A DNA stretch of 55,367 nt from positions 1 through 55,367 of the forward strand of contig CAMCQE010000009.1 in NCBI GenBank assembly GCA_945876945.1. Direction: 5' to 3'. Source of the DNA: Klebsiella pneumoniae (lineage in GTDB: Bacteria; Pseudomonadota; Gammaproteobacteria; Ga0077536). A program made the translations under genes and the position numbers. The notes under the pieces were generated by a model. The model did no database searches and had not been told where the DNA came from. It was given only the letters and a program-made list of their open reading frames with translations. Positions 1 to 55,367 of the stretch are shown here, piece by piece. Every line of letters starts with the position of its first letter. The stretch's first letter is position 1.

Positions 1-103
1 GAAGTCTGGGACAGGCATCGAGTTTGTGGTGGTGAAGTCTGGGACAGGCATCGAGTTTGTGGCATCAGCCCAAAAGTGAATCTGGGACAGCCATCAAATT
101 CAT
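1..103. repeat. Three tandem-like copies of a ~27-nt repeat
   Basis: Two near-identical copies start at 1 and 34 (core tctgggacaggcatcgagtt). A diverged third lies at 78-103 (core tctgggacagccatcaaatt). All have the same orientation with unequal spacers of 5-16 nt. Related copies lie at 752-778 and 787-813, so the repeats bracket the gene at 173-700. Short ctgtccca-containing palindromic repeats are often associated with REP-type (Y1) transposases, but no transposase is seen here; that link is inference. Confidence 0.75.
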
Positions 104-172
104 GAGCGTCTGATGGCGGGCATCACGCCACATCAATCATCCGCGTTGATCTTTTTCCTCAGGCGCACCCGT

Positions 173-700
173 CTAATTCAAGGTTTCCTGCTGGAAGGTA
201 TCGGATAGGTATCTTTCGAGGCTCGATTCGTTCGGATTTGCCAATACCTCGCGCACCCAGGCATTCCGCTCGAATGCCATGATCTGAATCTCCCAGACAC
301 ACGCAATGACCGAGGTGTCGGCAATGCTCTTGAAGTCTTCGGGCTTGCCGGTCTCGGCATAGTAAACGTGGTGTTGAAGCATGTTCTCGCCTACCCACCA
401 GCTAATTAACGCGTAGAGCCCATCTGCGGCTTCATGGGCGATACCAAACCCAACCCCATAACGGGCTTCGAAGGATGGCGTTTCCTGGTCAGATTTCGTT
501 GGCCATAACGGCGGCATCGGAAGAATCCGCTCCGCAAGATGAATCAGGGCCGCTCGAGCATTCATGGACACGCCGCTTTCGGACACAGAGACGCCATACA
601 GCTTGAGTCTCCACCCGAAAACATTGGCCAGATTCAAGTACGAAATGTGGCGATCCCGGTAAGGCCTGATCGCAGAGATTTGCCACGGCACTTCGGTCAT
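173..700 (-). CDS. Conserved hypothetical protein, 175 aa, between repeats
   Basis: I do not recognise a function. The protein is soluble, Trp/Tyr-rich and without signal peptide, membrane helix or obvious catalytic motif. The N-terminal part reads like a compact alpha/beta fold (PWQIS, RPYRDRHISYLNL, FGWRLKLYG) and the C-terminal part is helical (VWEIQIMAFERNAWVREVL). The ATG at 700 has no clear Shine-Dalgarno sequence. A GTTAGGC heptamer, matching the integron attC core GTTRRRY, sits 9 nt before the ATG on the coding strand. The gene stands alone, with repeat copies on both sides at 1-103 and 752-813, which suggests a mobile or horizontally acquired unit. It could be an integron-type cassette or a REP passenger; neither is proven. 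Confidence 0.7.
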   Translation of the reverse strand: MTEVPWQISAIRPYRDRHISYLNLANVFGWRLKLYGVSVSESGVSMNARAALIHLAERILPMPPLWPTKSDQETPSFEARYGVGFGIAHEAADGLYALISWWVGENMLQHHVYYAETGKPEDFKSIADTSVIACVWEIQIMAFERNAWVREVLANPNESSLERYLSDTFQQETLN

Positions 701-709
701 TTTGTGTTG

Positions 710-722
710 GCCTAACAGTTAG
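710..722 (-). other. attC-like core beside the start of the hypothetical gene
   Basis: The 11-nt palindrome CTAACAGTTAG (712-722) extends on one side to GCCTAAC (710-716). Read on the minus strand this gives GTTAGGC, which fits the integron recombination core GTTRRRY, followed by a 9-nt spacer and the ATG. That is the usual arrangement at the 5' end of a gene cassette. No convincing second core is found after the stop codon at 173, and no integrase is present, so this is only a suggestion. Confidence 0.25.
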
Positions 723-813
723 TGGACATCGAAATAGGACTGCAATCTGGTGCAATCTGGGACAGCCATCGAAATTCAATGGACTGCACTCTGGGACAGC
801 CATCGAAATTCAT
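723..813. repeat. Second cluster of the same short repeat
   Basis: Two clear copies lie at 752-778 and 787-813 (core ctgggacagccatcgaaatt), in the same orientation as those at 1-103. A decayed fragment (ggacatcgaaat, 724-735) and a partial duplication of tgcaatctgg (741-760) precede them. The nested, partly truncated copies look like repeated insertion or slippage. Confidence 0.7.
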
Positions 814-888
814 CGCTGGCAACGCGAACCCCTGCAGGCTGCGACTCACCCATCCCGAGCTGGGTTTTGGAAAGGGCGTCGCCCGTAA

Positions 889-913
889 GCCTCCCCAGCG
901 CAAAGCGGGAGGC
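889..913. terminator. Hairpin downstream of the DUF35/thiolase operon
   Basis: GCCTCCC (889-895) pairs with GGGAGGC (907-913) around an 11-nt loop. It lies 28 nt past the stop of the minus-strand gene ending at 941. There is no U-run, so it may end or stabilise the transcript rather than act as a classical intrinsic terminator. Confidence 0.35.
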
Positions 914-940
914 CTGTTTGCCCCCCGCTCTGCCCCCGCC

Positions 941-1342
941 TTACGCCGGCGTGAACATCGCCACCGGCGGCCCGCCTTCAGACGGCTTGAACACCACCTT
1001 CACGGCCTGCCCAATTTCTAGCGCATCCAAGTCGCAGTCCACGATGTTGGTCATCATCGACACGCCTTCGGCCAACGTCACATACGCGATGGCGTAGGCC
1101 GTGGGCAGTACGCGGCGCGAGATGCTGAAGGTGTAGATAGTGCCTTCGCCTTTCGCCACCACCCACTCGGTTTGATCCGAAAAGCAGTGCGGGCAAATCG
1201 CGCGCGGGTGGTAGTGAAATTGACTGCACGCCAGGCAGCGCTTGATGAGCAACTCACCGCGCGCGGCGGCGTCGTAGTACGGCTGATTTTCCGGGGTGGC
1301 GACCGGCGCGGTGATCACGCGATCCTGATAAATAGTGGCCAT
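941..1342 (-). CDS. Zn-ribbon OB-fold protein (DUF35 family)
   Basis: This 133-aa protein has the DUF35 layout. An N-terminal helical part is followed by a rubredoxin-like zinc ribbon with two CxxC pairs (CLAC and CPHC) in the first 60 residues, and then an OB-fold (TIYTFSISRR, AYVTLAEGVSMMTNIV) ending in KVVFKPSEGGPPVAMF. Such proteins act as small partner subunits of SCP-x/Ltp-type thiolases or aldolases in CoA-thioester metabolism. The ATG at 1342 starts 2 nt after the stop codon of the thiolase gene. An in-frame TTG at 1348 is the alternative. The pair is certainly one transcription unit. Confidence 0.85.
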   Translation of the reverse strand: MATIYQDRVITAPVATPENQPYYDAAARGELLIKRCLACSQFHYHPRAICPHCFSDQTEWVVAKGEGTIYTFSISRRVLPTAYAIAYVTLAEGVSMMTNIVDCDLDALEIGQAVKVVFKPSEGGPPVAMFTPA

Positions 1343-1344
1343 GT

Positions 1345-2511
1345 TCAAGCCCTTTCCATGATGAGGGTGGCGCTGCCGTGGCGGGAGGAAATCACGCCGC
1401 CGGTGCCGTGGGCGAGGGCCAGACCGCAGTTCGGCACCTGCACCTTGGGGTGTGCTTCGCCGCGCAGCTGACGCACCGCCTCGATGATTTTGGTCATCCC
1501 GCCGCGATTGGCCGGATGGTTATTGCAGAGCCCGCCGCCGTCGGTGTTGAAGGGCAGCTTGCCCACGCCGGAGATGAGGTTGCCGTCGGCGACGAACTTG
1601 CCGCCCTCGCCTTTCTTGCAGAAGCCGAGGTCTTCCAGCTGCATGATCACCGTGATGGTGAAGCTGTCGTAAATCGAGGCGTACTGGATGTCGGCCGGCG
1701 TTACGCCCGCTTCGCCAAACGCTGTCGCGCCAGAGTAGCGACCCGCAGTGTAGGTGAGGTCGATGTCGCCGCCGTTCAGCGCCTTGATGGAACTGCCGGC
1801 GCCCAGCAGGTTAATCACCGGCTTGTTCAGCGACCGGGCGATTTCCGGGCGGGCCAGAATCACCGCGCCGCCGCCGTCGCTCACCACGCAGCAGTCGAGG
1901 CGATGCAGCGGGTCGGACATCATCGGCGAGTTCACGACTTCTTCCACCGTCACCACATCACGCAGCATGGCGTGCGGGTTGTGCTGGGCGTGATGCGAGG
2001 CGGCGACTTTGACCCAGGCGAGCTGCTCGGCGGTGGTGCCGTATTCGTACATGTGGCGCTTGGCCGCCATGGCGTACTGGTTGAGCGTGACCGCGTGGTA
2101 CGGCAGTTCAAAGGGCACGTCCGGCGCGTTGGCGCCGAAGTTACGCGGCACGGTGCCGCTTGAGCCTTCGGAGCGCGGCCGACCGGCCAGCGTCACCAGC
2201 ACAATGTCGGCCTTGCCGGTGGCAATCGCTTCGGCCGCATGCATCACGTGGATGAGATAAGACGAGCCGCCGGTGTCGGTGGAATCCATATGCCGCACGC
2301 GGAGATTCATGTAGTCGATCATCGCCAGCGGCCCCAAGCCCGGAGCGTCGCCCGCGCAGGCGTAGCCGTCGATGTCGCGGAAGCTTAAGCCCGCGTCGGC
2401 GAGCGCGCCGTGCGCCACTTCGGCGTGGAGCTGGGCAATGGTTTTATCCGGCGCTTTGCGCGTTGGATGTTCGTAAATGCCCACAATGCAGGCTTGATTC
2501 TTAAGACTCAC
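1345..2511 (-). CDS. SCP-x type thiolase / lipid-transfer (Ltp-like) protein
   Basis: 388 aa of the thiolase fold found in SCP-x and Ltp proteins, with the N-terminal CIVGIYEHPTRKAP, the central DTGGSSYLIHVMHAAEAI segment and C-terminal HPANRGG and CGLALAHGTGG. The position that holds the nucleophilic Cys in classical thiolases reads GGSS, so it is unlikely to be a normal acetyl-CoA acetyltransferase. Ltp2-type members that lack this Cys act as retro-aldolases together with a DUF35 subunit, and here the next gene encodes DUF35. The GTG at 2511 is chosen as start because GAGGAA lies 8 nt upstream; the reading frame stays open to 2688, but that stretch is low-complexity Arg-rich and not family-like. 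Confidence 0.85.
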   Translation of the reverse strand: MSLKNQACIVGIYEHPTRKAPDKTIAQLHAEVAHGALADAGLSFRDIDGYACAGDAPGLGPLAMIDYMNLRVRHMDSTDTGGSSYLIHVMHAAEAIATGKADIVLVTLAGRPRSEGSSGTVPRNFGANAPDVPFELPYHAVTLNQYAMAAKRHMYEYGTTAEQLAWVKVAASHHAQHNPHAMLRDVVTVEEVVNSPMMSDPLHRLDCCVVSDGGGAVILARPEIARSLNKPVINLLGAGSSIKALNGGDIDLTYTAGRYSGATAFGEAGVTPADIQYASIYDSFTITVIMQLEDLGFCKKGEGGKFVADGNLISGVGKLPFNTDGGGLCNNHPANRGGMTKIIEAVRQLRGEAHPKVQVPNCGLALAHGTGGVISSRHGSATLIMERA

Positions 2512-2647
2512 GCGCCAATTCCTCAATGAACGGAAGAGCCGGGAGTCTATCGCCTGCGCAGCCAAAATCGAAGGTTGATGCGCCAAACGGGCCTTAGCCT
2601 GAGGCCGCCGACGGTTTCCCGCCGACAGCCTACACCTCAGCTCCCAC

Positions 2648-3202
2648 TCAGGCGGCCAGGGCGGCGGGCCGCAGCAGCGCCTGATCAAAGGCCAGCGTAT
2701 CCGCCACCGCTTTCACTACGGCCGCGATCCGCCCGATGTCGGCAATCTGCTGGGCGCTCAAGCCCTCCTGCCGCAGCACCGCCGTGTGCGAGGTGATGCA
2801 CACCGGGCAGGCGTTGACGATAGACGCCGCCAGACTGAACACCTCGAAGCTCCGTTTCGGCACGCCGCCGTGATTGACCATCACCTGCATGCGTAAACGC
2901 GGCGGAATCTGCTTCACCTCGGCGTCGTCATGAATCCCGGCCAGTTTGTACCAGACGTTGGTCATGCCCATGATGGCCGCGGCGCTGGCGACGGCGTCGA
3001 TTTCGGTCGCGCTCAGGTGCTGCTGGGCTTCGAGGCTCAACGCCCGAATCACCGCCGATTGCTTCGCTACCAGCGCGCTCGCCAGCGCCGCGCCGTAAGT
3101 TTCCAGCGGCGGCAGCGAACTGCCGCTCAGCACGTTGCCCAGATTGATTTTGAGATCCTTCGCGTAGTCCGGGATGGCTTCGCGTAGCTGTTCAATGCTC
3201 AT
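2648..3202 (-). CDS. ahpD: Alkyl hydroperoxide reductase AhpD
   Basis: 184 aa of the carboxymuconolactone decarboxylase/AhpD fold. The catalytic set Glu120, Cys132-x-x-Cys135 and His139 (CPVCITSH) matches the spacing of mycobacterial AhpD (E118, C130, C133, H137). AhpD is a thiol reductase that regenerates AhpC, using lipoylated proteins as electron source in the characterised system. It lies directly downstream of ahpC on the same strand, 54 nt away across a GC hairpin, so both are probably co-transcribed under OxyR. The ATG at 3202 has a GGAGCAAC ribosome-binding site. Confidence 0.93.
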   Translation of the reverse strand: MSIEQLREAIPDYAKDLKINLGNVLSGSSLPPLETYGAALASALVAKQSAVIRALSLEAQQHLSATEIDAVASAAAIMGMTNVWYKLAGIHDDAEVKQIPPRLRMQVMVNHGGVPKRSFEVFSLAASIVNACPVCITSHTAVLRQEGLSAQQIADIGRIAAVVKAVADTLAFDQALLRPAALAA

Positions 3203-3218
3203 GTGTTGCTCCTGTTGA

Positions 3219-3241
3219 GGGGCCCGCGCGCTGCGGGCCCC
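3219..3241. other. GC-rich hairpin between ahpC and ahpD
   Basis: GGGGCCCGC (3219-3227) and GCGGGCCCC (3233-3241) form a perfect 9-bp stem with a 5-nt loop. It is between co-directional ahpC and ahpD and has no U-run. Likely roles are partial termination or 3'-end stabilisation, giving more ahpC than ahpD mRNA. Confidence 0.5.
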
Positions 3242-3256
3242 GGCGGTGGGTTGAGA

Positions 3257-3814
3257 TCAGGCCGCCTTCAAGGTGGGGCCGTTGACCTGGCGGTTGCAGG
3301 GACAGAGTTCGTCGGACTGGAGGCCGTCCAGAATCCGCAGGATTTCCTCCGGACTGCGCCCCACCGACAGGTTGTTCACCGACACGTGCTGGATCACGTT
3401 GTTCGGGTCGACAATGAAGGTCGCCCGCAGCGCCACGCCGGCCGTCACGTCGCGCACACCCAGCCCATCCACCAGAGAACCGTTGCTGTCGCCGAAGGCC
3501 CAGTGGTTGAGGCGATCCAGATCCGGGTGCGCGCGCCGCCAGGCCAGCTTGCAGAACTCGTTGTCGGTGTTACCCCCGAGCAGTACCGCGTCGCGATCGG
3601 CGAACTCGGCCTTGAGTTTGGCGAAGGCCACGATTTCGGTCGGGCACACAAAGGTGAAGTCTTTTGGGTAGAAATAAACGATTTTCCATTTCCCCTCGAA
3701 GCTCGCCTCGGTGAGGGTTTCGAACGCGCTCGCGCCTTTTTCTTCGTGCTCGTTAAAGCCCGGCTTCACGCCCGTAATGGAGAAGGGAGAAAGTTTTTCG
3801 CCGACGGTTTTCAT
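3257..3814 (-). CDS. ahpC: Peroxiredoxin AhpC
   Basis: 185-aa 2-Cys peroxiredoxin that reduces H2O2, organic peroxides and peroxynitrite. The peroxidatic Cys57 lies in DFTFVCPTE, with Thr54. The C-terminus has Cys171 and Cys173 (DELCPCN), the double-Cys arrangement of the mycobacterial-type AhpC that is reduced by AhpD, in agreement with the adjacent ahpD. The start is placed at the ATG at 3814 because CAGGAGACC lies just upstream; 15 more residues in frame (to 3859) are not family-like. Divergent from oxyR. Confidence 0.95.
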   Translation of the reverse strand: MKTVGEKLSPFSITGVKPGFNEHEEKGASAFETLTEASFEGKWKIVYFYPKDFTFVCPTEIVAFAKLKAEFADRDAVLLGGNTDNEFCKLAWRRAHPDLDRLNHWAFGDSNGSLVDGLGVRDVTAGVALRATFIVDPNNVIQHVSVNNLSVGRSPEEILRILDGLQSDELCPCNRQVNGPTLKAA

Positions 3815-3956
3815 GTTGGGTCTCCTGTTGGATTGGCCGTTGCGCTGGCGCCAGACCACCCGGTCTGACGCGCTTTTAGTTCACGGCGGGCATGAAACGA
3901 CACCGGCCGCGTCCGCGTACAATGGGTTGTCCCGATGGCGATGATGGAAAAAATCG
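3815..3956. promoter_or_regulatory. oxyR-ahpC divergent control region
   Basis: This 142-nt gap separates divergent ahpC and oxyR. It holds the palindrome CAGACC-N4-GGTCTG (3852-3867), 38 nt upstream of the ahpC start, and a good -10 box TACAAT (3918-3923) for oxyR, about 34 nt upstream of its ATG, without a clear -35. By analogy with other oxyR-ahp loci, OxyR should bind here; the exact site is inferred. Confidence 0.5.
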
Positions 3957-4859
3957 ATGAAGCACTTGCCCACCCTGCGCTCGCTCCAATATCTGGTAGC
4001 CCTGCATGACGAAGCCAACTTCGGCCGCGCGGCGAATGCCTGTGCGGTGAGTCAGTCCACGCTGAGTTCGGCGATTCTGAATCTGGAAGAACAACTTGGC
4101 GGCGTGCTGGTGGAACGCACCAACAAAACCCTCACCTTCACCGCGCTGGGGCTGGCGCTAGTGGAACGCGCGCGACCGCTGCTGGTGGCGGCCGGCGAAC
4201 TGACGGAGATTGCGCACAGCTGGTCGGGAGAGCTCAAAGGCCCGTTGAAACTCGGCGTCATTCCCACTATCACGCCGTTTCTGTTGCCGCAGTTGCTGGC
4301 CCGGGTCGGGCAACGCTTCCCGCTGCTGGAACCGCGCATCAAGGAAGACTTCACGCATCGTCTGCTCGACGATTTACATCAGGGCGCACTGGATATCGCG
4401 CTGATTGCGCTGCCCTGGTCGGCGCCCAATATCGCCACCGTCGCGATTGGCCGCGACCCGTTCCTTTTTGTGTGTCATCGAAATAATCCGCTGGCCAGCG
4501 CACCGCCGGCTGATGTCAGCGACATTCCCGAAGGCAAAATCCTGCTGCTGGAAGAAGGCCATTGTTTGCGCCAGCACGCGATCGACGCCTGTCGGCTGCG
4601 CGAGGCATCCAGGATTAACCAGTACTCGCTGGCGAGCCTGCACACGCTGGTGCAAATGGTGAATCTGGATTTAGGGGTGAGCTTTCTGCCGCAGCTTGCG
4701 ATTGATGCCGGCATTCTGCACGGCACCGAGGTCGTGGCCAGTGATGCCGGCGCCGCCGGCGCTTACCGCGACATCGGCCTCGCGTGGCGGCGCTCCAGCA
4801 TTCGCAGCAACGAGTTTCTGGCGCTGGCGCGCGAGGTCGAATCGTTGGTAACGCCCTAG
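3957..4859 (+). CDS. oxyR: LysR-family peroxide sensor OxyR
   Basis: 300 aa: winged HTH at about residues 3-62 (RSLQYLVALHDEANFGRAA, VSQSTLSSAI) and a LysR substrate domain. The redox pair Cys203 and Cys212 (GHCLRQHAIDAC) has the same 9-residue spacing as Cys199/Cys208 of E. coli OxyR, so the peroxide-sensing disulfide should be functional. It is expected to activate the divergent ahpC-ahpD genes when oxidised. The 3' end overlaps the convergent gene at 4856 by 4 nt. Confidence 0.95.
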   Translation: MKHLPTLRSLQYLVALHDEANFGRAANACAVSQSTLSSAILNLEEQLGGVLVERTNKTLTFTALGLALVERARPLLVAAGELTEIAHSWSGELKGPLKLGVIPTITPFLLPQLLARVGQRFPLLEPRIKEDFTHRLLDDLHQGALDIALIALPWSAPNIATVAIGRDPFLFVCHRNNPLASAPPADVSDIPEGKILLLEEGHCLRQHAIDACRLREASRINQYSLASLHTLVQMVNLDLGVSFLPQLAIDAGILHGTEVVASDAGAAGAYRDIGLAWRRSSIRSNEFLALAREVESLVTP

Positions 4860-5254
4860 CGCGGCGGCACGTATTCCGCATCGCGGAGCAAGGCTTCGCA
4901 GGGCGGTGCGTGACTCCGCACGAGCTGCGCGATGTTCTGCCAGTCCTGTTTGATCTCCGCCATCAGTTTGGCCGAGGCCGCTTCCATCGCGTGATTAGCC
5001 GGTTGCGCCCCATGCAACAGCACGGCCGCGTTGAGACTGAACTCGCCGGCACTGTAGAAGCCGTCGTAGAGCGGCCCGGGATGGCCGCGCGCCGCGAGAA
5101 AAAAATAGGCTGCGCATTCGCTAAAAGCCAGGCGCTCCGGCGCTTCCAGCGCTTTGACCACGTGCATCTCCGGCAAGCCGTTTTCGTCCTGCGCAAGGCT
5201 CGCCACCGGCAAACACAGCCCCAGCAGCAGGGGCGAATAAGTGACCCATTTCAT
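4856..5254 (-). CDS. Small exported hypothetical protein
   Basis: 132 aa with an N-terminal signal peptide (KWVTYSPLLLGLCLPVASLAQ, probable cleavage after residue 21), so likely periplasmic. The mature part is helical with two Cys residues (SECAAYFFLA and APPCEALL) that could form a disulfide. No family is recognised. It starts inside the stop codon of the Nudix gene (TGATG at 5252-5256), so the two are translationally coupled. Confidence 0.75.
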   Translation of the reverse strand: MKWVTYSPLLLGLCLPVASLAQDENGLPEMHVVKALEAPERLAFSECAAYFFLAARGHPGPLYDGFYSAGEFSLNAAVLLHGAQPANHAMEAASAKLMAEIKQDWQNIAQLVRSHAPPCEALLRDAEYVPPR

Positions 5255-5766
5255 CAGACGTTCTCCATTGCCTGCAGGCGCGGCAAGGCGGCGCGCAGGG
5301 AATCAAAAGCCAGCATCGTCGGCGTCACCTCAAGCGGGGGCAGCCAGGCCAGCGCTTGGGCTTCATCGTTCAAGGTGACTGTCGGCAAAGAGGCAAGTTC
5401 AAATTCAAAATAGGCGTCGAGCGTGCGGTAGGTCACGCCGGCGTAGTCGTAGCGATTAGGCGCTGAAAAAAGATACCGGCCATTGCCCACCCGCAGCCCG
5501 AGTTCTTCCCGCAACTCGCGGGTGATCGCCGCTTCCAGATCTTCATCCGGGTCAACAAAGCCACCCGGCAAATCGAGCAAGCCCAGCCCCGGCGCTTTCG
5601 CACGTCGCAGCCAAAGCACTTGACCCTGATGTCGCAGCACCGCGCTCACCGCGCTCGCGACGTTCAAGAACAGCTCAAAGCCACAGTGTGGGCAATCGAG
5701 GCGCCGCGTCTCTGCGCAAAACCGCGCGGGCTGTCCGCAGCGGGCACAGTGACGAGCCCAGTCCAT
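5254..5766 (-). CDS. Nudix hydrolase with N-terminal zinc ribbon
   Basis: 170 aa. A zinc ribbon of two CxxC pairs (CARC at 7-10, CPHC at 25-28) precedes a Nudix domain with a perfect Nudix box: GFVDPDE, seven residues, then RELREELGL. These enzymes hydrolyse nucleoside-diphosphate-linked compounds with Mg2+. The zinc-ribbon type resembles the NudC/NADH-pyrophosphatase branch, but the protein is shorter than NudC (about 260 aa), so the substrate is open. Confidence 0.9.
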   Translation of the reverse strand: MDWARHCARCGQPARFCAETRRLDCPHCGFELFLNVASAVSAVLRHQGQVLWLRRAKAPGLGLLDLPGGFVDPDEDLEAAITRELREELGLRVGNGRYLFSAPNRYDYAGVTYRTLDAYFEFELASLPTVTLNDEAQALAWLPPLEVTPTMLAFDSLRAALPRLQAMENV

Positions 5767-5775
5767 GCGGGGTAC

Positions 5776-6066
5776 CTAGCGCTTCAATTCCACTTCAATG
5801 AACGCGAGTTCGGCGTGACCGCCATTAATCACATTGTGTTCCACGCCCACCGGCCGCGAGTACGACTGACCCAGCGTGAGGACCGCTTCAATCGGGCCCG
5901 TCGGCGTTTCCAGATGCAGCACCCCGTTGGTCACCGGAATCACCACGTATTCGTAACCGTGCCGATGCCAGCCCGTCTCGGCGCCGGGCGCGAAGCGCCA
6001 CTCGGTCACGCGCACAGCGTCGTTATCAATTTGCACGGTAGGGACGGCAGCAGGGCGTTGCGACAT
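5776..6066 (-). CDS. Small cupin-domain protein
   Basis: 96-aa single cupin barrel with the metal-binding start of motif 1 (GWHRHGYEYVV) and a motif 2 with a His in VEHNVING. Probably a small metal-binding enzyme or sensor. The ATG at 6066 is chosen because CCGGAG lies 7 nt upstream; the 66 further in-frame codons upstream are Arg/Ser-rich and unlike any cupin. Confidence 0.8.
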   Translation of the reverse strand: MSQRPAAVPTVQIDNDAVRVTEWRFAPGAETGWHRHGYEYVVIPVTNGVLHLETPTGPIEAVLTLGQSYSRPVGVEHNVINGGHAELAFIEVELKR

Positions 6067-6186
6067 GGGAAACTCCGGAAGCAGGGTGAGCGGCGAGTGT
6101 AACTGCCAAACCGGCAATCCACAGCGCAGGAGGAATCCGCAGACTGCGATTTCGCGTGCCGAGAACCGGGAAACGCGAGCAGAGCG

Positions 6187-6221
6187 GATCGGGCGCTGGG
6201 CCGAAGGCGGCGCGCCCGATC
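6187..6221. terminator. Terminator-like hairpin downstream of the HiPIP gene
   Basis: GATCGGGCGC (6187-6196) and GCGCCCGATC (6212-6221) make a perfect 10-bp stem with a 15-nt loop, starting 16 nt past the HiPIP stop codon. No U-run follows on the minus strand. Confidence 0.45.
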
Positions 6222-6236
6222 GCGGAGGCTTGAGAC

Positions 6237-6566
6237 TTAGGCTTTCGGCGCGTACGCGTTGCACCAGCCCTTAGCCGCCACGGCCTGACCGGCGAAGAGG
6301 CCGCAGCCACCCCACTCGCTACCCGCGGCGCCCTGATACAGCGCGCAGTTGTGGCAAGCCATGCCGGCGGCGGCACGCGGATATTTGGCTTTATCGACGG
6401 CGGCAGCGTCATGCTTGTAGCCCAGGGCCGCGGCCTGCGGGCCGGCTTCGTCGACATGCGGCAGGTCGGCGGCGAAAGCGATGCGATTGGCGGCCAGCTG
6501 GGCCACGGAGACGGCGGCCACGGCGGACAGGCCGCGCTTGAAGAAATTACGTCTGCTGTTATCCAT
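6237..6566 (-). CDS. High-potential iron-sulfur protein (HiPIP), Tat-exported
   Basis: 109 aa. An N-terminal twin-arginine signal (SRRNFFKRGLSAVAA) precedes a mature protein of about 75 aa. Four Cys at 71, 74, 88 and 102 follow the HiPIP pattern CxxC-x13-C-x13-C and bind one [4Fe-4S]3+/2+ cluster. HiPIPs carry electrons in the periplasm, usually between the bc1 complex and terminal oxidases or reaction centres. The ATG at 6566 has AAGGA upstream; the frame is open further but without a signal-like sequence. It stands alone between hairpins. Confidence 0.93.
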   Translation of the reverse strand: MDNSRRNFFKRGLSAVAAVSVAQLAANRIAFAADLPHVDEAGPQAAALGYKHDAAAVDKAKYPRAAAGMACHNCALYQGAAGSEWGGCGLFAGQAVAAKGWCNAYAPKA

Positions 6567-6681
6567 GATGAAGTCCTTAAAGTCTGCAGTGAATAAAAAT
6601 AAATCCTGAGCCCCTGATACGCGCGATCGGGCGTGACCGGTTCTCGATCGCGGCGTGCGGGTAAGGCGGTGGCGCGTGAGC

Positions 6682-7755
6682 TTAATCGACACCGGGCGCG
6701 GCGTGCTTGATTTGTTGAACGATATCCCGCAAGCGCTCGGCGTCGGCCGGGGTCGCCACCGGAATGCTGAACTCAAGACGGGTGGCGAGTGCGGCGTAGC
6801 GCTCAGTGATGCGCGCCGCAATGTCATCATGGCTCGCGACGATCGCGTAGAGGTCGAGCACCTCATCGCTAATCAGCCCGGCCATCTCCGTCCAGCGCTG
6901 GGCGCGGGAGAGGGTGTTCAACTCGGCGGCCAGCGCTTCCAGTCCATGCGCGAGGAAGGTTGCTGAATAGGCCGGCGTTGAACCGTAGAACGCGATCCGG
7001 CCCCGAATTTCTTCGCGCTTGCGGAGTACGGTTTCCTCGTCGGGTCCCGTGGCCACCAGCGGCGCCACCGCAATGGCGAATTGATCGACCGGGCGACCTG
7101 CGCGCGCGGCGCCGCGCTGCACGGCCGGCAGCATCACCGTGCGCAGGTAGTGCGGCGTGCAGACCGGGTGCACGCAAAGCCCGTCTGCCAGTTCGCCCGC
7201 CACCTGCCCCATGTAGGGATTGACGGCCGCCAAATGCAGTTTGGGCGCTGGATTCTCGAGCGGCAGCGGTGTGAACACCGGCACATTGAGATTGATTTTG
7301 TAATGCTCGCTCGCATGCGCGACCGGCGTTTCGGTCTGCCAGGCCTGCCACAAATCGCGCACCGCCCGCAGGTAATCGCGCATCCACGGGCCGGGCGCAG
7401 ACCAACGCATGCCGAAGCGGCGCTCGATATGTCCCTTCACCTGACTGCCGAGACCCAGCGTAAAGCGGCCCCCGGAGAGCCGCGCCAGACTCCATGCCGT
7501 CATCGCGGTCACGGTCGGGCTGCGCGGGAACGCAATCGCCACGGCGGTACTGACCTCGAGGCGTGTCGTGGCCTGCAAGGCGAGCGTGGAGAGGATGTAG
7601 GGGTCGTCCTTGTTGTCGCGCACGCTCAGACCATCAAAGCCCAGACTCTCGACCAGCGCGGCGTCCTGCGCGACCTGCCGAATATCGAGCGCGCCATCGG
7701 CGGCCTTCAAGCCCGAATCCGCTTTACCCAGCGGTAATACCGTTTCAACGAACAT
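6682..7755 (-). CDS. F420-type LLM oxidoreductase (TIGR03617-like)
   Basis: 357-aa luciferase-like monooxygenase fold. The N-terminal ESLGFDGLSVRDNKDDPYI, the TAVAIAFPRSP stretch and LGLGSQVKGHIERRFG are characteristic of the TIGR03617 subgroup of F420-dependent LLM oxidoreductases. The substrate is unknown. The ATG at 7755 has GAGGAG 8 nt upstream; an in-frame TTG at 7758 is less likely. It is the last gene of the operon acyl-CoA ligase, amine oxidase, LLM (gaps of 19 and 10 nt). Confidence 0.85.
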   Translation of the reverse strand: MFVETVLPLGKADSGLKAADGALDIRQVAQDAALVESLGFDGLSVRDNKDDPYILSTLALQATTRLEVSTAVAIAFPRSPTVTAMTAWSLARLSGGRFTLGLGSQVKGHIERRFGMRWSAPGPWMRDYLRAVRDLWQAWQTETPVAHASEHYKINLNVPVFTPLPLENPAPKLHLAAVNPYMGQVAGELADGLCVHPVCTPHYLRTVMLPAVQRGAARAGRPVDQFAIAVAPLVATGPDEETVLRKREEIRGRIAFYGSTPAYSATFLAHGLEALAAELNTLSRAQRWTEMAGLISDEVLDLYAIVASHDDIAARITERYAALATRLEFSIPVATPADAERLRDIVQQIKHAAPGVD

Positions 7756-7765
7756 CAAAAACTCC

Positions 7766-8993
7766 TCAAGAGTGGATTAACCCGCACTGCGCCACCGCGG
7801 CTTCGGCAGCGGCAATGCCGCTCAGCCACGCGCCGTGGACGTCGCCCATGTAACACCGCGAGGTGGCCTCGCCGGCAAAAAAAAGTCGTTCACCCACCGG
7901 CTCAGCCAGCCGCTGACGGGCATCTGCGGCACCGGGTTGCGCAGCAGCGACATAGCCCCGCACCCAAGGCTCGGCGTCCCAGTACACCGCCACGCTGGCC
8001 GCCGCTGCGCGTTTGATCTCGTGACCGAACAGATCCGTGAGCTGCGCCAGCAACACCTCACGCATGGTCGCTGCGCCGGCCGCCGCCAGCTCGCGACCGA
8101 ACTCACCGCTAAAAATCCCCACCGCGAGTTCGGCATCGGCCGGCCGCAGCAGGAGCTCCAGCGACGCACACGGCGGGTCTACGGGAAACCACAGGCTGGG
8201 CGGCAGATCGCCGAATACCGGCTGCGTGAAAGACAGCGCGAACTTGTTGCTGTGACCCATCGGTAACGCATGGATCGGGGACTCGGTCGCAAGCGGCAGC
8301 GCAGGCGAAAAACGAATCGCGCCGCTCGCGAGCACACCGGTCGAGGCGGTCACAATCACCGCGCGGGCGCCGATCGGGCCGCGAGCGGTGTGCACGGTGA
8401 CGCACTCGGCCGAGCCCCGGTCGATGGCAGTGACCGGGGTGGCGAGCTCAACGGGCAAGCCCTGCGCCAGCCGGCTGATGAGATTGCCGTAACCGCCGGT
8501 GACCGGCAGATCGGCATCCCGCCAAACGTAGCGCGAATAGTCGAGGCTCGAGCCTTGCGCCGGACTCACGCCCTGCTTGGCGGTGAACTCGGCCGCCAGT
8601 ACATCAGCCCAGCGCGCGTCGCGTTCGATGGCCGATTCGGCCGCCACGTCGAGCCCGCGCGCGCCCAGTTTGGCGATGCGGTCGAAGCCGCGCTCGACGG
8701 TCTCCGCGCAACTCAGGGCTTCGGCCGCCGACAGCGGCGCGCTGGCACGGCAGTAGTCTTCGGCCAGCGGCGTGCGGGAATAATCGAACTGCAGTTGGTC
8801 GGCGAGTTCACGCAGCGGATTTTCCGCCGGCGAGTGAAACCAGTGCGCGCCGCGATCGAAAGGCTGGCCGAAGCTTGAGTTATCCGTCACGGCGCGGCCG
8901 CCGATGCGTGCGCTGGCCTCGAGCACCAGGGTCTGCACCCGCAGGGACTTCAGGTGGCGCGCGGCCGACAATGACGACCGCAGGCGAACTCAT
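7766..8993 (-). pseudogene. FAD amine oxidase with frameshifting deletion at the FAD loop
   Basis: Flavin monoamine/polyamine oxidase family. The long frame (codons from 8971 down) starts with SAARHLKSL and LVLEASARIGGRA and ends with the FAD-binding FFAGEATSRCYMGDVHGAWLSG. It lacks the dinucleotide-binding GxGxxG loop. Just upstream, in another frame, an ATG at 8993 opens MSSPAVVIVG, the first strand of that fold. The two halves meet at one copy of TTGTCGGC (8964-8971). The missing piece would encode roughly GAGAAGL, and a deletion between two such 8-mers would remove 23 nt and shift the frame. A TTG start at 8971 would give 401 aa without an FAD loop, probably inactive. A sequencing or assembly error is the alternative. 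Confidence 0.75.
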
Positions 8994-9012
8994 CACGATT
9001 CGGCGCGCCTTC

Positions 9013-10557
9013 TTACCGCCGGCTCAAAGCCTCTTCGCGCAACTGTCGCTTGAGAATTTTATTGGTGCCGGACAGCGGCAGCGCCTCCAGCCGAATCTCC
9101 ACACTGCGCGGCACCTTGTAGCCTGCAATCAATGTTCGGCAATGCGCGACCAGCGCTTCGGCGGTAAGCGTCACGCCCTCATGCGGCACCACGATGGCAT
9201 GCACGGTTTCGCCCAGGTCCTCGTGCGGCAAACCAATCACCGCGCATTCGCGCACGCCGGGGTGTTCGTGCAGGGCGTTTTCAACCTCGCCGGAATACAC
9301 GTTTTCGCCGCCGGAAATAATCATGTCCTTGATGCGATCGACGAGATAGATAAACCCTTCGTCGTCCATGTAGGCGGCGTCGCCGGTATGCATCCAGCCG
9401 CCGCGCAGGGTGTGAGCGGTGAGTTCGGGCTGCTTCCAGTAGCCCTGCATCACCATCGGCCCGCGCACCTGGATTTCGCCCACCTCACCGCGTGGCATTT
9501 CCACATCGTCGTCGTTGCCGATGCGGATTTCAGCGGTATGAATGGCCTGACCGATAGATTTGATGCGCCCGGCGTTCGGGCCGTCGAGCACGTGATATTT
9601 GGGTTGCAGATAGGCCGCCGAGGGCGAGAGTTCGGTCATGCCGTAAGACTGCGTAAAGCGCACCTTGGGCATTATCGCGAGCGCCTTGCGCAAGAGCGCG
9701 TCGGGGATGATCGAAGCGCCGTAGGAGATATTCGTCACGCTGCTGAAGTCGGTCTTGGCGAAGTCCGGATGATTCAGCAGGCGGTTGATGGTGGTGGGCA
9801 CCATCAGCAGGTGCGTTACGCGGTAGCGCGGCACGGCGTCCAGCAAGGCCGCCACCTCAAACCTCGGCATGATGACGCCGGTGCCGAGCGCCACCGTGGT
9901 GCTAAAAATTCGGGCGATGCCGGCGGTGTGAAACACCGGCATCGAGTGGAGGTACACCATGTCCTCGGTGAACTCCATGTTGGGGATCTGCGCGAGCGTA
10001 TTGGCCACCAGATTGGCATGACTGGTACACACGCCCTTGGGCCGTCCGGTGGTGCCGCCGGTGTACACGAGCGCCAGCAGATCTTCGCCGCCACGGCGGG
10101 CGTCCGCCACCGGTGCGCGCGCCGCTAGCAGGGTCTCGTAGTCCAGTTCGATCTCCGGCACCGCGATGCCGATCACCACCCGCAGTCGTGGCGCGCCGGC
10201 TTTTAGTGCGGCGACGCGATGCGCGTATTCGGGCCCGACAATCAGCACCTCGGATTCCGAATCATTCAGGATGAAAATGAGCTCGGCGTCGGACAGTCGC
10301 GTGTTGAGCGGCACCATCACGCCCCCGGCCCAGGGCACCGCATAGTGGTAATCGAAGTACTCGATGCCCGTGTCCGCCATGATCGATACCGCCGTGTCCT
10401 GCCCCACGCCCATGTCCTGTAGCACGCCGGCGAGGCGCGCCACGCGATCGGCGAATTCTCCCCAGGTCACGCTGCGTTCGCCGCAGTGAATGGCGACGCG
10501 TTGGGATTTGAGGCGTGCGCCGCGCACCGGCGCCTGTGTGAGATGAAGATGCGACAT
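9013..10557 (-). CDS. Acyl-CoA synthetase (ANL superfamily)
   Basis: 514-aa AMP-forming ligase that activates a fatty or aromatic acid to its CoA thioester. Motifs in order: P-loop YTGGTTGRPKG (165-175), the A5 motif YGMTELSP, HTGDAAYMDDEGF and VDRIKDMIISGGENVYSGEVE, and the C-terminal catalytic Lys region SGTNKILKRQLRE. All key residues are present. First gene of a three-gene operon with the amine oxidase and LLM genes, which points to a catabolic route. Divergent from the permease at 10681. Confidence 0.92.
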   Translation of the reverse strand: MSHLHLTQAPVRGARLKSQRVAIHCGERSVTWGEFADRVARLAGVLQDMGVGQDTAVSIMADTGIEYFDYHYAVPWAGGVMVPLNTRLSDAELIFILNDSESEVLIVGPEYAHRVAALKAGAPRLRVVIGIAVPEIELDYETLLAARAPVADARRGGEDLLALVYTGGTTGRPKGVCTSHANLVANTLAQIPNMEFTEDMVYLHSMPVFHTAGIARIFSTTVALGTGVIMPRFEVAALLDAVPRYRVTHLLMVPTTINRLLNHPDFAKTDFSSVTNISYGASIIPDALLRKALAIMPKVRFTQSYGMTELSPSAAYLQPKYHVLDGPNAGRIKSIGQAIHTAEIRIGNDDDVEMPRGEVGEIQVRGPMVMQGYWKQPELTAHTLRGGWMHTGDAAYMDDEGFIYLVDRIKDMIISGGENVYSGEVENALHEHPGVRECAVIGLPHEDLGETVHAIVVPHEGVTLTAEALVAHCRTLIAGYKVPRSVEIRLEALPLSGTNKILKRQLREEALSRR

Positions 10558-10680
10558 CGATAGCTCCGCTACAGCAATCAGGAGGGCCGCAGTCTACACG
10601 GCGCATTGTTGAAAGCGGCGCATGTTCCCCCTGCACAGGACTTTGCCTACACTCCGGTTAAGTCCTTATCGGGTACCGCC
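10558..10680. promoter_or_regulatory. Divergent gap with inverted repeat before the permease
   Basis: The gap between the divergent ligase and permease genes contains AGGACTT (10637-10643) and AAGTCCT (10660-10666), a perfect 7-bp inverted repeat with a 16-nt spacer, ending 14 nt before the permease ATG. It could be an operator or a 5'-leader hairpin covering the ribosome-binding region. TACACT (10648-10653) is a weak -10 candidate. Confidence 0.35.
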
Positions 10681-12096
10681 ATGAAGCAGCTTTTTCGCAC
10701 TCGCACTCACGGCCACGAGGCGTATGCCAACAGCGGATTAAATCGCTGCCTGTCGGCCTTCGACCTCACCCTGCTCGGCGTCGGCGCCATCATCGGCACC
10801 GGTATTTTCGTCCTCACCGGCATCGCCGCCGCCACCCAGTCGGGGCCCGCGGTGGTGCTGTCCTTCGTCATTGCAGGCTTAGCCTGCGCGTTCGCCGCGC
10901 TGGCCTACGCGGAGCTCGCGGCCAGCCTCGGCGGCTGCGGTAGCGCCTACGGCTACAGCTACTCAGCCTTTGGCGAATTCATCGCCTTCCTCATTGGCTG
11001 GAATCTGCTGCTGGAATACGGGATGTCGGTGGCGGCGGTCGCCAACGGTTGGTCCGGTTACTTTGGCAATGCGCTGGCAGCCATAGGCCTCTCCCTGCCC
11101 AAGGCGCTCACCACCCAACCGAGCAACGGCGGCATCGTCAATTTGCCGGCCATGCTGGTGATTTTGCTGCTCATGGGCTTGCTGATTGCGGGCGTGAAAG
11201 AATCGGCTCGCTTAAACGCCGTCATGGTCGCGATCAAAGTGATCACGATCGGGGTGTTTCTGGTCGCCGCCTGCGGCGATGTGGACCCGGCCAACTGGTC
11301 GCCCTTCATGCCCTTTGGCTGGTTTACGCGCGGCGAAGACGGTCACACCGTGGGGGTGTTAGCCGGCGCCTCTATGGTGTTTTTTGCCTACATCGGGTTT
11401 GACGCGGTCACCACTGCGGCCGAGGAAGCGAAAAACCCGCAGCGCGATTTGCCGATCGGGATTCTGGGTTCGCTGGTGTTCTGCACGGTGATTTATATCG
11501 CGGTCGCCGGGGTGCTCACCGGCGTTGTGAGCTACACCAAACTCAATGTGGCATCTCCCGTCGCGCAGGCCCTGCTTGACCTCGGGCATCGCTGGGCCTC
11601 CGGGCTGGTCGCGGCAGGGGTGATTGCCGGCCTGCTCACCGTGATGCTGGTGCTGTATTACGGCCTGACCCGCATTATTTTTGCGATGTCCCGCGACGGC
11701 ATGTTGCCCGCGCTGTTTGGCCGCGTGAATGAGAAAACACAGACCCCGGTCACCACGATTGTGTTTGTGGGCGTGGTCTGCGCGCTGTTTGCCGGGTTTA
11801 TTCCGCTGGGCAAATTGGCCGAACTGGTGAACATCGGCACGCTGTTCGCGTTTGTGATGGTCTGCCTTGGCGTGGTGGTGTTGCGCATCACCCAACCTAA
11901 TCTGCCGCGCCCGTTCAAAACGCCCTGGAGCCCGCTGGTGCCTTTGCTCGGTGCCGCGTCTTGCGGCGCCTTGATGACGTTCCTGCCGCTCGACACCTGG
12001 ACCCGCTTTGCGGGGTGGCTCGCGATGGGGGTGGCGTTCTATTTCCTGTACTCGATGAAACACAGCGCCCTGGCACTGCAGAGCCCTTCGGCGTGA
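10681..12096 (+). CDS. APC-superfamily amino acid permease (CAT type)
   Basis: 471-aa inner-membrane transporter with about 12 hydrophobic segments. The first helix carries the APC signature FDLTLLGVGAIIGTGIFVLTG, followed by FAALAYAELAASLGGCGSAY and FAYIGFDAVTTAAEEAKNPQRDLP, typical of cationic amino acid transporters. The start is taken at 10681, where the family-like MKQLFRTR begins; the 25 preceding in-frame residues look non-coding. Its stop codon overlaps the GTG start of the hydrolase downstream (GTGA at 12093-12096). Confidence 0.9.
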   Translation: MKQLFRTRTHGHEAYANSGLNRCLSAFDLTLLGVGAIIGTGIFVLTGIAAATQSGPAVVLSFVIAGLACAFAALAYAELAASLGGCGSAYGYSYSAFGEFIAFLIGWNLLLEYGMSVAAVANGWSGYFGNALAAIGLSLPKALTTQPSNGGIVNLPAMLVILLLMGLLIAGVKESARLNAVMVAIKVITIGVFLVAACGDVDPANWSPFMPFGWFTRGEDGHTVGVLAGASMVFFAYIGFDAVTTAAEEAKNPQRDLPIGILGSLVFCTVIYIAVAGVLTGVVSYTKLNVASPVAQALLDLGHRWASGLVAAGVIAGLLTVMLVLYYGLTRIIFAMSRDGMLPALFGRVNEKTQTPVTTIVFVGVVCALFAGFIPLGKLAELVNIGTLFAFVMVCLGVVVLRITQPNLPRPFKTPWSPLVPLLGAASCGALMTFLPLDTWTRFAGWLAMGVAFYFLYSMKHSALALQSPSA

Positions 12097-12929
12097 GCGA
12101 GGTCCGGCGCATCCGCATCACCCTGCAGGGCGTCACCAGCCCCTGCCTTGAAGCAGGCTTTGGGCACGAGGGCGTGGTCTTTGTGCACGGGAATCCGGGC
12201 GCCGGCGAAGACTGGCGGAGTCTGGTCGCGGCGGCGGGAGAATTAATGTTCGCCGTGGCGCCCGACATGCCGGGCTTTGGCACGGCCGATAAGCCAGAAA
12301 ACTTTGACTACACCATCGAGGGTTATGCGCGGCATCTCGCAGCGGTCATCAACCATTTGCAGCTAGATCGCGTGCATCTGGTGCTCCACGACTTTGGCGG
12401 CCCCTGGGGGCTGCGCTATGCCGCAACGCATCCGGAAAAAATCGCGTCCATCACGCTAATTAACACTGGCGTGCTGGAGGGCTATCGCTGGCACGTGATG
12501 GCACGTCTGTGGCAGCTCCCTTATCTCGGCGAATGGCTGATGGCCGCCACCTCCCGCGTGGGCTTCAGGCTGATGTTGAGACGCGGCAATCCGCGCGGCC
12601 TGCCGGCCGAGTTCATTGATCGCATGTTTGAAGACTTTGATGCTGGCACCCGGCGCGCCGTGCTGAAACTGTACCGGGCGAGCGCCAATGTGGACGGCTT
12701 CTGGGCCGAGGTGCGCAATGCGCTGCTGCCCCGCAATCTGCCGGCGCTGGTGATCTGGGGCCGACGCGACGTGTATTTGCCCATCACGATGGCATGGCGC
12801 CAGCGCGAGACCTTTCCCAACGCCGACATTGTGGTGTTGAGCGATTCTGGTCACTTCCCCTATGCCGACAACCCGGACGCCGTTGAGCCGCTGCTGATTG
12901 GTTTCCTGCGCGAACAAATGAGCGATTGA
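12093..12929 (+). CDS. Alpha/beta hydrolase with Asp nucleophile (dehalogenase/epoxide hydrolase-like)
   Basis: 278 aa. The oxyanion segment is HGNPGAGEDW (32-41). The nucleophile elbow reads HDFGG, making Asp100 the nucleophile as in haloalkane dehalogenases and epoxide hydrolases, not Ser. The acid is Asp226 (WGRRDVYLP) and the base His254 (DSGHFPYAD). Such enzymes form an ester intermediate and cleave C-halogen or epoxide bonds. The GTG start overlaps the permease stop by 4 nt, so the two are translationally coupled, an odd pairing that hints at an amino-acid-like substrate. Confidence 0.85.
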   Translation: MSEVRRIRITLQGVTSPCLEAGFGHEGVVFVHGNPGAGEDWRSLVAAAGELMFAVAPDMPGFGTADKPENFDYTIEGYARHLAAVINHLQLDRVHLVLHDFGGPWGLRYAATHPEKIASITLINTGVLEGYRWHVMARLWQLPYLGEWLMAATSRVGFRLMLRRGNPRGLPAEFIDRMFEDFDAGTRRAVLKLYRASANVDGFWAEVRNALLPRNLPALVIWGRRDVYLPITMAWRQRETFPNADIVVLSDSGHFPYADNPDAVEPLLIGFLREQMSD

Positions 12930-13034
12930 AGACCGCCCCGCCTGATGATCCCGGTCGAATGACCAGAGCGCTCGCAGTACACTGCGCCGTCGGTCAAATC
13001 CGAGAACGCTAAACAAACCTAAGGAGCAAGCTGC

Positions 13035-14048
13035 ATGCTGCCAGTCGGCTATTTCCCCTGTACGCAAGATCCCCCGCATGGCGAGAACGTCGCCCGCATG
13101 ATTGATGAAGTCATGGAGCAGGCAGTGGTGTGCGAAGACGTAGGCTTCGACGGTTTTTTCTTTACCGAACACCACCAGCAGGACGACGCCTATCTGCCCA
13201 ATCCGGTGCTGATGGCAGGCATGGTTGGCATGCGCACCAAGCGCATCAAGGTGGGCACCTGCGTGCTGCTCGCCCCGCTCTACCACCCGGTGCGCCTCGC
13301 TGAAGACATCGCGGTCGTCGATCAGGCCACCAAGGGCCGCTTCATCACCGCCGCCGGCATCGCCTACCAGCCGGCCGACTTCGACCAGTTCGGCGTAAAT
13401 ATCAAACAGCGCGTGGGTCGCACCGAAGAAGTGGTGGAAGTCCTGCGCAAGGCCGCTTCAGGCGAGCGCTTCAGCCACGCCAGCAAGTACCACAAGATTG
13501 AAAACGTGCGCGTGACCCCGCGGACCTATCAGCGCGGCGGCCCGCCGATCTGGCTGGCCGGCTGGGTGCCGGAAGGCATCGCCCGCGCCGGGCGTCTGGC
13601 CGATGGCTGGATTGCCGACCCCATCCAGTCGCTGCCGGTCATCAAGCAGTTCACCGACCAGTACCGCGAAGCCGCCCGCGAAGCGGGCCGCAAACCCTTC
13701 GTGTGCCTGATGCGCGACTGCATCATTGGCAAAGACTGGGAGCACGTGGTCAGCAAGAACGAAATGACCATGCAAACCCATCGCTGGTACCACAGCTTCG
13801 GCGCCTACTATCCCGACAAGTACATGGAAGGCGTGAAGTCTTCCGATGAACTGACCTTTGAACGTGTGGCCGAAGATCGCCTGATCGCCGGCTCGCCCAA
13901 GCAGTGTCTGGAACAACTCAAGATGTGGCAGGACGTTATCCAGCCCGACTACCTGATGATTCGCATGCGCCAGATTGGCCAGCCGGATCAGCCAGAATCG
14001 CTGGAAGACATTCGCCGCTTTGGTTACGAGGTCATTCCCTACCTGTAA
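13035..14048 (+). CDS. LLM-class flavin-dependent oxidoreductase
   Basis: 337-aa TIM-barrel monooxygenase-like protein. Family markers are EDVGFDGFFFTEHHQQDD near the N-terminus, LLAPLYHPVRLAEDIAVVD and GGPPIWLAGWVPEGIARAGRLADGW. It is expected to use reduced FMN (or F420) and O2 on an unknown substrate. The ATG has a strong AAGGAGC ribosome-binding site. Monocistronic, closed by a hairpin at 14054-14087. Confidence 0.88.
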   Translation: MLPVGYFPCTQDPPHGENVARMIDEVMEQAVVCEDVGFDGFFFTEHHQQDDAYLPNPVLMAGMVGMRTKRIKVGTCVLLAPLYHPVRLAEDIAVVDQATKGRFITAAGIAYQPADFDQFGVNIKQRVGRTEEVVEVLRKAASGERFSHASKYHKIENVRVTPRTYQRGGPPIWLAGWVPEGIARAGRLADGWIADPIQSLPVIKQFTDQYREAAREAGRKPFVCLMRDCIIGKDWEHVVSKNEMTMQTHRWYHSFGAYYPDKYMEGVKSSDELTFERVAEDRLIAGSPKQCLEQLKMWQDVIQPDYLMIRMRQIGQPDQPESLEDIRRFGYEVIPYL

Positions 14049-14053
14049 GTCCT

Positions 14054-14087
14054 GCCGCGACCCCGGCCTGCGCGCTGGGGTCGCGGC
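14054..14087 (+). terminator. Strong hairpin after the LLM gene
   Basis: GCCGCGACCCC (14054-14064) and GGGGTCGCGGC (14077-14087) form a perfect 11-bp GC-rich stem with a 12-nt loop, 6 nt past the stop codon, followed by CTTAG. Probable terminator, although the U-run is missing. Confidence 0.55.
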
Positions 14088-14122
14088 CTTAGCTGTACTG
14101 AGTTTTCTGGATCAAATGCCCT

Positions 14123-14782
14123 ATGAGTCTTTTGCCTGCTGTTGAAATCAACCCGGCTGGCACCCCGGACGCAACCGTTATCTGGTTGCACGGTCTGGGC
14201 GCCAGCGGCCACGACTTCGAACCCATCGTGCCCGAACTCGGGCTGCCTCGCGGTCACCGGGTGCGCTTTGTCTTCCCGCATGCGCCAAACATTCCGGTGA
14301 CGATCAACCAGGGCATGCGGATGCCGGCCTGGTACGACATCCTCGCCATGGATCTCGAGCGCAAGGTCGACTCAGCCCAACTCATGGCCTCCGCACAGGC
14401 GGTCCACGCGCTGGTCGACGCTGAAGTCGCGAGCGGAGTTGCCGCCAATCGGATCGTGATTGCGGGCTTCTCGCAGGGCGGCGCCGTGGGCTATGAAGCC
14501 GCCCTGACTTACCCCGAGCGTCTCGCCGGCCTGCTCACGCTCTCCACCTACTTCGCCACCGCGCAAACGCTGATCGCCTCTGCCGCCAGCGAAGGCATGC
14601 CGATCGAAATTCATCATGGCCGCAACGACCCCATCGTGCCCGAGGCCATGGGTCAGCGCGCGGCGGACCAGCTGCGCGCGCTCGGCTATCCGGTGAACTA
14701 CCGTCGCTACACGATGGAACACGCGGTGTGTCCGGCGCAGGTTGCGGACATCGGGCGCTGGTTGAAGTCGCTGCTGCTCTAA
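14123..14782 (+). CDS. Carboxylesterase / acyl-protein thioesterase-like hydrolase
   Basis: 219-aa phospholipase/carboxylesterase family hydrolase. Triad: Ser117 in GFSQGG, Asp169 in HGRNDPIVP, His200 in TMEHAVC (family usual GH replaced by EH). HGLGASGHDF near residue 23 supplies the oxyanion hole. Length fits the family (about 215-225 aa). It cleaves short-chain esters or thioesters in the cytoplasm. Confidence 0.92.
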   Translation: MSLLPAVEINPAGTPDATVIWLHGLGASGHDFEPIVPELGLPRGHRVRFVFPHAPNIPVTINQGMRMPAWYDILAMDLERKVDSAQLMASAQAVHALVDAEVASGVAANRIVIAGFSQGGAVGYEAALTYPERLAGLLTLSTYFATAQTLIASAASEGMPIEIHHGRNDPIVPEAMGQRAADQLRALGYPVNYRRYTMEHAVCPAQVADIGRWLKSLLL

Positions 14783-14935
14783 AGCACCCGGCTGCGGGCG
14801 GTGGCACTTACCGCCTCGCCGCCTTTACTGCTACGCAAATCGTTTTAATGGGTGCCGCGTGCACCCATGCCTTGTTAGCATGCGGCACCCGCCCGTCATC
14901 CGATGGGTCAGGAATCCGAATCCCCGGAGTGCCGC

Positions 14936-15409
14936 ATGACTGATTCTCGCCCTGCCCTGTTTTCCCACTGCCTGGGCTTTCACCAACAGCCGGTCGGTCT
15001 GCGCTGGCGCACCGGTCGCCGCACGGTCACCGAGTTCGACCTCATGAGTTTCGTGAGCACCTGCGGCTTCAACGAAAGTCTTTTCATGGACGCCGAGGTC
15101 GCCGCCGAACTCGGGTTTGCCGGCCGAATCATCCCCGGCGCGCTGACGATGTCGCTGGCCGAAGGCATGGTGATTTCCAGCGGCGCGCTCACCGGCACCG
15201 GCATGGCGTTTCTGGGCGGTAATCTCGAAACCAAAGCCCCGGTGTTTGTGGGCGACACGCTGGAAGTGTGGGTGGAAGTCACCGCAGCGCGCATGACCTC
15301 GCGGGGTGACCGCGGCGTGGTGACCACGCGTAACGAAGTGCGCAATCAGCGCGGCGAACTGGTGATGGTGTTTACGCCGTCGCGCATGATTAAAAATCTG
15401 GAGGCCTGA
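14936..15409 (+). CDS. MaoC-like hot-dog protein without the catalytic Asp/His
   Basis: 157-aa single hot-dog domain of the MaoC dehydratase family: GFAGRIIPGALTMSLAEGM, FLGGNLETKAPVFVGDTLEVWVEV and VTTRNEVRNQRGELVMVF. In (R)-specific enoyl-CoA hydratases the active site reads roughly D-x-NPxHxD. Here the stretch is CGFNESLFMD, so both the Asp and His are replaced by Phe. It is therefore probably not a classical hydratase, perhaps a thioesterase-like or binding protein. The ATG at 14936 has CGGAGTG upstream. It abuts the Rieske gene (TGA then ATG). Confidence 0.85.
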   Translation: MTDSRPALFSHCLGFHQQPVGLRWRTGRRTVTEFDLMSFVSTCGFNESLFMDAEVAAELGFAGRIIPGALTMSLAEGMVISSGALTGTGMAFLGGNLETKAPVFVGDTLEVWVEVTAARMTSRGDRGVVTTRNEVRNQRGELVMVFTPSRMIKNLEA

Positions 15410-15997
15410 ATGAGCGCCGATGCCGCTGAGAACTGCTGCGCGGGGCGTCGCCGTCTGCTGGAAGGCCTGGCCGGCATCGCGGTCTGCGCCAGTCTGCCGC
15501 TCCCGGTGAGCGCTGGTACCACGCCGGCCAAACTGCCGCCGCAGGCGGGTGATTTACTGACCACCCCGTCGTGGGATGACAATCCGCGCGTGATTAGTCC
15601 GGCAGACGTCAAACTGAACGCAAAGCCCCTGATGGTCTTTCCGCAGGACGCTGCCAGCGGCGTGACCCGCGAGAAATCGCGGCTTAACCAGATCCTGTTG
15701 GTCCGCCTTGACCCCAAAACGCTGGACGCCGCCACGACTGCGCTGGCCGCTGACGGTATCGTGGCCTATGCCGGCACCTGCACCCACACGGGCTGCGGCG
15801 TAACGGAGTGGAATGACAAGACGCTGCGTTTGGTGTGTCCCTGCCATCTCTCGGAGTTTGATCCGGCAACGGCTGCCGCCCGCGTGACAGGTCCGGCGCC
15901 GCGCCCGCTCCCCGCGCTCCCGCTCAAGATCGAAAACGGAAAACTGCTGGTCGCCGGCGGCTTCACCGCCCGCGTCGGCGGCGCCAAACCCGCGTAA
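15410..15997 (+). CDS. Exported Rieske [2Fe-2S] protein
   Basis: 195 aa. An N-terminal GRRRLLEGLAGIAVCASLPLP segment looks like a Tat signal or anchor. The Rieske domain has CTHTGC (124-129) and CPCH (143-146). Cys124/His126 and Cys143/His146 ligate the cluster and Cys129/Cys145 can form the disulfide typical of high-potential bc1-type Rieske proteins. It is not next to cytochrome b/c1 genes but directly before a PQQ dehydrogenase (TAATG junction), suggesting an electron-transfer partner for that enzyme. GGAGG lies just before the ATG. Confidence 0.9.
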   Translation: MSADAAENCCAGRRRLLEGLAGIAVCASLPLPVSAGTTPAKLPPQAGDLLTTPSWDDNPRVISPADVKLNAKPLMVFPQDAASGVTREKSRLNQILLVRLDPKTLDAATTALAADGIVAYAGTCTHTGCGVTEWNDKTLRLVCPCHLSEFDPATAAARVTGPAPRPLPALPLKIENGKLLVAGGFTARVGGAKPA

Positions 15998-16008
15998 TGG
16001 AGAATCCC

Positions 16009-17733
16009 ATGCTTCGTTTATCTACGCTTCTGATATCCCTGTTGGTAACGCTCTCCGCCGGCGTGTCGGCGGCTGAGCAGTCCCCTTATAGCCCGGTCAC
16101 CGCCGAACGTCTGGTCAAGCCGGAGCCCGGCAACTGGCTGATGTACCGCCGCACCTATGACAGCCAGGGCTACAGCCCGCTGGATCAAATCAACGCGGGC
16201 AACGTCAACAAACTGGTGCCGCTGTGGACGGTGTCGACCGGCATGGAAGAAGCGCATCAGGCGCCGCCGCTGGTGAACGATGGCGTGATGTTCATTACCA
16301 CGCCGCGCAATCAGGTGCTGGCGATTGATGCGCGTAGCGGCAATGTCCTGTGGCGCTATCGCCGCGAGCTGCCGGAAGACCTGTTCCAGCTGCACCCCAC
16401 CAACCGCGGCGTCGCGCTCTACGGCGACCGTGTGTACATCGCCACCGTGGATGCTTTTCTCGTCGCGCTCGACGCCAAAACCGGCGCGGTCATCTGGGAA
16501 AAGCAGGTGGAGGACTATCTCAACGGCTACTACATGACCATGGCCCCGCTTATCGTGGATAACAAAGTGATGGTGGGCACCTCGGGCGGCGAGACCGGCG
16601 TGCGCGGCTTCATTGCAGCGTTTGATGCGAAGTCGGGCGACGCCTTATGGAAGACCTTCACCGTACCCGCGCCGGGCGAGCCCGGCAGCGAAACCTGGCA
16701 GGGCGACACCTGGAAACACGGCGGCGTGCCGGTGTGGATCACCGGCAGCTACGACCCGGACACCAAGCTCAGCTACTGGGGGACCGGCAATGCGGGTCCC
16801 TGGATGGCCGACGCGCGGCCCGGCGATAACCTCTATGCCACTTCGGTGATCGCGGTGGACGTGAACACGGGTGCCATCAAAAGTCACCATCAGTACCACT
16901 GGAACGACGGCTGGGACTGGGATGAAGTCGTGGCGCCGCTGCTGATCGACTTCCAGCGCGATGGCCGCACCGTCAAAGGTCTGATTCACGAAGGCCGTAG
17001 CGGCTATTTGTGGACGCTGGAGCGGACCAACAAGGGCATCGGCTTTGTGGATGCCAAGCCCTTCGTGAAGCAAAACGTCTTCACCCATATCGACCCCAAA
17101 ACGGGCCGCCCGGAGTACGACCCGGCGCGTATTCCGCAGACCGGCAAGCGGGTGGAATTCTGCCCAAGCTTCTGGGGCGGTAAAGACTGGCCGCCGTCTG
17201 CCTACAGCCCGCAGACCGGCTATCTCTACCTGCCGGCCAACGAAAACCTGTGCAGCGCGCTGACCGGCGAAAAGGTGAAATACGTGCCCGGCCAGCTCTA
17301 CATGGGCGTGCCGCTGCCGAAGATGGAAGTCTTCCCCACGCCCGAGGCCAAAGACCATATCGGTGAACTGCAGGCCTGGGACATCGCTGCCGGCAAGAAG
17401 GTGTGGACCACAACCTTCAAATCCCACAACTGGGGTCCGGTGCTGGCGACCGGGGGCGGGGTGGTGTTCAGTGGCGGCACCAACGACCGCAACTTCCGTG
17501 CGTTCGACGCCAAGACCGGCAAGATTTTGTGGCAGCAGCGCACGAATTCAGGCGTGGTGGGCGTGCCCGTGAGCTACACGGTGGATGGCAAGCAGTACAT
17601 CGCCGTGCAGTCCGGCTGGGGCGTTGACGCCCAGCGCAAGCAGGATTTTCTCGACAAGGCTTTTGGCACCAAAACCAACGTGCCGCAGGGCGGTGTGCTG
17701 TGGGTTTTTGGCTTGCCCGAGGCCACGCGCTGA
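16009..17733 (+). CDS. PQQ-dependent (quinoprotein) dehydrogenase
   Basis: 574-aa periplasmic quinoprotein of the methanol/ethanol dehydrogenase type, with a signal peptide (STLLISLLVTLSAGVSA) and an eight-bladed propeller. The tryptophan-docking repeats are visible as DARSGNVLWRY, DAKTGAVIWEK, DAKSGDALWKT and DAKTGKILWQQ. RPGDNLYATSVIAVD and WNDGWDWDEV match the PQQ-alcohol dehydrogenase active-site region. There is no C-terminal heme domain (no CxxCH), so an external acceptor is needed. The ATG at 16009 is preferred to the ATG at 15997 because GGAG lies 6 nt before it. Confidence 0.92.
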   Translation: MLRLSTLLISLLVTLSAGVSAAEQSPYSPVTAERLVKPEPGNWLMYRRTYDSQGYSPLDQINAGNVNKLVPLWTVSTGMEEAHQAPPLVNDGVMFITTPRNQVLAIDARSGNVLWRYRRELPEDLFQLHPTNRGVALYGDRVYIATVDAFLVALDAKTGAVIWEKQVEDYLNGYYMTMAPLIVDNKVMVGTSGGETGVRGFIAAFDAKSGDALWKTFTVPAPGEPGSETWQGDTWKHGGVPVWITGSYDPDTKLSYWGTGNAGPWMADARPGDNLYATSVIAVDVNTGAIKSHHQYHWNDGWDWDEVVAPLLIDFQRDGRTVKGLIHEGRSGYLWTLERTNKGIGFVDAKPFVKQNVFTHIDPKTGRPEYDPARIPQTGKRVEFCPSFWGGKDWPPSAYSPQTGYLYLPANENLCSALTGEKVKYVPGQLYMGVPLPKMEVFPTPEAKDHIGELQAWDIAAGKKVWTTTFKSHNWGPVLATGGGVVFSGGTNDRNFRAFDAKTGKILWQQRTNSGVVGVPVSYTVDGKQYIAVQSGWGVDAQRKQDFLDKAFGTKTNVPQGGVLWVFGLPEATR

Positions 17734-17749
17734 CATAACCTTCGACCAA

Positions 17750-17770
17750 GGCTGGCGGTTCTCGCCAGCC
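17750..17770 (+). terminator. Hairpin between PQQ dehydrogenase and redoxin genes
   Basis: GGCTGGCG (17750-17757) and CGCCAGCC (17763-17770) form a perfect 8-bp stem with a 5-nt loop, followed by GGTTGTTCC. It may weaken read-through into the redoxin gene, which has its own AAGGAG ribosome-binding site. Confidence 0.45.
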
Positions 17771-17808
17771 GGTTGTTCCCCCCAATTCCGCAAACAAGGA
17801 GTCGCGCC

Positions 17809-18981
17809 ATGACGACCGTCCTCTACGATGAGCGGGTGACCGAAGTAACCAACGCAACAATCGCCGGCGAGCACCTGTGGCTCAGCCCGACCGATTTAAG
17901 CGCGGCCACCGGCTGGAAACTTGAAACTGAAGGGCTCTGCAAGGGCGACACCTGTGTCCGCACCCAGAGCGCATGGGTCGACGCCGAAGGGCGTGTGGAT
18001 GTGTCCGCGTTCGCGCAGTACATGGGCCAGCCCGTGACCCGCGAAGCGTCGCTCGACGTGTGGGCCTTTGGCGAAAGCGTGAACGCGCGTCGGGATTCGC
18101 TGCACTCGCTGCAGGCGCCCGAATTTACCCTGCCCGATCTCGACGGCAAGCTGCACTCGCTGTCCGACTATCGCGGCAAGAAAGTCTTTCTCTTTTCCTG
18201 GGGTTCCTACTGAGGCTGTAGCTTCGACTTGTCCGTGTGGCAGGCAATCTACGAAGACCTCAAGGATTCAGGACTGGAAATTATCGCCGTCGCGTTTGAT
18301 ACCGGTGGCAAGGCGGCTGTTGAAGCCAGCATTCGCGCCGAAGGCTGCCGCGAACGCCCCGACGTGCTCGCCCGCCTGATGGGCTGGTCGGCCGATTTGT
18401 GGGCGCGTCAGGCGCCGCCGACCTATCCGTGTCTGATCGACGAAGGCCATCAACTGGCCGAAACCTACGGCATGGTGAATGTCCCGCAGGCGGTGTGGAT
18501 CGACGAAGAAGGCCGGATGGTGCGGCCGCCGGAATCCGCGGGCACCATCGACATGGTGCGGCACATGAACCGCGAGACCTTTGAAATCGCCGATGAACCG
18601 GTCGCCGCCGGAATGGCCGCGCGCAGCGCCTACGTCGAAGCCCTCACGGATTGGGTGAAGAACGGCGCGGCGAGCCCCTATGTGCTGGCTCCGGAAGAAG
18701 CCCGCCGCCGTCTGCGTGGCCTGAGCGAAGCGGAAGTGTTGGCCGCCAATCACGTGCGACTTGGGCGTCATCTCTACGCCAAAGGCGCGCTGGAAGCGGC
18801 AAAGCATCATTTCAAGGAGGCCTCGCGGCTGCACCCGGAAAGCTGGAACTACCGCCGGCAATCCATGATGCTCGATCCGGAAAGTATTGGTCAGTTGAAT
18901 GCAGGCCCGGATTTCTGGGCGGCGGTGGACACCTATAGCCACCTCCCCTACTACCCGGAAGCCGATTTCAGTCAGGCCTAG
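17809..18981 (+). CDS. Redoxin with in-frame UGA, candidate selenoprotein
   Basis: One continuous frame of 390 aa is broken only by TGA at 18211 (codon 135). Reading it as selenocysteine gives FLFSWGSY-U-GCSFDLSVWQ, where TlpA/redoxin relatives have Trp-Cys-Gly-Cys, so Sec would replace the first redox Cys. Residues 1-100 are an N-terminal domain of unknown function with a Cys pair (CKGDTC). Residues about 102-245 are a thioredoxin/AhpC-TSA fold (APEFTLPDLDGKLHSLSDYRGKKVFLF before and PPTYPCLIDEGHQLAETYGMVNVPQAVWIDEEG after the UGA). The C-terminus has TPR-like helices (LGRHLYAKGALEAAKHHFKEA). No signal peptide. The ATG at 17809 has AAGGAG 8 nt upstream. Stopping at TGA would leave half a thioredoxin fold. 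A nonsense mutation or base error (TGC to TGA) is the alternative. Confidence 0.8.
18211..18256 (+). promoter_or_regulatory. Candidate bacterial SECIS hairpin after the UGA
   Basis: Counting U of UGA (18211) as 1, CUUG (18-21) pairs with CAGG (31-34) and CC (23-24) with GG (29-30). This leaves a bulged U at 22 (18232) and an apical loop GUGU at 25-28 (18235-18238). An outer stem CUUCG (18222-18226) pairs with CGAAG (18252-18256). A bulged U and a G-U in the loop, about 20-25 nt from the UGA, are the features read by SelB in E. coli fdhF. Here the bulge is 2 bp, not 3, below the loop. Found by eye, so provisional. Confidence 0.5.
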
Positions 18982-18989
18982 GCTGTAGC

Positions 18990-19052
18990 AACCGCCTGAC
19001 GCTGCGTCAGGCGGTTCGCTGGCAGGTTCGCCGACCCGCCTTAGGGTCGGCG
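18990..19052. terminator. Double hairpin between convergent genes
   Basis: Two perfect hairpins follow each other. AACCGCCTGACGC (18990-19002) pairs with GCGTCAGGCGGTT (19004-19016), and CGCCGACCC (19029-19037) pairs with GGGTCGGCG (19044-19052). They fill the gap between the redoxin gene and the convergent histidine kinase, acting as a terminator on either strand. Confidence 0.65.
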
Positions 19053-19056
19053 GCCA

Positions 19057-20736
19057 TCACTCAACGTTCAAGATTGCCGCAAGGCGAGTCGGATCTACCG
19101 GCTTGGCCAGATAGTCGTCCATCCCCGCAGCTATACAACGCTCGCGATCGCCCTGCATGGCATTCGCCGTCATGGCGATGATTCGCAAACGACCTAACGC
19201 AGGCTCGCGCTGCTCAATCGCGCGAATCGCACGGGTGGCCTCAAAGCCGCTCATCACCGGCATCTGACAATCCATCAACACCGCCATATAACGCTCGCGT
19301 CCGGTGCGAAGCATCTCCAGCGCTTCCGCGCCGTTCATTGCCACCTGCACAGCAAAACCTGCTTTACGCAGGAAGGCGGTGGCGATTTTCTGGCTGACGA
19401 TATTGTCTTCCACCAGCAAGACTTCCATCACCGGCGCCGGGCTGTCGGACCGCTGAGGGCGCGGCGTTAGCGGTCCGGTTCGCGCTGGCGCCGGCTTCAC
19501 CAAGGGGCTGGGCTCCAGCATTTCAACACGGACCCTGAAGTGAAAAGTGGAACCCACCCCTTCCTTGCTGGTCGCCCAGATTTGGCCGTGCATCAGCTCA
19601 ACGAGATGCTTGCAGATGCTCAAGCCCAGACCGGAACCGCCAAAGCGTCGGGTGGTGGAGTCATCGGCCTGGGTAAAAGGATTGAAGATGTAGGCCAGGG
19701 CGGCATCGCTGATGCCAATGCCGTTATCGCTGACGGCAAAGTGGAGGTCGGCGTAGCCGCTCTCTGCCGGTCCCTGGAAGCTCTTGATACGGACGATGCC
19801 GCCGCGCGAGGAAAACTTGATGGCGTTGCTGATGAGGTTGCCCAGCACCTGCGTAATCCGGCGTTCGTCACCCAAGTAGCCATCAACACTCGGCAACTCG
19901 GACACAACCTCAATCCGCAAATCGGCATCGTCGGCCCGCAGGCTGAACAATTTCTGGATCTTCGCCAGCAACTCGGAAACCCGGAACGGCTCATGCGACA
20001 AGGGCAAACGACCTGCCTCCAGCCGCGAGAGATCCAGCACATCGTCGACCAGATCGAGCAGCGTTTCGCCGCTCAGCATCGCCATTTCCAGATATTCCCG
20101 CTGCTCGGTTGTGAGTTCGGTTTCCATCAGCAGGCGATTGAGCCCCAACATGCCGTGCAGCGGCGTGCGGATTTCATGGCTCATATTGGCCAGAAAGCGC
20201 GACTTGACCTCAGACGCTGCCCGGGCCTGCTGCTCTGCCAGTTTGAGCTCTTGTTGCTGTTGCCGCAGTTGCTCGGAGAGCCGGCGAAAATCACCCAGCG
20301 CGGCTTCGTTGGTTTGCATGATGAACAGCGCTTCGATTAGGCCGTAATGCCCCGGCAAGCTCGCCACCGACAGGCCGTAAGCGGCAAATTCTGAAGCCTT
20401 CTGAAACCACGGCGCGCCCAGAAACACGCCACGACGACCGTTCCCATCCACCACAAACTGCCCGCGCAATTTGAGGCCCATGGGGATGTAGTCAAGGATG
20501 AGATATTTGCCGGCGGACCTGCGCAGTTCATCGAAAGTAATCGCCATTCCCACCGGCCGCAGGCATTTGAGCAACTGCCCCGGCACCAGCGAACTGGCCG
20601 CGACGGGATGGAGGCTGACCAGCGACGAACCGCGGCTCTCAATCGCGTCGTCTTCATTGATGACAATGTGGAAAGTTTCCGCCGCGAGAATACGCGTCAG
20701 CAGACTTTCTTCATTGCCCGATGACGGCGTGCTCAC
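19057..20736 (-). CDS. H-NOX-associated hybrid histidine kinase
   Basis: 559 aa in three parts. Residues about 20-130 are an H-NOX-associated (HNOBA) sensor domain ([39 protein letters not shown]). Residues 145-175 are a Gln-rich coiled coil. HisKA has His187 in [10 protein letters not shown], and HATPase_c has the N box ([11 protein letters not shown]), the G1 region (SDNGIGIS) and GGSGLGLSI. The C-terminal receiver (438-559) has phospho-acceptor Asp489 in [11 protein letters not shown]. No membrane segment, so cytosolic. It starts 6 nt after the H-NOX gene and is expected to be controlled by NO bound to that protein. Confidence 0.93.
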
Positions 20737-20742
20737 GGGCGG

Positions 20743-21288
20743 CTACTGCAGGACGACTTCAAACAGGTCAACGCTGTCCCCCTTGGCGGTCGACTGAAGC
20801 TGGGTGACGACCGCCGGCTGGCGGTAAACATCCGCCATGCCTTCGAGCAATCCCTGCACCATCGAAGCGAAGCCCACGCGGGAGGACCGATAAATGACTT
20901 CCATCCGCCGCTCGCCGTCTTGCATGGATTGAAACTGCGGCATCAGCATGTCCGGGAAAATCATGGAGACGTGGTCGTGCAACTGGGGCAGATTGCGCAA
21001 AAAGGTGAAGAGGTCATCGCCCAGCATTTTGAACATATGGGAATAGCCCTGTTTCCCCGTGTAAACGCTCCAATGACGGCCGAAATGAACGAGAACTTCG
21101 TGCGGCGAAATTCCCAGCACCTGAGCACACGCATCCACCAGTTTCAAGGTCAATTCGTCGTCGTAGCGCTCGAGCGTGATGAAGGTAAAGGGTTCAACGT
21201 CGGCCAACGCACACACCTTGTGCCAGCCCGCTTCGCCGCTGAGCGAAACGACGAGTTCTTCGATCGCTTTATTCACGATTCCGTACAT
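20743..21288 (-). CDS. H-NOX heme nitric-oxide sensor
   Basis: 181-aa heme-NO/oxygen-binding protein. The proximal heme ligand is His104 (LPQLHDHVSMIFP), and the heme-propionate-binding YxSxR motif is Tyr133, Ser135, Arg137 (YRSSR). Length is normal for bacterial stand-alone H-NOX proteins. In the known proteobacterial pairs, NO binding to H-NOX inhibits the partner kinase, which often steers biofilm or c-di-GMP output; here the partner kinase follows directly. Confidence 0.95.
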   Translation of the reverse strand: MYGIVNKAIEELVVSLSGEAGWHKVCALADVEPFTFITLERYDDELTLKLVDACAQVLGISPHEVLVHFGRHWSVYTGKQGYSHMFKMLGDDLFTFLRNLPQLHDHVSMIFPDMLMPQFQSMQDGERRMEVIYRSSRVGFASMVQGLLEGMADVYRQPAVVTQLQSTAKGDSVDLFEVVLQ

Positions 21289-21362
21289 CGCTTCACCCTT
21301 TAGTCCGTGGATTCATAGGCCACAGTATAGGCCGAGCCGCTGCTTGCCTGAACGTCCGTGCG

Positions 21363-22631
21363 TTATCGGGCATGGGCCGGCTCCGAGGGGAGCATCGCGG
21401 TCGCCAGCACCCCAACCGCCGCGCCGAAGATCACGTAGTAGGCGGCGGCAGTCGCCTGCCCGGTCTCCGCAATCAGCCAGGTCACAAAAAACTGGGCGAA
21501 GCCGCCGAATAACATCACCGCCAGGTTATAGGCCAGTGCCAAGCCGGTAGAGCGGACACCCGGCGGGAACTGCTGCGCCACGGCGGTCGACAAGGGACCG
21601 TAGAAGATTCCGATCAGCGCGCACAGCACCGACTGCACGATGACCAGACGGCCAAACGACGGCGCGGCGTGCAACCACTCAAACAAGGGCAACAGCACCA
21701 GCAGGCACAAGCCGCTGCCGACCAGCATCGGCAGACGCGCGCCGATGCGATCAGACAACGCGCCAACGGCCGGGATAATCGCGGTCATACACACCAGCGC
21801 GATCACCTGCGCAAGAAAAGCGTCGGCCAGCGGAATATGCAGTTGGGTGCGCGCAAAGGTCGGCATATACACCAGCACCACGTAGTAGGTAATGGTGCCG
21901 CAGATGACAAGACCGAAGGTCACCAACACCGCCCTCAGATGCGTTTTCAGCATCACCAGCAAAGGCTCGCGGACCACAGTCGAGGCACGCGATTCCAGAA
22001 ACTCGGGCGTTTCTTCCAGATGTCGGCGCACCCACATCCCCACCGGCCCAATCAACAGGCCGATTGCAAAAGGCACTCGCCAGCCCCAGTTTTCGACCTG
22101 TTCGGGCGTCAATGTCAGGGTGACAAACATGCCGGCCAGCGCGCCCCCAAGCGCGGCAATGCTTAATCCCACCTGCTGTAGCGATCCGTAGAGTCCGCGC
22201 CGGCCGGCGGGCGCACTCTCCACCAGAAACGAGGTGGCAATCGCAAACTCCCCGCCAGTCGCAAAGCCCTGCAACAGACGCGCGACCACAATCAGTAACG
22301 GTGCGCCAATGCCAATCGCCGCCGGCGTAGGCGCAAAGACGATCATGGCGAGAGCGAGCGTCATCATCGCGATGATGGCTTGCAGGGCCGCCTTGCGCCC
22401 ATGGCGATCGGCATACATCCCTAACAGCACCCCACCGATTGGCCGCATGAAAAAACCCACACCAAACGTGGCGGTGGTCAGCAGCAGCGCTGAGTATTCT
22501 TGCTCGGCAGGGAAAAAGATTTTCGCGATGATGACGGTAAGGAAACCAAACACGACGAAGTCGTACCACTCCAGCGCGTTACCGATGACGGCGGCGGCAA
22601 CCTGTCGACGGTGGTTAGAAGATGCAGTCAT
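21363..22631 (-). CDS. MFS transporter, metabolite:H+ symporter (MHS) type
   Basis: 422 aa with 12 predicted membrane helices. The N-terminal GNALEWYDFVVFGFL is the hallmark of the MHS subfamily (ProP, shikimate, alpha-ketoglutarate, citrate carriers). The MFS loop motif GMYADRHGRKAAL follows helix 2, and RPIGGVLLG is also typical. The substrate is not predictable. The ATG at 22631 has GGAAAG upstream; a TTG at 22646 is possible. It lies 51 nt downstream of the SnoaL-like gene. Confidence 0.9.
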   Translation of the reverse strand: MTASSNHRRQVAAAVIGNALEWYDFVVFGFLTVIIAKIFFPAEQEYSALLLTTATFGVGFFMRPIGGVLLGMYADRHGRKAALQAIIAMMTLALAMIVFAPTPAAIGIGAPLLIVVARLLQGFATGGEFAIATSFLVESAPAGRRGLYGSLQQVGLSIAALGGALAGMFVTLTLTPEQVENWGWRVPFAIGLLIGPVGMWVRRHLEETPEFLESRASTVVREPLLVMLKTHLRAVLVTFGLVICGTITYYVVLVYMPTFARTQLHIPLADAFLAQVIALVCMTAIIPAVGALSDRIGARLPMLVGSGLCLLVLLPLFEWLHAAPSFGRLVIVQSVLCALIGIFYGPLSTAVAQQFPPGVRSTGLALAYNLAVMLFGGFAQFFVTWLIAETGQATAAAYYVIFGAAVGVLATAMLPSEPAHAR

Positions 22632-22682
22632 TCGGGGGCTTTCCAAAAGCAGGACGCGACCAGAGGCGCGCGGCTAAACAAA

Positions 22683-23153
22683 TCAAGGCAGGAGATGCGC
22701 GCTGGCCTCGGGCCGGCTCGCGAGTTCGCGGGCTTCGCGTTCGAGAAAGCGGGTGACGCGCGCCGGCGCGAAGCCAATGCTCTGCAGGCCTACGGCCGAA
22801 TTGGCGACTTCGCGATAGCTGGCAATCAAACCCTCGCGCAACTCACAAATCGAGACGCCTTCAAACAGGGCCCGCTTGCCTTCGCTGCCGGCGATTGTGG
22901 ATTCATAGCTAAACACGTAGCGGGCGTAGCCGATGCGGCCGTCGTCGACGCAATCATGCATGTCCCACCGGAAATCACGGGCATCTCGATGAAAGTAGCC
23001 CTCGACCATGGTGGCAATATCAGCGCCCTTGAAAGCGCCGTAGAAGCAGTCGTGGTAGACGCCCTCGGGCGTAAAGCAGGCCACGACCGCAGCGCCATCG
23101 CCACGACAGGCCGCCGCCGCCATGGTGGAAATCAAACTGGCAAAATTCGACAT
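22683..23153 (-). CDS. SnoaL/NTF2-like protein
   Basis: 156-aa cone-shaped alpha+beta fold of the NTF2/SnoaL type (N-terminal helix with CRGDGAAVVACFTPEGVYHDCFYGAFKG, then the strand pair SYESTIAG and ALFEGVSICEL). Members are small isomerases, dehydratases, cyclases or binding proteins, so function is open. GAGGA lies 7 nt before the ATG. Probably co-transcribed with the MFS gene downstream. Confidence 0.8.
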   Translation of the reverse strand: MSNFASLISTMAAAACRGDGAAVVACFTPEGVYHDCFYGAFKGADIATMVEGYFHRDARDFRWDMHDCVDDGRIGYARYVFSYESTIAGSEGKRALFEGVSICELREGLIASYREVANSAVGLQSIGFAPARVTRFLEREARELASRPEASAHLLP

Positions 23154-23524
23154 CAGAAAATCCTCACAAAGGATCAGCGCGCGTTGGAGCGCCGCGTTAA
23201 GACATGAGCCACTTCATCACAATGGCCGATGCGCGATAAATACTGCCTCTACCAGAAACGGGCAAACGCTCGAGCGGTGCTCGCACGATGACGCGCAGAA
23301 GCCGTCGGCCAGGGATTTGACCGGGCCTAAGCGTAACACCCCAAAAGGGCCCGATATCCGCCCTTTTTGATGCTGCGAGCGCACATCCCAAGTCGCGTCC
23401 ACAGGCGCGGGAAAATCCGCGTCGAAGCGCTCGCCTGCCCGCGTTCGCACCTCTAGAATTCGGGCACACGCGAGGCCGCGGGCCAGCGCGCAAACTGTTT
23501 CGAAACTCAAGTTGGAGATCCCTC
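23154..23524. other. 371-nt divergent gap without a protein gene
   Basis: No frame here looks coding. The gap separates the SnoaL-like gene (leftward) from the esterase (rightward) and should hold both promoters. Its only clear structure is the terminator-like hairpin at 23343-23367. TAAATACT at 23237-23244 is a weak -10-like sequence upstream of it. GTTGGAGAT just before 23525 is the esterase ribosome-binding site. Confidence 0.6.
23343..23367. terminator. Orphan bidirectional intrinsic terminator
   Basis: AAAAGGGC (23343-23350) and GCCCTTTT (23360-23367) form an 8-bp stem with a 9-nt loop, followed by a further T and preceded by A residues, so both strands end in a U-run. It lies between divergently transcribed genes, where neither neighbour needs a terminator. 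It may end a short untranslated RNA in the same gap. Confidence 0.6.
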
Positions 23525-24451
23525 ATGCCCTTGTCCGCTGAATCGCTGGTCGTCATCGACGTATTGCAGAAGAGTGGCGTGCCGCCGCTGATCGCCCTGC
23601 CGCCGGCCGAAGGCCGCGCTTTCTTTAACGCCGCCTTCGCGACCAAGCCCGAAGATCAGGAAGCCGTGGCGAGCGTACGTGAACTGTCGATTCCGGTCGC
23701 CGGCGGCAGCATCCGCGCCCGGCTCTACTCCCCCAAAGCCGGCAAGCTGCCGGTGCTGGTGCACTATCACGGCGGCGGCTGGGTCTTGATGGGACTGGAA
23801 ACCCACGACGGCTATTGCCGACAGCTGGCGAACGCCTCGGGCGCGGCCGTACTGGCCGTGGAATACCGCAAGGCGCCGGAGGTCAAGGCGCCGGTGCTGG
23901 TGGAAGACTGCTTCGCGGCGCTGCAATGGGCGATCGCCAACGCCGAAGACCTGAACATCGACGTGAGCCGACTCGGTGTGGTGGGCGATAGCGCGGGCGG
24001 CAATCTCGCAGCGGCGGTCACGCTGCTCGCCCGCGACGCGGGGATCCCGATCAAGTGCCAGATCCTCACTTACCCGGCCGTGGACGCCACGCTGTCCGCC
24101 GCCTCCATCGAAGAAAACAAAACCGCCCCCCTGCTCGGCAAAGCCGAAATGGAGTGGTTTTATGGGCATTACCTGAATGGTGCGAGCGTAGATGCCAAAC
24201 ACCCGCTGGTGTCGCCGCTGTTCGCGAGCAGCCACGCGGGCCTGCCGGCGGCCTTCATTTCGACCGCCGAGTTTGATCCGCTGCGCGACGAGGGCGAGGC
24301 CTACGGCCAGAAACTCGCCGCTGCCGGTGTGACCGTGGAAGCCAAGCGCTACGACAGCGTGTTCCATGGCTTCATGCTGATGTCGAAGATTATTCCCGAA
24401 GGCGCACAGCTGCTCGACGCGCAGGTCGCGTTCCTCGCCAAGCATCTCTGA
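23525..24451 (+). CDS. HSL-family alpha/beta hydrolase (esterase/lipase)
   Basis: 308-aa hormone-sensitive-lipase-type esterase. The oxyanion-hole motif HGGG is at 82-85. The triad is Ser156 (GDSAGG), Asp251 (EFDPLRDEG) and His281 (VFHGF). Length and motif order are normal for the bacterial family IV esterases, which act on short- to medium-chain acyl esters. No signal peptide. GGAG lies 7 nt before the ATG. Confidence 0.93.
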   Translation: MPLSAESLVVIDVLQKSGVPPLIALPPAEGRAFFNAAFATKPEDQEAVASVRELSIPVAGGSIRARLYSPKAGKLPVLVHYHGGGWVLMGLETHDGYCRQLANASGAAVLAVEYRKAPEVKAPVLVEDCFAALQWAIANAEDLNIDVSRLGVVGDSAGGNLAAAVTLLARDAGIPIKCQILTYPAVDATLSAASIEENKTAPLLGKAEMEWFYGHYLNGASVDAKHPLVSPLFASSHAGLPAAFISTAEFDPLRDEGEAYGQKLAAAGVTVEAKRYDSVFHGFMLMSKIIPEGAQLLDAQVAFLAKHL

Positions 24452-24454
24452 GCG

Positions 24455-24509
24455 CCCGCTGGCACGCACCCGTTCGAGGCCTACCAGCGGGTGCGGTCCG
24501 GCAGTTTTT
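24455..24509 (+). terminator. Terminator with two competing stems
   Basis: CCCGCTGG (24455-24462) can pair with CCAGCGGG (24484-24491), while GCACCCG (24466-24472) can pair with CGGGTGC (24488-24494). The two stems share 24488-24491 and exclude each other. The second is followed 10 nt later by TTTTT (24505-24509). Probable intrinsic terminator of the esterase gene; the alternative stem raises the possibility of attenuation. Confidence 0.5.
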
Positions 24510-24732
24510 GAAGTCTTAAAACCAGCCGAATTATTTTCGCTGCAATGCAAAAATAACTCGGGCTTGTCGGGAGGTGGTCTGTTATCCTCCGCCCGCTGCC
24601 CGAACTCCAGTCTTCGCGGCCGCGGCCATTCAGGCCTTTTTCATCCGTTACATTCGATCTGCCTGCCCTTACGACTGGCGTCATGGGTTCCCGTTGGCGA
24701 CAGGCTTATCACGTTTTTTGCTCTGGAGACTC
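24510..24732 (+). promoter_or_regulatory. Leader region of rhlE with AT-rich palindrome
   Basis: There is no gene in this gap. An inverted repeat with one mismatch spans 24526-24561 (CCGA-A-TTATTTT and AAAATAA-C-TCGG, 12-nt loop), unusually AT-rich for this window. It may be an operator or a structured RNA leader of the helicase gene. GGAG lies 5 nt before the ATG at 24733. Cold-shock helicase genes often have long structured leaders; the link here is inference. Confidence 0.4.
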
Positions 24733-26229
24733 ATGTCTGATTTTGCTGCCCTCGGGTTACCCGAGGACCTTCTGCGTGCCGTGACCGAACGCGGCTACAC
24801 CGTCCCCACTCCGGTTCAGGCGCAAGCCATCCCCATCATCCTCGGGCTGCGCGATGTGATCGCCGGCGCCCAGACCGGCACCGGAAAAACCGCCGCCTTC
24901 GTCCTGCCCTTGCTGGCGCGACTCGGCACCCAATCGACGGGCCCCGCCCGCCGTCCGCCGCGTGCGCTGGTGCTCACGCCCACCCGCGAACTCGCCGCGC
25001 AGGTCGAAGAAAGCGTGCAGCACTACGGCAAATACTGCCGGCTCCGCTCGCTGGTGATGTTTGGCGGTGTGGGGATCAATCCCCAAATCGACGGCCTGCG
25101 CCGTGGCGTCGATATTCTGGTCTCCACCCCCGGCCGCTTGCTGGACCATGTCGGTCAGCGCACCGTTGACTTGTCGGCGGTCGAAATCCTCGTCCTTGAT
25201 GAAGCCGACCGCATGCTCGACATGGGCTTTATCCGCGACATCCGCCGCATCATCGCGGTGCTGCCGAAGGTGCGTCAGAACCTGCTGTTCTCAGCCACTT
25301 TCCCACCGGAAATTCGGGAACTGGCGGCGTCGCTGATGCGCAACCCGGCGCAGATTGAAATCGCGCCGCAGGGCACGACGGCCGAGCGCATCGCGCAGCA
25401 AATCATCGTCTGCGACCGTGGCCGGAAAAAGGAACTGCTGGTGCATCTCTTCCAGACCCGGCAATGGCAGCAGGCGCTGGTGTTTACCCGCACCAAACAC
25501 CTCGCCAACCGACTGGCCGAGCAGCTCGATTCCCAGGGGATCAGCGCGATGGCCATCCACGGCAACAAGAGCCAGACCGCGCGCACCAAGGCGCTGTTTG
25601 AGTTCAAGAACGGCCGCTTGCAGGCGCTGGTCGCCACCGATATCGCCGCCCGCGGCATCGACATCAGCGAGCTCCCTATCGTGGTGAACTACGAATTGCC
25701 CATGGTCGCGGAAGACTATGTGCACCGCATTGGCCGCACCGCGCGTGCCGGTGCCAGCGGAGCGGCATTCTCCTTGGTCTGTGTCGATGAATACCGCTTG
25801 CTGGAAAGCATCGAACGCCTGACGCGTCAGCGCTTCACGCGAGAGAAGGAAGAAGGCTTTGAACCCGATCCGTCGGCCAAGCCGCAACCGATTGAAACCG
25901 GTCGTGGGCAGCAGCGCGGCCCGCGTGGCTCCTCGGGCAGCGGCGGCAACGATGCCGTGCGCAGAAACGATGGCAACCGCCGTCCGTCGCCCGGTAACGA
26001 AGCGCCACGTCGCTCGGGTCCGGTGCCAGAGGGGAATCGCCGCAGCGGACCGGCGCCCGATGGCAATCGCCGTGCAGCCCCCGCCGGCGACGCGCAACGT
26101 CGCGCGCCCGTCGACGGCAATCGCCGCGGTGGTAATGCTGGTGGTAATGGTGGCAATGCCAACGGCAACACCGGCGGTAATGGCAACGGCAACACCGGCA
26201 ATTATCAGCAGCGCCAGCGTGGTCGCTAA
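24733..26229 (+). CDS. rhlE: DEAD-box RNA helicase RhlE
   Basis: 498 aa. DEAD-box motifs in order: Q motif (TPVQAQAIP), [10 protein letters not shown] (46-53), Ia [48 protein letters not shown] and [12 protein letters not shown]. The core ends near residue 370. The tail of about 120 residues is a low-complexity basic region with repeated GNRR units and a Gly-Asn-rich end, an RNA-binding extension as in RhlE proteins. Role: unwinding of RNA duplexes in ribosome assembly and RNA decay. The frame is open upstream to 24574, but GGAG and family homology favour the ATG at 24733. Confidence 0.95.
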
Positions 26230-26251
26230 GACCGGTCGTTAGCGCTGGCGG

Positions 26252-26284
26252 GCAAGCTCGCGGACTGCAGGTTCGCGAGCTTGC
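26252..26284 (+). terminator. Perfect 11-bp hairpin after rhlE
   Basis: GCAAGCTCGCG (26252-26262) and CGCGAGCTTGC (26274-26284) with an 11-nt loop, 22 nt past the rhlE stop codon and before the convergent gene ending at 26353. There is no U-run; it is probably a bidirectional transcription end or mRNA-stabilising stem. Confidence 0.55.
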
Positions 26285-26352
26285 GCGGGGCATCAGGCGG
26301 TCAACGCCGCAGTCCTGTTCAGGCCTCCTCGCTCAGCGTGGCCGCTCTCTCA

Positions 26353-27675
26353 TCAACCGCCCGCCAACTCGTCGCCCTCGGCATGGCTATCGGGCAGGCG
26401 AGTCACCAGCACCTTGTCGATCCGCGGCCCGTCCATGTCGATCACTTCAAACAGGTGGCCGTCGAACTGAATCCGCTCGCCCTCTTCTGGCAGGCGCTCG
26501 AACTGCCACAGCAGAAAGCCGGCAAGGCTGTCGAAACTGCGATCGACGGGTAAGGACACCAGCCCAAGTCGGTCGGAGACGATGTCGATCAGCATGGTGC
26601 CGTCGATCAGCCAGGAGGCGTCGTCACGCGCGCGCATCGTGGGCTCCTCGGGGTCGAATTCACCCAAGTCACCAAGGATGGCTTTGAGCACGTCGGTAAT
26701 CGTGACAATTCCCGCCACTTCGTCCGCGTCGTCCACCACCAGCAAGAGGTGCGCGCTGGTATTACGGATGAGCTGCAGCGCCTCGGTGGCCGGCAAATCG
26801 AGCCCCACCCGTGGCGGTTGACAGAGAATGCGGTCGAAATCGACCGGCCCGGCGCCCAGTTTCTGGCTGAGCAGATCCTTTGCCTGTAACACGCCCACCA
26901 CCCGCGGGGGCGCGCCACGCTCGGCAATGATGCGGGTGTGATTGGTGGCTTCCACCGCCTGCCAGATGTCCTCGGACGAGGCATCGAGACTCACCGTCGC
27001 CAGATCTTCGCGCGCGGTCATGATGAGTTCAGCCCGGCGGTCGGCCAGCCGCATCACGCCGCTCAGCATTTCTTTTTCAAACTGCTTTAGCACGCCGGCC
27101 TGCGCGCCTTCATGAATGGCCGCGCGGACTTCTTCTTCGGTAATCGCCTGCGAGGATGAATCGCCGGCGCCCGCGAGCCGCAGCACGAAGCCCGAAGCCA
27201 CATCGAGAATGCGCACCGCAGGCCGCGCCACCCGTAGCAGCCAGCGCAAGGCGGGCGCCACCGCCACCGCGATGCGCTCCGGCTGGCGCAGCGCCAGCTG
27301 CTTGGGCACCAGTTCGCCAATGACGATCGATAGCAGCGTGATGGCCATCACGACCAGTGTCATTGCTACCGCTTCTCCGTGCGGGGCGATCAAGGGCACG
27401 CGGTCAAGGATCCGGCCAATTTCCTCCGCCAAGGTCGCGCCGCCGACCGCACCGGCGAGCACGCCGATGAGCGTAATGCCGACCTGAATGGTCGACAGAA
27501 AGCTGGTGGTGTCCTCTGCCAGCGCCAACGCAATCCGGGCCCCGCGCGAGCCGCGGTCGGCCAGCAGTTTGAGGCGAGGTTTGCTCGAAGAGACCACCGC
27601 CAGCTCTGCCATCGCGAGCATGCCGTTAAGCACGATTAGCAGGAAAACGGTAAGTGCCTGAAACCAGATCACCAC
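26353..27675 (-). CDS. CNNM/CorC-type membrane protein (DUF21-CBS-CorC)
   Basis: 440 aa. The N-terminal DUF21 transmembrane domain (about residues 1-190; IWFQALTVFLLIVLNGMLAMAELA, FLSTIQVGITLIGVLAGAVGG) is followed by a pair of CBS domains and a C-terminal CorC_HlyC domain (DDASWLIDGTMLIDIVSDRLGL, GERIQFDGHLFEVIDMDG). Such proteins are inner-membrane, probably Mg2+/Co2+ efflux or homeostasis factors. The start is a GTG at 27675 (or 27672): the preceding TGAGGCG acts both as stop codon of the panE-like gene and as ribosome-binding site. The frame continues upstream but overlaps that gene. Confidence 0.88.
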   Translation of the reverse strand: MVIWFQALTVFLLIVLNGMLAMAELAVVSSSKPRLKLLADRGSRGARIALALAEDTTSFLSTIQVGITLIGVLAGAVGGATLAEEIGRILDRVPLIAPHGEAVAMTLVVMAITLLSIVIGELVPKQLALRQPERIAVAVAPALRWLLRVARPAVRILDVASGFVLRLAGAGDSSSQAITEEEVRAAIHEGAQAGVLKQFEKEMLSGVMRLADRRAELIMTAREDLATVSLDASSEDIWQAVEATNHTRIIAERGAPPRVVGVLQAKDLLSQKLGAGPVDFDRILCQPPRVGLDLPATEALQLIRNTSAHLLLVVDDADEVAGIVTITDVLKAILGDLGEFDPEEPTMRARDDASWLIDGTMLIDIVSDRLGLVSLPVDRSFDSLAGFLLWQFERLPEEGERIQFDGHLFEVIDMDGPRIDKVLVTRLPDSHAEGDELAGG

Positions 27676-27685
27676 GGGTGTCGCC

Positions 27686-28654
27686 TCATCCTGCCGCCAG
27701 ATGCGCCCGGTGCACGCTGATGGCGAGGCGATAACAAAGTTCGAGCGTCGGCATGGTGAGTCCCAGCTCACGGCCCAGCCGGAGCCCGTAGCCGGCAGTC
27801 TCTTCCACTTCCAGTGCGCGACCCCGCTCAACGTCCTGCAGGCTCGACATCCGATGACCTGGCGCGGTGCGGGCAAAGGTCGCGCCCAGTTCGCGGACGA
27901 TGGCGACCGCCTCGTCTTCACTGCCGGCGAGGATGCTGCGGGCGGGCACTGGAGATTGATCGCGCAAGGCGATTCCACGCGCCGCAGCCAGCGCGCCCAT
28001 TTCGCGGGTGATGCGGGCCACCACGCGGGCGCTGTCCGGGTCGGCGAGATAGGCCGCTGTGCCCTGACGGGTCAACACCGCCATCAACATCAGCGCCACC
28101 CAGCCCACATACTTCGACCAAATGACCTCGTTAATGGCCGGCGACTGACGCGTGACGATGCCGGCCGCATCGAGCGCCGCCGCCACTGCCGCCACTCGCG
28201 CGGACTCGCCGCCCTGCAATTCGCCCAGATGAAGGCACACATTGCGGGTAAACAGCACCGTGCCGTCATCGCAGAGTTCGCCGCTGAAATCCGCCATCGC
28301 GCCCAACACGCAGGCGGGGTCAAACGCGGCGGAGAGCGCGTCTTCTTTCATGACGCCATTCTGCACCGAGCATGCGAGCCTCGGCCTGAGGCCGGACAAG
28401 GGCTGGAGCGCCGCGTGGGTATCGAAGGTTTTAACGGTGTTGATGAAGAGATCGGTTGCCGTGAGCGTGGCCGGATCGGTGACCACCTCGCAGGGCAGAT
28501 TCAACTCGGTCAAGCCTCGAATCTGCAGCCCGAGCTCACGCAAGGCGAGCGCGCGCTGGCCGCGCGCGACCAGCGCCACCTGGTGGCCGGCCTGCAACAG
28601 ATGGGCGGCCAGAATGCTGCCCAGCGCGCCCCCTCCCAGAATTACACAATGCAT
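27686..28654 (-). CDS. 2-dehydropantoate 2-reductase (PanE/ApbA family)
   Basis: 322 aa. The N-terminal Rossmann domain opens MHCVILGGGALGS (NADPH loop GGGALG) and the C-terminal helical domain contains the family region VIWSKYVGWVALMLMAVLTRQG with the active-site Lys. Reduces ketopantoate to pantoate in CoA biosynthesis; many paralogues act on other 2-oxo acids, so no symbol is given. It is 10 nt upstream of the CorC-type gene and shares its transcript. Confidence 0.88.
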   Translation of the reverse strand: MHCVILGGGALGSILAAHLLQAGHQVALVARGQRALALRELGLQIRGLTELNLPCEVVTDPATLTATDLFINTVKTFDTHAALQPLSGLRPRLACSVQNGVMKEDALSAAFDPACVLGAMADFSGELCDDGTVLFTRNVCLHLGELQGGESARVAAVAAALDAAGIVTRQSPAINEVIWSKYVGWVALMLMAVLTRQGTAAYLADPDSARVVARITREMGALAAARGIALRDQSPVPARSILAGSEDEAVAIVRELGATFARTAPGHRMSSLQDVERGRALEVEETAGYGLRLGRELGLTMPTLELCYRLAISVHRAHLAAG

Positions 28655-28902
28655 GCTTGCCTCAGCGAGTTAGACCGTTGCCCTGCATCGCCCATGGAAT
28701 GGGCTGCGATGGGAACCGGCAAAGTGGATAGGTGGGCGTGCAGACCATTGCGAGCTGCAAGGTGACGCTTAAGCGGCGGTCAAAGGGAGCGGCAAAGACA
28801 ACGTGCGGCTTCAAAAGGGTGGTCTGCTGGAGGCTTCGTCGCACTATACTCGACCTCTCTGAGCTGTTGATAAACCCGACCCAATCCTGCGGGAGTCTGA
28901 AG

Positions 28903-30984
28903 ATGGGAATCGCCCCCGAGTTACACCACAGCGCCTGTCCCCACGATTGCCCGTCGACGTGTTCGCTGGTGGTAGAAAAGCTCGAGGGCGAGCGCATTGG
29001 CAAAGTGCGCGGCGATCATGACAACCCCTACACGGCCGGTGTGATCTGCAGCAAGGTGGCGCGCTACGCCGAGCGGATCCATCACCCCGACCGCCTGTTG
29101 TATCCCCAAAAACGGACCGGCCCGCGCGGCCGTGGTCAGTTCGAGCGCATCAGCTGGGACGAGGCGCTGGATGAAGTCGCCGCCAAACTGCTCGCTGCCG
29201 AAGAACGCTATGGGCCAGCAACCGTCTGGCCCTATTTCTACGCCGGCACGATGGGCCTTGTGATGCGCGATGGCATCAATCGCTTGCGGCATGCCAAGCG
29301 TTATTCCGGCCAATACTCCACGATTTGTACCACGCTGGCCTGGAGCGGCTGGCTTGCCGGCGCCGGGCGTCTCTCCGGTACCGATCCGCGCGAAATGGTC
29401 GACAGCGATGTGGTGGTGATCTGGGGCACCAATGCGGCCAGCACCCAGGTCAACGTGATGACCCACGCGCTGCGCGCGCGCCGCGAGCGCGGGGCGAGGC
29501 TGGTGGTGGTCGATACCTATCGCAATGCGACGGCCGAACAGGCCGATCTTTTCCTTAACGTGAAACCGGGCACCGATGCCGCGCTCGCGTGTGGCGTGAT
29601 GCATGTGCTGTTCCGCGATGGTCTGGCCGACCGGGTTTATCTCGAGCGCTATGCGCGCGGCACGGCGGCACTCGAAGCGCACCTCGCCACCAAAACGCCG
29701 GCGTGGGCCAGCGCTATCTGCGGCGTACCGGTCGAGCAGATTGAAACCTTCGCCCAGTGGGTGGGCCAGCATCCGCGGAGCTTTTTCCGGCTGGGCTACG
29801 GCTTTGCGCGGCAACGTAACGGTGCGGTGAACATGCACGCGGCCTCATGCATCCCCGTCATCACGGGGGCCTGGCAGCATCCCGGTGGCGGCGCCTTCCA
29901 CAACAACGGGGCGATTTTCCACTGGAATCGCACGCTAATCGACGGCCTCGACGTGCGGGACGCGAGCGTGCGCCAACTCGATCAATCGCGCATCGGTCCG
30001 GTGTTAACCGGCGACCCGCGCGATTTGGGCGACGGCCCACCGGTCACCGCGCTGTTCATTCAGAACACTAATCCGATGGCCGTCGCGCCGGAGTTGAATC
30101 TGGTGCATCAGGGCTTTAATCGTGAAGACCTGTTCATCTGCGTGCATGAGCAGTTCATGACCGAAACCGCCGCGATGGCTGACATTGTGTTGCCCGCCAC
30201 CATGTTTCTTGAGCACGACGATATTTATCAGGCCGGCGGGCAGCAGACCATTCAGTTCGGCCCCAAGGTGGTCGAAGCGCCGGGCGAGTGCCGGAGTAAT
30301 CACGAAGTCATCTGCGCGCTGGCAGCCCGGCTTGGCGCATCGCATCGCGGGTTTGAAATGAGTCCCCGCGAGATCGTGGACTGGACGCTGCGCGAATCGG
30401 GCTGGGGCGATTTGGCGGCGCTCGAAGCCCGCCGGTTTATCGATGCGCAACCGGCCTTCGAAACCGCCCACTTTCTGGAAGGCTTCGGCCACAGCGACCG
30501 CCGGTTCCATTTCGATCCAGATTGGGCGCCGCTGGGGCCTGCGCAGTTTGGTCCAGGTCTGGCGCCGCCTTCGTTGCCCGATTACTGGCCGGTGATCGAA
30601 GAAGCCACGCCCGAGCATCCGTTCCGGCTGGTGACCGCGCCGGCGCGGCATTTTCTCAATACCAGTTTTACCGAAAGCCCCACCTCACTGCGGCGCGAAG
30701 CACGCCCGACCGTGATGGTGCATCCAGAGGACGCGCGCCAGCAGGGCATTAGCGAAGACCAACTGGTGCGACTCAGTAACCCGCGCGGCACCGTGCTCCT
30801 GCATGCGACGCTCTTCGACGGCCTGCAGCGTGGCGTGGTGATTGTGGAAAGCATCTGGCCCAACGCGGCGTTTGTGGGTGGCATTGGCATCAATGCGCTG
30901 ACCGGTGCGGATCCGGGTGCACCGATCGGCGGCGCCGCCTTTCACGATAATCGCGTGCGCATGGAAGCCGTCGCACACCCCTAG
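28903..30984 (+). CDS. Molybdopterin oxidoreductase (formate dehydrogenase/DMSO reductase superfamily)
   Basis: 693 aa. An N-terminal [4Fe-4S] motif (Cys12, Cys16, Cys20, Cys49) is followed by the bis-MGD domains (WDEALDEVA, VVIWGTNAASTQ, LFIQNTNPMAVAPE, MTETAAMADIVLPATMFLEHDD) and the C-terminal molydopterin-binding beta domain (VMVHPEDARQQGISEDQLVRLSN). Cys142 in STICTTLAWSG aligns by spacing with the Mo ligand of formate dehydrogenases. No Tat signal, so cytoplasmic. Substrate unknown. The ATG at 28903 has GGGAG upstream. It is followed after 41 nt by a Rieske oxygenase gene. Confidence 0.9.
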   Translation: MGIAPELHHSACPHDCPSTCSLVVEKLEGERIGKVRGDHDNPYTAGVICSKVARYAERIHHPDRLLYPQKRTGPRGRGQFERISWDEALDEVAAKLLAAEERYGPATVWPYFYAGTMGLVMRDGINRLRHAKRYSGQYSTICTTLAWSGWLAGAGRLSGTDPREMVDSDVVVIWGTNAASTQVNVMTHALRARRERGARLVVVDTYRNATAEQADLFLNVKPGTDAALACGVMHVLFRDGLADRVYLERYARGTAALEAHLATKTPAWASAICGVPVEQIETFAQWVGQHPRSFFRLGYGFARQRNGAVNMHAASCIPVITGAWQHPGGGAFHNNGAIFHWNRTLIDGLDVRDASVRQLDQSRIGPVLTGDPRDLGDGPPVTALFIQNTNPMAVAPELNLVHQGFNREDLFICVHEQFMTETAAMADIVLPATMFLEHDDIYQAGGQQTIQFGPKVVEAPGECRSNHEVICALAARLGASHRGFEMSPREIVDWTLRESGWGDLAALEARRFIDAQPAFETAHFLEGFGHSDRRFHFDPDWAPLGPAQFGPGLAPPSLPDYWPVIEEATPEHPFRLVTAPARHFLNTSFTESPTSLRREARPTVMVHPEDARQQGISEDQLVRLSNPRGTVLLHATLFDGLQRGVVIVESIWPNAAFVGGIGINALTGADPGAPIGGAAFHDNRVRMEAVAHP

Positions 30985-31025
30985 GACCGCCCTCTTCAAG
31001 CGCCGCGCATTACGCAGGAACCTTC

Positions 31026-32168
31026 ATGGAAAAAGCAGCCCAACTGGCCTTGGCCGACCGCCTCCTCGATTACATTGATCGCCAGACCCTGCAGCTTAGC
31101 GATAAGGTGTATCGCCAAGCGGTCGCCGAATACACCGACGAGCCGCAGGCCACGCGCGAGCGCACACAACTGTTCCGCAGCCGGCCGCTGTGCGTCGGGC
31201 TGAGTGGCGATCTCCCCACCCCGGGCTACCAGCTGACGCACGACGCCAGCGGCCTGCCCTTGCTGCTCACCCGCCAGCAGGACGGCAGCTTCAAGGCTTT
31301 TCTCAACGTGTGTCGTCATCGGGGGGCGCGTGTGGCCGAAGGCGCGGGCGAGAGCCGCGGCTTCGTCTGCCCCTATCACGCCTGGCGCTACGGTCTGGAC
31401 GGGCGACTGGTCAGTCGGCCAGAAGAAGCATCGTTCGACGCCTGTCCTCGCGATGACCACGCGCTCACACCGTTGGCGGTAGAGGAGCGCCACGGCGTGC
31501 TGTGGGTGCATCCGACGCCCGGCGAGGCGCTGGTCTTCGGCGAGGAATTCGCGCCGCTGGAAGCCGAGCTTGCGGGCTATTCACTGGCCGGCTTTCATCC
31601 TTTCGCCACCCGCGAGCTGCGCCGTGACATGAACTGGAAGCTCGCGCTGGATACCTTCCTTGAGTCTTATCACTTCTGCGTGCTGCATAAGGATTCAATT
31701 TGCGGGATTTTTCATCACAACCTCGCCACCTTCGATACCTTCGGCGCGCACTTCAGGCTGGTCACGCCGCGCCGAACCATCGCCAAACTGCGCGAGCAGC
31801 CGCGTGAAGACTGGAACCTGCTGCCGCACCTCGTGGTGATTTATGTGCTGTTCCCCAACACCGTGCTGGTCTGGCAGGGCGCGCAGGTTGAAATCTGGCA
31901 GATCTTTCCTGATAGCAAAGACCCAAGCCGCTCGGTCTTGCGCCTGACGCTCTACGCGCCGGAACCGGCGGTCAGCGACAAAGCCCGCCAACACTGGCAG
32001 CGCAATCTGGATCTGGTGCTCCACGTGGTGGAAAACGAAGACTTCCCGCTGGGCGAAGGCATCCAGCGAAGTTTTTCCTCGGGCGCCCAGTCGCACATTG
32101 TCTTTGGACTCAACGAGGCCGCGCTCAGTCACTTTCATGCGGCAATCACCGCGGCGACCCAAAGCTAG
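31026..32168 (+). CDS. Rieske ring-hydroxylating oxygenase, alpha subunit
   Basis: 380 aa. The N-terminal Rieske [2Fe-2S] domain has Cys96, His98, Cys115 and His118 (CRHRG and CPYHAW). The catalytic domain carries the mononuclear iron motif NWKLALDTFLESYHFCVLH with His216 and His221, and a downstream Asp in the ENEDFPLGEGIQ region. Expected to hydroxylate or demethylate an aromatic or related compound using O2. No reductase, ferredoxin or beta subunit gene is adjacent, so it depends on partners elsewhere. AGGAA lies just before the ATG. Confidence 0.92.
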   Translation: MEKAAQLALADRLLDYIDRQTLQLSDKVYRQAVAEYTDEPQATRERTQLFRSRPLCVGLSGDLPTPGYQLTHDASGLPLLLTRQQDGSFKAFLNVCRHRGARVAEGAGESRGFVCPYHAWRYGLDGRLVSRPEEASFDACPRDDHALTPLAVEERHGVLWVHPTPGEALVFGEEFAPLEAELAGYSLAGFHPFATRELRRDMNWKLALDTFLESYHFCVLHKDSICGIFHHNLATFDTFGAHFRLVTPRRTIAKLREQPREDWNLLPHLVVIYVLFPNTVLVWQGAQVEIWQIFPDSKDPSRSVLRLTLYAPEPAVSDKARQHWQRNLDLVLHVVENEDFPLGEGIQRSFSSGAQSHIVFGLNEAALSHFHAAITAATQS

Positions 32169-32249
32169 GCCATGTCGGGCACTACATCCCCCACAAGTTT
32201 CAGGGCCGAGCGCCGCTACGGGCAATGATGTCAATGCCACTAACACTTC

Positions 32250-34373
32250 ATGCGTGAGACCGAATTTCCACTGGTGCTGATCGTGGACGACGATCCGATG
32301 GTGCGCTTTCTGGCCGGCGAGGCCTTGCGTACGCGCGGATTCCGGCTAGTAGAAACGGCCAACGGTGAAGAGGCGCTGCGACTGATTCAGGAACTCGGCC
32401 CGGACCTTATCCTGCTGGATGTGATGATGCCGGGCATTGACGGCTTCACCACCTGTTCCCGACTCCGGGTGCTGCCGAAGGGGCAGCATATTCCGGTACT
32501 GATGATGACCGGTCTGGAAGATGCCGCCTCGATCCAGCACGCCTATCAGGTAGGCGCCACCGACTTCATCACCAAACCCATTAACTTTGGGCTGGTGGAG
32601 TTCCGCCTCGCGTACATGATGCGGGCCAAAATCACCAGCGATGAACTTCGTCAGAGTGAAGCAATGCTTTACTCGGCCCAGCGGCTGGCCCACATGGGGC
32701 ATTTCGTGATGGGGAGCGACCAGCGCTTTAGCGTCTGGAATTCTCAAACTCAGGCGGTGCTCGGTCTGGAGCAAGAACCGAACATCACCACGCTGCCCGA
32801 GCTCTTGCAGTACATTCGGGCAGAAGACCGCGAACCCGTTGCGCAGGCGCTTGCGAATCCCGTCGGGGATTTGTCGATTCCACCACTGGAATATCGCATC
32901 CAGTTAACGCACGGACCGACGCGCACGATTGTTCAGCACAGTCGGGTGCAAACCGATGAATTTGGGGTTCGCGTCATCGGCACGGTGCAAGACATCAGTG
33001 AGCGCCGGCAAGCCGAACGCACCATTCATCAACTGGCTTATTTTGATCAGATTACCGGCTTGCCCAATCGCATTCAGATTGAGCAACGCCTGTCAGACCT
33101 GACCCGCGCAGCAGAAACAAACGGCGTTCAGCTGGCAGTGATCTCGCTCGACCTCGACCACTTCCAGCGCGTCAACGATACCTTCGGTCACGAACTCGGC
33201 AACGAACTCCTGCGCGGCGTATCGCGTCGACTCATCCAATGCCTGCGGCTGCTGTATCGACAGCATGAGATTGAAACGCAGCCGGCCGAGATGGTGGCCC
33301 GCAACGGTGGCGATGAGTTCTGCCTGTTGTTGACCGGGATCGCTTCGCGCGAAGCGCTCACAGGGTTCACAGCACTGCTCCGTCAGACGCTGCGGCGCCC
33401 GTTCGCGCTGAAAGACGAGGAAGTGGTGATTACGGCCAGCATGGGCACCGCAATTTACCCTGACGACGGCCGGGAACCCGATGTGCTGCTCCGTCACGCG
33501 GATATCGCGCTCTACCACGCCAAGCAACATGGGCGTGATTGCAACGAGTTCTTTGATTCCAGCTTGAACCAACGCATGCAGGCTCGTCTGTCGCTCGAAA
33601 ACAGCCTGCGACAAGCGCTGGGAACGCAGCAGCTTTCCCTGCATTACCAACCCAAGGTCAACACCGAAACCGGCGCGTTGACGGGGATGGAGGCACTGGT
33701 GCGCTGGGAGCACCCCACGCTGGGCCGGATTCCGCCTTCGGACTTTATCCCCGTTGCTGAAGAAAGCAGCCTCATCCTGCCGCTGGGCGAATGGATTCTG
33801 GGTGAGGCCTGTCGACAAACCGCCCGCTGGGCTGCCAGCGGACTCAGGGATTTGGTGTGCGCGGTGAACCTCTCTGCCTTGCAGTTAAGGCAGGCCGATT
33901 TCACCCAGGTGGTCGCGCGCACGCTGACTGCCGCCGGCCTGCCTGCCTCCTGCCTCCAACTCGAATTGACCGAAAGTGTGCTGATGGAAAACAGCGAGCA
34001 CATCCGGCTGCTCGAGGCTTTGAAAGACCTTGGCATCACCCTCGCGGTTGACGACTTTGGCACGGGCTATTCCTCGCTCAGCTACCTCACCCGCCTGCCC
34101 ATTGATGTGTTGAAAATCGACCAGTCGTTTGTGCGCGAACTGCGCGACGACGGCTCAGACAACGCGATTGTCTCCGCGGTGATCGCCATGGGGCACAGCC
34201 TCGGTCTGAAAATTGTCGCTGAAGGCGTTGAAGGCGCAGAGCAAGTAGGCTTCTTGCGCCGGCATCGGTGCGACGAATTGCAGGGCTACCATTTCAGCAA
34301 GCCCCTGCCCGCAGCTCAATTCGAGGCTTGGGCGCTTGCCCATCAACAATCACCTATCGCGGGAGCAGCCTGA
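32250..34373 (+). CDS. Response regulator with PAS-like, GGDEF and EAL domains
   Basis: 707 aa. Receiver (7-125) with Asp13, Asp14, phospho-acceptor Asp57, Thr87 and Lys109, all intact. A PAS-like segment lies at about 140-255 (RLAHMGHFVM, VRVIGTVQDISERR). The GGDEF domain has NGGDEF (352-357), so cyclase activity is possible. The EAL domain has MEALVRW (480-486), ELTESVL, DDFGTGYSSL and KIDQSF, so phosphodiesterase activity is possible. It sets c-di-GMP in response to phosphorylation, most likely by the hybrid kinase encoded next. Confidence 0.95.
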   Translation: MRETEFPLVLIVDDDPMVRFLAGEALRTRGFRLVETANGEEALRLIQELGPDLILLDVMMPGIDGFTTCSRLRVLPKGQHIPVLMMTGLEDAASIQHAYQVGATDFITKPINFGLVEFRLAYMMRAKITSDELRQSEAMLYSAQRLAHMGHFVMGSDQRFSVWNSQTQAVLGLEQEPNITTLPELLQYIRAEDREPVAQALANPVGDLSIPPLEYRIQLTHGPTRTIVQHSRVQTDEFGVRVIGTVQDISERRQAERTIHQLAYFDQITGLPNRIQIEQRLSDLTRAAETNGVQLAVISLDLDHFQRVNDTFGHELGNELLRGVSRRLIQCLRLLYRQHEIETQPAEMVARNGGDEFCLLLTGIASREALTGFTALLRQTLRRPFALKDEEVVITASMGTAIYPDDGREPDVLLRHADIALYHAKQHGRDCNEFFDSSLNQRMQARLSLENSLRQALGTQQLSLHYQPKVNTETGALTGMEALVRWEHPTLGRIPPSDFIPVAEESSLILPLGEWILGEACRQTARWAASGLRDLVCAVNLSALQLRQADFTQVVARTLTAAGLPASCLQLELTESVLMENSEHIRLLEALKDLGITLAVDDFGTGYSSLSYLTRLPIDVLKIDQSFVRELRDDGSDNAIVSAVIAMGHSLGLKIVAEGVEGAEQVGFLRRHRCDELQGYHFSKPLPAAQFEAWALAHQQSPIAGAA

Positions 34374-34376
34374 GTG

Positions 34377-37187
34377 ATGCCCGAGAGCTTCATTTCACGC
34401 TGGCTCGGCCCCACTATCCCGGCGGGGATCGAAAACTGGGACGCCTCACTGGTCTCTGAATGGCGCCAGGCGGTGGCCGATCAGGCCTATGACAACGCCT
34501 CCGCCGCCGGCTTCGGCAGTTTCTCCGCCGCGCTGGTGGTCGTGGGCGGGCTACGCAACGAAATCCACCCCGCCATCCTGGGCACTTGGGCGATTCTGGT
34601 TTCCATCTGCGCGCTCATCTGGACCTGGCATGTCTCGCGGTGGCGCAAGGCGCCTACCGATGCGGAAACGTTTTCCCGCAACGCCTACGCGTTCAGTCTG
34701 CAATACATGGTCATTGGCGCGCTCTGGGCGAGCACGGCAGTGGCCATCCCAATGGTCCACGAAACCGAGTTGCAGCTCCTGCTGGGTGTGGTGATTGTGG
34801 GCGTTACCGCAGGCAGCGTCTCGGTGTTTTCGCTGGCCTTGCGCCCGACCTGGATTTTTCTCGGCATCACGATCCCACCGATGGCCATCGCTGTCGGTCT
34901 TTGCATGCCGGAACTAGGCCCCATGCTGGCAGGCGGTCTCATCGCCCATCTCGCCTACACCGCGTACTGCGCCGGCACCGTTAATCGGACCTCGGTCTCT
35001 TCGCTGGCGCATCGCTTTGCGAATGCGCAGCTGGTCTCCGAAATTTCAGAATCCAAGCGCAATACAGAGCAGCTCAATGCGCGACTGGGCGAACAGATAA
35101 GCGTGCAGAAAGAAGTCGAGAAAAGCCTGATGGCCGCGCGCGATCAGGCCGAACTGGCAGCGCGGTCCAAAGCCGAATTTCTGGCCAATATGAGCCATGA
35201 AATCCGCACGCCGATGAACGGCGTGCTGGGCATGACGGAGCTCATGCTAGGCACTGATCTCAACCGCAAGCAGCGTCACTATGCCCGCACCATCCATCGC
35301 TCGGGTGAGGCCTTGCTGGGGATCATCAACGACATCCTCGACTTCTCAAAAATCGAAGCAGGCAAACTGGAATTGCAGGCACTGGTCTTCGATCTGCAGC
35401 AGTTGATGGAAGACATCGGCGTGATGTTTGCCGAACGGGCGCATCGGGCGCGACTCGAGTTACAGGTCATTTTTCCCCCGGCGGCGCACGCAATCTATCG
35501 CGGCGACCCCGACCGTTTACGCCAAATCCTGACCAATCTGGTTGGCAACGCACTGAAGTTCACGGAACGCGGCGACATCATTTTGAGGGTGCGCGTAGAA
35601 CCGCCGGAAAACGACATCGCCATGTTGCGCTTTGAAGTGAAAGACACCGGCGTCGGCATCGACCCCGAGCATCGGGACCGAATTTTCGATTCGTTTGCGC
35701 AGGCCGACAGCTCCACCACCAAGAGATTTGGCGGCACAGGGCTGGGGCTCGCGATCTGCAAAAGACTTACCACGCTCATGGGCGGCACCATCGGCGTTAA
35801 CAGCGAACCCGGACGGGGCAGCAATTTCTGGTTTACCTGTCCCCTGCCGATGGCTGATCCCAGCGCCTTGGGCAGGCGACGGACCGTGCGGCCTCTCCTC
35901 ACCGGTCGCCGGATCCTGATTGCCGATGCGCATCCCGTCAGCCGTGAGGCACTGGTCTCTCAACTTGAGAACTGGAAAGCGCGGGCGGTGGCGGTGACCT
36001 CGGCGGAAGCGGCGGTAGCCCACATGATGCGGGCGGCCAAGGAAGGCGAGCCGATCGAACTGCTGCTATTCGACCGGAAGATCTCGGATGACGCCCTCGA
36101 CTTCGCCCTTGAGGTTCGCCGCAACCCCCGTATCCCACGGCCGCAAATTGTGGTGCTGGGGCAAATCGATAGCCTGGCGGAGACCGGGCAATGGTTTGAC
36201 GCTGGCATTTCAAGCTACCTGTCGAAGCCGGTAAGACACTCCGAACTCTACGATGCGATAGCCGACGCCCTGGACCTGACGCGTCCGCTCACCGCGATTT
36301 CGGCAGAACCGCAAGAAAACACCAAGGCTGCCGAGCTCCCACGCTTCGACGCGCGCATTCTTGCCGTGGAAGACAACCCGGTAAATCAGGAACTCGTGCG
36401 ACTACTGCTGGAAAACCTCGGTTGCCGCGTCACGCTGGCGGCGAACGGCAAGGAGGCGGTAGACACCTTCACGGGCACCCCGCTGGACGAACTCTACGAC
36501 CCCTTCGCAGCCGTGCTGATGGACGTGCAAATGCCGATCATGGACGGCTTTGCCGCCACCGCAGCCATCAGGGCCTACGAAAGCGAGTTTGTCGAAGGCA
36601 AACGGGTGCCCATCATTGCACTCACGGCCAATGCGCTTGAAGGCGACCGAGAACGCTGCCTTAAAGCGCAAATGGATGACTATCTGGCCAAGCCCTTCTC
36701 CCAACGCCAACTGGCAACCACGCTCGCACAGTGGCTGCCTCAGGTCGGCTCGTCGCCCGATGGCACCCAGGAAATCGAGACCGAACTGGGGACGAACACT
36801 CAGGCAGCGCCGGTTTACACCGGCGGTGCAGTAATACTGGACCCACTCGCGCTAGGCCGCATTTCGGCGCTCCAACGAGATGGGGCCCCATCGGTGCTGG
36901 GGCGCGTAATCGAGCTTTATCTTGAATCCGCCCCGGTGGCGATGTCTGAAATTCGCGAAGCGGTGGAGGGCTGGAACCCGAGCCGTCTGGAGCACGCCGC
37001 GCACAGTCTGAAATCCAGCAGCGCCAATCTTGGCGCAGCCCAGATGGTTGAACTGTGTCGCGAACTTGAGCTGATGGGCCGTGAAAGGCGGGTTGAAACC
37101 GCCGACCCCATGCTTCGTGCGCTGGAGATCGCCTACCGCAGTACGCGGGCTGCCCTCGATCAGGAGCGGCGGAAACTCGGGATCTGA
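34377..37187 (+). CDS. Membrane hybrid histidine kinase with two receivers and HPt
   Basis: 936 aa. The N-terminal 200 residues contain about six hydrophobic segments, then a coiled coil. HisKA has His274 ([11 protein letters not shown]), followed by HATPase_c ([27 protein letters not shown]). The first receiver is degenerate: its acidic pocket reads IADAH, although Asp566 remains. The second receiver is intact with Asp716 ([11 protein letters not shown]). The C-terminal HPt domain has His876 ([14 protein letters not shown]). The gene starts 3 nt after the stop codon of the GGDEF-EAL regulator; a GTG at 34374 is an alternative start. Confidence 0.94.
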
Positions 37188-37199
37188 ATCGCTCGGCGA

Positions 37200-37649
37200 T
37201 CAGACCCGAATGAACTCCCCGACCTCGGGCTGAGCCCTGAGCTGCGCGAGCGCTGTGGCATCCGGTAGCTGAGGACGGTCACGCTGTGCGTTGACCATGC
37301 AGAGAAATCCGAGCGGTGTATCAGCGTCGGCACGAAACTGATGCCAGCTCAGCGCCGGCACATGCACCAAGTCGTTGAGCGCGACCGACATTACCTGCTC
37401 CCCCACCAACGCCCGACCCGCTCCGCGCACGATCATCACCGCGTGGACGTGTTCGTGGCGTTCCAGCGTGCTGTGCCCACCGGGCGCGACCTCGAAGTAG
37501 CGCAGCTGGCAACCCAGATCGGCGTCTTCAAATAACACCTGACGGGTGACATCCCGGAACGGCGCCGTGCCGTCCTGCTTATAGGCCAGCACCGGCACTT
37601 CCTCCCAGGTGAAATCACCGTGATGCCGTCGATGGGGTTTGTTGCTCAT
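37200..37649 (-). CDS. Cupin protein coupled to a RuBisCO-like protein
   Basis: 149-aa single cupin. Motif 1 reads GGHSTLERHEHVHAVMIVRG and motif 2 has PALSWHQFRA, giving the His/Glu metal set. Its ATG overlaps the stop codon of the RuBisCO-like gene (TGATG at 37647-37651). In Rhodospirillum rubrum a RuBisCO-like isomerase and a cupin methylsulfurylase act in sequence on 5-methylthioribose metabolites. The arrangement makes a similar sulfur-salvage role attractive here, but this is inference from context. A GTG at 37652 is a less likely start. Confidence 0.82.
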   Translation of the reverse strand: MSNKPHRRHHGDFTWEEVPVLAYKQDGTAPFRDVTRQVLFEDADLGCQLRYFEVAPGGHSTLERHEHVHAVMIVRGAGRALVGEQVMSVALNDLVHVPALSWHQFRADADTPLGFLCMVNAQRDRPQLPDATALAQLRAQPEVGEFIRV

Positions 37650-38761
37650 CACACTCCGCCTCCCGGCTGCGCCGTGGCAGCCACTGCATTCACAAAATCA
37701 GCACTGCGCTCGAAGAGTTCGGCCCCGGCCGAGAGCAGCGCGCCACCAATCAGCAGAATCACGTCTTCGCCATAGACCGACAGCATTTCCGGTACCCGCG
37801 CGACGCTCATACCACCGGCGGGCACCGGCGCGATGGCTCGCAGTCCATGCCAGGGCAAGCGCGCCGCGTCGGCCAGTGCAAGGCAAGTCTCCGGGCTATA
37901 GCTGAAACGTCCGCCGTAATTGGGAAAGACCGTCGCATCGGCGCCAAACAAGCGAAACAGGCGACCGAGCAATAACGGAGGGGCAATGCGCGCCGCGCCC
38001 GCCATCGCCGGGTGGGCGAGCAGGGGCACGCCAAGATTCTCCGTCGCCATCTCCACCAGACTGCCCACGCCCAGCAGCATCGGACATAGCAGCACCATGC
38101 CAACGCCTTCCTCGCGCACGATTCTTAGCTGCTCGGCAACCTGGCGGGGTCCGCCCGAGATTGAAGGGGCATAGACGCTGCGTCCGCCGGTGACGGCGTT
38201 CGCTTCACGCAGGGCGCGCTGACAGGCCTGCACACGAGCTGCGAACGGGGCGTAGTGCTGATTGGCGATGCCATGGTCGTCTTTGATGATGTCGAGGCCG
38301 GCGCGGGCAAAGGTCCCGCAGAGACTGGCGAGGGCCTCTGCGCCTAGCCCCTGCGGCTTGAGGGCGGTCATCGTGAGCGCACGACCGTGGGCCCCTACGC
38401 GATCCCGGATACCGTCGAGGCCAAATCTCGGCCCCGGAAAAGCGGCGACAAATTCGTCGGGGAAAGACACATCGACCAGCGTGACGTCGTCCTGCAGGGA
38501 GCAGTTGCCGAACAGCATGTTCATTAACTGCCCGGCTTCCATGCCGGTCGTCACGGTCGCAATGCCGAGCATCACGGCAAAGCGATGGGTATCGAGCTGC
38601 TGGATGCCTTCAATGGTGGCGATGACCTCGTTGCGCACGTACGCGTTGGTCACCGCCGCGGGCGGCATCTCGATACTTTGTTCAGCGGCCAGCGCCTGTG
38701 CACGTCCTTCGATGGACGCGCTATCGGCAGTGAGGTGATAAAGGGCGTGAATTCGACTCAT
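37649..38761 (-). CDS. RuBisCO-like protein (form IV)
   Basis: 370-aa RuBisCO large-chain fold. Lys135 (ALKPQGLG) corresponds to the loop-2 lysine. GLDIIKDDHG (156-164) aligns with the carbamylation motif KDDE, but Glu204 is His163. The loop-6 Lys334 region reads PVPAGGMSV, with no lysine. CO2 fixation is therefore excluded and an enolase or isomerase-type reaction on a sugar phosphate is expected. Length is typical of RuBisCO-like proteins. The start is the family-like MSRIHALYHL at 38761; more upstream frame exists but is not homologous. No strong ribosome-binding site. Confidence 0.9.
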   Translation of the reverse strand: MSRIHALYHLTADSASIEGRAQALAAEQSIEMPPAAVTNAYVRNEVIATIEGIQQLDTHRFAVMLGIATVTTGMEAGQLMNMLFGNCSLQDDVTLVDVSFPDEFVAAFPGPRFGLDGIRDRVGAHGRALTMTALKPQGLGAEALASLCGTFARAGLDIIKDDHGIANQHYAPFAARVQACQRALREANAVTGGRSVYAPSISGGPRQVAEQLRIVREEGVGMVLLCPMLLGVGSLVEMATENLGVPLLAHPAMAGAARIAPPLLLGRLFRLFGADATVFPNYGGRFSYSPETCLALADAARLPWHGLRAIAPVPAGGMSVARVPEMLSVYGEDVILLIGGALLSAGAELFERSADFVNAVAATAQPGGGV

Positions 38762-38883
38762 GCGCGCATTGTAGCCGTGTCGATGGTTCATTCGCGATTC
38801 AGCGCAGCGGGCCGAGAGTGGCCGACACACACCGAAGCCTCCGATCGGCGGAGCGCTTGAGGGTGATTCAAGGGAGCACTCGC

Positions 38884-39417
38884 ATGATCGCTTTGATGAA
38901 GACCCGTTCACATGTCACCCCCGTTCGCACCCGCTTGCTGGTCGCCAGCGTCCTGCTGGGCGCGAGCCTTGGCGCGCACGCAGACCGTGGCTGGGAACAC
39001 GGCCGGCATGGATGGGGCCATCAACATCATCACGGCGGCTACTACGAGCCTGGCCCTGCCTATGGCGTCAGCACCTCGATTTACCTCGCGCCGCACTACC
39101 CGGTTTACGTCGCCCCGCCGGTGTATTACGCGGCCCCGCGCTACTACACGCCGCCGCCGGTGTATTACGCGCCCCCTGCGTACTACTCGGCACCCGTTTA
39201 CGGCACCACGGTGTACGAGCAGACCAGCGCCTATCCGGGCGCTAATTACTCGCGGTCGTACTACCCAACGACGGAGGCACCGCTGCTCAATCGGGCAGTG
39301 CTTGGCGCGGCCGGCGGCTTGCTCGGCTCGCAGTTCGGTCATGGCGATGGACGTGCCGCCGCCACTGCGGCAGGTGCGGTCGCGGGCTGGGTGCTGGGCG
39401 GCGCGCTGGGACGCTAA
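38884..39417 (+). CDS. Exported Tyr/Pro-rich protein with glycine-zipper C-terminus
   Basis: 177 aa. A signal peptide (LLVASVLLGASLGAHA) is followed by a His/Gly-rich stretch (HGRHGWGHQHHHGG) that could bind metal. A Pro-Tyr repeat region comes next (units like PPVYYAAP, PPPVYYAP, PPAYYSAP). The C-terminus is a glycine-zipper segment (LGAAGGLLGSQFGHGDG, GAVAGWVLGGALG) as in outer-membrane-associated 2TM proteins. Probably an envelope protein of unknown function. GGGAGC precedes the ATG. Confidence 0.8.
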   Translation: MIALMKTRSHVTPVRTRLLVASVLLGASLGAHADRGWEHGRHGWGHQHHHGGYYEPGPAYGVSTSIYLAPHYPVYVAPPVYYAAPRYYTPPPVYYAPPAYYSAPVYGTTVYEQTSAYPGANYSRSYYPTTEAPLLNRAVLGAAGGLLGSQFGHGDGRAAATAAGAVAGWVLGGALGR

Positions 39418-39510
39418 GAAAGCGTTGAACAGCTCCTTGCTGGTGCTGTGAGCGTTCGCACATCCATGCGCGCCAGGCGGCGCTGCATTGTGCAGGGCTT
39501 GCTTAACTGC

Positions 39511-40515
39511 TCACCGCGCGGCGCTGGGCGGCACCCCGTACCAGCGCCGAAAAGCGCGGCTGAAATTTGCCGGATCCCGATAACCCAGCGCGGCTGCGAT
39601 ATCCCCCAGCTTGCGCTGGGGTTCAACCAGTAACTCGGCGGCGCGCTCACGTCGGGCCTCATCAACCAGCTGTTGATAGCTCAACCCGGCTTCCGCCAGA
39701 CGCCGATGCAGCGAACGCACGGAGAGGTGCAAACGTCGGGCAGCCTGGGTGACCGTCGGCGGCGTGCGGGAAAAATCCCCGCTGTCGAAACTACGCAGCA
39801 GGAGCTGCCGCAAGGTATCGGCCACCGGGCCTTGATAGCCCTCGCGTTCCGATAAAGCACACCGGCGCAGCGACGCGCGCCACAGCACGGCGTCGTGGCC
39901 GGCATGCGCCTGCTGACACCAGATTCTGGGCAGGATGAGCGCGTTGCTCCGCGCGCCAAAAGAAAAATCAGCTCTGAATCGCTTGCTGTAGCGCTCAGAC
40001 GCCACTCTGGGCGAATGCTTGAGTGCCATGCACAGGCCCTGCACACGGCCCCCGCGCAGGGTTCTCACATAGGCCAACAAGGCGAGTAGCGGAATCTCGA
40101 TCAGGATCGGCCCAAGCTCGCCCAGCGGCATCATGGACTCCACTTCGATGCGGCAAACATCGTTTACCACGCGTTCCCGCCACACCAGATACGGAATGCG
40201 CGAGGGCAGATATTTCACGTAGGCGTTCAAACCATCGCCCAGCGTTGGCGTGCTGAACAGGGCGCTCGTGAGCGGGCCATGAAAATGCTCGCCGATCGCT
40301 TCCGCCCACTCGAAATGCCAATCGGGCCGGCGCGTCATCGCCGCCGCGTTGCGGGCGCAGATTAGCTGCTGCTCAACGGTAATGGGGGCATCGCGCAAGA
40401 GGACATCTTCAACGCTGAGCCCACTACCGGCCATCACCCGGGCTGGATCGCGCGAGGACTGCGCCATCAGCTTGAGGTAGGTATTGGGCATCAATGCGTG
40501 CTCTGGCCTATGCAT
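39511..40515 (-). CDS. AraC-family transcriptional regulator
   Basis: 334 aa. The N-terminal part is the ligand domain type with GLSVEDVLLRDAPITVEQQL and FEWAEAIGEHF; the C-terminal double HTH is clear (RRLHLSVRSLHRRLAEAG, ERAAELL, LGDIAAALGYRDPANFSRAFRRW). Transcribed away from the LLM monooxygenase operon at 40640, so it probably controls that operon from the 124-nt gap. An in-frame ATG at 40491 is an alternative start. Confidence 0.9.
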   Translation of the reverse strand: MHRPEHALMPNTYLKLMAQSSRDPARVMAGSGLSVEDVLLRDAPITVEQQLICARNAAAMTRRPDWHFEWAEAIGEHFHGPLTSALFSTPTLGDGLNAYVKYLPSRIPYLVWRERVVNDVCRIEVESMMPLGELGPILIEIPLLALLAYVRTLRGGRVQGLCMALKHSPRVASERYSKRFRADFSFGARSNALILPRIWCQQAHAGHDAVLWRASLRRCALSEREGYQGPVADTLRQLLLRSFDSGDFSRTPPTVTQAARRLHLSVRSLHRRLAEAGLSYQQLVDEARRERAAELLVEPQRKLGDIAAALGYRDPANFSRAFRRWYGVPPSAAR

Positions 40516-40639
40516 GACTCGAGTCTGGCATGAAATGACAACCAGATGGCAGATAGTCGCCTCACCCGCAGAACCGGCCGTGATTACTCTGCGACCTTAG
40601 AGAGTCGGCCATTCAGGACGCACAAGGAGCACTACCGCC

Positions 40640-41923
40640 ATGAAGTTTCACTGGTTCAATCTCATGCCCTGGCCTTACTTGCCGGACGACTTCACCGAAA
40701 AACATCGCAGCGTGTGGGTGGATGTCGACTCCCGCCTGTTCGATCCGGTGAAGTCGAATCGCGTCTATAACGATTATCTTGACCTGCTCGAATTCGCGGC
40801 CGACCAAGGCTATGACGGCGTTGGCATCAACGAACATCACCAGAACGCCTACGGCCTGATGCCGTCACCGCAGTTGATGGCGGCGACGCTTGCGCGCCGT
40901 ACCCGCGACGTCTCCATCCTGCTGCTCGGACAATCGCTGGCGCTGTATGACCCGCCGACCCGCGTCGCCGAAGAAATGGCCATGATCGACTGCATTTCCG
41001 GCGGCCGCCTGATTTCCGGCTTCCCGGTCGGTAGCTCCATGGATGACAACTACGCCTGCGGCGTGAACCCCGCGACCTTGCGCGAAAAATATCTGGAAGC
41101 GCACGACCTCGTGCGCCGCGCGTGGTCCGATCCGGATGTCTTCGCCTGGAACGGCAAGCACTACAAGCTGCGCTATGTGAACCTGTGGCCACGGCCCATT
41201 CAGGCGCCGCCGCCGATTTGGATCCCCGGCGGTGGCTCGGTTGAAACCTGGGATTTCTGCGCGGAAAACCACTACAACTACAGCTATCTCTCGTTTAGCG
41301 GTTACATCCGAGGCGCGCAGTTGATGGACGGTTTCTGGCGGCGGATGGAAGAACTCGGCGCCGAATTTAACCCCTATCAAGCGGCCTTCGCGCAACAAAT
41401 CTGCGTGGCGGAGACCGATGCCGAAGCCCAGCGCCTGTATGAAAAACACGCGCGGTATTTCTTCTCACGTTGCCTGCATGTGCATCCGGGGTTCGCCGAT
41501 GCGCCAGGCTACCGCACCGAAGCCACCATCAAGGCCGGGCTGCAAAGCCAGATGGCCGGACAGTCCTCCGCCATGAATCAAGCCGCACAGCTGAGCTGGC
41601 AGGACATGATCGACAAGGGCTTCATCATTGCCGGCAGTCCTGATTCCGTCGCCGAACAAATGGAGCGCGTGGCGCGCACCCTGAAAGTGGGCCACGTCGT
41701 GTGTCTGCTGCATTTCGGCGATATGCCAACCTCGCTCTGCAAGTACTCCACCGAACTCTTCGCCAACCGCGTGATCCCGCGCATTCGTCCGATCTGGAAT
41801 GAGTACGAGGACCACTGGTCACCCCGTCCCATGCCGAAGGCCGAGCGCGCGGTGCCGCGCGATTGCCCGGGCACCCCGGACGAAACGTCCGCTACGGTGG
41901 CACCTTTGGCGCGGGTGGTCTGA
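40640..41923 (+). CDS. LLM-class flavin-dependent oxidoreductase
   Basis: 427-aa luciferase-like monooxygenase. Signatures: AADQGYDGVGINEHHQNAYG, RVAEEMAMIDCISGGRLISG and QAPPPIWIPGGGSVET. It is larger than the other LLM proteins in the window because of insertions after the barrel core. The ATG has a strong AAGGAGC site. Its stop codon shares one base with the start of an alpha/beta hydrolase gene (TGATG at 41921-41925), so the two form a coupled pair, likely oxidation then hydrolysis. Confidence 0.9.
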   Translation: MKFHWFNLMPWPYLPDDFTEKHRSVWVDVDSRLFDPVKSNRVYNDYLDLLEFAADQGYDGVGINEHHQNAYGLMPSPQLMAATLARRTRDVSILLLGQSLALYDPPTRVAEEMAMIDCISGGRLISGFPVGSSMDDNYACGVNPATLREKYLEAHDLVRRAWSDPDVFAWNGKHYKLRYVNLWPRPIQAPPPIWIPGGGSVETWDFCAENHYNYSYLSFSGYIRGAQLMDGFWRRMEELGAEFNPYQAAFAQQICVAETDAEAQRLYEKHARYFFSRCLHVHPGFADAPGYRTEATIKAGLQSQMAGQSSAMNQAAQLSWQDMIDKGFIIAGSPDSVAEQMERVARTLKVGHVVCLLHFGDMPTSLCKYSTELFANRVIPRIRPIWNEYEDHWSPRPMPKAERAVPRDCPGTPDETSATVAPLARVV

Positions 41924-42696
41924 TGGAACTTTCAACGATCAACGTGGGCCCAGCGCAGCGGCTGGTTTACTACTATCGCGCGGGTCAAGGCGAACCACTG
42001 CTCTACCTGCATCACTTGCTGGGACTGCGCGGCTTTGAGCCCGCGCTCCAAAACCTCGCCTCTCATTACGACGTCATTGCCCCCTACGCACCGGGCTGGG
42101 GTCCGGCAAAAGACGACCTCACCGACATTGATCCGGGGGCGCTCGATTTGACGCTGCATCACGTTGACCTGCTGGACGCGCTGGGGCTGTCCAAGGTCAA
42201 AGTCGTTGGGATCAGCATTGGCGCGTGGATGGCGGCGGAGCTGGCGGCCATTCAACCGTCGCGGGTCGAGCAGCTGGTGCTGGTCAATCCGCTTGGGCTG
42301 TGGCTCGACGGGGTTGGAGGAGAGGACGCCTTCGCCCAGCATCCGGGCTTTCCGTCGCGCGTGCTGTTTTCCGAACGCGGGATGCGCGAAAAGTTTCTGA
42401 TTGAAGGGCGCGACAAAATTGAAGCGCACGTCGAGGAACTGCTGAATCTGCGGGCGGGCGCCAAATTTCTGTGGCCGATTCCCGATACCGGCGTGAAGCG
42501 TCGGCTACCGCGTATCAAGGCACGCACGCTGGTAGTCACCAGCGAACGTGACCCCATCGTCCCTGCGGCCTACGGGCCGGCGTGGCAGGCGTCCATCAAG
42601 GACGCCGCGCTCGCCACGCTACCCGGCGCCGGTCATATTGCGGAGCTGGAGCAGCCCGAGGCTTTTTCGACGCTGGTGCACGAGTTCCTCAATTAG
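41923..42696 (+). CDS. Alpha/beta hydrolase coupled to the LLM oxidoreductase
   Basis: 257 aa. Nucleophile Ser98 in GISIGAW, acid Asp210 in SERDPIVP, base His238 in GAGHIAELE. The region after residue 130 forms the lid. Typical of C-C bond hydrolases and lactone- or ester-cleaving enzymes. Because it overlaps the preceding monooxygenase gene, it may open an ester made by a Baeyer-Villiger-type oxidation; this is inference. Confidence 0.88.
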   Translation: MELSTINVGPAQRLVYYYRAGQGEPLLYLHHLLGLRGFEPALQNLASHYDVIAPYAPGWGPAKDDLTDIDPGALDLTLHHVDLLDALGLSKVKVVGISIGAWMAAELAAIQPSRVEQLVLVNPLGLWLDGVGGEDAFAQHPGFPSRVLFSERGMREKFLIEGRDKIEAHVEELLNLRAGAKFLWPIPDTGVKRRLPRIKARTLVVTSERDPIVPAAYGPAWQASIKDAALATLPGAGHIAELEQPEAFSTLVHEFLN

Positions 42697-42706
42697 GCGG
42701 AAGCCT

Positions 42707-42740
42707 GCAGGCAACGGCCGTCCGCCGGTCCGTTGCCTGC
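42707..42740. terminator. Bidirectional hairpin between convergent genes
   Basis: GCAGGCAACGG (42707-42717) and CCGTTGCCTGC (42730-42740) form a perfect 11-bp stem with a 12-nt loop between the convergent hydrolase and YceI genes. Confidence 0.6.
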
Positions 42741-42745
42741 CGCCA

Positions 42746-43312
42746 CTATTGGCGGATGCCTTCAATCCCGAATTCAAGCTGCACGACTTCGGCGCTGGGC
42801 CCCAAATCATGCGTGATCCCGAAATCCTTGCGGGTCATGCTGTAGCGCCCCGTGAAGCCTGCGCGGTAGCCGCCCCAGGGGTCTTTGCCTTCACCCACTT
42901 TGGTGACTTCAATCTGAATCGGCTTCTCGACCCCGTGCAGCGAAAGAATGCCCGACAAGGTGCCGCCCTTGGCGTCGCCCTTGAAGCCGGTGCTCTTGAA
43001 GCTCGCCTTGGGAAACTTCGTCACTTCCAGAAAGTCGGCGCCGCGCAGATGCTCGTCGCGCTTGGCGAAATTACTGTTGATGCTGCCCGTATCCACCGTC
43101 ACCTCAATGGCTGACTCAGACGGTTTATCCGCGTCGTAACGCAGAGAGCCGCTGACGGCATCAAACCGACCCTGCAGCCAGCTATAGCCCAAGTGCTGGA
43201 TCTTGAACTGCACGAACGAGTGCGAGGGATCGATCTGGTACTCCGCCGCCTGACTCGGCGTGCCGCCCGTGGCGAGCACAACTCCCATCAGCAATAGAGG
43301 TGATACGCGCAT
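42746..43312 (-). CDS. YceI-family periplasmic protein
   Basis: 188 aa. The signal peptide (VSPLLLMGVVLATGGTPSQA) is followed by the lipocalin-like YceI barrel: YQIDPSHSFVQFKIQHLGYSW, FDAVSGSLRYD, SINSNFAKRDEHLRGADFLEV, FPKASFKST and the closing FGIEG. YceI proteins bind polyisoprenoid-type lipids in the periplasm. The ATG at 43312 has GGGAG 8 nt upstream; further in-frame codons lack a signal sequence. Divergent from the LysR gene at 43539. Confidence 0.93.
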   Translation of the reverse strand: MRVSPLLLMGVVLATGGTPSQAAEYQIDPSHSFVQFKIQHLGYSWLQGRFDAVSGSLRYDADKPSESAIEVTVDTGSINSNFAKRDEHLRGADFLEVTKFPKASFKSTGFKGDAKGGTLSGILSLHGVEKPIQIEVTKVGEGKDPWGGYRAGFTGRYSMTRKDFGITHDLGPSAEVVQLEFGIEGIRQ

Positions 43313-43503
43313 AAAAGTCTCCCGTTGATTTGTCTGTGATTGAGATGGCCTTACCAGCAACCCGTCGGTGAGTGCCCGATCCGGCGGTCGTTCTTTCAAC
43401 GCAGGCCCCGTGCCCGACTGGTTCATGCCGTGCCGCTACGCTGCGCTTTGAGCTTAACGGCCGGTATTATCGAAGTGGAGGCATTCCAAACCAATCGCCA
43501 AAA

Positions 43504-43524
43504 ATGGAAACTCTTTGTTTCCAT
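43504..43524. promoter_or_regulatory. Palindromic operator candidate upstream of the LysR gene
   Basis: ATGGAAAC (43504-43511) and GTTTCCAT (43517-43524) form a perfect 8-bp inverted repeat around TCTTT, 14 nt before the LysR start in the 226-nt gap to divergent yceI. LysR proteins usually bind such a dyad next to their own gene, so this is a likely autoregulatory site that may also control yceI. Confidence 0.5.
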
Positions 43525-43538
43525 AATCGGAACAATCA

Positions 43539-44435
43539 ATGGACAGACTCTCAGCGATAGCTGCCTTCAGGGCTGTGGTGGACCATGGCGGATACGCGGC
43601 AGCATCGCGCGCCGTGGGGCGTTCCAAAACGGCACTCTCAAAGGCGGTCGCAGATTTGGAGTCCGAGTTGGGCGTGCGCCTGCTGCAAAGAAGTACGCGC
43701 CGAATCGCCTTGACCGATCCGGGCCGCCAGTTCCACGGCCGATGTGTGCTGCTTTTAGCGGACCTGGAAGACGCGGAGAGCGAAGCACGCAACGCTCAAA
43801 CCAAGGTCCGCGGTCAGATCCGCCTCGTAGCGCCCCAAACCTTTGGCGAGACTTTTCTGATGCCCGTTTTGGGTGAGTTCCTGGCAAAGGAATCAGAGAT
43901 CACGCTAGACCTGATGCTGACCGACCGCTTCGTCGATCTGGTGGAAGAGCGATTTGATCTGGCGGTGCGCATTGCCGATCTGCCGGACTCGAGTCTGATC
44001 GCCAGACGGCTTGGCGATATGCAACTCGTGCTTTGTGCAGCGCCCGCTTATCTCGCGGCGCACGGCGTGCCCTCGGCACCGGCGATGCTGGCCGCGCACC
44101 AGTGCATCATCGACACCAACCTGTCTCAGCCCCGTCACTGGCTGTTTAGTCGCAGGGGACGCTCTCTGCGGGTGCCTGTGAGCGGACGGGTGCAGGTGAA
44201 CAGCGCCAATGCCGCGCGGGCAATGGCGCTGGCCGGACATGGCCTCGCGCTGTGTCCTGATTTCGTGGTGACACAAGAACTGGCAGCGGGAAGGCTGGTG
44301 TCGCTGCTCAACGACTATCAAACCGCACCGCGCGGCATCTATGCCGTCTACCCGCATCGCCGCCATCTGGCCAACAGGGTGCGTGCCTTAATCGATTTTC
44401 TCGCCCGGCGCCTGAGCGGCGCGCTTGGCGCTTAA
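43539..44435 (+). CDS. LysR-family transcriptional regulator
   Basis: 298 aa. Winged HTH in residues 1-60 (AFRAVVDHGGYAAASRAVGRSKTALSKAVADLE) and a LysR substrate-binding domain of the type seen in small-molecule regulators such as the DsdC/AaeR-like group (RFDLAVRIADLPDSSLIARRLGD). The effector is unknown. Divergent from yceI, with a palindrome in between. Its end overlaps the convergent DUF364 gene by 4 nt. Confidence 0.92.
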   Translation: MDRLSAIAAFRAVVDHGGYAAASRAVGRSKTALSKAVADLESELGVRLLQRSTRRIALTDPGRQFHGRCVLLLADLEDAESEARNAQTKVRGQIRLVAPQTFGETFLMPVLGEFLAKESEITLDLMLTDRFVDLVEERFDLAVRIADLPDSSLIARRLGDMQLVLCAAPAYLAAHGVPSAPAMLAAHQCIIDTNLSQPRHWLFSRRGRSLRVPVSGRVQVNSANAARAMALAGHGLALCPDFVVTQELAAGRLVSLLNDYQTAPRGIYAVYPHRRHLANRVRALIDFLARRLSGALGA

Positions 44436-45265
44436 GGCGAATACGCGGTGCCCGGGGCGTAGTCCGTAGGCCTGAGGTGAAAACGTTGCGCATGCGCCTG
44501 CCAGCGCTGACCGGCTTTCATCGCGGCCACCATCGCCTGCGCGTCGGTAACATAAACCCCGCCGACACAGCTAATGCCACGCGCGAACAGCAAGTCTGGA
44601 AAGAAACCCGCCGTCGGGCCTATGAGCGAGATCTCCCTGGCCTGCGCGCAGCAGCGCAACATCTCGTCCAAACTGTCGTTAAGACACATGGCAGCGGTAG
44701 CGATCACCACGCTGCAATTGCGCAAAGCGGCAGGATCGTCGGTCACCAACAGGTTTTCTTCGGCACACAGTAACTGCGCCTTGCGCTCAATCACGACGAC
44801 CGGAATGCCTCGCGCCCGCACGCGTGCGATCAGTGGGGCGAAGTAGCCAATGAACCCAACGCGATCGCCAGCCCGCAGCGTCACGCCAAAGGAATCCTGC
44901 GCGATCGGCGGCACATAGCGCTGTTGGCGCCACCACCAGGCGGTGATCGCATTGATCGCAGCGAGCCCTATTGAACGCTCGGCATCGGAGTCGGCGGCGT
45001 AGCTGCGCGCGAGCGACAGCACGGCACTGCCTTCAAGCTGCGCCGCGCTAAACCGGGCGGGCATGCCACGCTGTGTTTCGCCCAGCCATGCGTAATACAG
45101 ACCTGCGCTCCCGTCGGCCAGACCAATCACGCCAAACTCAACTTCACCCGTCTGCTCGCAGCGCGGCTCCGGGACGTAAGCAAGAGTCACCGCAGGCAAG
45201 CTGATGCCTTGCACCGTCTCTTCAACCTGCGCGATCAGACTGCGACGAAAATTTTCACTGGACAT
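44432..45265 (-). CDS. DUF4213/DUF364 protein (putative heavy-metal chelation domain)
   Basis: 277 aa. The N-terminal half matches the DUF4213 layout and the C-terminal half the Rossmann-like DUF364 domain (GDRVGFIGYFAPLIARV, VVVIERKAQ, ATAAMCLNDSLDEML, SLIGPTAGFFPDLLFARGI). Family members are described as putative metal-chelating or radical-SAM-associated proteins, but the function is not established. Divergent from the LLM gene at 45337. Confidence 0.8.
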   Translation of the reverse strand: MSSENFRRSLIAQVEETVQGISLPAVTLAYVPEPRCEQTGEVEFGVIGLADGSAGLYYAWLGETQRGMPARFSAAQLEGSAVLSLARSYAADSDAERSIGLAAINAITAWWWRQQRYVPPIAQDSFGVTLRAGDRVGFIGYFAPLIARVRARGIPVVVIERKAQLLCAEENLLVTDDPAALRNCSVVIATAAMCLNDSLDEMLRCCAQAREISLIGPTAGFFPDLLFARGISCVGGVYVTDAQAMVAAMKAGQRWQAHAQRFHLRPTDYAPGTAYSP

Positions 45266-45336
45266 GCTGCCTCCGGGGCCATCGACGCTGGTTTGTTATA
45301 GTCGCCCGAATCAGTACAGAACTGGAGAAGACTCAG

Positions 45337-46446
45337 GTGCGAAGACCGTTTAACGCCATGTTCAACCAGAACGCTTTCAAGCTTGGCCTGTTCTCTCCGA
45401 ACTGCAGCGGCGGCATGGCGGTCACCACCGTGCCGGAACGCTGGGACGCCAGCTGGGAGAACAATCTTGCACTCGCCAAACTGGCAGATGACACCGGCAT
45501 TGAGTTTCTCCTGCCGATCGCCCGCTGGACCGGCTACGGCGGCGATACCGATTTTCAGGGCGATTCGCTGGAAACCATTACCTGGGCGGCCGGGCTACTC
45601 GCGCACACACGAAGGCTTTCCGTCTTCGCGACCGCCCATGCGTCATTTCTCCATCCGCTGATGGCCGCCAAGCAGTTCGCCACGATTGACCACCTCTCAG
45701 GCGGCCGCTTCGGCCTGAATATCGTCTGTGGCTGGAATCAGCCCGAATATCAGATGTTCGGCCTTGAACTGCCGAGCGACCACGGCACACGCTACCGGTA
45801 CGGCCAGGAGTGGTGGGACATCATTCGCCAAACCTGGCAGACGGAGCTCCCCTTCGATTGGGACGGCGAGTTCTTTCAACTCAAGAACGCGCGCTGTCGC
45901 CCGCAGCCCGTGGCGCGTAGCTTGCCGCCGCTAATGAACGCCGGTTCTTCACGCGAGGGGCGCGAGTTCGCGGCTAGAAACTGCGACTTCCTGTTCACCG
46001 TGATGATTAATCCGGAAACCGGCCGCGAAGATGTGCGGCATATCCGGGAGGTCGCCGCTCAACAATACCAACGCGCACTGGAGGTCTTTACCACGACCTA
46101 TGTGGTCTGCCGTCCAAGCCGACGCGAAGCGGAGGAGTACCACCACTACTACGCGGTGGAGTGTGCTGACACTGCGGGAGTGGAACGCTTGATGGAGTTG
46201 CAGGGCATGTACGCGCAATCCTTCCCTCAGGAGATGATCGACGCCTTGCGCGTGCAGTTTGCGGGTGGCCACGGCGTTTATCCGCTCATCGGCGACCCCG
46301 ATTTTATTGCTGAAGAAATCGCGCGCATTCACGCCGCAGGCTTTGCCGGCGCGACGCTGGCGTTTGTGAACTACCTGACGGAGTTGCCCTACTTCGCGGA
46401 GGAAGTATTGCCGCGACTGGTTTCGCGTGGCTTGCGAATCGCGTAG
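45337..46446 (+). CDS. LLM flavin monooxygenase, SfnG/SsuD-like
   Basis: 369 aa. Close in pattern to FMNH2-dependent dimethylsulfone/alkanesulfonate monooxygenases: FKLGLFSPNCSGGMAVTTVPERW, ADDTGIEFLLPIARWTGYGG, HLSGGRFGLNIVCGWNQPEYQMFG. Such enzymes release sulfite or sulfinate from organosulfur compounds; the exact substrate cannot be read. The GTG at 45337 is preferred because GGAGAAG lies 6-12 nt before it; an ATG at 45358 is the alternative. Confidence 0.87.
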   Translation: MRRPFNAMFNQNAFKLGLFSPNCSGGMAVTTVPERWDASWENNLALAKLADDTGIEFLLPIARWTGYGGDTDFQGDSLETITWAAGLLAHTRRLSVFATAHASFLHPLMAAKQFATIDHLSGGRFGLNIVCGWNQPEYQMFGLELPSDHGTRYRYGQEWWDIIRQTWQTELPFDWDGEFFQLKNARCRPQPVARSLPPLMNAGSSREGREFAARNCDFLFTVMINPETGREDVRHIREVAAQQYQRALEVFTTTYVVCRPSRREAEEYHHYYAVECADTAGVERLMELQGMYAQSFPQEMIDALRVQFAGGHGVYPLIGDPDFIAEEIARIHAAGFAGATLAFVNYLTELPYFAEEVLPRLVSRGLRIA

Positions 46447-46479
46447 AGACACAGGCTCAGGTTTCGGACTGACCAAAAG

Positions 46480-46505
46480 AAAAGGCCGGGTTTCCCCGGC
46501 CTTTT
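46480..46505. terminator. Perfect bidirectional intrinsic terminator
   Basis: AAAAGGCCGGG (46480-46490) and CCCGGCCTTTT (46495-46505) form an 11-bp stem with a 4-nt loop, with an A-run before and a T-run after. It ends both the LLM gene (plus strand) and the convergent DUF1329 gene. Confidence 0.9.
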
Positions 46506-46529
46506 CAAAGGACCTACAAGAGGTCTGGA

Positions 46530-47909
46530 TTAGGTACCCAGACGCTGCATGGCCTGCACGGTCATGTACTTGTTGATCAGGTCGTCGTGCATGTTCCACT
46601 GCGACTTCCAGCCACCGGCACAGGATTCGGCCTGGTGGAAGCGGGTGATACGCTGCGACTGGATGTCGTTGGAAATTACCCAACTCCAGCTCCACGCGAT
46701 GTCTTTGCCGGCCATCGCGACCTTGTCGCCCTTCTTGTACTGGCTGAAGCCAGGTTCGAAGGACTTCCAGATTTCGCCGCGGCGGTCGAAGGTGATCATC
46801 TGCGGGAAGGTCAGCATACGAGCGTCAATGTAGACGCGCTTCTTGCTGACCGGCGCGCGCGGGTAACCCGTCGGCTCGGCTTCGAGAACGATAACTTCCG
46901 GAATCAGCGACTTGCCGACGTACATGAAGCTGTTGTTCTTCGGACCACCCACCAGCGGGTATTCCCAGTTCTTCGCTTCCGGCTGCCACTGACCGTGCAT
47001 CGAGCCGAGGAACGGCTGGCGACCCACGATCTTGTAGTTGCCCCACGTCAGCATCGGGTCGCCAGCGGCCCAAGCGTCGGAGAGGAACAGGTTGATGCCG
47101 GGGACCAGCGGCTCGAAGCGCTGGTTGGTCGGGAAACGACGAACCCGCTTGAACGCCGGGATGTAGCCGAAGAGATCGGGATATTCGCGCTGGTCATACG
47201 GCCAGATGTTCACGAAGGCTGTGCCCTTGACGTCATTCGGCGCCGAGAACCAGGTGGACTGCAGACGCAGTTTGTCTTCGTAACCCTTCAGGTACGGGCC
47301 ATCCGGATGGTCAACCAGACCGGTGGTGTTCTGTTCCGCCCACACGAAGTCGTAGTTGTACAGCACGTTGCCGGAGGCATCGAGCGCGTACATCGGAATC
47401 GCGTACATGGTTTGGTCGTGCCGGCCCCAGCTGAGCGTGAGGTTGGCGATGGTTTCCATACCATCCTGTGGGTTCGGGAACGGCAGACCGCCGATCCACG
47501 GCTTGCCGTCCTTGGTGCGGACGTTGCCGGTTTCGTCGAATTTCGCCTGGCCCTGATTCTTGATCGTGGCTTCCAGGAATTTCGGCGGGAACATGGTCGA
47601 CGCATCGGTGTCGGTCGCCATGATGAAGAACTTACGGCCCATCTGCTTCACTTCCTGGTAAAGCATCGGATCGACGAGGTCTTTCACGACGTCGATGTTG
47701 TCGGCGCTGATTTCATCGCCAACTTTGATCTTGCCCTTGGTGTAAAGCGAGATGTCGAGCAGTTCGTCCGGGTAGGCTTTGGAGATGTCGCCCGACTCGC
47801 TCAACAGCGGCCAAAGGGAGGTCAGCACCCCGGCTCCGCCGATCCCTCGCGCCACCTTATCCATGAAGAATCGACGGCTATAGTCAAAATCGAATTTTCT
47901 AATATGCAT
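46530..47909 (-). CDS. DUF1329 exported protein
   Basis: 459 aa. An N-terminal twin-arginine motif (SRRFFMDKVARG) suggests Tat export. The body matches DUF1329, a LolB/LolA-like lipoprotein-fold family: LSWGRHDQTMYAIPMYALDASGNVLY, FVNIWPYDQREYPDLFGYIPAFKRVRRFP and GKPWIGGLPFPNPQDG. DUF1329 genes are frequent in lipid-, sterol- and polyester-degrading proteobacteria and may help hydrophobic substrates cross the envelope. AGGGGGCG precedes the ATG. The region 47910-48079 upstream contains no gene. Confidence 0.88.
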   Translation of the reverse strand: MHIRKFDFDYSRRFFMDKVARGIGGAGVLTSLWPLLSESGDISKAYPDELLDISLYTKGKIKVGDEISADNIDVVKDLVDPMLYQEVKQMGRKFFIMATDTDASTMFPPKFLEATIKNQGQAKFDETGNVRTKDGKPWIGGLPFPNPQDGMETIANLTLSWGRHDQTMYAIPMYALDASGNVLYNYDFVWAEQNTTGLVDHPDGPYLKGYEDKLRLQSTWFSAPNDVKGTAFVNIWPYDQREYPDLFGYIPAFKRVRRFPTNQRFEPLVPGINLFLSDAWAAGDPMLTWGNYKIVGRQPFLGSMHGQWQPEAKNWEYPLVGGPKNNSFMYVGKSLIPEVIVLEAEPTGYPRAPVSKKRVYIDARMLTFPQMITFDRRGEIWKSFEPGFSQYKKGDKVAMAGKDIAWSWSWVISNDIQSQRITRFHQAESCAGGWKSQWNMHDDLINKYMTVQAMQRLGT

Positions 47910-48079
47910 GAACGCCCCCTGATGTCTTTAAAAACACGCAAGCCCTGCCGACCACGAGTGAATCCACTTGCAGCTGGCCAAGTCTGAAAAGCCTTGTAAC
48001 ACCACTCACGCGGGTCTCGCAATGGCAGCTTGGTGATAAGTTCCAATGCTGCACTGCGTCGGTTCAAAAGATTTTTTAT

Positions 48080-48847
48080 CTAGTGATTCAAGGCCCTTGC
48101 CGCCGCCTCGCGAGCCGCCCGCACCTTGTCGTTGGATTGATTGAAAAGCAGCTCGCGGCGCGCCTGTTCTTGCGCCTCGGTGAGCGGTCGCTCGCCCCAT
48201 TCGCGCGCCACCTGACGGCCTTTCTGAACAGCAGGCCGCGCGCCCACTTCGTCCACCCACCGTTTGAGATGGGGAAATTTTTCCCACACCGTCGCGTCTA
48301 TCAGTTTTTCGAGCAGCATCGCCCACGGCCACGACATCATGTCCGCGATGCTGTAGTCAGCCCCGGCGATAAATGCGTGCACCGACAGCTGCGCATCCAT
48401 CACCCCGCAGAGCCTGTCGACCTCGCCACCAAATCGCTTCTGGCCGTACTGCAGCTGCACGGGGTCATCCGCAATCTTCGGCGCGTAGTTCAGAAAATGA
48501 TTGGCGTTGCCCATCATTGGTCCGAGGTTGGCCATCTGCCAGTACACCCACTGCAAGACCTTGTAGCGCCCCGCGCCGCTGGTGGGCAAAAAGCGTCCGG
48601 TTTTATCTGCGAGATATTCGACAATCGCCGCGGACTCAAACAGCGAGAGCGCTGCGCCGCCGCCGAGCGGCGCGTGATCGATGATCGCCGGCATGCGATT
48701 GTTAGGCGAAATCTTCAGGAAATCCGGCTTGAATTGGTCGCCGACACCGATGTTCACTTCGTGAACTTGATACTCGAGGCCGCACTCCTCCAGCATGATG
48801 GTGACCTTCCACGCATTCGGCGTAGGCCAGTAATAGACGTCGATCAT
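48080..48847 (-). CDS. Glutathione S-transferase, YfcG-like
   Basis: 255 aa. The thioredoxin-fold N-terminal domain opens IDVYYWPTPNAWKVTIMLEE with the Thr-Pro-Asn glutathione site seen in YfcG/YghU (Nu-class) enzymes, then SPNNRMPAIIDH (cis-Pro) and FESAAIVEYLADKTG. The helical C-terminal domain follows (ADYSIADMMSWPW). Such proteins often show disulfide reductase activity. GAGGAG before the ATG at 48847; more in-frame sequence to 48988 is not homologous. Divergent from the amidohydrolase. Confidence 0.92.
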   Translation of the reverse strand: MIDVYYWPTPNAWKVTIMLEECGLEYQVHEVNIGVGDQFKPDFLKISPNNRMPAIIDHAPLGGGAALSLFESAAIVEYLADKTGRFLPTSGAGRYKVLQWVYWQMANLGPMMGNANHFLNYAPKIADDPVQLQYGQKRFGGEVDRLCGVMDAQLSVHAFIAGADYSIADMMSWPWAMLLEKLIDATVWEKFPHLKRWVDEVGARPAVQKGRQVAREWGERPLTEAQEQARRELLFNQSNDKVRAAREAAARALNH

Positions 48848-48986
48848 CGGTTCGCTCCTCTTTGATTTTTTTCGTCTGACGGCAGGCGCATCGAGCGCAG
48901 GATAGTCTTTCGTTGAAAGCCTTGGCATTAGGCAGCCCGAAACGCGTCGGCTATGCTCCAGCCAGCGTCTCACGGAGGACTCACCC

Positions 48987-50684
48987 ATGACCTACGACCT
49001 CATCATTCGCAACGGGATTTTGATCGATGGCTCGGGTGCCCCGCGCTATCCAGCAGACATTGGCATCGTCGGCGACCGCATCGCGCGCATCGGACGCATC
49101 AGAGCACCGGCCAACAAAACCATTGACGCCGATGGTCAGGTGGTCACGCCGGGCTTCGTGGACGGCCATACGCACATGGATGCCCAGATCTTCTGGGACC
49201 CCCTTGGCTCCTGCTCCTGCTATCACGGCGTGACCACGGTGGTGATGGGCAATTGCGGCTTCACGCTTGCGCCGTGCGCTGCAGCTGATTCGGATTTTGT
49301 CTTTCGCAATCTCGAGCGCGCCGAGGATCTCTCGCGCGACGCGATGCGCGCGGGTATCGATTGGCGTTGGGAAACCTTCCCCGAATATCTCGACGTCGTT
49401 GACGCCCTGCCCAAGGGCATTAACTACGGAGGCTACATCGGCCACTCGCCGCTGCGCACTTATGTGATGGGCGAGCGGGCGTTTTCCGAACTCGCCAGCG
49501 ATGACGAAGTGCGTCGCATGCAGCACCTGGTGCAGGAAGCCGTGCGCGCGGGCGCCATGGGCTTCTCCACTTCGCGCACCATGAACCATCTGACATCCGA
49601 CGACCGTCCGGTCGCGAGCCGGGTGGCCGATTGGAGCGAAGTGCGCGCCATCGTCAACGCCATGGGGGACGCCGGCGGCGGGATCTTTGAGCTTGCCAGC
49701 GAAGAACCGGGCCGCAGCCCGCGGCGGCAACGCGATTATTTCGACCGTCTGAAAAATCTGGCGGTCGAATCAGGCTGCCCCATCACGTTTGGCATGCCGA
49801 GCATCCGCGTGGCGCCGGAACTCTGGCCCAACTATTACGAACTCGCCAACGAGACCGCCGCTGCCGGCGGCCGCATGTTCGTCCAAACCCACAGCCGCTC
49901 GATCTCCACGTTACTCTCGTTCAAATCGCATACGCCGTTCGACCACTGGGAAGGCTGGAAAGACGTGCGCAGCCGTCCGCTGGAAGAGCAGAAGCAGCTG
50001 CTGCGTGACCCGTCCATCAAGCGCCGTCTGGTGGAGATAGCGAGCGCGGATTACGCCGGCCCCAAAGTGGTCGGGGCGGAAGCCCGCCCCCCCGAATGGG
50101 ACTGGTTCTATGTGTTCCATGGCATTCGCAATGAGGAAATGATGAGCGAATTCGCGGCCAGACGCGGCGTTCATCCGGTGGAGGCGATGATAGATCTCGC
50201 GCTCGAAACCGACTTCAACGCGTTCTTCCGCCAACCGCTGGCGAACGAAGATCAGGAAGCCGTGCTGAAGATGATGCGGCACCCGCGCAGCGTGGTGACG
50301 TTCTCCGATTCGGGCGCGCATGTGGCCCAAATTATGGATTCTTCGCTGCAAACTCATCTGCTCAGCTACTGGGTGCGCGAGCGCGAAGCCTTCACCCTTG
50401 AGGAAGCGGTGCGGCTTATCACCTACGACACGGCATCCGCCTGGGGCTTGCACGACCGCGGCCTTTTGCGCGAAGGACTCAACGCCGATTTGGTCATCTT
50501 TGACCCGGCGACCGTTGACCAGAACATGCCTGAGCTGGTGAACGATTTGCCGAGCGGCGCGCAACGCCTCAAACAAACAGCGAAGGGCATCAGCCACACC
50601 ATCGTCAACGGCCGGGTGTTACTCGAAAACAATCATCCCACCGGCGAATTGCCAGGCCGACTGATTCGACGCCGAACCGCCTGA
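48987..50684 (+). CDS. N-acyl-D-amino-acid deacylase-family amidohydrolase
   Basis: 565 aa. Amidohydrolase fold of the D-aminoacylase/dihydroorotase-like group. The metal-binding HTHMD starts at His61 and the D-aminoacylase signature Cys is at 90 in GNCGFTLAPC. SFFxxDSGAH-like FSDSGAHV and GLLREGLNADLVIFDP close the barrel. Hydrolyses N-acyl-D-amino acids or similar cyclic amides with Zn. GGAGG lies 8 nt before the ATG. Possible partner of a glutathione transferase gene divergently read. Confidence 0.9.
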   Translation: MTYDLIIRNGILIDGSGAPRYPADIGIVGDRIARIGRIRAPANKTIDADGQVVTPGFVDGHTHMDAQIFWDPLGSCSCYHGVTTVVMGNCGFTLAPCAAADSDFVFRNLERAEDLSRDAMRAGIDWRWETFPEYLDVVDALPKGINYGGYIGHSPLRTYVMGERAFSELASDDEVRRMQHLVQEAVRAGAMGFSTSRTMNHLTSDDRPVASRVADWSEVRAIVNAMGDAGGGIFELASEEPGRSPRRQRDYFDRLKNLAVESGCPITFGMPSIRVAPELWPNYYELANETAAAGGRMFVQTHSRSISTLLSFKSHTPFDHWEGWKDVRSRPLEEQKQLLRDPSIKRRLVEIASADYAGPKVVGAEARPPEWDWFYVFHGIRNEEMMSEFAARRGVHPVEAMIDLALETDFNAFFRQPLANEDQEAVLKMMRHPRSVVTFSDSGAHVAQIMDSSLQTHLLSYWVREREAFTLEEAVRLITYDTASAWGLHDRGLLREGLNADLVIFDPATVDQNMPELVNDLPSGAQRLKQTAKGISHTIVNGRVLLENNHPTGELPGRLIRRRTA

Positions 50685-50694
50685 ACGCTGGCTG

Positions 50695-50718
50695 GCCGCC
50701 CGCCTCCGCGCGGGCGGC
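50695..50718 (+). terminator. Hairpin after the amidohydrolase gene
   Basis: GCCGCCCGC (50695-50703) and GCGGGCGGC (50710-50718) form a 9-bp GC-only stem with a 6-nt loop, 10 nt after the stop codon. No U-run. Confidence 0.45.
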
Positions 50719-50753
50719 TCAACTTCCGGCCTCTGCCGCCGATTCAGACCGGC

Positions 50754-52058
50754 ATGAAAGTTCTCATTATCGACAGCTCGAGGGCATGGATGGCCGACGT
50801 GCGCCGGGCGCTGGCGCGGGTGCTGCCTGATATCGAAGTTTCAGAATACGACGCTGACCAACAGGGCATGCCAGCTGAAACTTTTTGCTGGGATTTGTAT
50901 GACGCGCTGTTGTTAAGTCAGGAACTGGGAGACCAACCTGCCGGCTTGAACTGGTTGATCCATTACCGCGCGCAGGCGGGCTTTCCTCCAACAATACTCG
51001 TGGCCGCGAACGACGACGTCTATCTCGCGGCACAAGCTATCAAGTCTGGTGCCAACGACTACCTGCGCCGCGCCGACATCTTCGGCGAGCGTCTGCCCGC
51101 AATCCTGCAAGACCTCGCCATCGAAGCCGAACAACGCACGCAGGCGATTGCGGCGCAATCCTCCGGGTTCCAGAGGGGCGGCCTCGGCGCACTGCGCCGC
51201 ACCCGGCCACAAATTGATGACACCGCCCACCGCTTTATTCGACTCATAGGACAGGGCGGCTTTTCCCGCGTGTATCTTGCCGAGCGCGCTGTCGACGGCA
51301 GCCCCGTGGTGCTCAAGGTGGTCGACAGAAACATGGGACTCGATGGCGGCATGCTTCGACGCTTCGCGCGTGAGGCCCAGATTCTCGCCAGCATTGAAGA
51401 TCCATACGTCGTGAAGGTCTTCGACCGGGGCATTACTGACGACTACGGCTACATCGCCATGGAGTTTTTTGCCGGCGGGGATCTCAAGCAAAGAGTGGAA
51501 CGCGGCATGACGGTGCCGGCCGCCATCGACTGCATGTGGTCCATCGCGCGCGGCCTGCATGCCATTCATCGCGAAGGGGTGATTCATCGGGATCTCAAGC
51601 CTGCCAACATCATGTTTCGCGCAGACGGCTCGCTGGCGCTGGCCGACTTTGGCATCTCGCGCAGAATTCATGAGCGAATCGACCTGACCACAGCAACCGG
51701 CACGCTGGGCACGCCCGGTTACATCAGTCCGGAACAGGCGCTGGGCACGCCCGTTGATCACCGCGCCGACCTCTACAGCGCCGGCGTCATTTTTTACGAG
51801 TTGCTGACTGGCCGGAAACCCTTCCGGGCAGAAACTCCCGCAGGAATTGTGTACCAACACATTCACACCGCACCGCCGCCGCTCCCCGCGCGGTTGGCGA
51901 GTGCCCAGCCTGTAATCGACCTCTTGCTCGCCAAAGATCCCGCAGACCGATTGTCCAGCGCCGCAGAGTTGATGGGCTGTCTGGACGAATGGTTGCCCTC
52001 CATCCCGTGGCCCGTCACGCCCAGCGCGGCGTCTGCTGGCGCTAGCCGCTGGCACTGA
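50754..52058 (+). CDS. Pseudo-receiver fused to a Ser/Thr protein kinase
   Basis: 434 aa. Residues 1-120 have a receiver-like fold (MKVLIIDSSRAWMADVRRAL, GANDYLRRADIF). The phospho-acceptor Asp is replaced by Ser55 (ALLLSQEL) and the conserved Lys by Arg, so phosphotransfer is unlikely. Residues 163-425 are a complete Hanks-type kinase: GQGGFSRVYLAE, Lys188, Glu207, HRDLKPAN (278-285) with Asp280, DFG (298-300), GTPGYISPEQ and DHRADLYSAGVIFYELLTG. No membrane segment. It may be controlled through protein contacts of the pseudo-receiver. The downstream gene is 74 nt away. Confidence 0.93.
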   Translation: MKVLIIDSSRAWMADVRRALARVLPDIEVSEYDADQQGMPAETFCWDLYDALLLSQELGDQPAGLNWLIHYRAQAGFPPTILVAANDDVYLAAQAIKSGANDYLRRADIFGERLPAILQDLAIEAEQRTQAIAAQSSGFQRGGLGALRRTRPQIDDTAHRFIRLIGQGGFSRVYLAERAVDGSPVVLKVVDRNMGLDGGMLRRFAREAQILASIEDPYVVKVFDRGITDDYGYIAMEFFAGGDLKQRVERGMTVPAAIDCMWSIARGLHAIHREGVIHRDLKPANIMFRADGSLALADFGISRRIHERIDLTTATGTLGTPGYISPEQALGTPVDHRADLYSAGVIFYELLTGRKPFRAETPAGIVYQHIHTAPPPLPARLASAQPVIDLLLAKDPADRLSSAAELMGCLDEWLPSIPWPVTPSAASAGASRWH

Positions 52059-52132
52059 GCCCGCCTGACATGCTCCAGCCGTAAGGCTTTCGTATACTGC
52101 GGTGCATTAGCGCAATCCGAGGAACGCAACTG

Positions 52133-53455
52133 ATGGCTGGAATCTTCAAGGCCTACGACATTCGTGGGATTTACGGCGACACCCTGACCCCCGACATTGC
52201 CACCCGCATCGGCCGCGCTTTTGTGGACTTCCTGGGGGCGCGCCGTGTCGTCATTGGGCGAGACATGCGCACCCACTCACCCGCCATGTTTGAAGCGCTG
52301 GCCAAGGGCGTCACGATGCAGGGCGCAGATGTGATTGACGTTGGCCTGTGTAGCACCCCGATGTGTTACTACGCGAACGGCAGTCTGGGCGCCGATGGCA
52401 GCATCATGATCACCGCCTCGCACAACCCGGGCGAGTGGAACGGGGTGAAGATCTGCCGCGAGAACGCGATCCCCATCAGCGGTCCTACCGGTATCGAGAC
52501 CATTGAAGCGCTGGTGAACGCACAAGATTTCAAGCCTGCGGCGAGCGTACCCGGACGTGTGACGACCCACGACATCATTCCGGCATACACCGCCCATATC
52601 CGGGCACAGGCGGCCTTCAAAAAACCGCTACGCATTGCGGTGGATTACGCCAACGCCATGGGCATTGTCGAAGCGCGCGCGCTGGCCGGCCTGTACGAAG
52701 AATCGAGCCTGTTCGGGGAACTTGATGGCGCATTCCCCAACCACGAAGCGAATCCGCTGGATCACGAAACGCTGGAGCCGCTGCAGCATCTCATTCGCGA
52801 GCATGGCCCATTCGATTTCGGCATCGCCTTTGACGGCGACGCCGACCGCGTCGGATTTGTGGACGAGCGGGGCGACATCGTGCCCATGGACCTCATCACC
52901 GCACTCATCGCGCAGACCATGTTGAAAACCAGCAAGGGACGCATTTTCTACGACCTCAGAAGCAGCAAAGCGGTGCGCGAGGCCATCGTCGAAGCGGGCG
53001 GCGAGGCCCTGATGTCCCGCGTGGGTCATGCGTTCATCAAACGCCAGATGCGCGACGCCGACGCGCTCTTTGCCGGCGAACTCTCCGGCCATTACTACTT
53101 CCGGGAAAACTATTTCGCCGAAAGCTCAGCGCTGGCGGTGATCTTCGTCGCGAATCTGGTGAGCAGCGTCGACCAACCGCTGTCTGCGCTCATTGCGCCC
53201 TTGCGTCGTTACGCGCCGAGCGGCGAAATCAACTCGCGCGTGGAAGATGTGGCACAGGTGTTCAGCGCGCTGCGCGCCGCCTATCCGGACGCCCGGTTCA
53301 GCGAACTCGACGGCTTGAGCGTGGAATATCCAGACTGGTGGTTCAACGTGCGCGCCTCAAACACCGAGCCTCTGGTGCGTTTGAACCTGGAGGCCCCCAC
53401 CCCGGCCGAGATGGCATCCCACCGCGACGAAGTGCTGGGCATCATTCGCCGTTAG
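52133..53455 (+). CDS. Phosphomannomutase/phosphoglucomutase
   Basis: 440 aa, alpha-D-phosphohexomutase fold of four domains. The phosphoserine loop is TASHNPGEWNG with Ser96, the Mg2+ loop DGDADR has Asp234/236/238, the sugar-binding GELSGHYYF follows, and RASNTEPLVR binds phosphate. It interconverts hexose 1- and 6-phosphates for nucleotide-sugar, LPS or exopolysaccharide synthesis. This resembles AlgC/ManB; the substrate preference cannot be told. A TATACT -10-like box lies at 52093-52098. GAGGAAC precedes the ATG. Confidence 0.92.
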   Translation: MAGIFKAYDIRGIYGDTLTPDIATRIGRAFVDFLGARRVVIGRDMRTHSPAMFEALAKGVTMQGADVIDVGLCSTPMCYYANGSLGADGSIMITASHNPGEWNGVKICRENAIPISGPTGIETIEALVNAQDFKPAASVPGRVTTHDIIPAYTAHIRAQAAFKKPLRIAVDYANAMGIVEARALAGLYEESSLFGELDGAFPNHEANPLDHETLEPLQHLIREHGPFDFGIAFDGDADRVGFVDERGDIVPMDLITALIAQTMLKTSKGRIFYDLRSSKAVREAIVEAGGEALMSRVGHAFIKRQMRDADALFAGELSGHYYFRENYFAESSALAVIFVANLVSSVDQPLSALIAPLRRYAPSGEINSRVEDVAQVFSALRAAYPDARFSELDGLSVEYPDWWFNVRASNTEPLVRLNLEAPTPAEMASHRDEVLGIIRR

Positions 53456-53466
53456 GCAACACACCC

Positions 53467-54537
53467 TCAGCGCTCGCGGCAAATCTCCGCCGCGATCCCG
53501 CTGAGCGGCACCGAGCGGCTCACCGCGCCGCGTTTCACCGCCTCTTTGGGCATGCCGTAGACCACGCAGGACGCCTCGTCCTGCGCAATGGTCTGGGCCC
53601 CGGCATCGAACATTTCCTTCAGGCCCTGCGCCCCGTCGTCGCCCATGCCGGTCATGATGATGCCCAGCGCATTGCGACCAGCCGCTTTGGCCGCCGAGCG
53701 GAAGAGAACATCTACCGACGGCTTGTGGCGACTGACTGCCGGTCCGTCGACCACATCCACGAAGTAATAGGCGCCGCTCCGCTTCAGCAGCGTATGGCGG
53801 CCGCCAGGCGCGATCAGGCACAGCCCAGGGATAACCCGGTCGTTAGCTTTCGCTTCCCGCACTTCGATCGCGCAGATCTTGTTGAGGCGCATCGCGAAAG
53901 CTTCGGTGAATTTCTCCGGCATGTGCTGTACCACCACAATCCCCGGCGCCACGCGGGGCAGCGCAGTGAGTACTGCTTCGAGCGCCTGCGTACCGCCGGT
54001 GGACGTACCAATCGCCACAATGCGCTCGGTGGTCTGCGCCATCGCCTGCGCGGTGGCGGCAGGAATCACCGCGTCTGCGGTGAACTTGGGGGGAATTTTA
54101 ATGGGCGACTCGCGACCCGGCCGCACGCGCCCCACCTTCGCCTGCGCGGCGGCCTTGATGGCATTGATCAGTTCCGCAGCGGACTCTTCCAGAAATTTTT
54201 TCAGCGCGAGTTTGGGCTTCACGATAATTTCCACCGCCCCGGCCGACATCGCCTGCATCGTCGTATCGGCGCCCTTCTCGGTCAGCGTCGAGCAAATGAC
54301 CACGGGCGTCGGGTGTTCATCCATCACTTTGCGCAGGAAGGTAATGCCATCCATCCGCGGCATTTCCACATCAAGCACGATCACGTCGGGCCATTCGCGT
54401 TCCATTTTCTCCAGCGCGTAGAGCGGATCCGGGGCGACGCCCAGCAAGCGCAGTCCCTGCGCCTTGCCAATCATGTCCGTCATCACCTGACGCACGACTG
54501 CGGAATCGTCGATAACCATGACGGAGATGGGATTCAT
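53467..54537 (-). CDS. cheB: Chemotaxis protein-glutamate methylesterase CheB
   Basis: 356 aa. The receiver (4-123) has phospho-acceptor Asp56 ([11 protein letters not shown]). After a linker the methylesterase domain has Ser179 (GTSTGG), His205 ([10 protein letters not shown]) and Asp301 (MTGMGDDGA). It removes methyl groups from, and deamidates, chemoreceptors. The ATG at 54537 overlaps the cheD stop codon (ATGA at 54537-54534); cheR lies further upstream, so cheR-cheD-cheB form one operon. Confidence 0.96.
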
Positions 54538-55034
54538 CGCGCCGGCTCCGTCTTCGGCTGATGCTTCACCCACACGCTGCCGTCCCACAGGTCGAACATC
54601 ACGATGCGATGTCCTTCGCCGCCCACGTGACTCGCCTTCACCGGCTGCCCATGCAAGGCCAGAATGCCGAGCCCGGCGGTGACATTCTGTTGCCCAATGG
54701 CAGATTTGCCGGTTTTGTTGACGGCGGGAAACATGTCGCCACCGCCAAAGAGCTTGATCTCGTAATCGTTGGGATCCGTCCCCACGCGCACCGATTCCTT
54801 GAGAAACATCAGATAGGCCTCATCGCCGAAGCGGCCATCAAGTTCGGGGGTGCGGCGCGAACCACGGGTCGGCAGCATGTAATGGCACATTGCGCCGAAA
54901 CGCCGCTGCGGGTGCCACATGGTCATGGCCACACAGGAGCCAAGCAGCGTGCGCATGCGCACATCAGGGTCATCGCTGAACTGGAATTCACCAGGCTGCA
55001 GGAAATATTCAAAGTACTCGCTCGCTGATCGCAT
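54534..55034 (-). CDS. cheD: Chemoreceptor glutamine deamidase CheD
   Basis: 166 aa. The catalytic Cys is in [11 protein letters not shown] and the catalytic His in [20 protein letters not shown] and [19 protein letters not shown] complete the family pattern. It deamidates specific Gln residues of chemoreceptors and so sets their methylation sites. It sits between cheR and cheB with overlapping or very short junctions. Confidence 0.95.
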
Positions 55035-55046
55035 AAAACTCAGGCA

Positions 55047-55367
55047 TCACTGGCGCTGATAGATAGCCGGATGGATCGTCGTAAGCGGCAGGTTCATGCC
55101 ATGCAGGCTCTCAGAATGGCCACAGAAAAAATAGCCTCCGGGCCGCAAGGCCTTGCACAACTGACGTACCACTTTGGCTTTGGTTTCCATATCAAAGTAG
55201 ATCAGCACGTTGCGCAGAAAAATCAGATCAAATTGCCCGAGGTCGGGCAGCGGGGCGATGAGATTGACCTGCATAAAGCTCAGGCGACGGCGCAACTCCG
55301 GCACTACGCGAAACGTGCCCTCTTGGGCTCGGACGCCGCGCAAGCAGTAGCGGGTCAGTAGCTCGCG
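55047..55367 (-). CDS. cheR: Chemotaxis methyltransferase CheR (5'-truncated by window edge)
   Basis: C-terminal 106 residues only; the frame is open to the right end of the window (RELLTRYCLRGVRAQ before the visible part). VNLIAPLPDLGQFDLIFLRNVLIYFD matches the SAM-binding domain of CheR, with GGYFFCGHSESL following as the conserved post-motif. It methylates chemoreceptor glutamates. The start lies outside the window. Confidence 0.93.
   Translation of the reverse strand, partial: RELLTRYCLRGVRAQEGTFRVVPELRRRLSFMQVNLIAPLPDLGQFDLIFLRNVLIYFDMETKAKVVRQLCKALRPGGYFFCGHSESLHGMNLPLTTIHPAIYQRQ

Follow-up and report, generated by a model that had tools for sequence, protein, structure and literature searches.

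Introduction

In Rhodopseudomonas palustris, the RuBisCO-like protein (RLP) RLP1, which is the DeepYkr RLP of that organism, converts 5-methylthioribulose-1-phosphate to 1-methylthioxylulose-5-phosphate and 1-methylthioribulose-5-phosphate in a ratio of 3:1, and a cupin mutant accumulates 1-methylthioxylulose-5-phosphate; proof of what RLP1 and the cupin do has come from gene deletions, 14C-labeled metabolites and enzyme assays (PMC5893883). In Rhodospirillum rubrum, Rru_A1998 and Rru_A2000 are used likewise, both aerobically and anaerobically, and neighboring RLP and cupin genes have been noted in Meiothermus, Nitrococcus and Halorhodospira (PMC4958253). The RLPs of R. palustris and R. rubrum are 53% identical (PMC5893883).

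The window analyzed here, a stretch of 55,367 nucleotides from Klebsiella pneumoniae assembly GCA_945876945.1 (contig CAMCQE010000009.1), carries an RLP gene next to a cupin gene. A preliminary description had linked the two to an RLP isomerase and a cupin methylsulfurylase of R. rubrum, and this link is strongly supported by the position of the RLP in a phylogenetic tree, the homology of the cupin and the pathway genes found in the genome. The pair is assigned, with a probability of roughly 93%, to the MTA-isoprenoid shunt, a route of methionine salvage that starts from 5-methylthioadenosine (MTA), of which it would constitute a two-gene operon.

Results

Both genes lie on the minus strand. 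The RLP gene (37649-38761), a predicted 5-methylthioribulose-1-phosphate 1,3-isomerase of the DeepYkr/RLP1 class, is an open reading frame of 370 amino acids that runs from an ATG at 38761 to a TGA at 37651-37649, and the cupin gene (37200-37649), a predicted 1-methylthioxylulose-5-phosphate methylsulfurylase of the Rru_A2000 family, is one of 149 amino acids that runs from an ATG at 37649-37647 to a stop at 37200. The TGATG overlap that had been described between them is confirmed by direct reading of the minus strand, the shared bases being 37651-37647, and the overlapping stop and start suggest that the two genes are translationally coupled. A GGGAGG motif inside the 3' end of the RLP gene (37659-37664, minus strand), spaced 9 nt from the cupin ATG, may act as a Shine-Dalgarno sequence. 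The Pfam models RuBisCO_large (77 bits; cut-off 30) and Cupin_2 (40 bits; cut-off 27) match the respective products, each of which is the only copy of its kind in the whole genome. The pair stands alone, with a convergent histidine kinase/response regulator gene on one side and a divergent gene upstream of the RLP on the other. A few kilobases away are two luciferase-like flavin monooxygenases (45337-46446 and 40640-41923, plus strand), one of which is nearest to the model for SfnG (dimethylsulfone monooxygenase), below its cut-off; a link of these enzymes to sulfur is possible.

The top match of the RLP in the PDB was 3QFW (E 7e-117, 54% identity), followed by MtnW structures (E 2.5e-43). The organism of 3QFW is not named in the PDB table, and we take the structure to be the Rhodopseudomonas RLP1 from its position in the tree, where it falls among Rhodopseudomonas sequences. 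When 68 sequences, named references included, were placed in a maximum-likelihood tree, the window RLP and 3QFW shared a clade of 21 rows (support 99/96), every member of which has an adjacent cupin, and this clade was nested in a DeepYkr-like clade of 50 rows (100/100). YkrW/MtnW (100/99) and Photo (100/100) were separate clades, NonPhoto and OiaX formed another, and MtnW was the nearest other RuBisCO-like branch. The comparison with the named form IV clades that the preliminary description had proposed as a check has been carried out in this tree, and by it the window RLP belongs to the DeepYkr class, grouping with R. palustris RLP1, a proven 5-methylthioribulose-1-phosphate 1,3-isomerase, which resolves the branch.

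The catalytic residues were numbered by mapping onto form III RuBisCO. The window RLP retains K175, K201, D203 and H294 and carries the substitutions K177 to Q, E204 to H, R295 to P, H327 to V and loop-6 K334 to R, and the RLP1-type positions K135, K160, D162, H163 and H250 are present together with the arginine at loop 6. The reported KDDH pattern (residues 160-163) and the missing loop-6 lysine are thereby borne out, and the exclusion of carboxylation that had been drawn from them is consistent with the residues found at K177, E204, R295, H327 and K334, on which a RuBisCO carboxylase identity was rejected. Histidine at the E204 position, which completes KDDH, occurs in 27/27 cupin-linked RLPs, in 16/16 RLPs of a transketolase-linked clade described below and in one of five RLP-cupin fusions, and it is absent from all MtnW, Photo, NonPhoto, OiaX and form III rows of the alignment. 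As the alignment reads, KDDH is the signature of the whole isomerase class and not of a new subfamily. The earlier suggestion of a distinct subfamily finds no support, as the window RLP and 3QFW agree at 14 of 14 tabulated catalytic positions.

It might be argued that the RLP is MtnW, the 2,3-diketo-5-methylthiopentyl-1-phosphate enolase of the universal oxygen-dependent methionine salvage, as MtnW models were the top NCBIfam models for this protein. However, the scores (181.9 bits against a cut-off of 409, and 140.7 against 513.6) are far too low, as were those of all NCBIfam MtnW, RuBisCO and OiaX models, the MtnW clade is separate, and the position that is histidine in the window RLP is glutamate in 7/7 MtnW rows. 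Further, family searches of the genome found no ARD/MtnD, and no class II aldolase in it reaches the MtnB cut-off, whereas all five of the mtnW-type RLP genomes tested carry both ARD/MtnD and MtnB, which shows that the searches work. MtnW is thus an extremely improbable identity, rejected on the tree, the histidine in place of glutamate and the lack of MtnB and MtnD.

Alternatively, the RLP could be an acid-sugar phosphate decarboxylase resembling OiaX or act on some other sugar phosphate, in which case the cupin would be an unrelated sugar enzyme. The OiaX model does match weakly (69.6 bits; cut-off 700), and a Vibrio operon joins transketolase and RLP genes to an FGGY kinase, so that other sugars may be handled by RLPs in the wider group. 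However, the window RLP groups with a proven isomerase and apart from OiaX and NonPhoto, it is devoid of the loop-6 lysine and R295, both kept by OiaX, the cupin belongs to the Rru_A2000 family, and no gene for a sugar kinase, a transporter or a dehydrogenase lies next to the pair in the window. A sugar-phosphate function is accordingly very unlikely, and the decarboxylase reading, which the preliminary description had entertained, was rejected on model score, tree and residues.

The cupin had its top PDB match in 3JZV, labelled Rru_A2000 (E 2e-53), followed by 3KGZ and 3IBM. It is homologous to Rru_A2000/RPA2170 over its full length, with the metal-ligand positions kept, and among 86 cupins, Rru_A2000 included, E63, H65, H67, H69, H103 and Q104 do not vary at the 97% level. 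The protein is on this basis a predicted 1-methylthioxylulose-5-phosphate methylsulfurylase of the Rru_A2000 family. A distinct DeepYkr subfamily could be imagined for this lineage, in which the isomerase is the same and the cupin has an altered product, either releasing a thiol other than methanethiol or serving a route that does not end in 1-deoxyxylulose-5-phosphate, though the homology, residues and conservation of the cupin give no pointer to it. Given that all 86 relatives keep the metal and active-site positions unchanged, and that Dxr and O-acetylhomoserine sulfhydrylase are present in the genome, we consider such an altered product hardly credible and keep to methanethiol and 1-deoxyxylulose-5-phosphate as the predicted products.

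Family searches of the genome for the remaining pathway genes detected mtnA (432 bits, contig 33), Dxr (497 bits) and O-acetylhomoserine sulfhydrylase (657 bits), and a phosphorylase on contig 58 (L127:4109-4870) that scored 350.6 bits with the methylthioinosine (MTI) phosphorylase model (cut-off 223) and 269.6 bits, under the cut-off of 274.85, with the MTAP model. Adjoining mtnA on contig 33 is a PRK09045-type hydrolase (L126:2573-3886; 699 bits, cut-off 540). The mtnA, phosphorylase and sulfhydrylase genes sit on other contigs than the RLP-cupin pair. Because the phosphorylase is of the MTI type and the PRK09045-type hydrolase lies beside mtnA, entry of MTA is probably deaminase-first; in Pseudomonas aeruginosa, a hydrolase of this type is an MTA deaminase.

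Taken together, these genes allow a route to be proposed. MTA would probably be deaminated to methylthioinosine, phosphorolysis of which would yield 5-methylthioribose-1-phosphate, to be converted by MtnA to 5-methylthioribulose-1-phosphate. The window RLP would then form 1-methylthioxylulose-5-phosphate, plus some 1-methylthioribulose-5-phosphate, and the cupin would split 1-methylthioxylulose-5-phosphate into methanethiol and 1-deoxyxylulose-5-phosphate. Methanethiol could be returned to methionine by O-acetylhomoserine sulfhydrylase, while 1-deoxyxylulose-5-phosphate could pass through Dxr to isoprenoids. By analogy, the window pair is thus expected to catalyze the same reactions as its R. 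rubrum and R. palustris homologs.

A cupin match was present in 76 of 80 named loci, among which R. rubrum was not included, and with eight further loci added the cupin gene was downstream of the RLP and on the same strand in 84 of 88, which argues that the partnership is not due to chance. In 54 of these 84, a possible cupin start lies at most 8 bases from the RLP stop. The linkage is so tight that the genes fuse: five genomes encode RLP and cupin as a single polypeptide of about 520-600 amino acids (L014:1381-3078, L016:976-2559, L017:1015-2586, L018:1261-3060 and L019:1501-3072), with KDDQ in four of the five and KDDH in one. A search of the open-access literature found no description of an RLP-cupin fusion. 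In a further genome (L134:2953-5328), a cupin of the Rru_A2000 type is located apart from the RLP, and a match to O-acetylhomoserine sulfhydrylase lies about 630 bases from it in the same orientation, separated from it by a single short gene; this neighborhood is the same pathway again. Elsewhere, an MtnW-type RLP and a class II aldolase (MtnB-like) domain make up one fusion protein, with an ARD gene adjacent (L023:1324-3093).

The DeepYkr-like RLPs that have no cupin form one clade of 16 (support 100/99). The gene for the C-terminal half of a split transketolase (TKC) precedes the RLP in 14 of the 16, with the N-terminal half (TKN) upstream in many, and TKC genes preceding a DeepYkr-like RLP come from several Pseudomonadota families (L007, L012, L128, L130, L135-L137, L139, L142-L145, L147, L148 and L151). 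In a genome of another family of the phylum (L154:7932-13356, minus strand), the order is mtnK-mtnA-TKN-TKC-RLP, with gene ends touching or overlapping and scores of 493.7 bits for mtnK (TIGR01767) and 440.9 bits for mtnA, and the same five-gene operon, with no cupin adjoining, was found on rhizobial plasmids, those of Shinella, Pararhizobium and Mariluticola (L185:1620-7044, L189:3633-9064 and L190:3637-9057). Its genes there are annotated as mtnK, mtnA, a transketolase or DXS-like N-terminal half, a transketolase C-terminal half and a RuBisCO-like protein, and all three plasmids have a gene for a sugar ABC transporter ATPase that is transcribed divergently from mtnK. A close TKN homolog occurs in 24 plasmid records. 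On a Vibrio nigripulchritudo plasmid (L188:5962-10581), an FGGY kinase comes after TKN-TKC-RLP; genes for sugar transport are present there, and mtnK and mtnA are missing. In Paracoccus the transketolase pair is present without an RLP. Because of these two cases, other sugars may also be substrates of the transketolase-RLP module. Three gammaproteobacterial genomes of this sister clade all have mtnA and a phosphorylase, and family searches found no cupin, ARD or MtnB in any of them. The mere presence of mtnA was dropped as evidence for a transketolase branch, as it was found in 24/24 genomes tested of one order, with or without an RLP of the transketolase clade; what matters is where mtnA lies in the operon.

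Among solved structures, the sister-clade transketolase is closest to human and split transketolases, and no description of a transketolase in methylthioribose salvage was found in a search of the open-access literature. It is possible that the RLP of this clade makes 1-methylthioxylulose-5-phosphate, an analog of the transketolase donor xylulose-5-phosphate, which could itself act as donor and be cleaved to glyceraldehyde-3-phosphate and a methylthioacetaldehyde-ThDP unit, from which methanethiol may be expelled in the fashion of a phosphoketolase. The mtnK-mtnA-TKN-TKC-RLP operon looks like a route of methylthioribose salvage that has yet to be described, with a ThDP enzyme in the place of the cupin. 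While RLP and transketolase genes are linked in operons, this chemistry is inferred, and the wider proposal, that the RLP class is a modular isomerase combined with two or more unrelated partners that release sulfur, a cupin and a split ThDP transketolase, the latter constituting an undescribed branch of methionine salvage, is one to which we give even odds. That the partners of the RLP class can differ, as this clade demonstrates, is also a point that weighs against the shunt assignment of the window pair, as is the placement of mtnA, the phosphorylase and the sulfhydrylase on other contigs.

Discussion

The window itself is ordinary, and the surprise lies in what the same RLP class joins elsewhere. 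The pair would add one more bacterial genome to those that send the sulfur of MTA to methanethiol without oxygen, with carbon reaching the isoprenoid pathway at 1-deoxyxylulose-5-phosphate. The transketolase operon beside mtnK and mtnA may represent a new route of methylthioribose salvage, one that could be tested in culturable rhizobia.

Among known systems, R. palustris shares with the window genome an adjacent RLP-cupin pair (RPA2169/RPA2170 in that organism), the presence of mtnA and the same catalytic residues, at identities of 54% for the RLP (to 3QFW) and about 60% for the cupin. However, mtnP and mtnA are side by side in R. palustris (RPA4821/4820, PMC5893883), whereas the window genome appears to have an MTI phosphorylase and, next to mtnA, an MTA-deaminase-type hydrolase. 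In the case of R. rubrum, Rru_A2000 (3JZV) is the closest match of the window cupin in the structural database and the pathway context is the same, but Rru_A1998 and Rru_A2000 are not consecutive by locus tags while the window genes overlap, and the window RLP is tied to Rru_A1998 only via R. palustris RLP1 and the cupin. MtnW (YkrW) has K175, K201, D203 and H294 in common with the window RLP, but it has glutamate after KDD where the window RLP has histidine, and it is found together with MtnB and MtnD, both of which the window genome lacks. OiaX, the 3-oxo-isoapionate-4-phosphate decarboxylase, is likewise a RuBisCO-like protein, yet it belongs to a different clade and keeps Arg295 and the loop-6 lysine, and its model scores the window RLP 10-fold under the cut-off.
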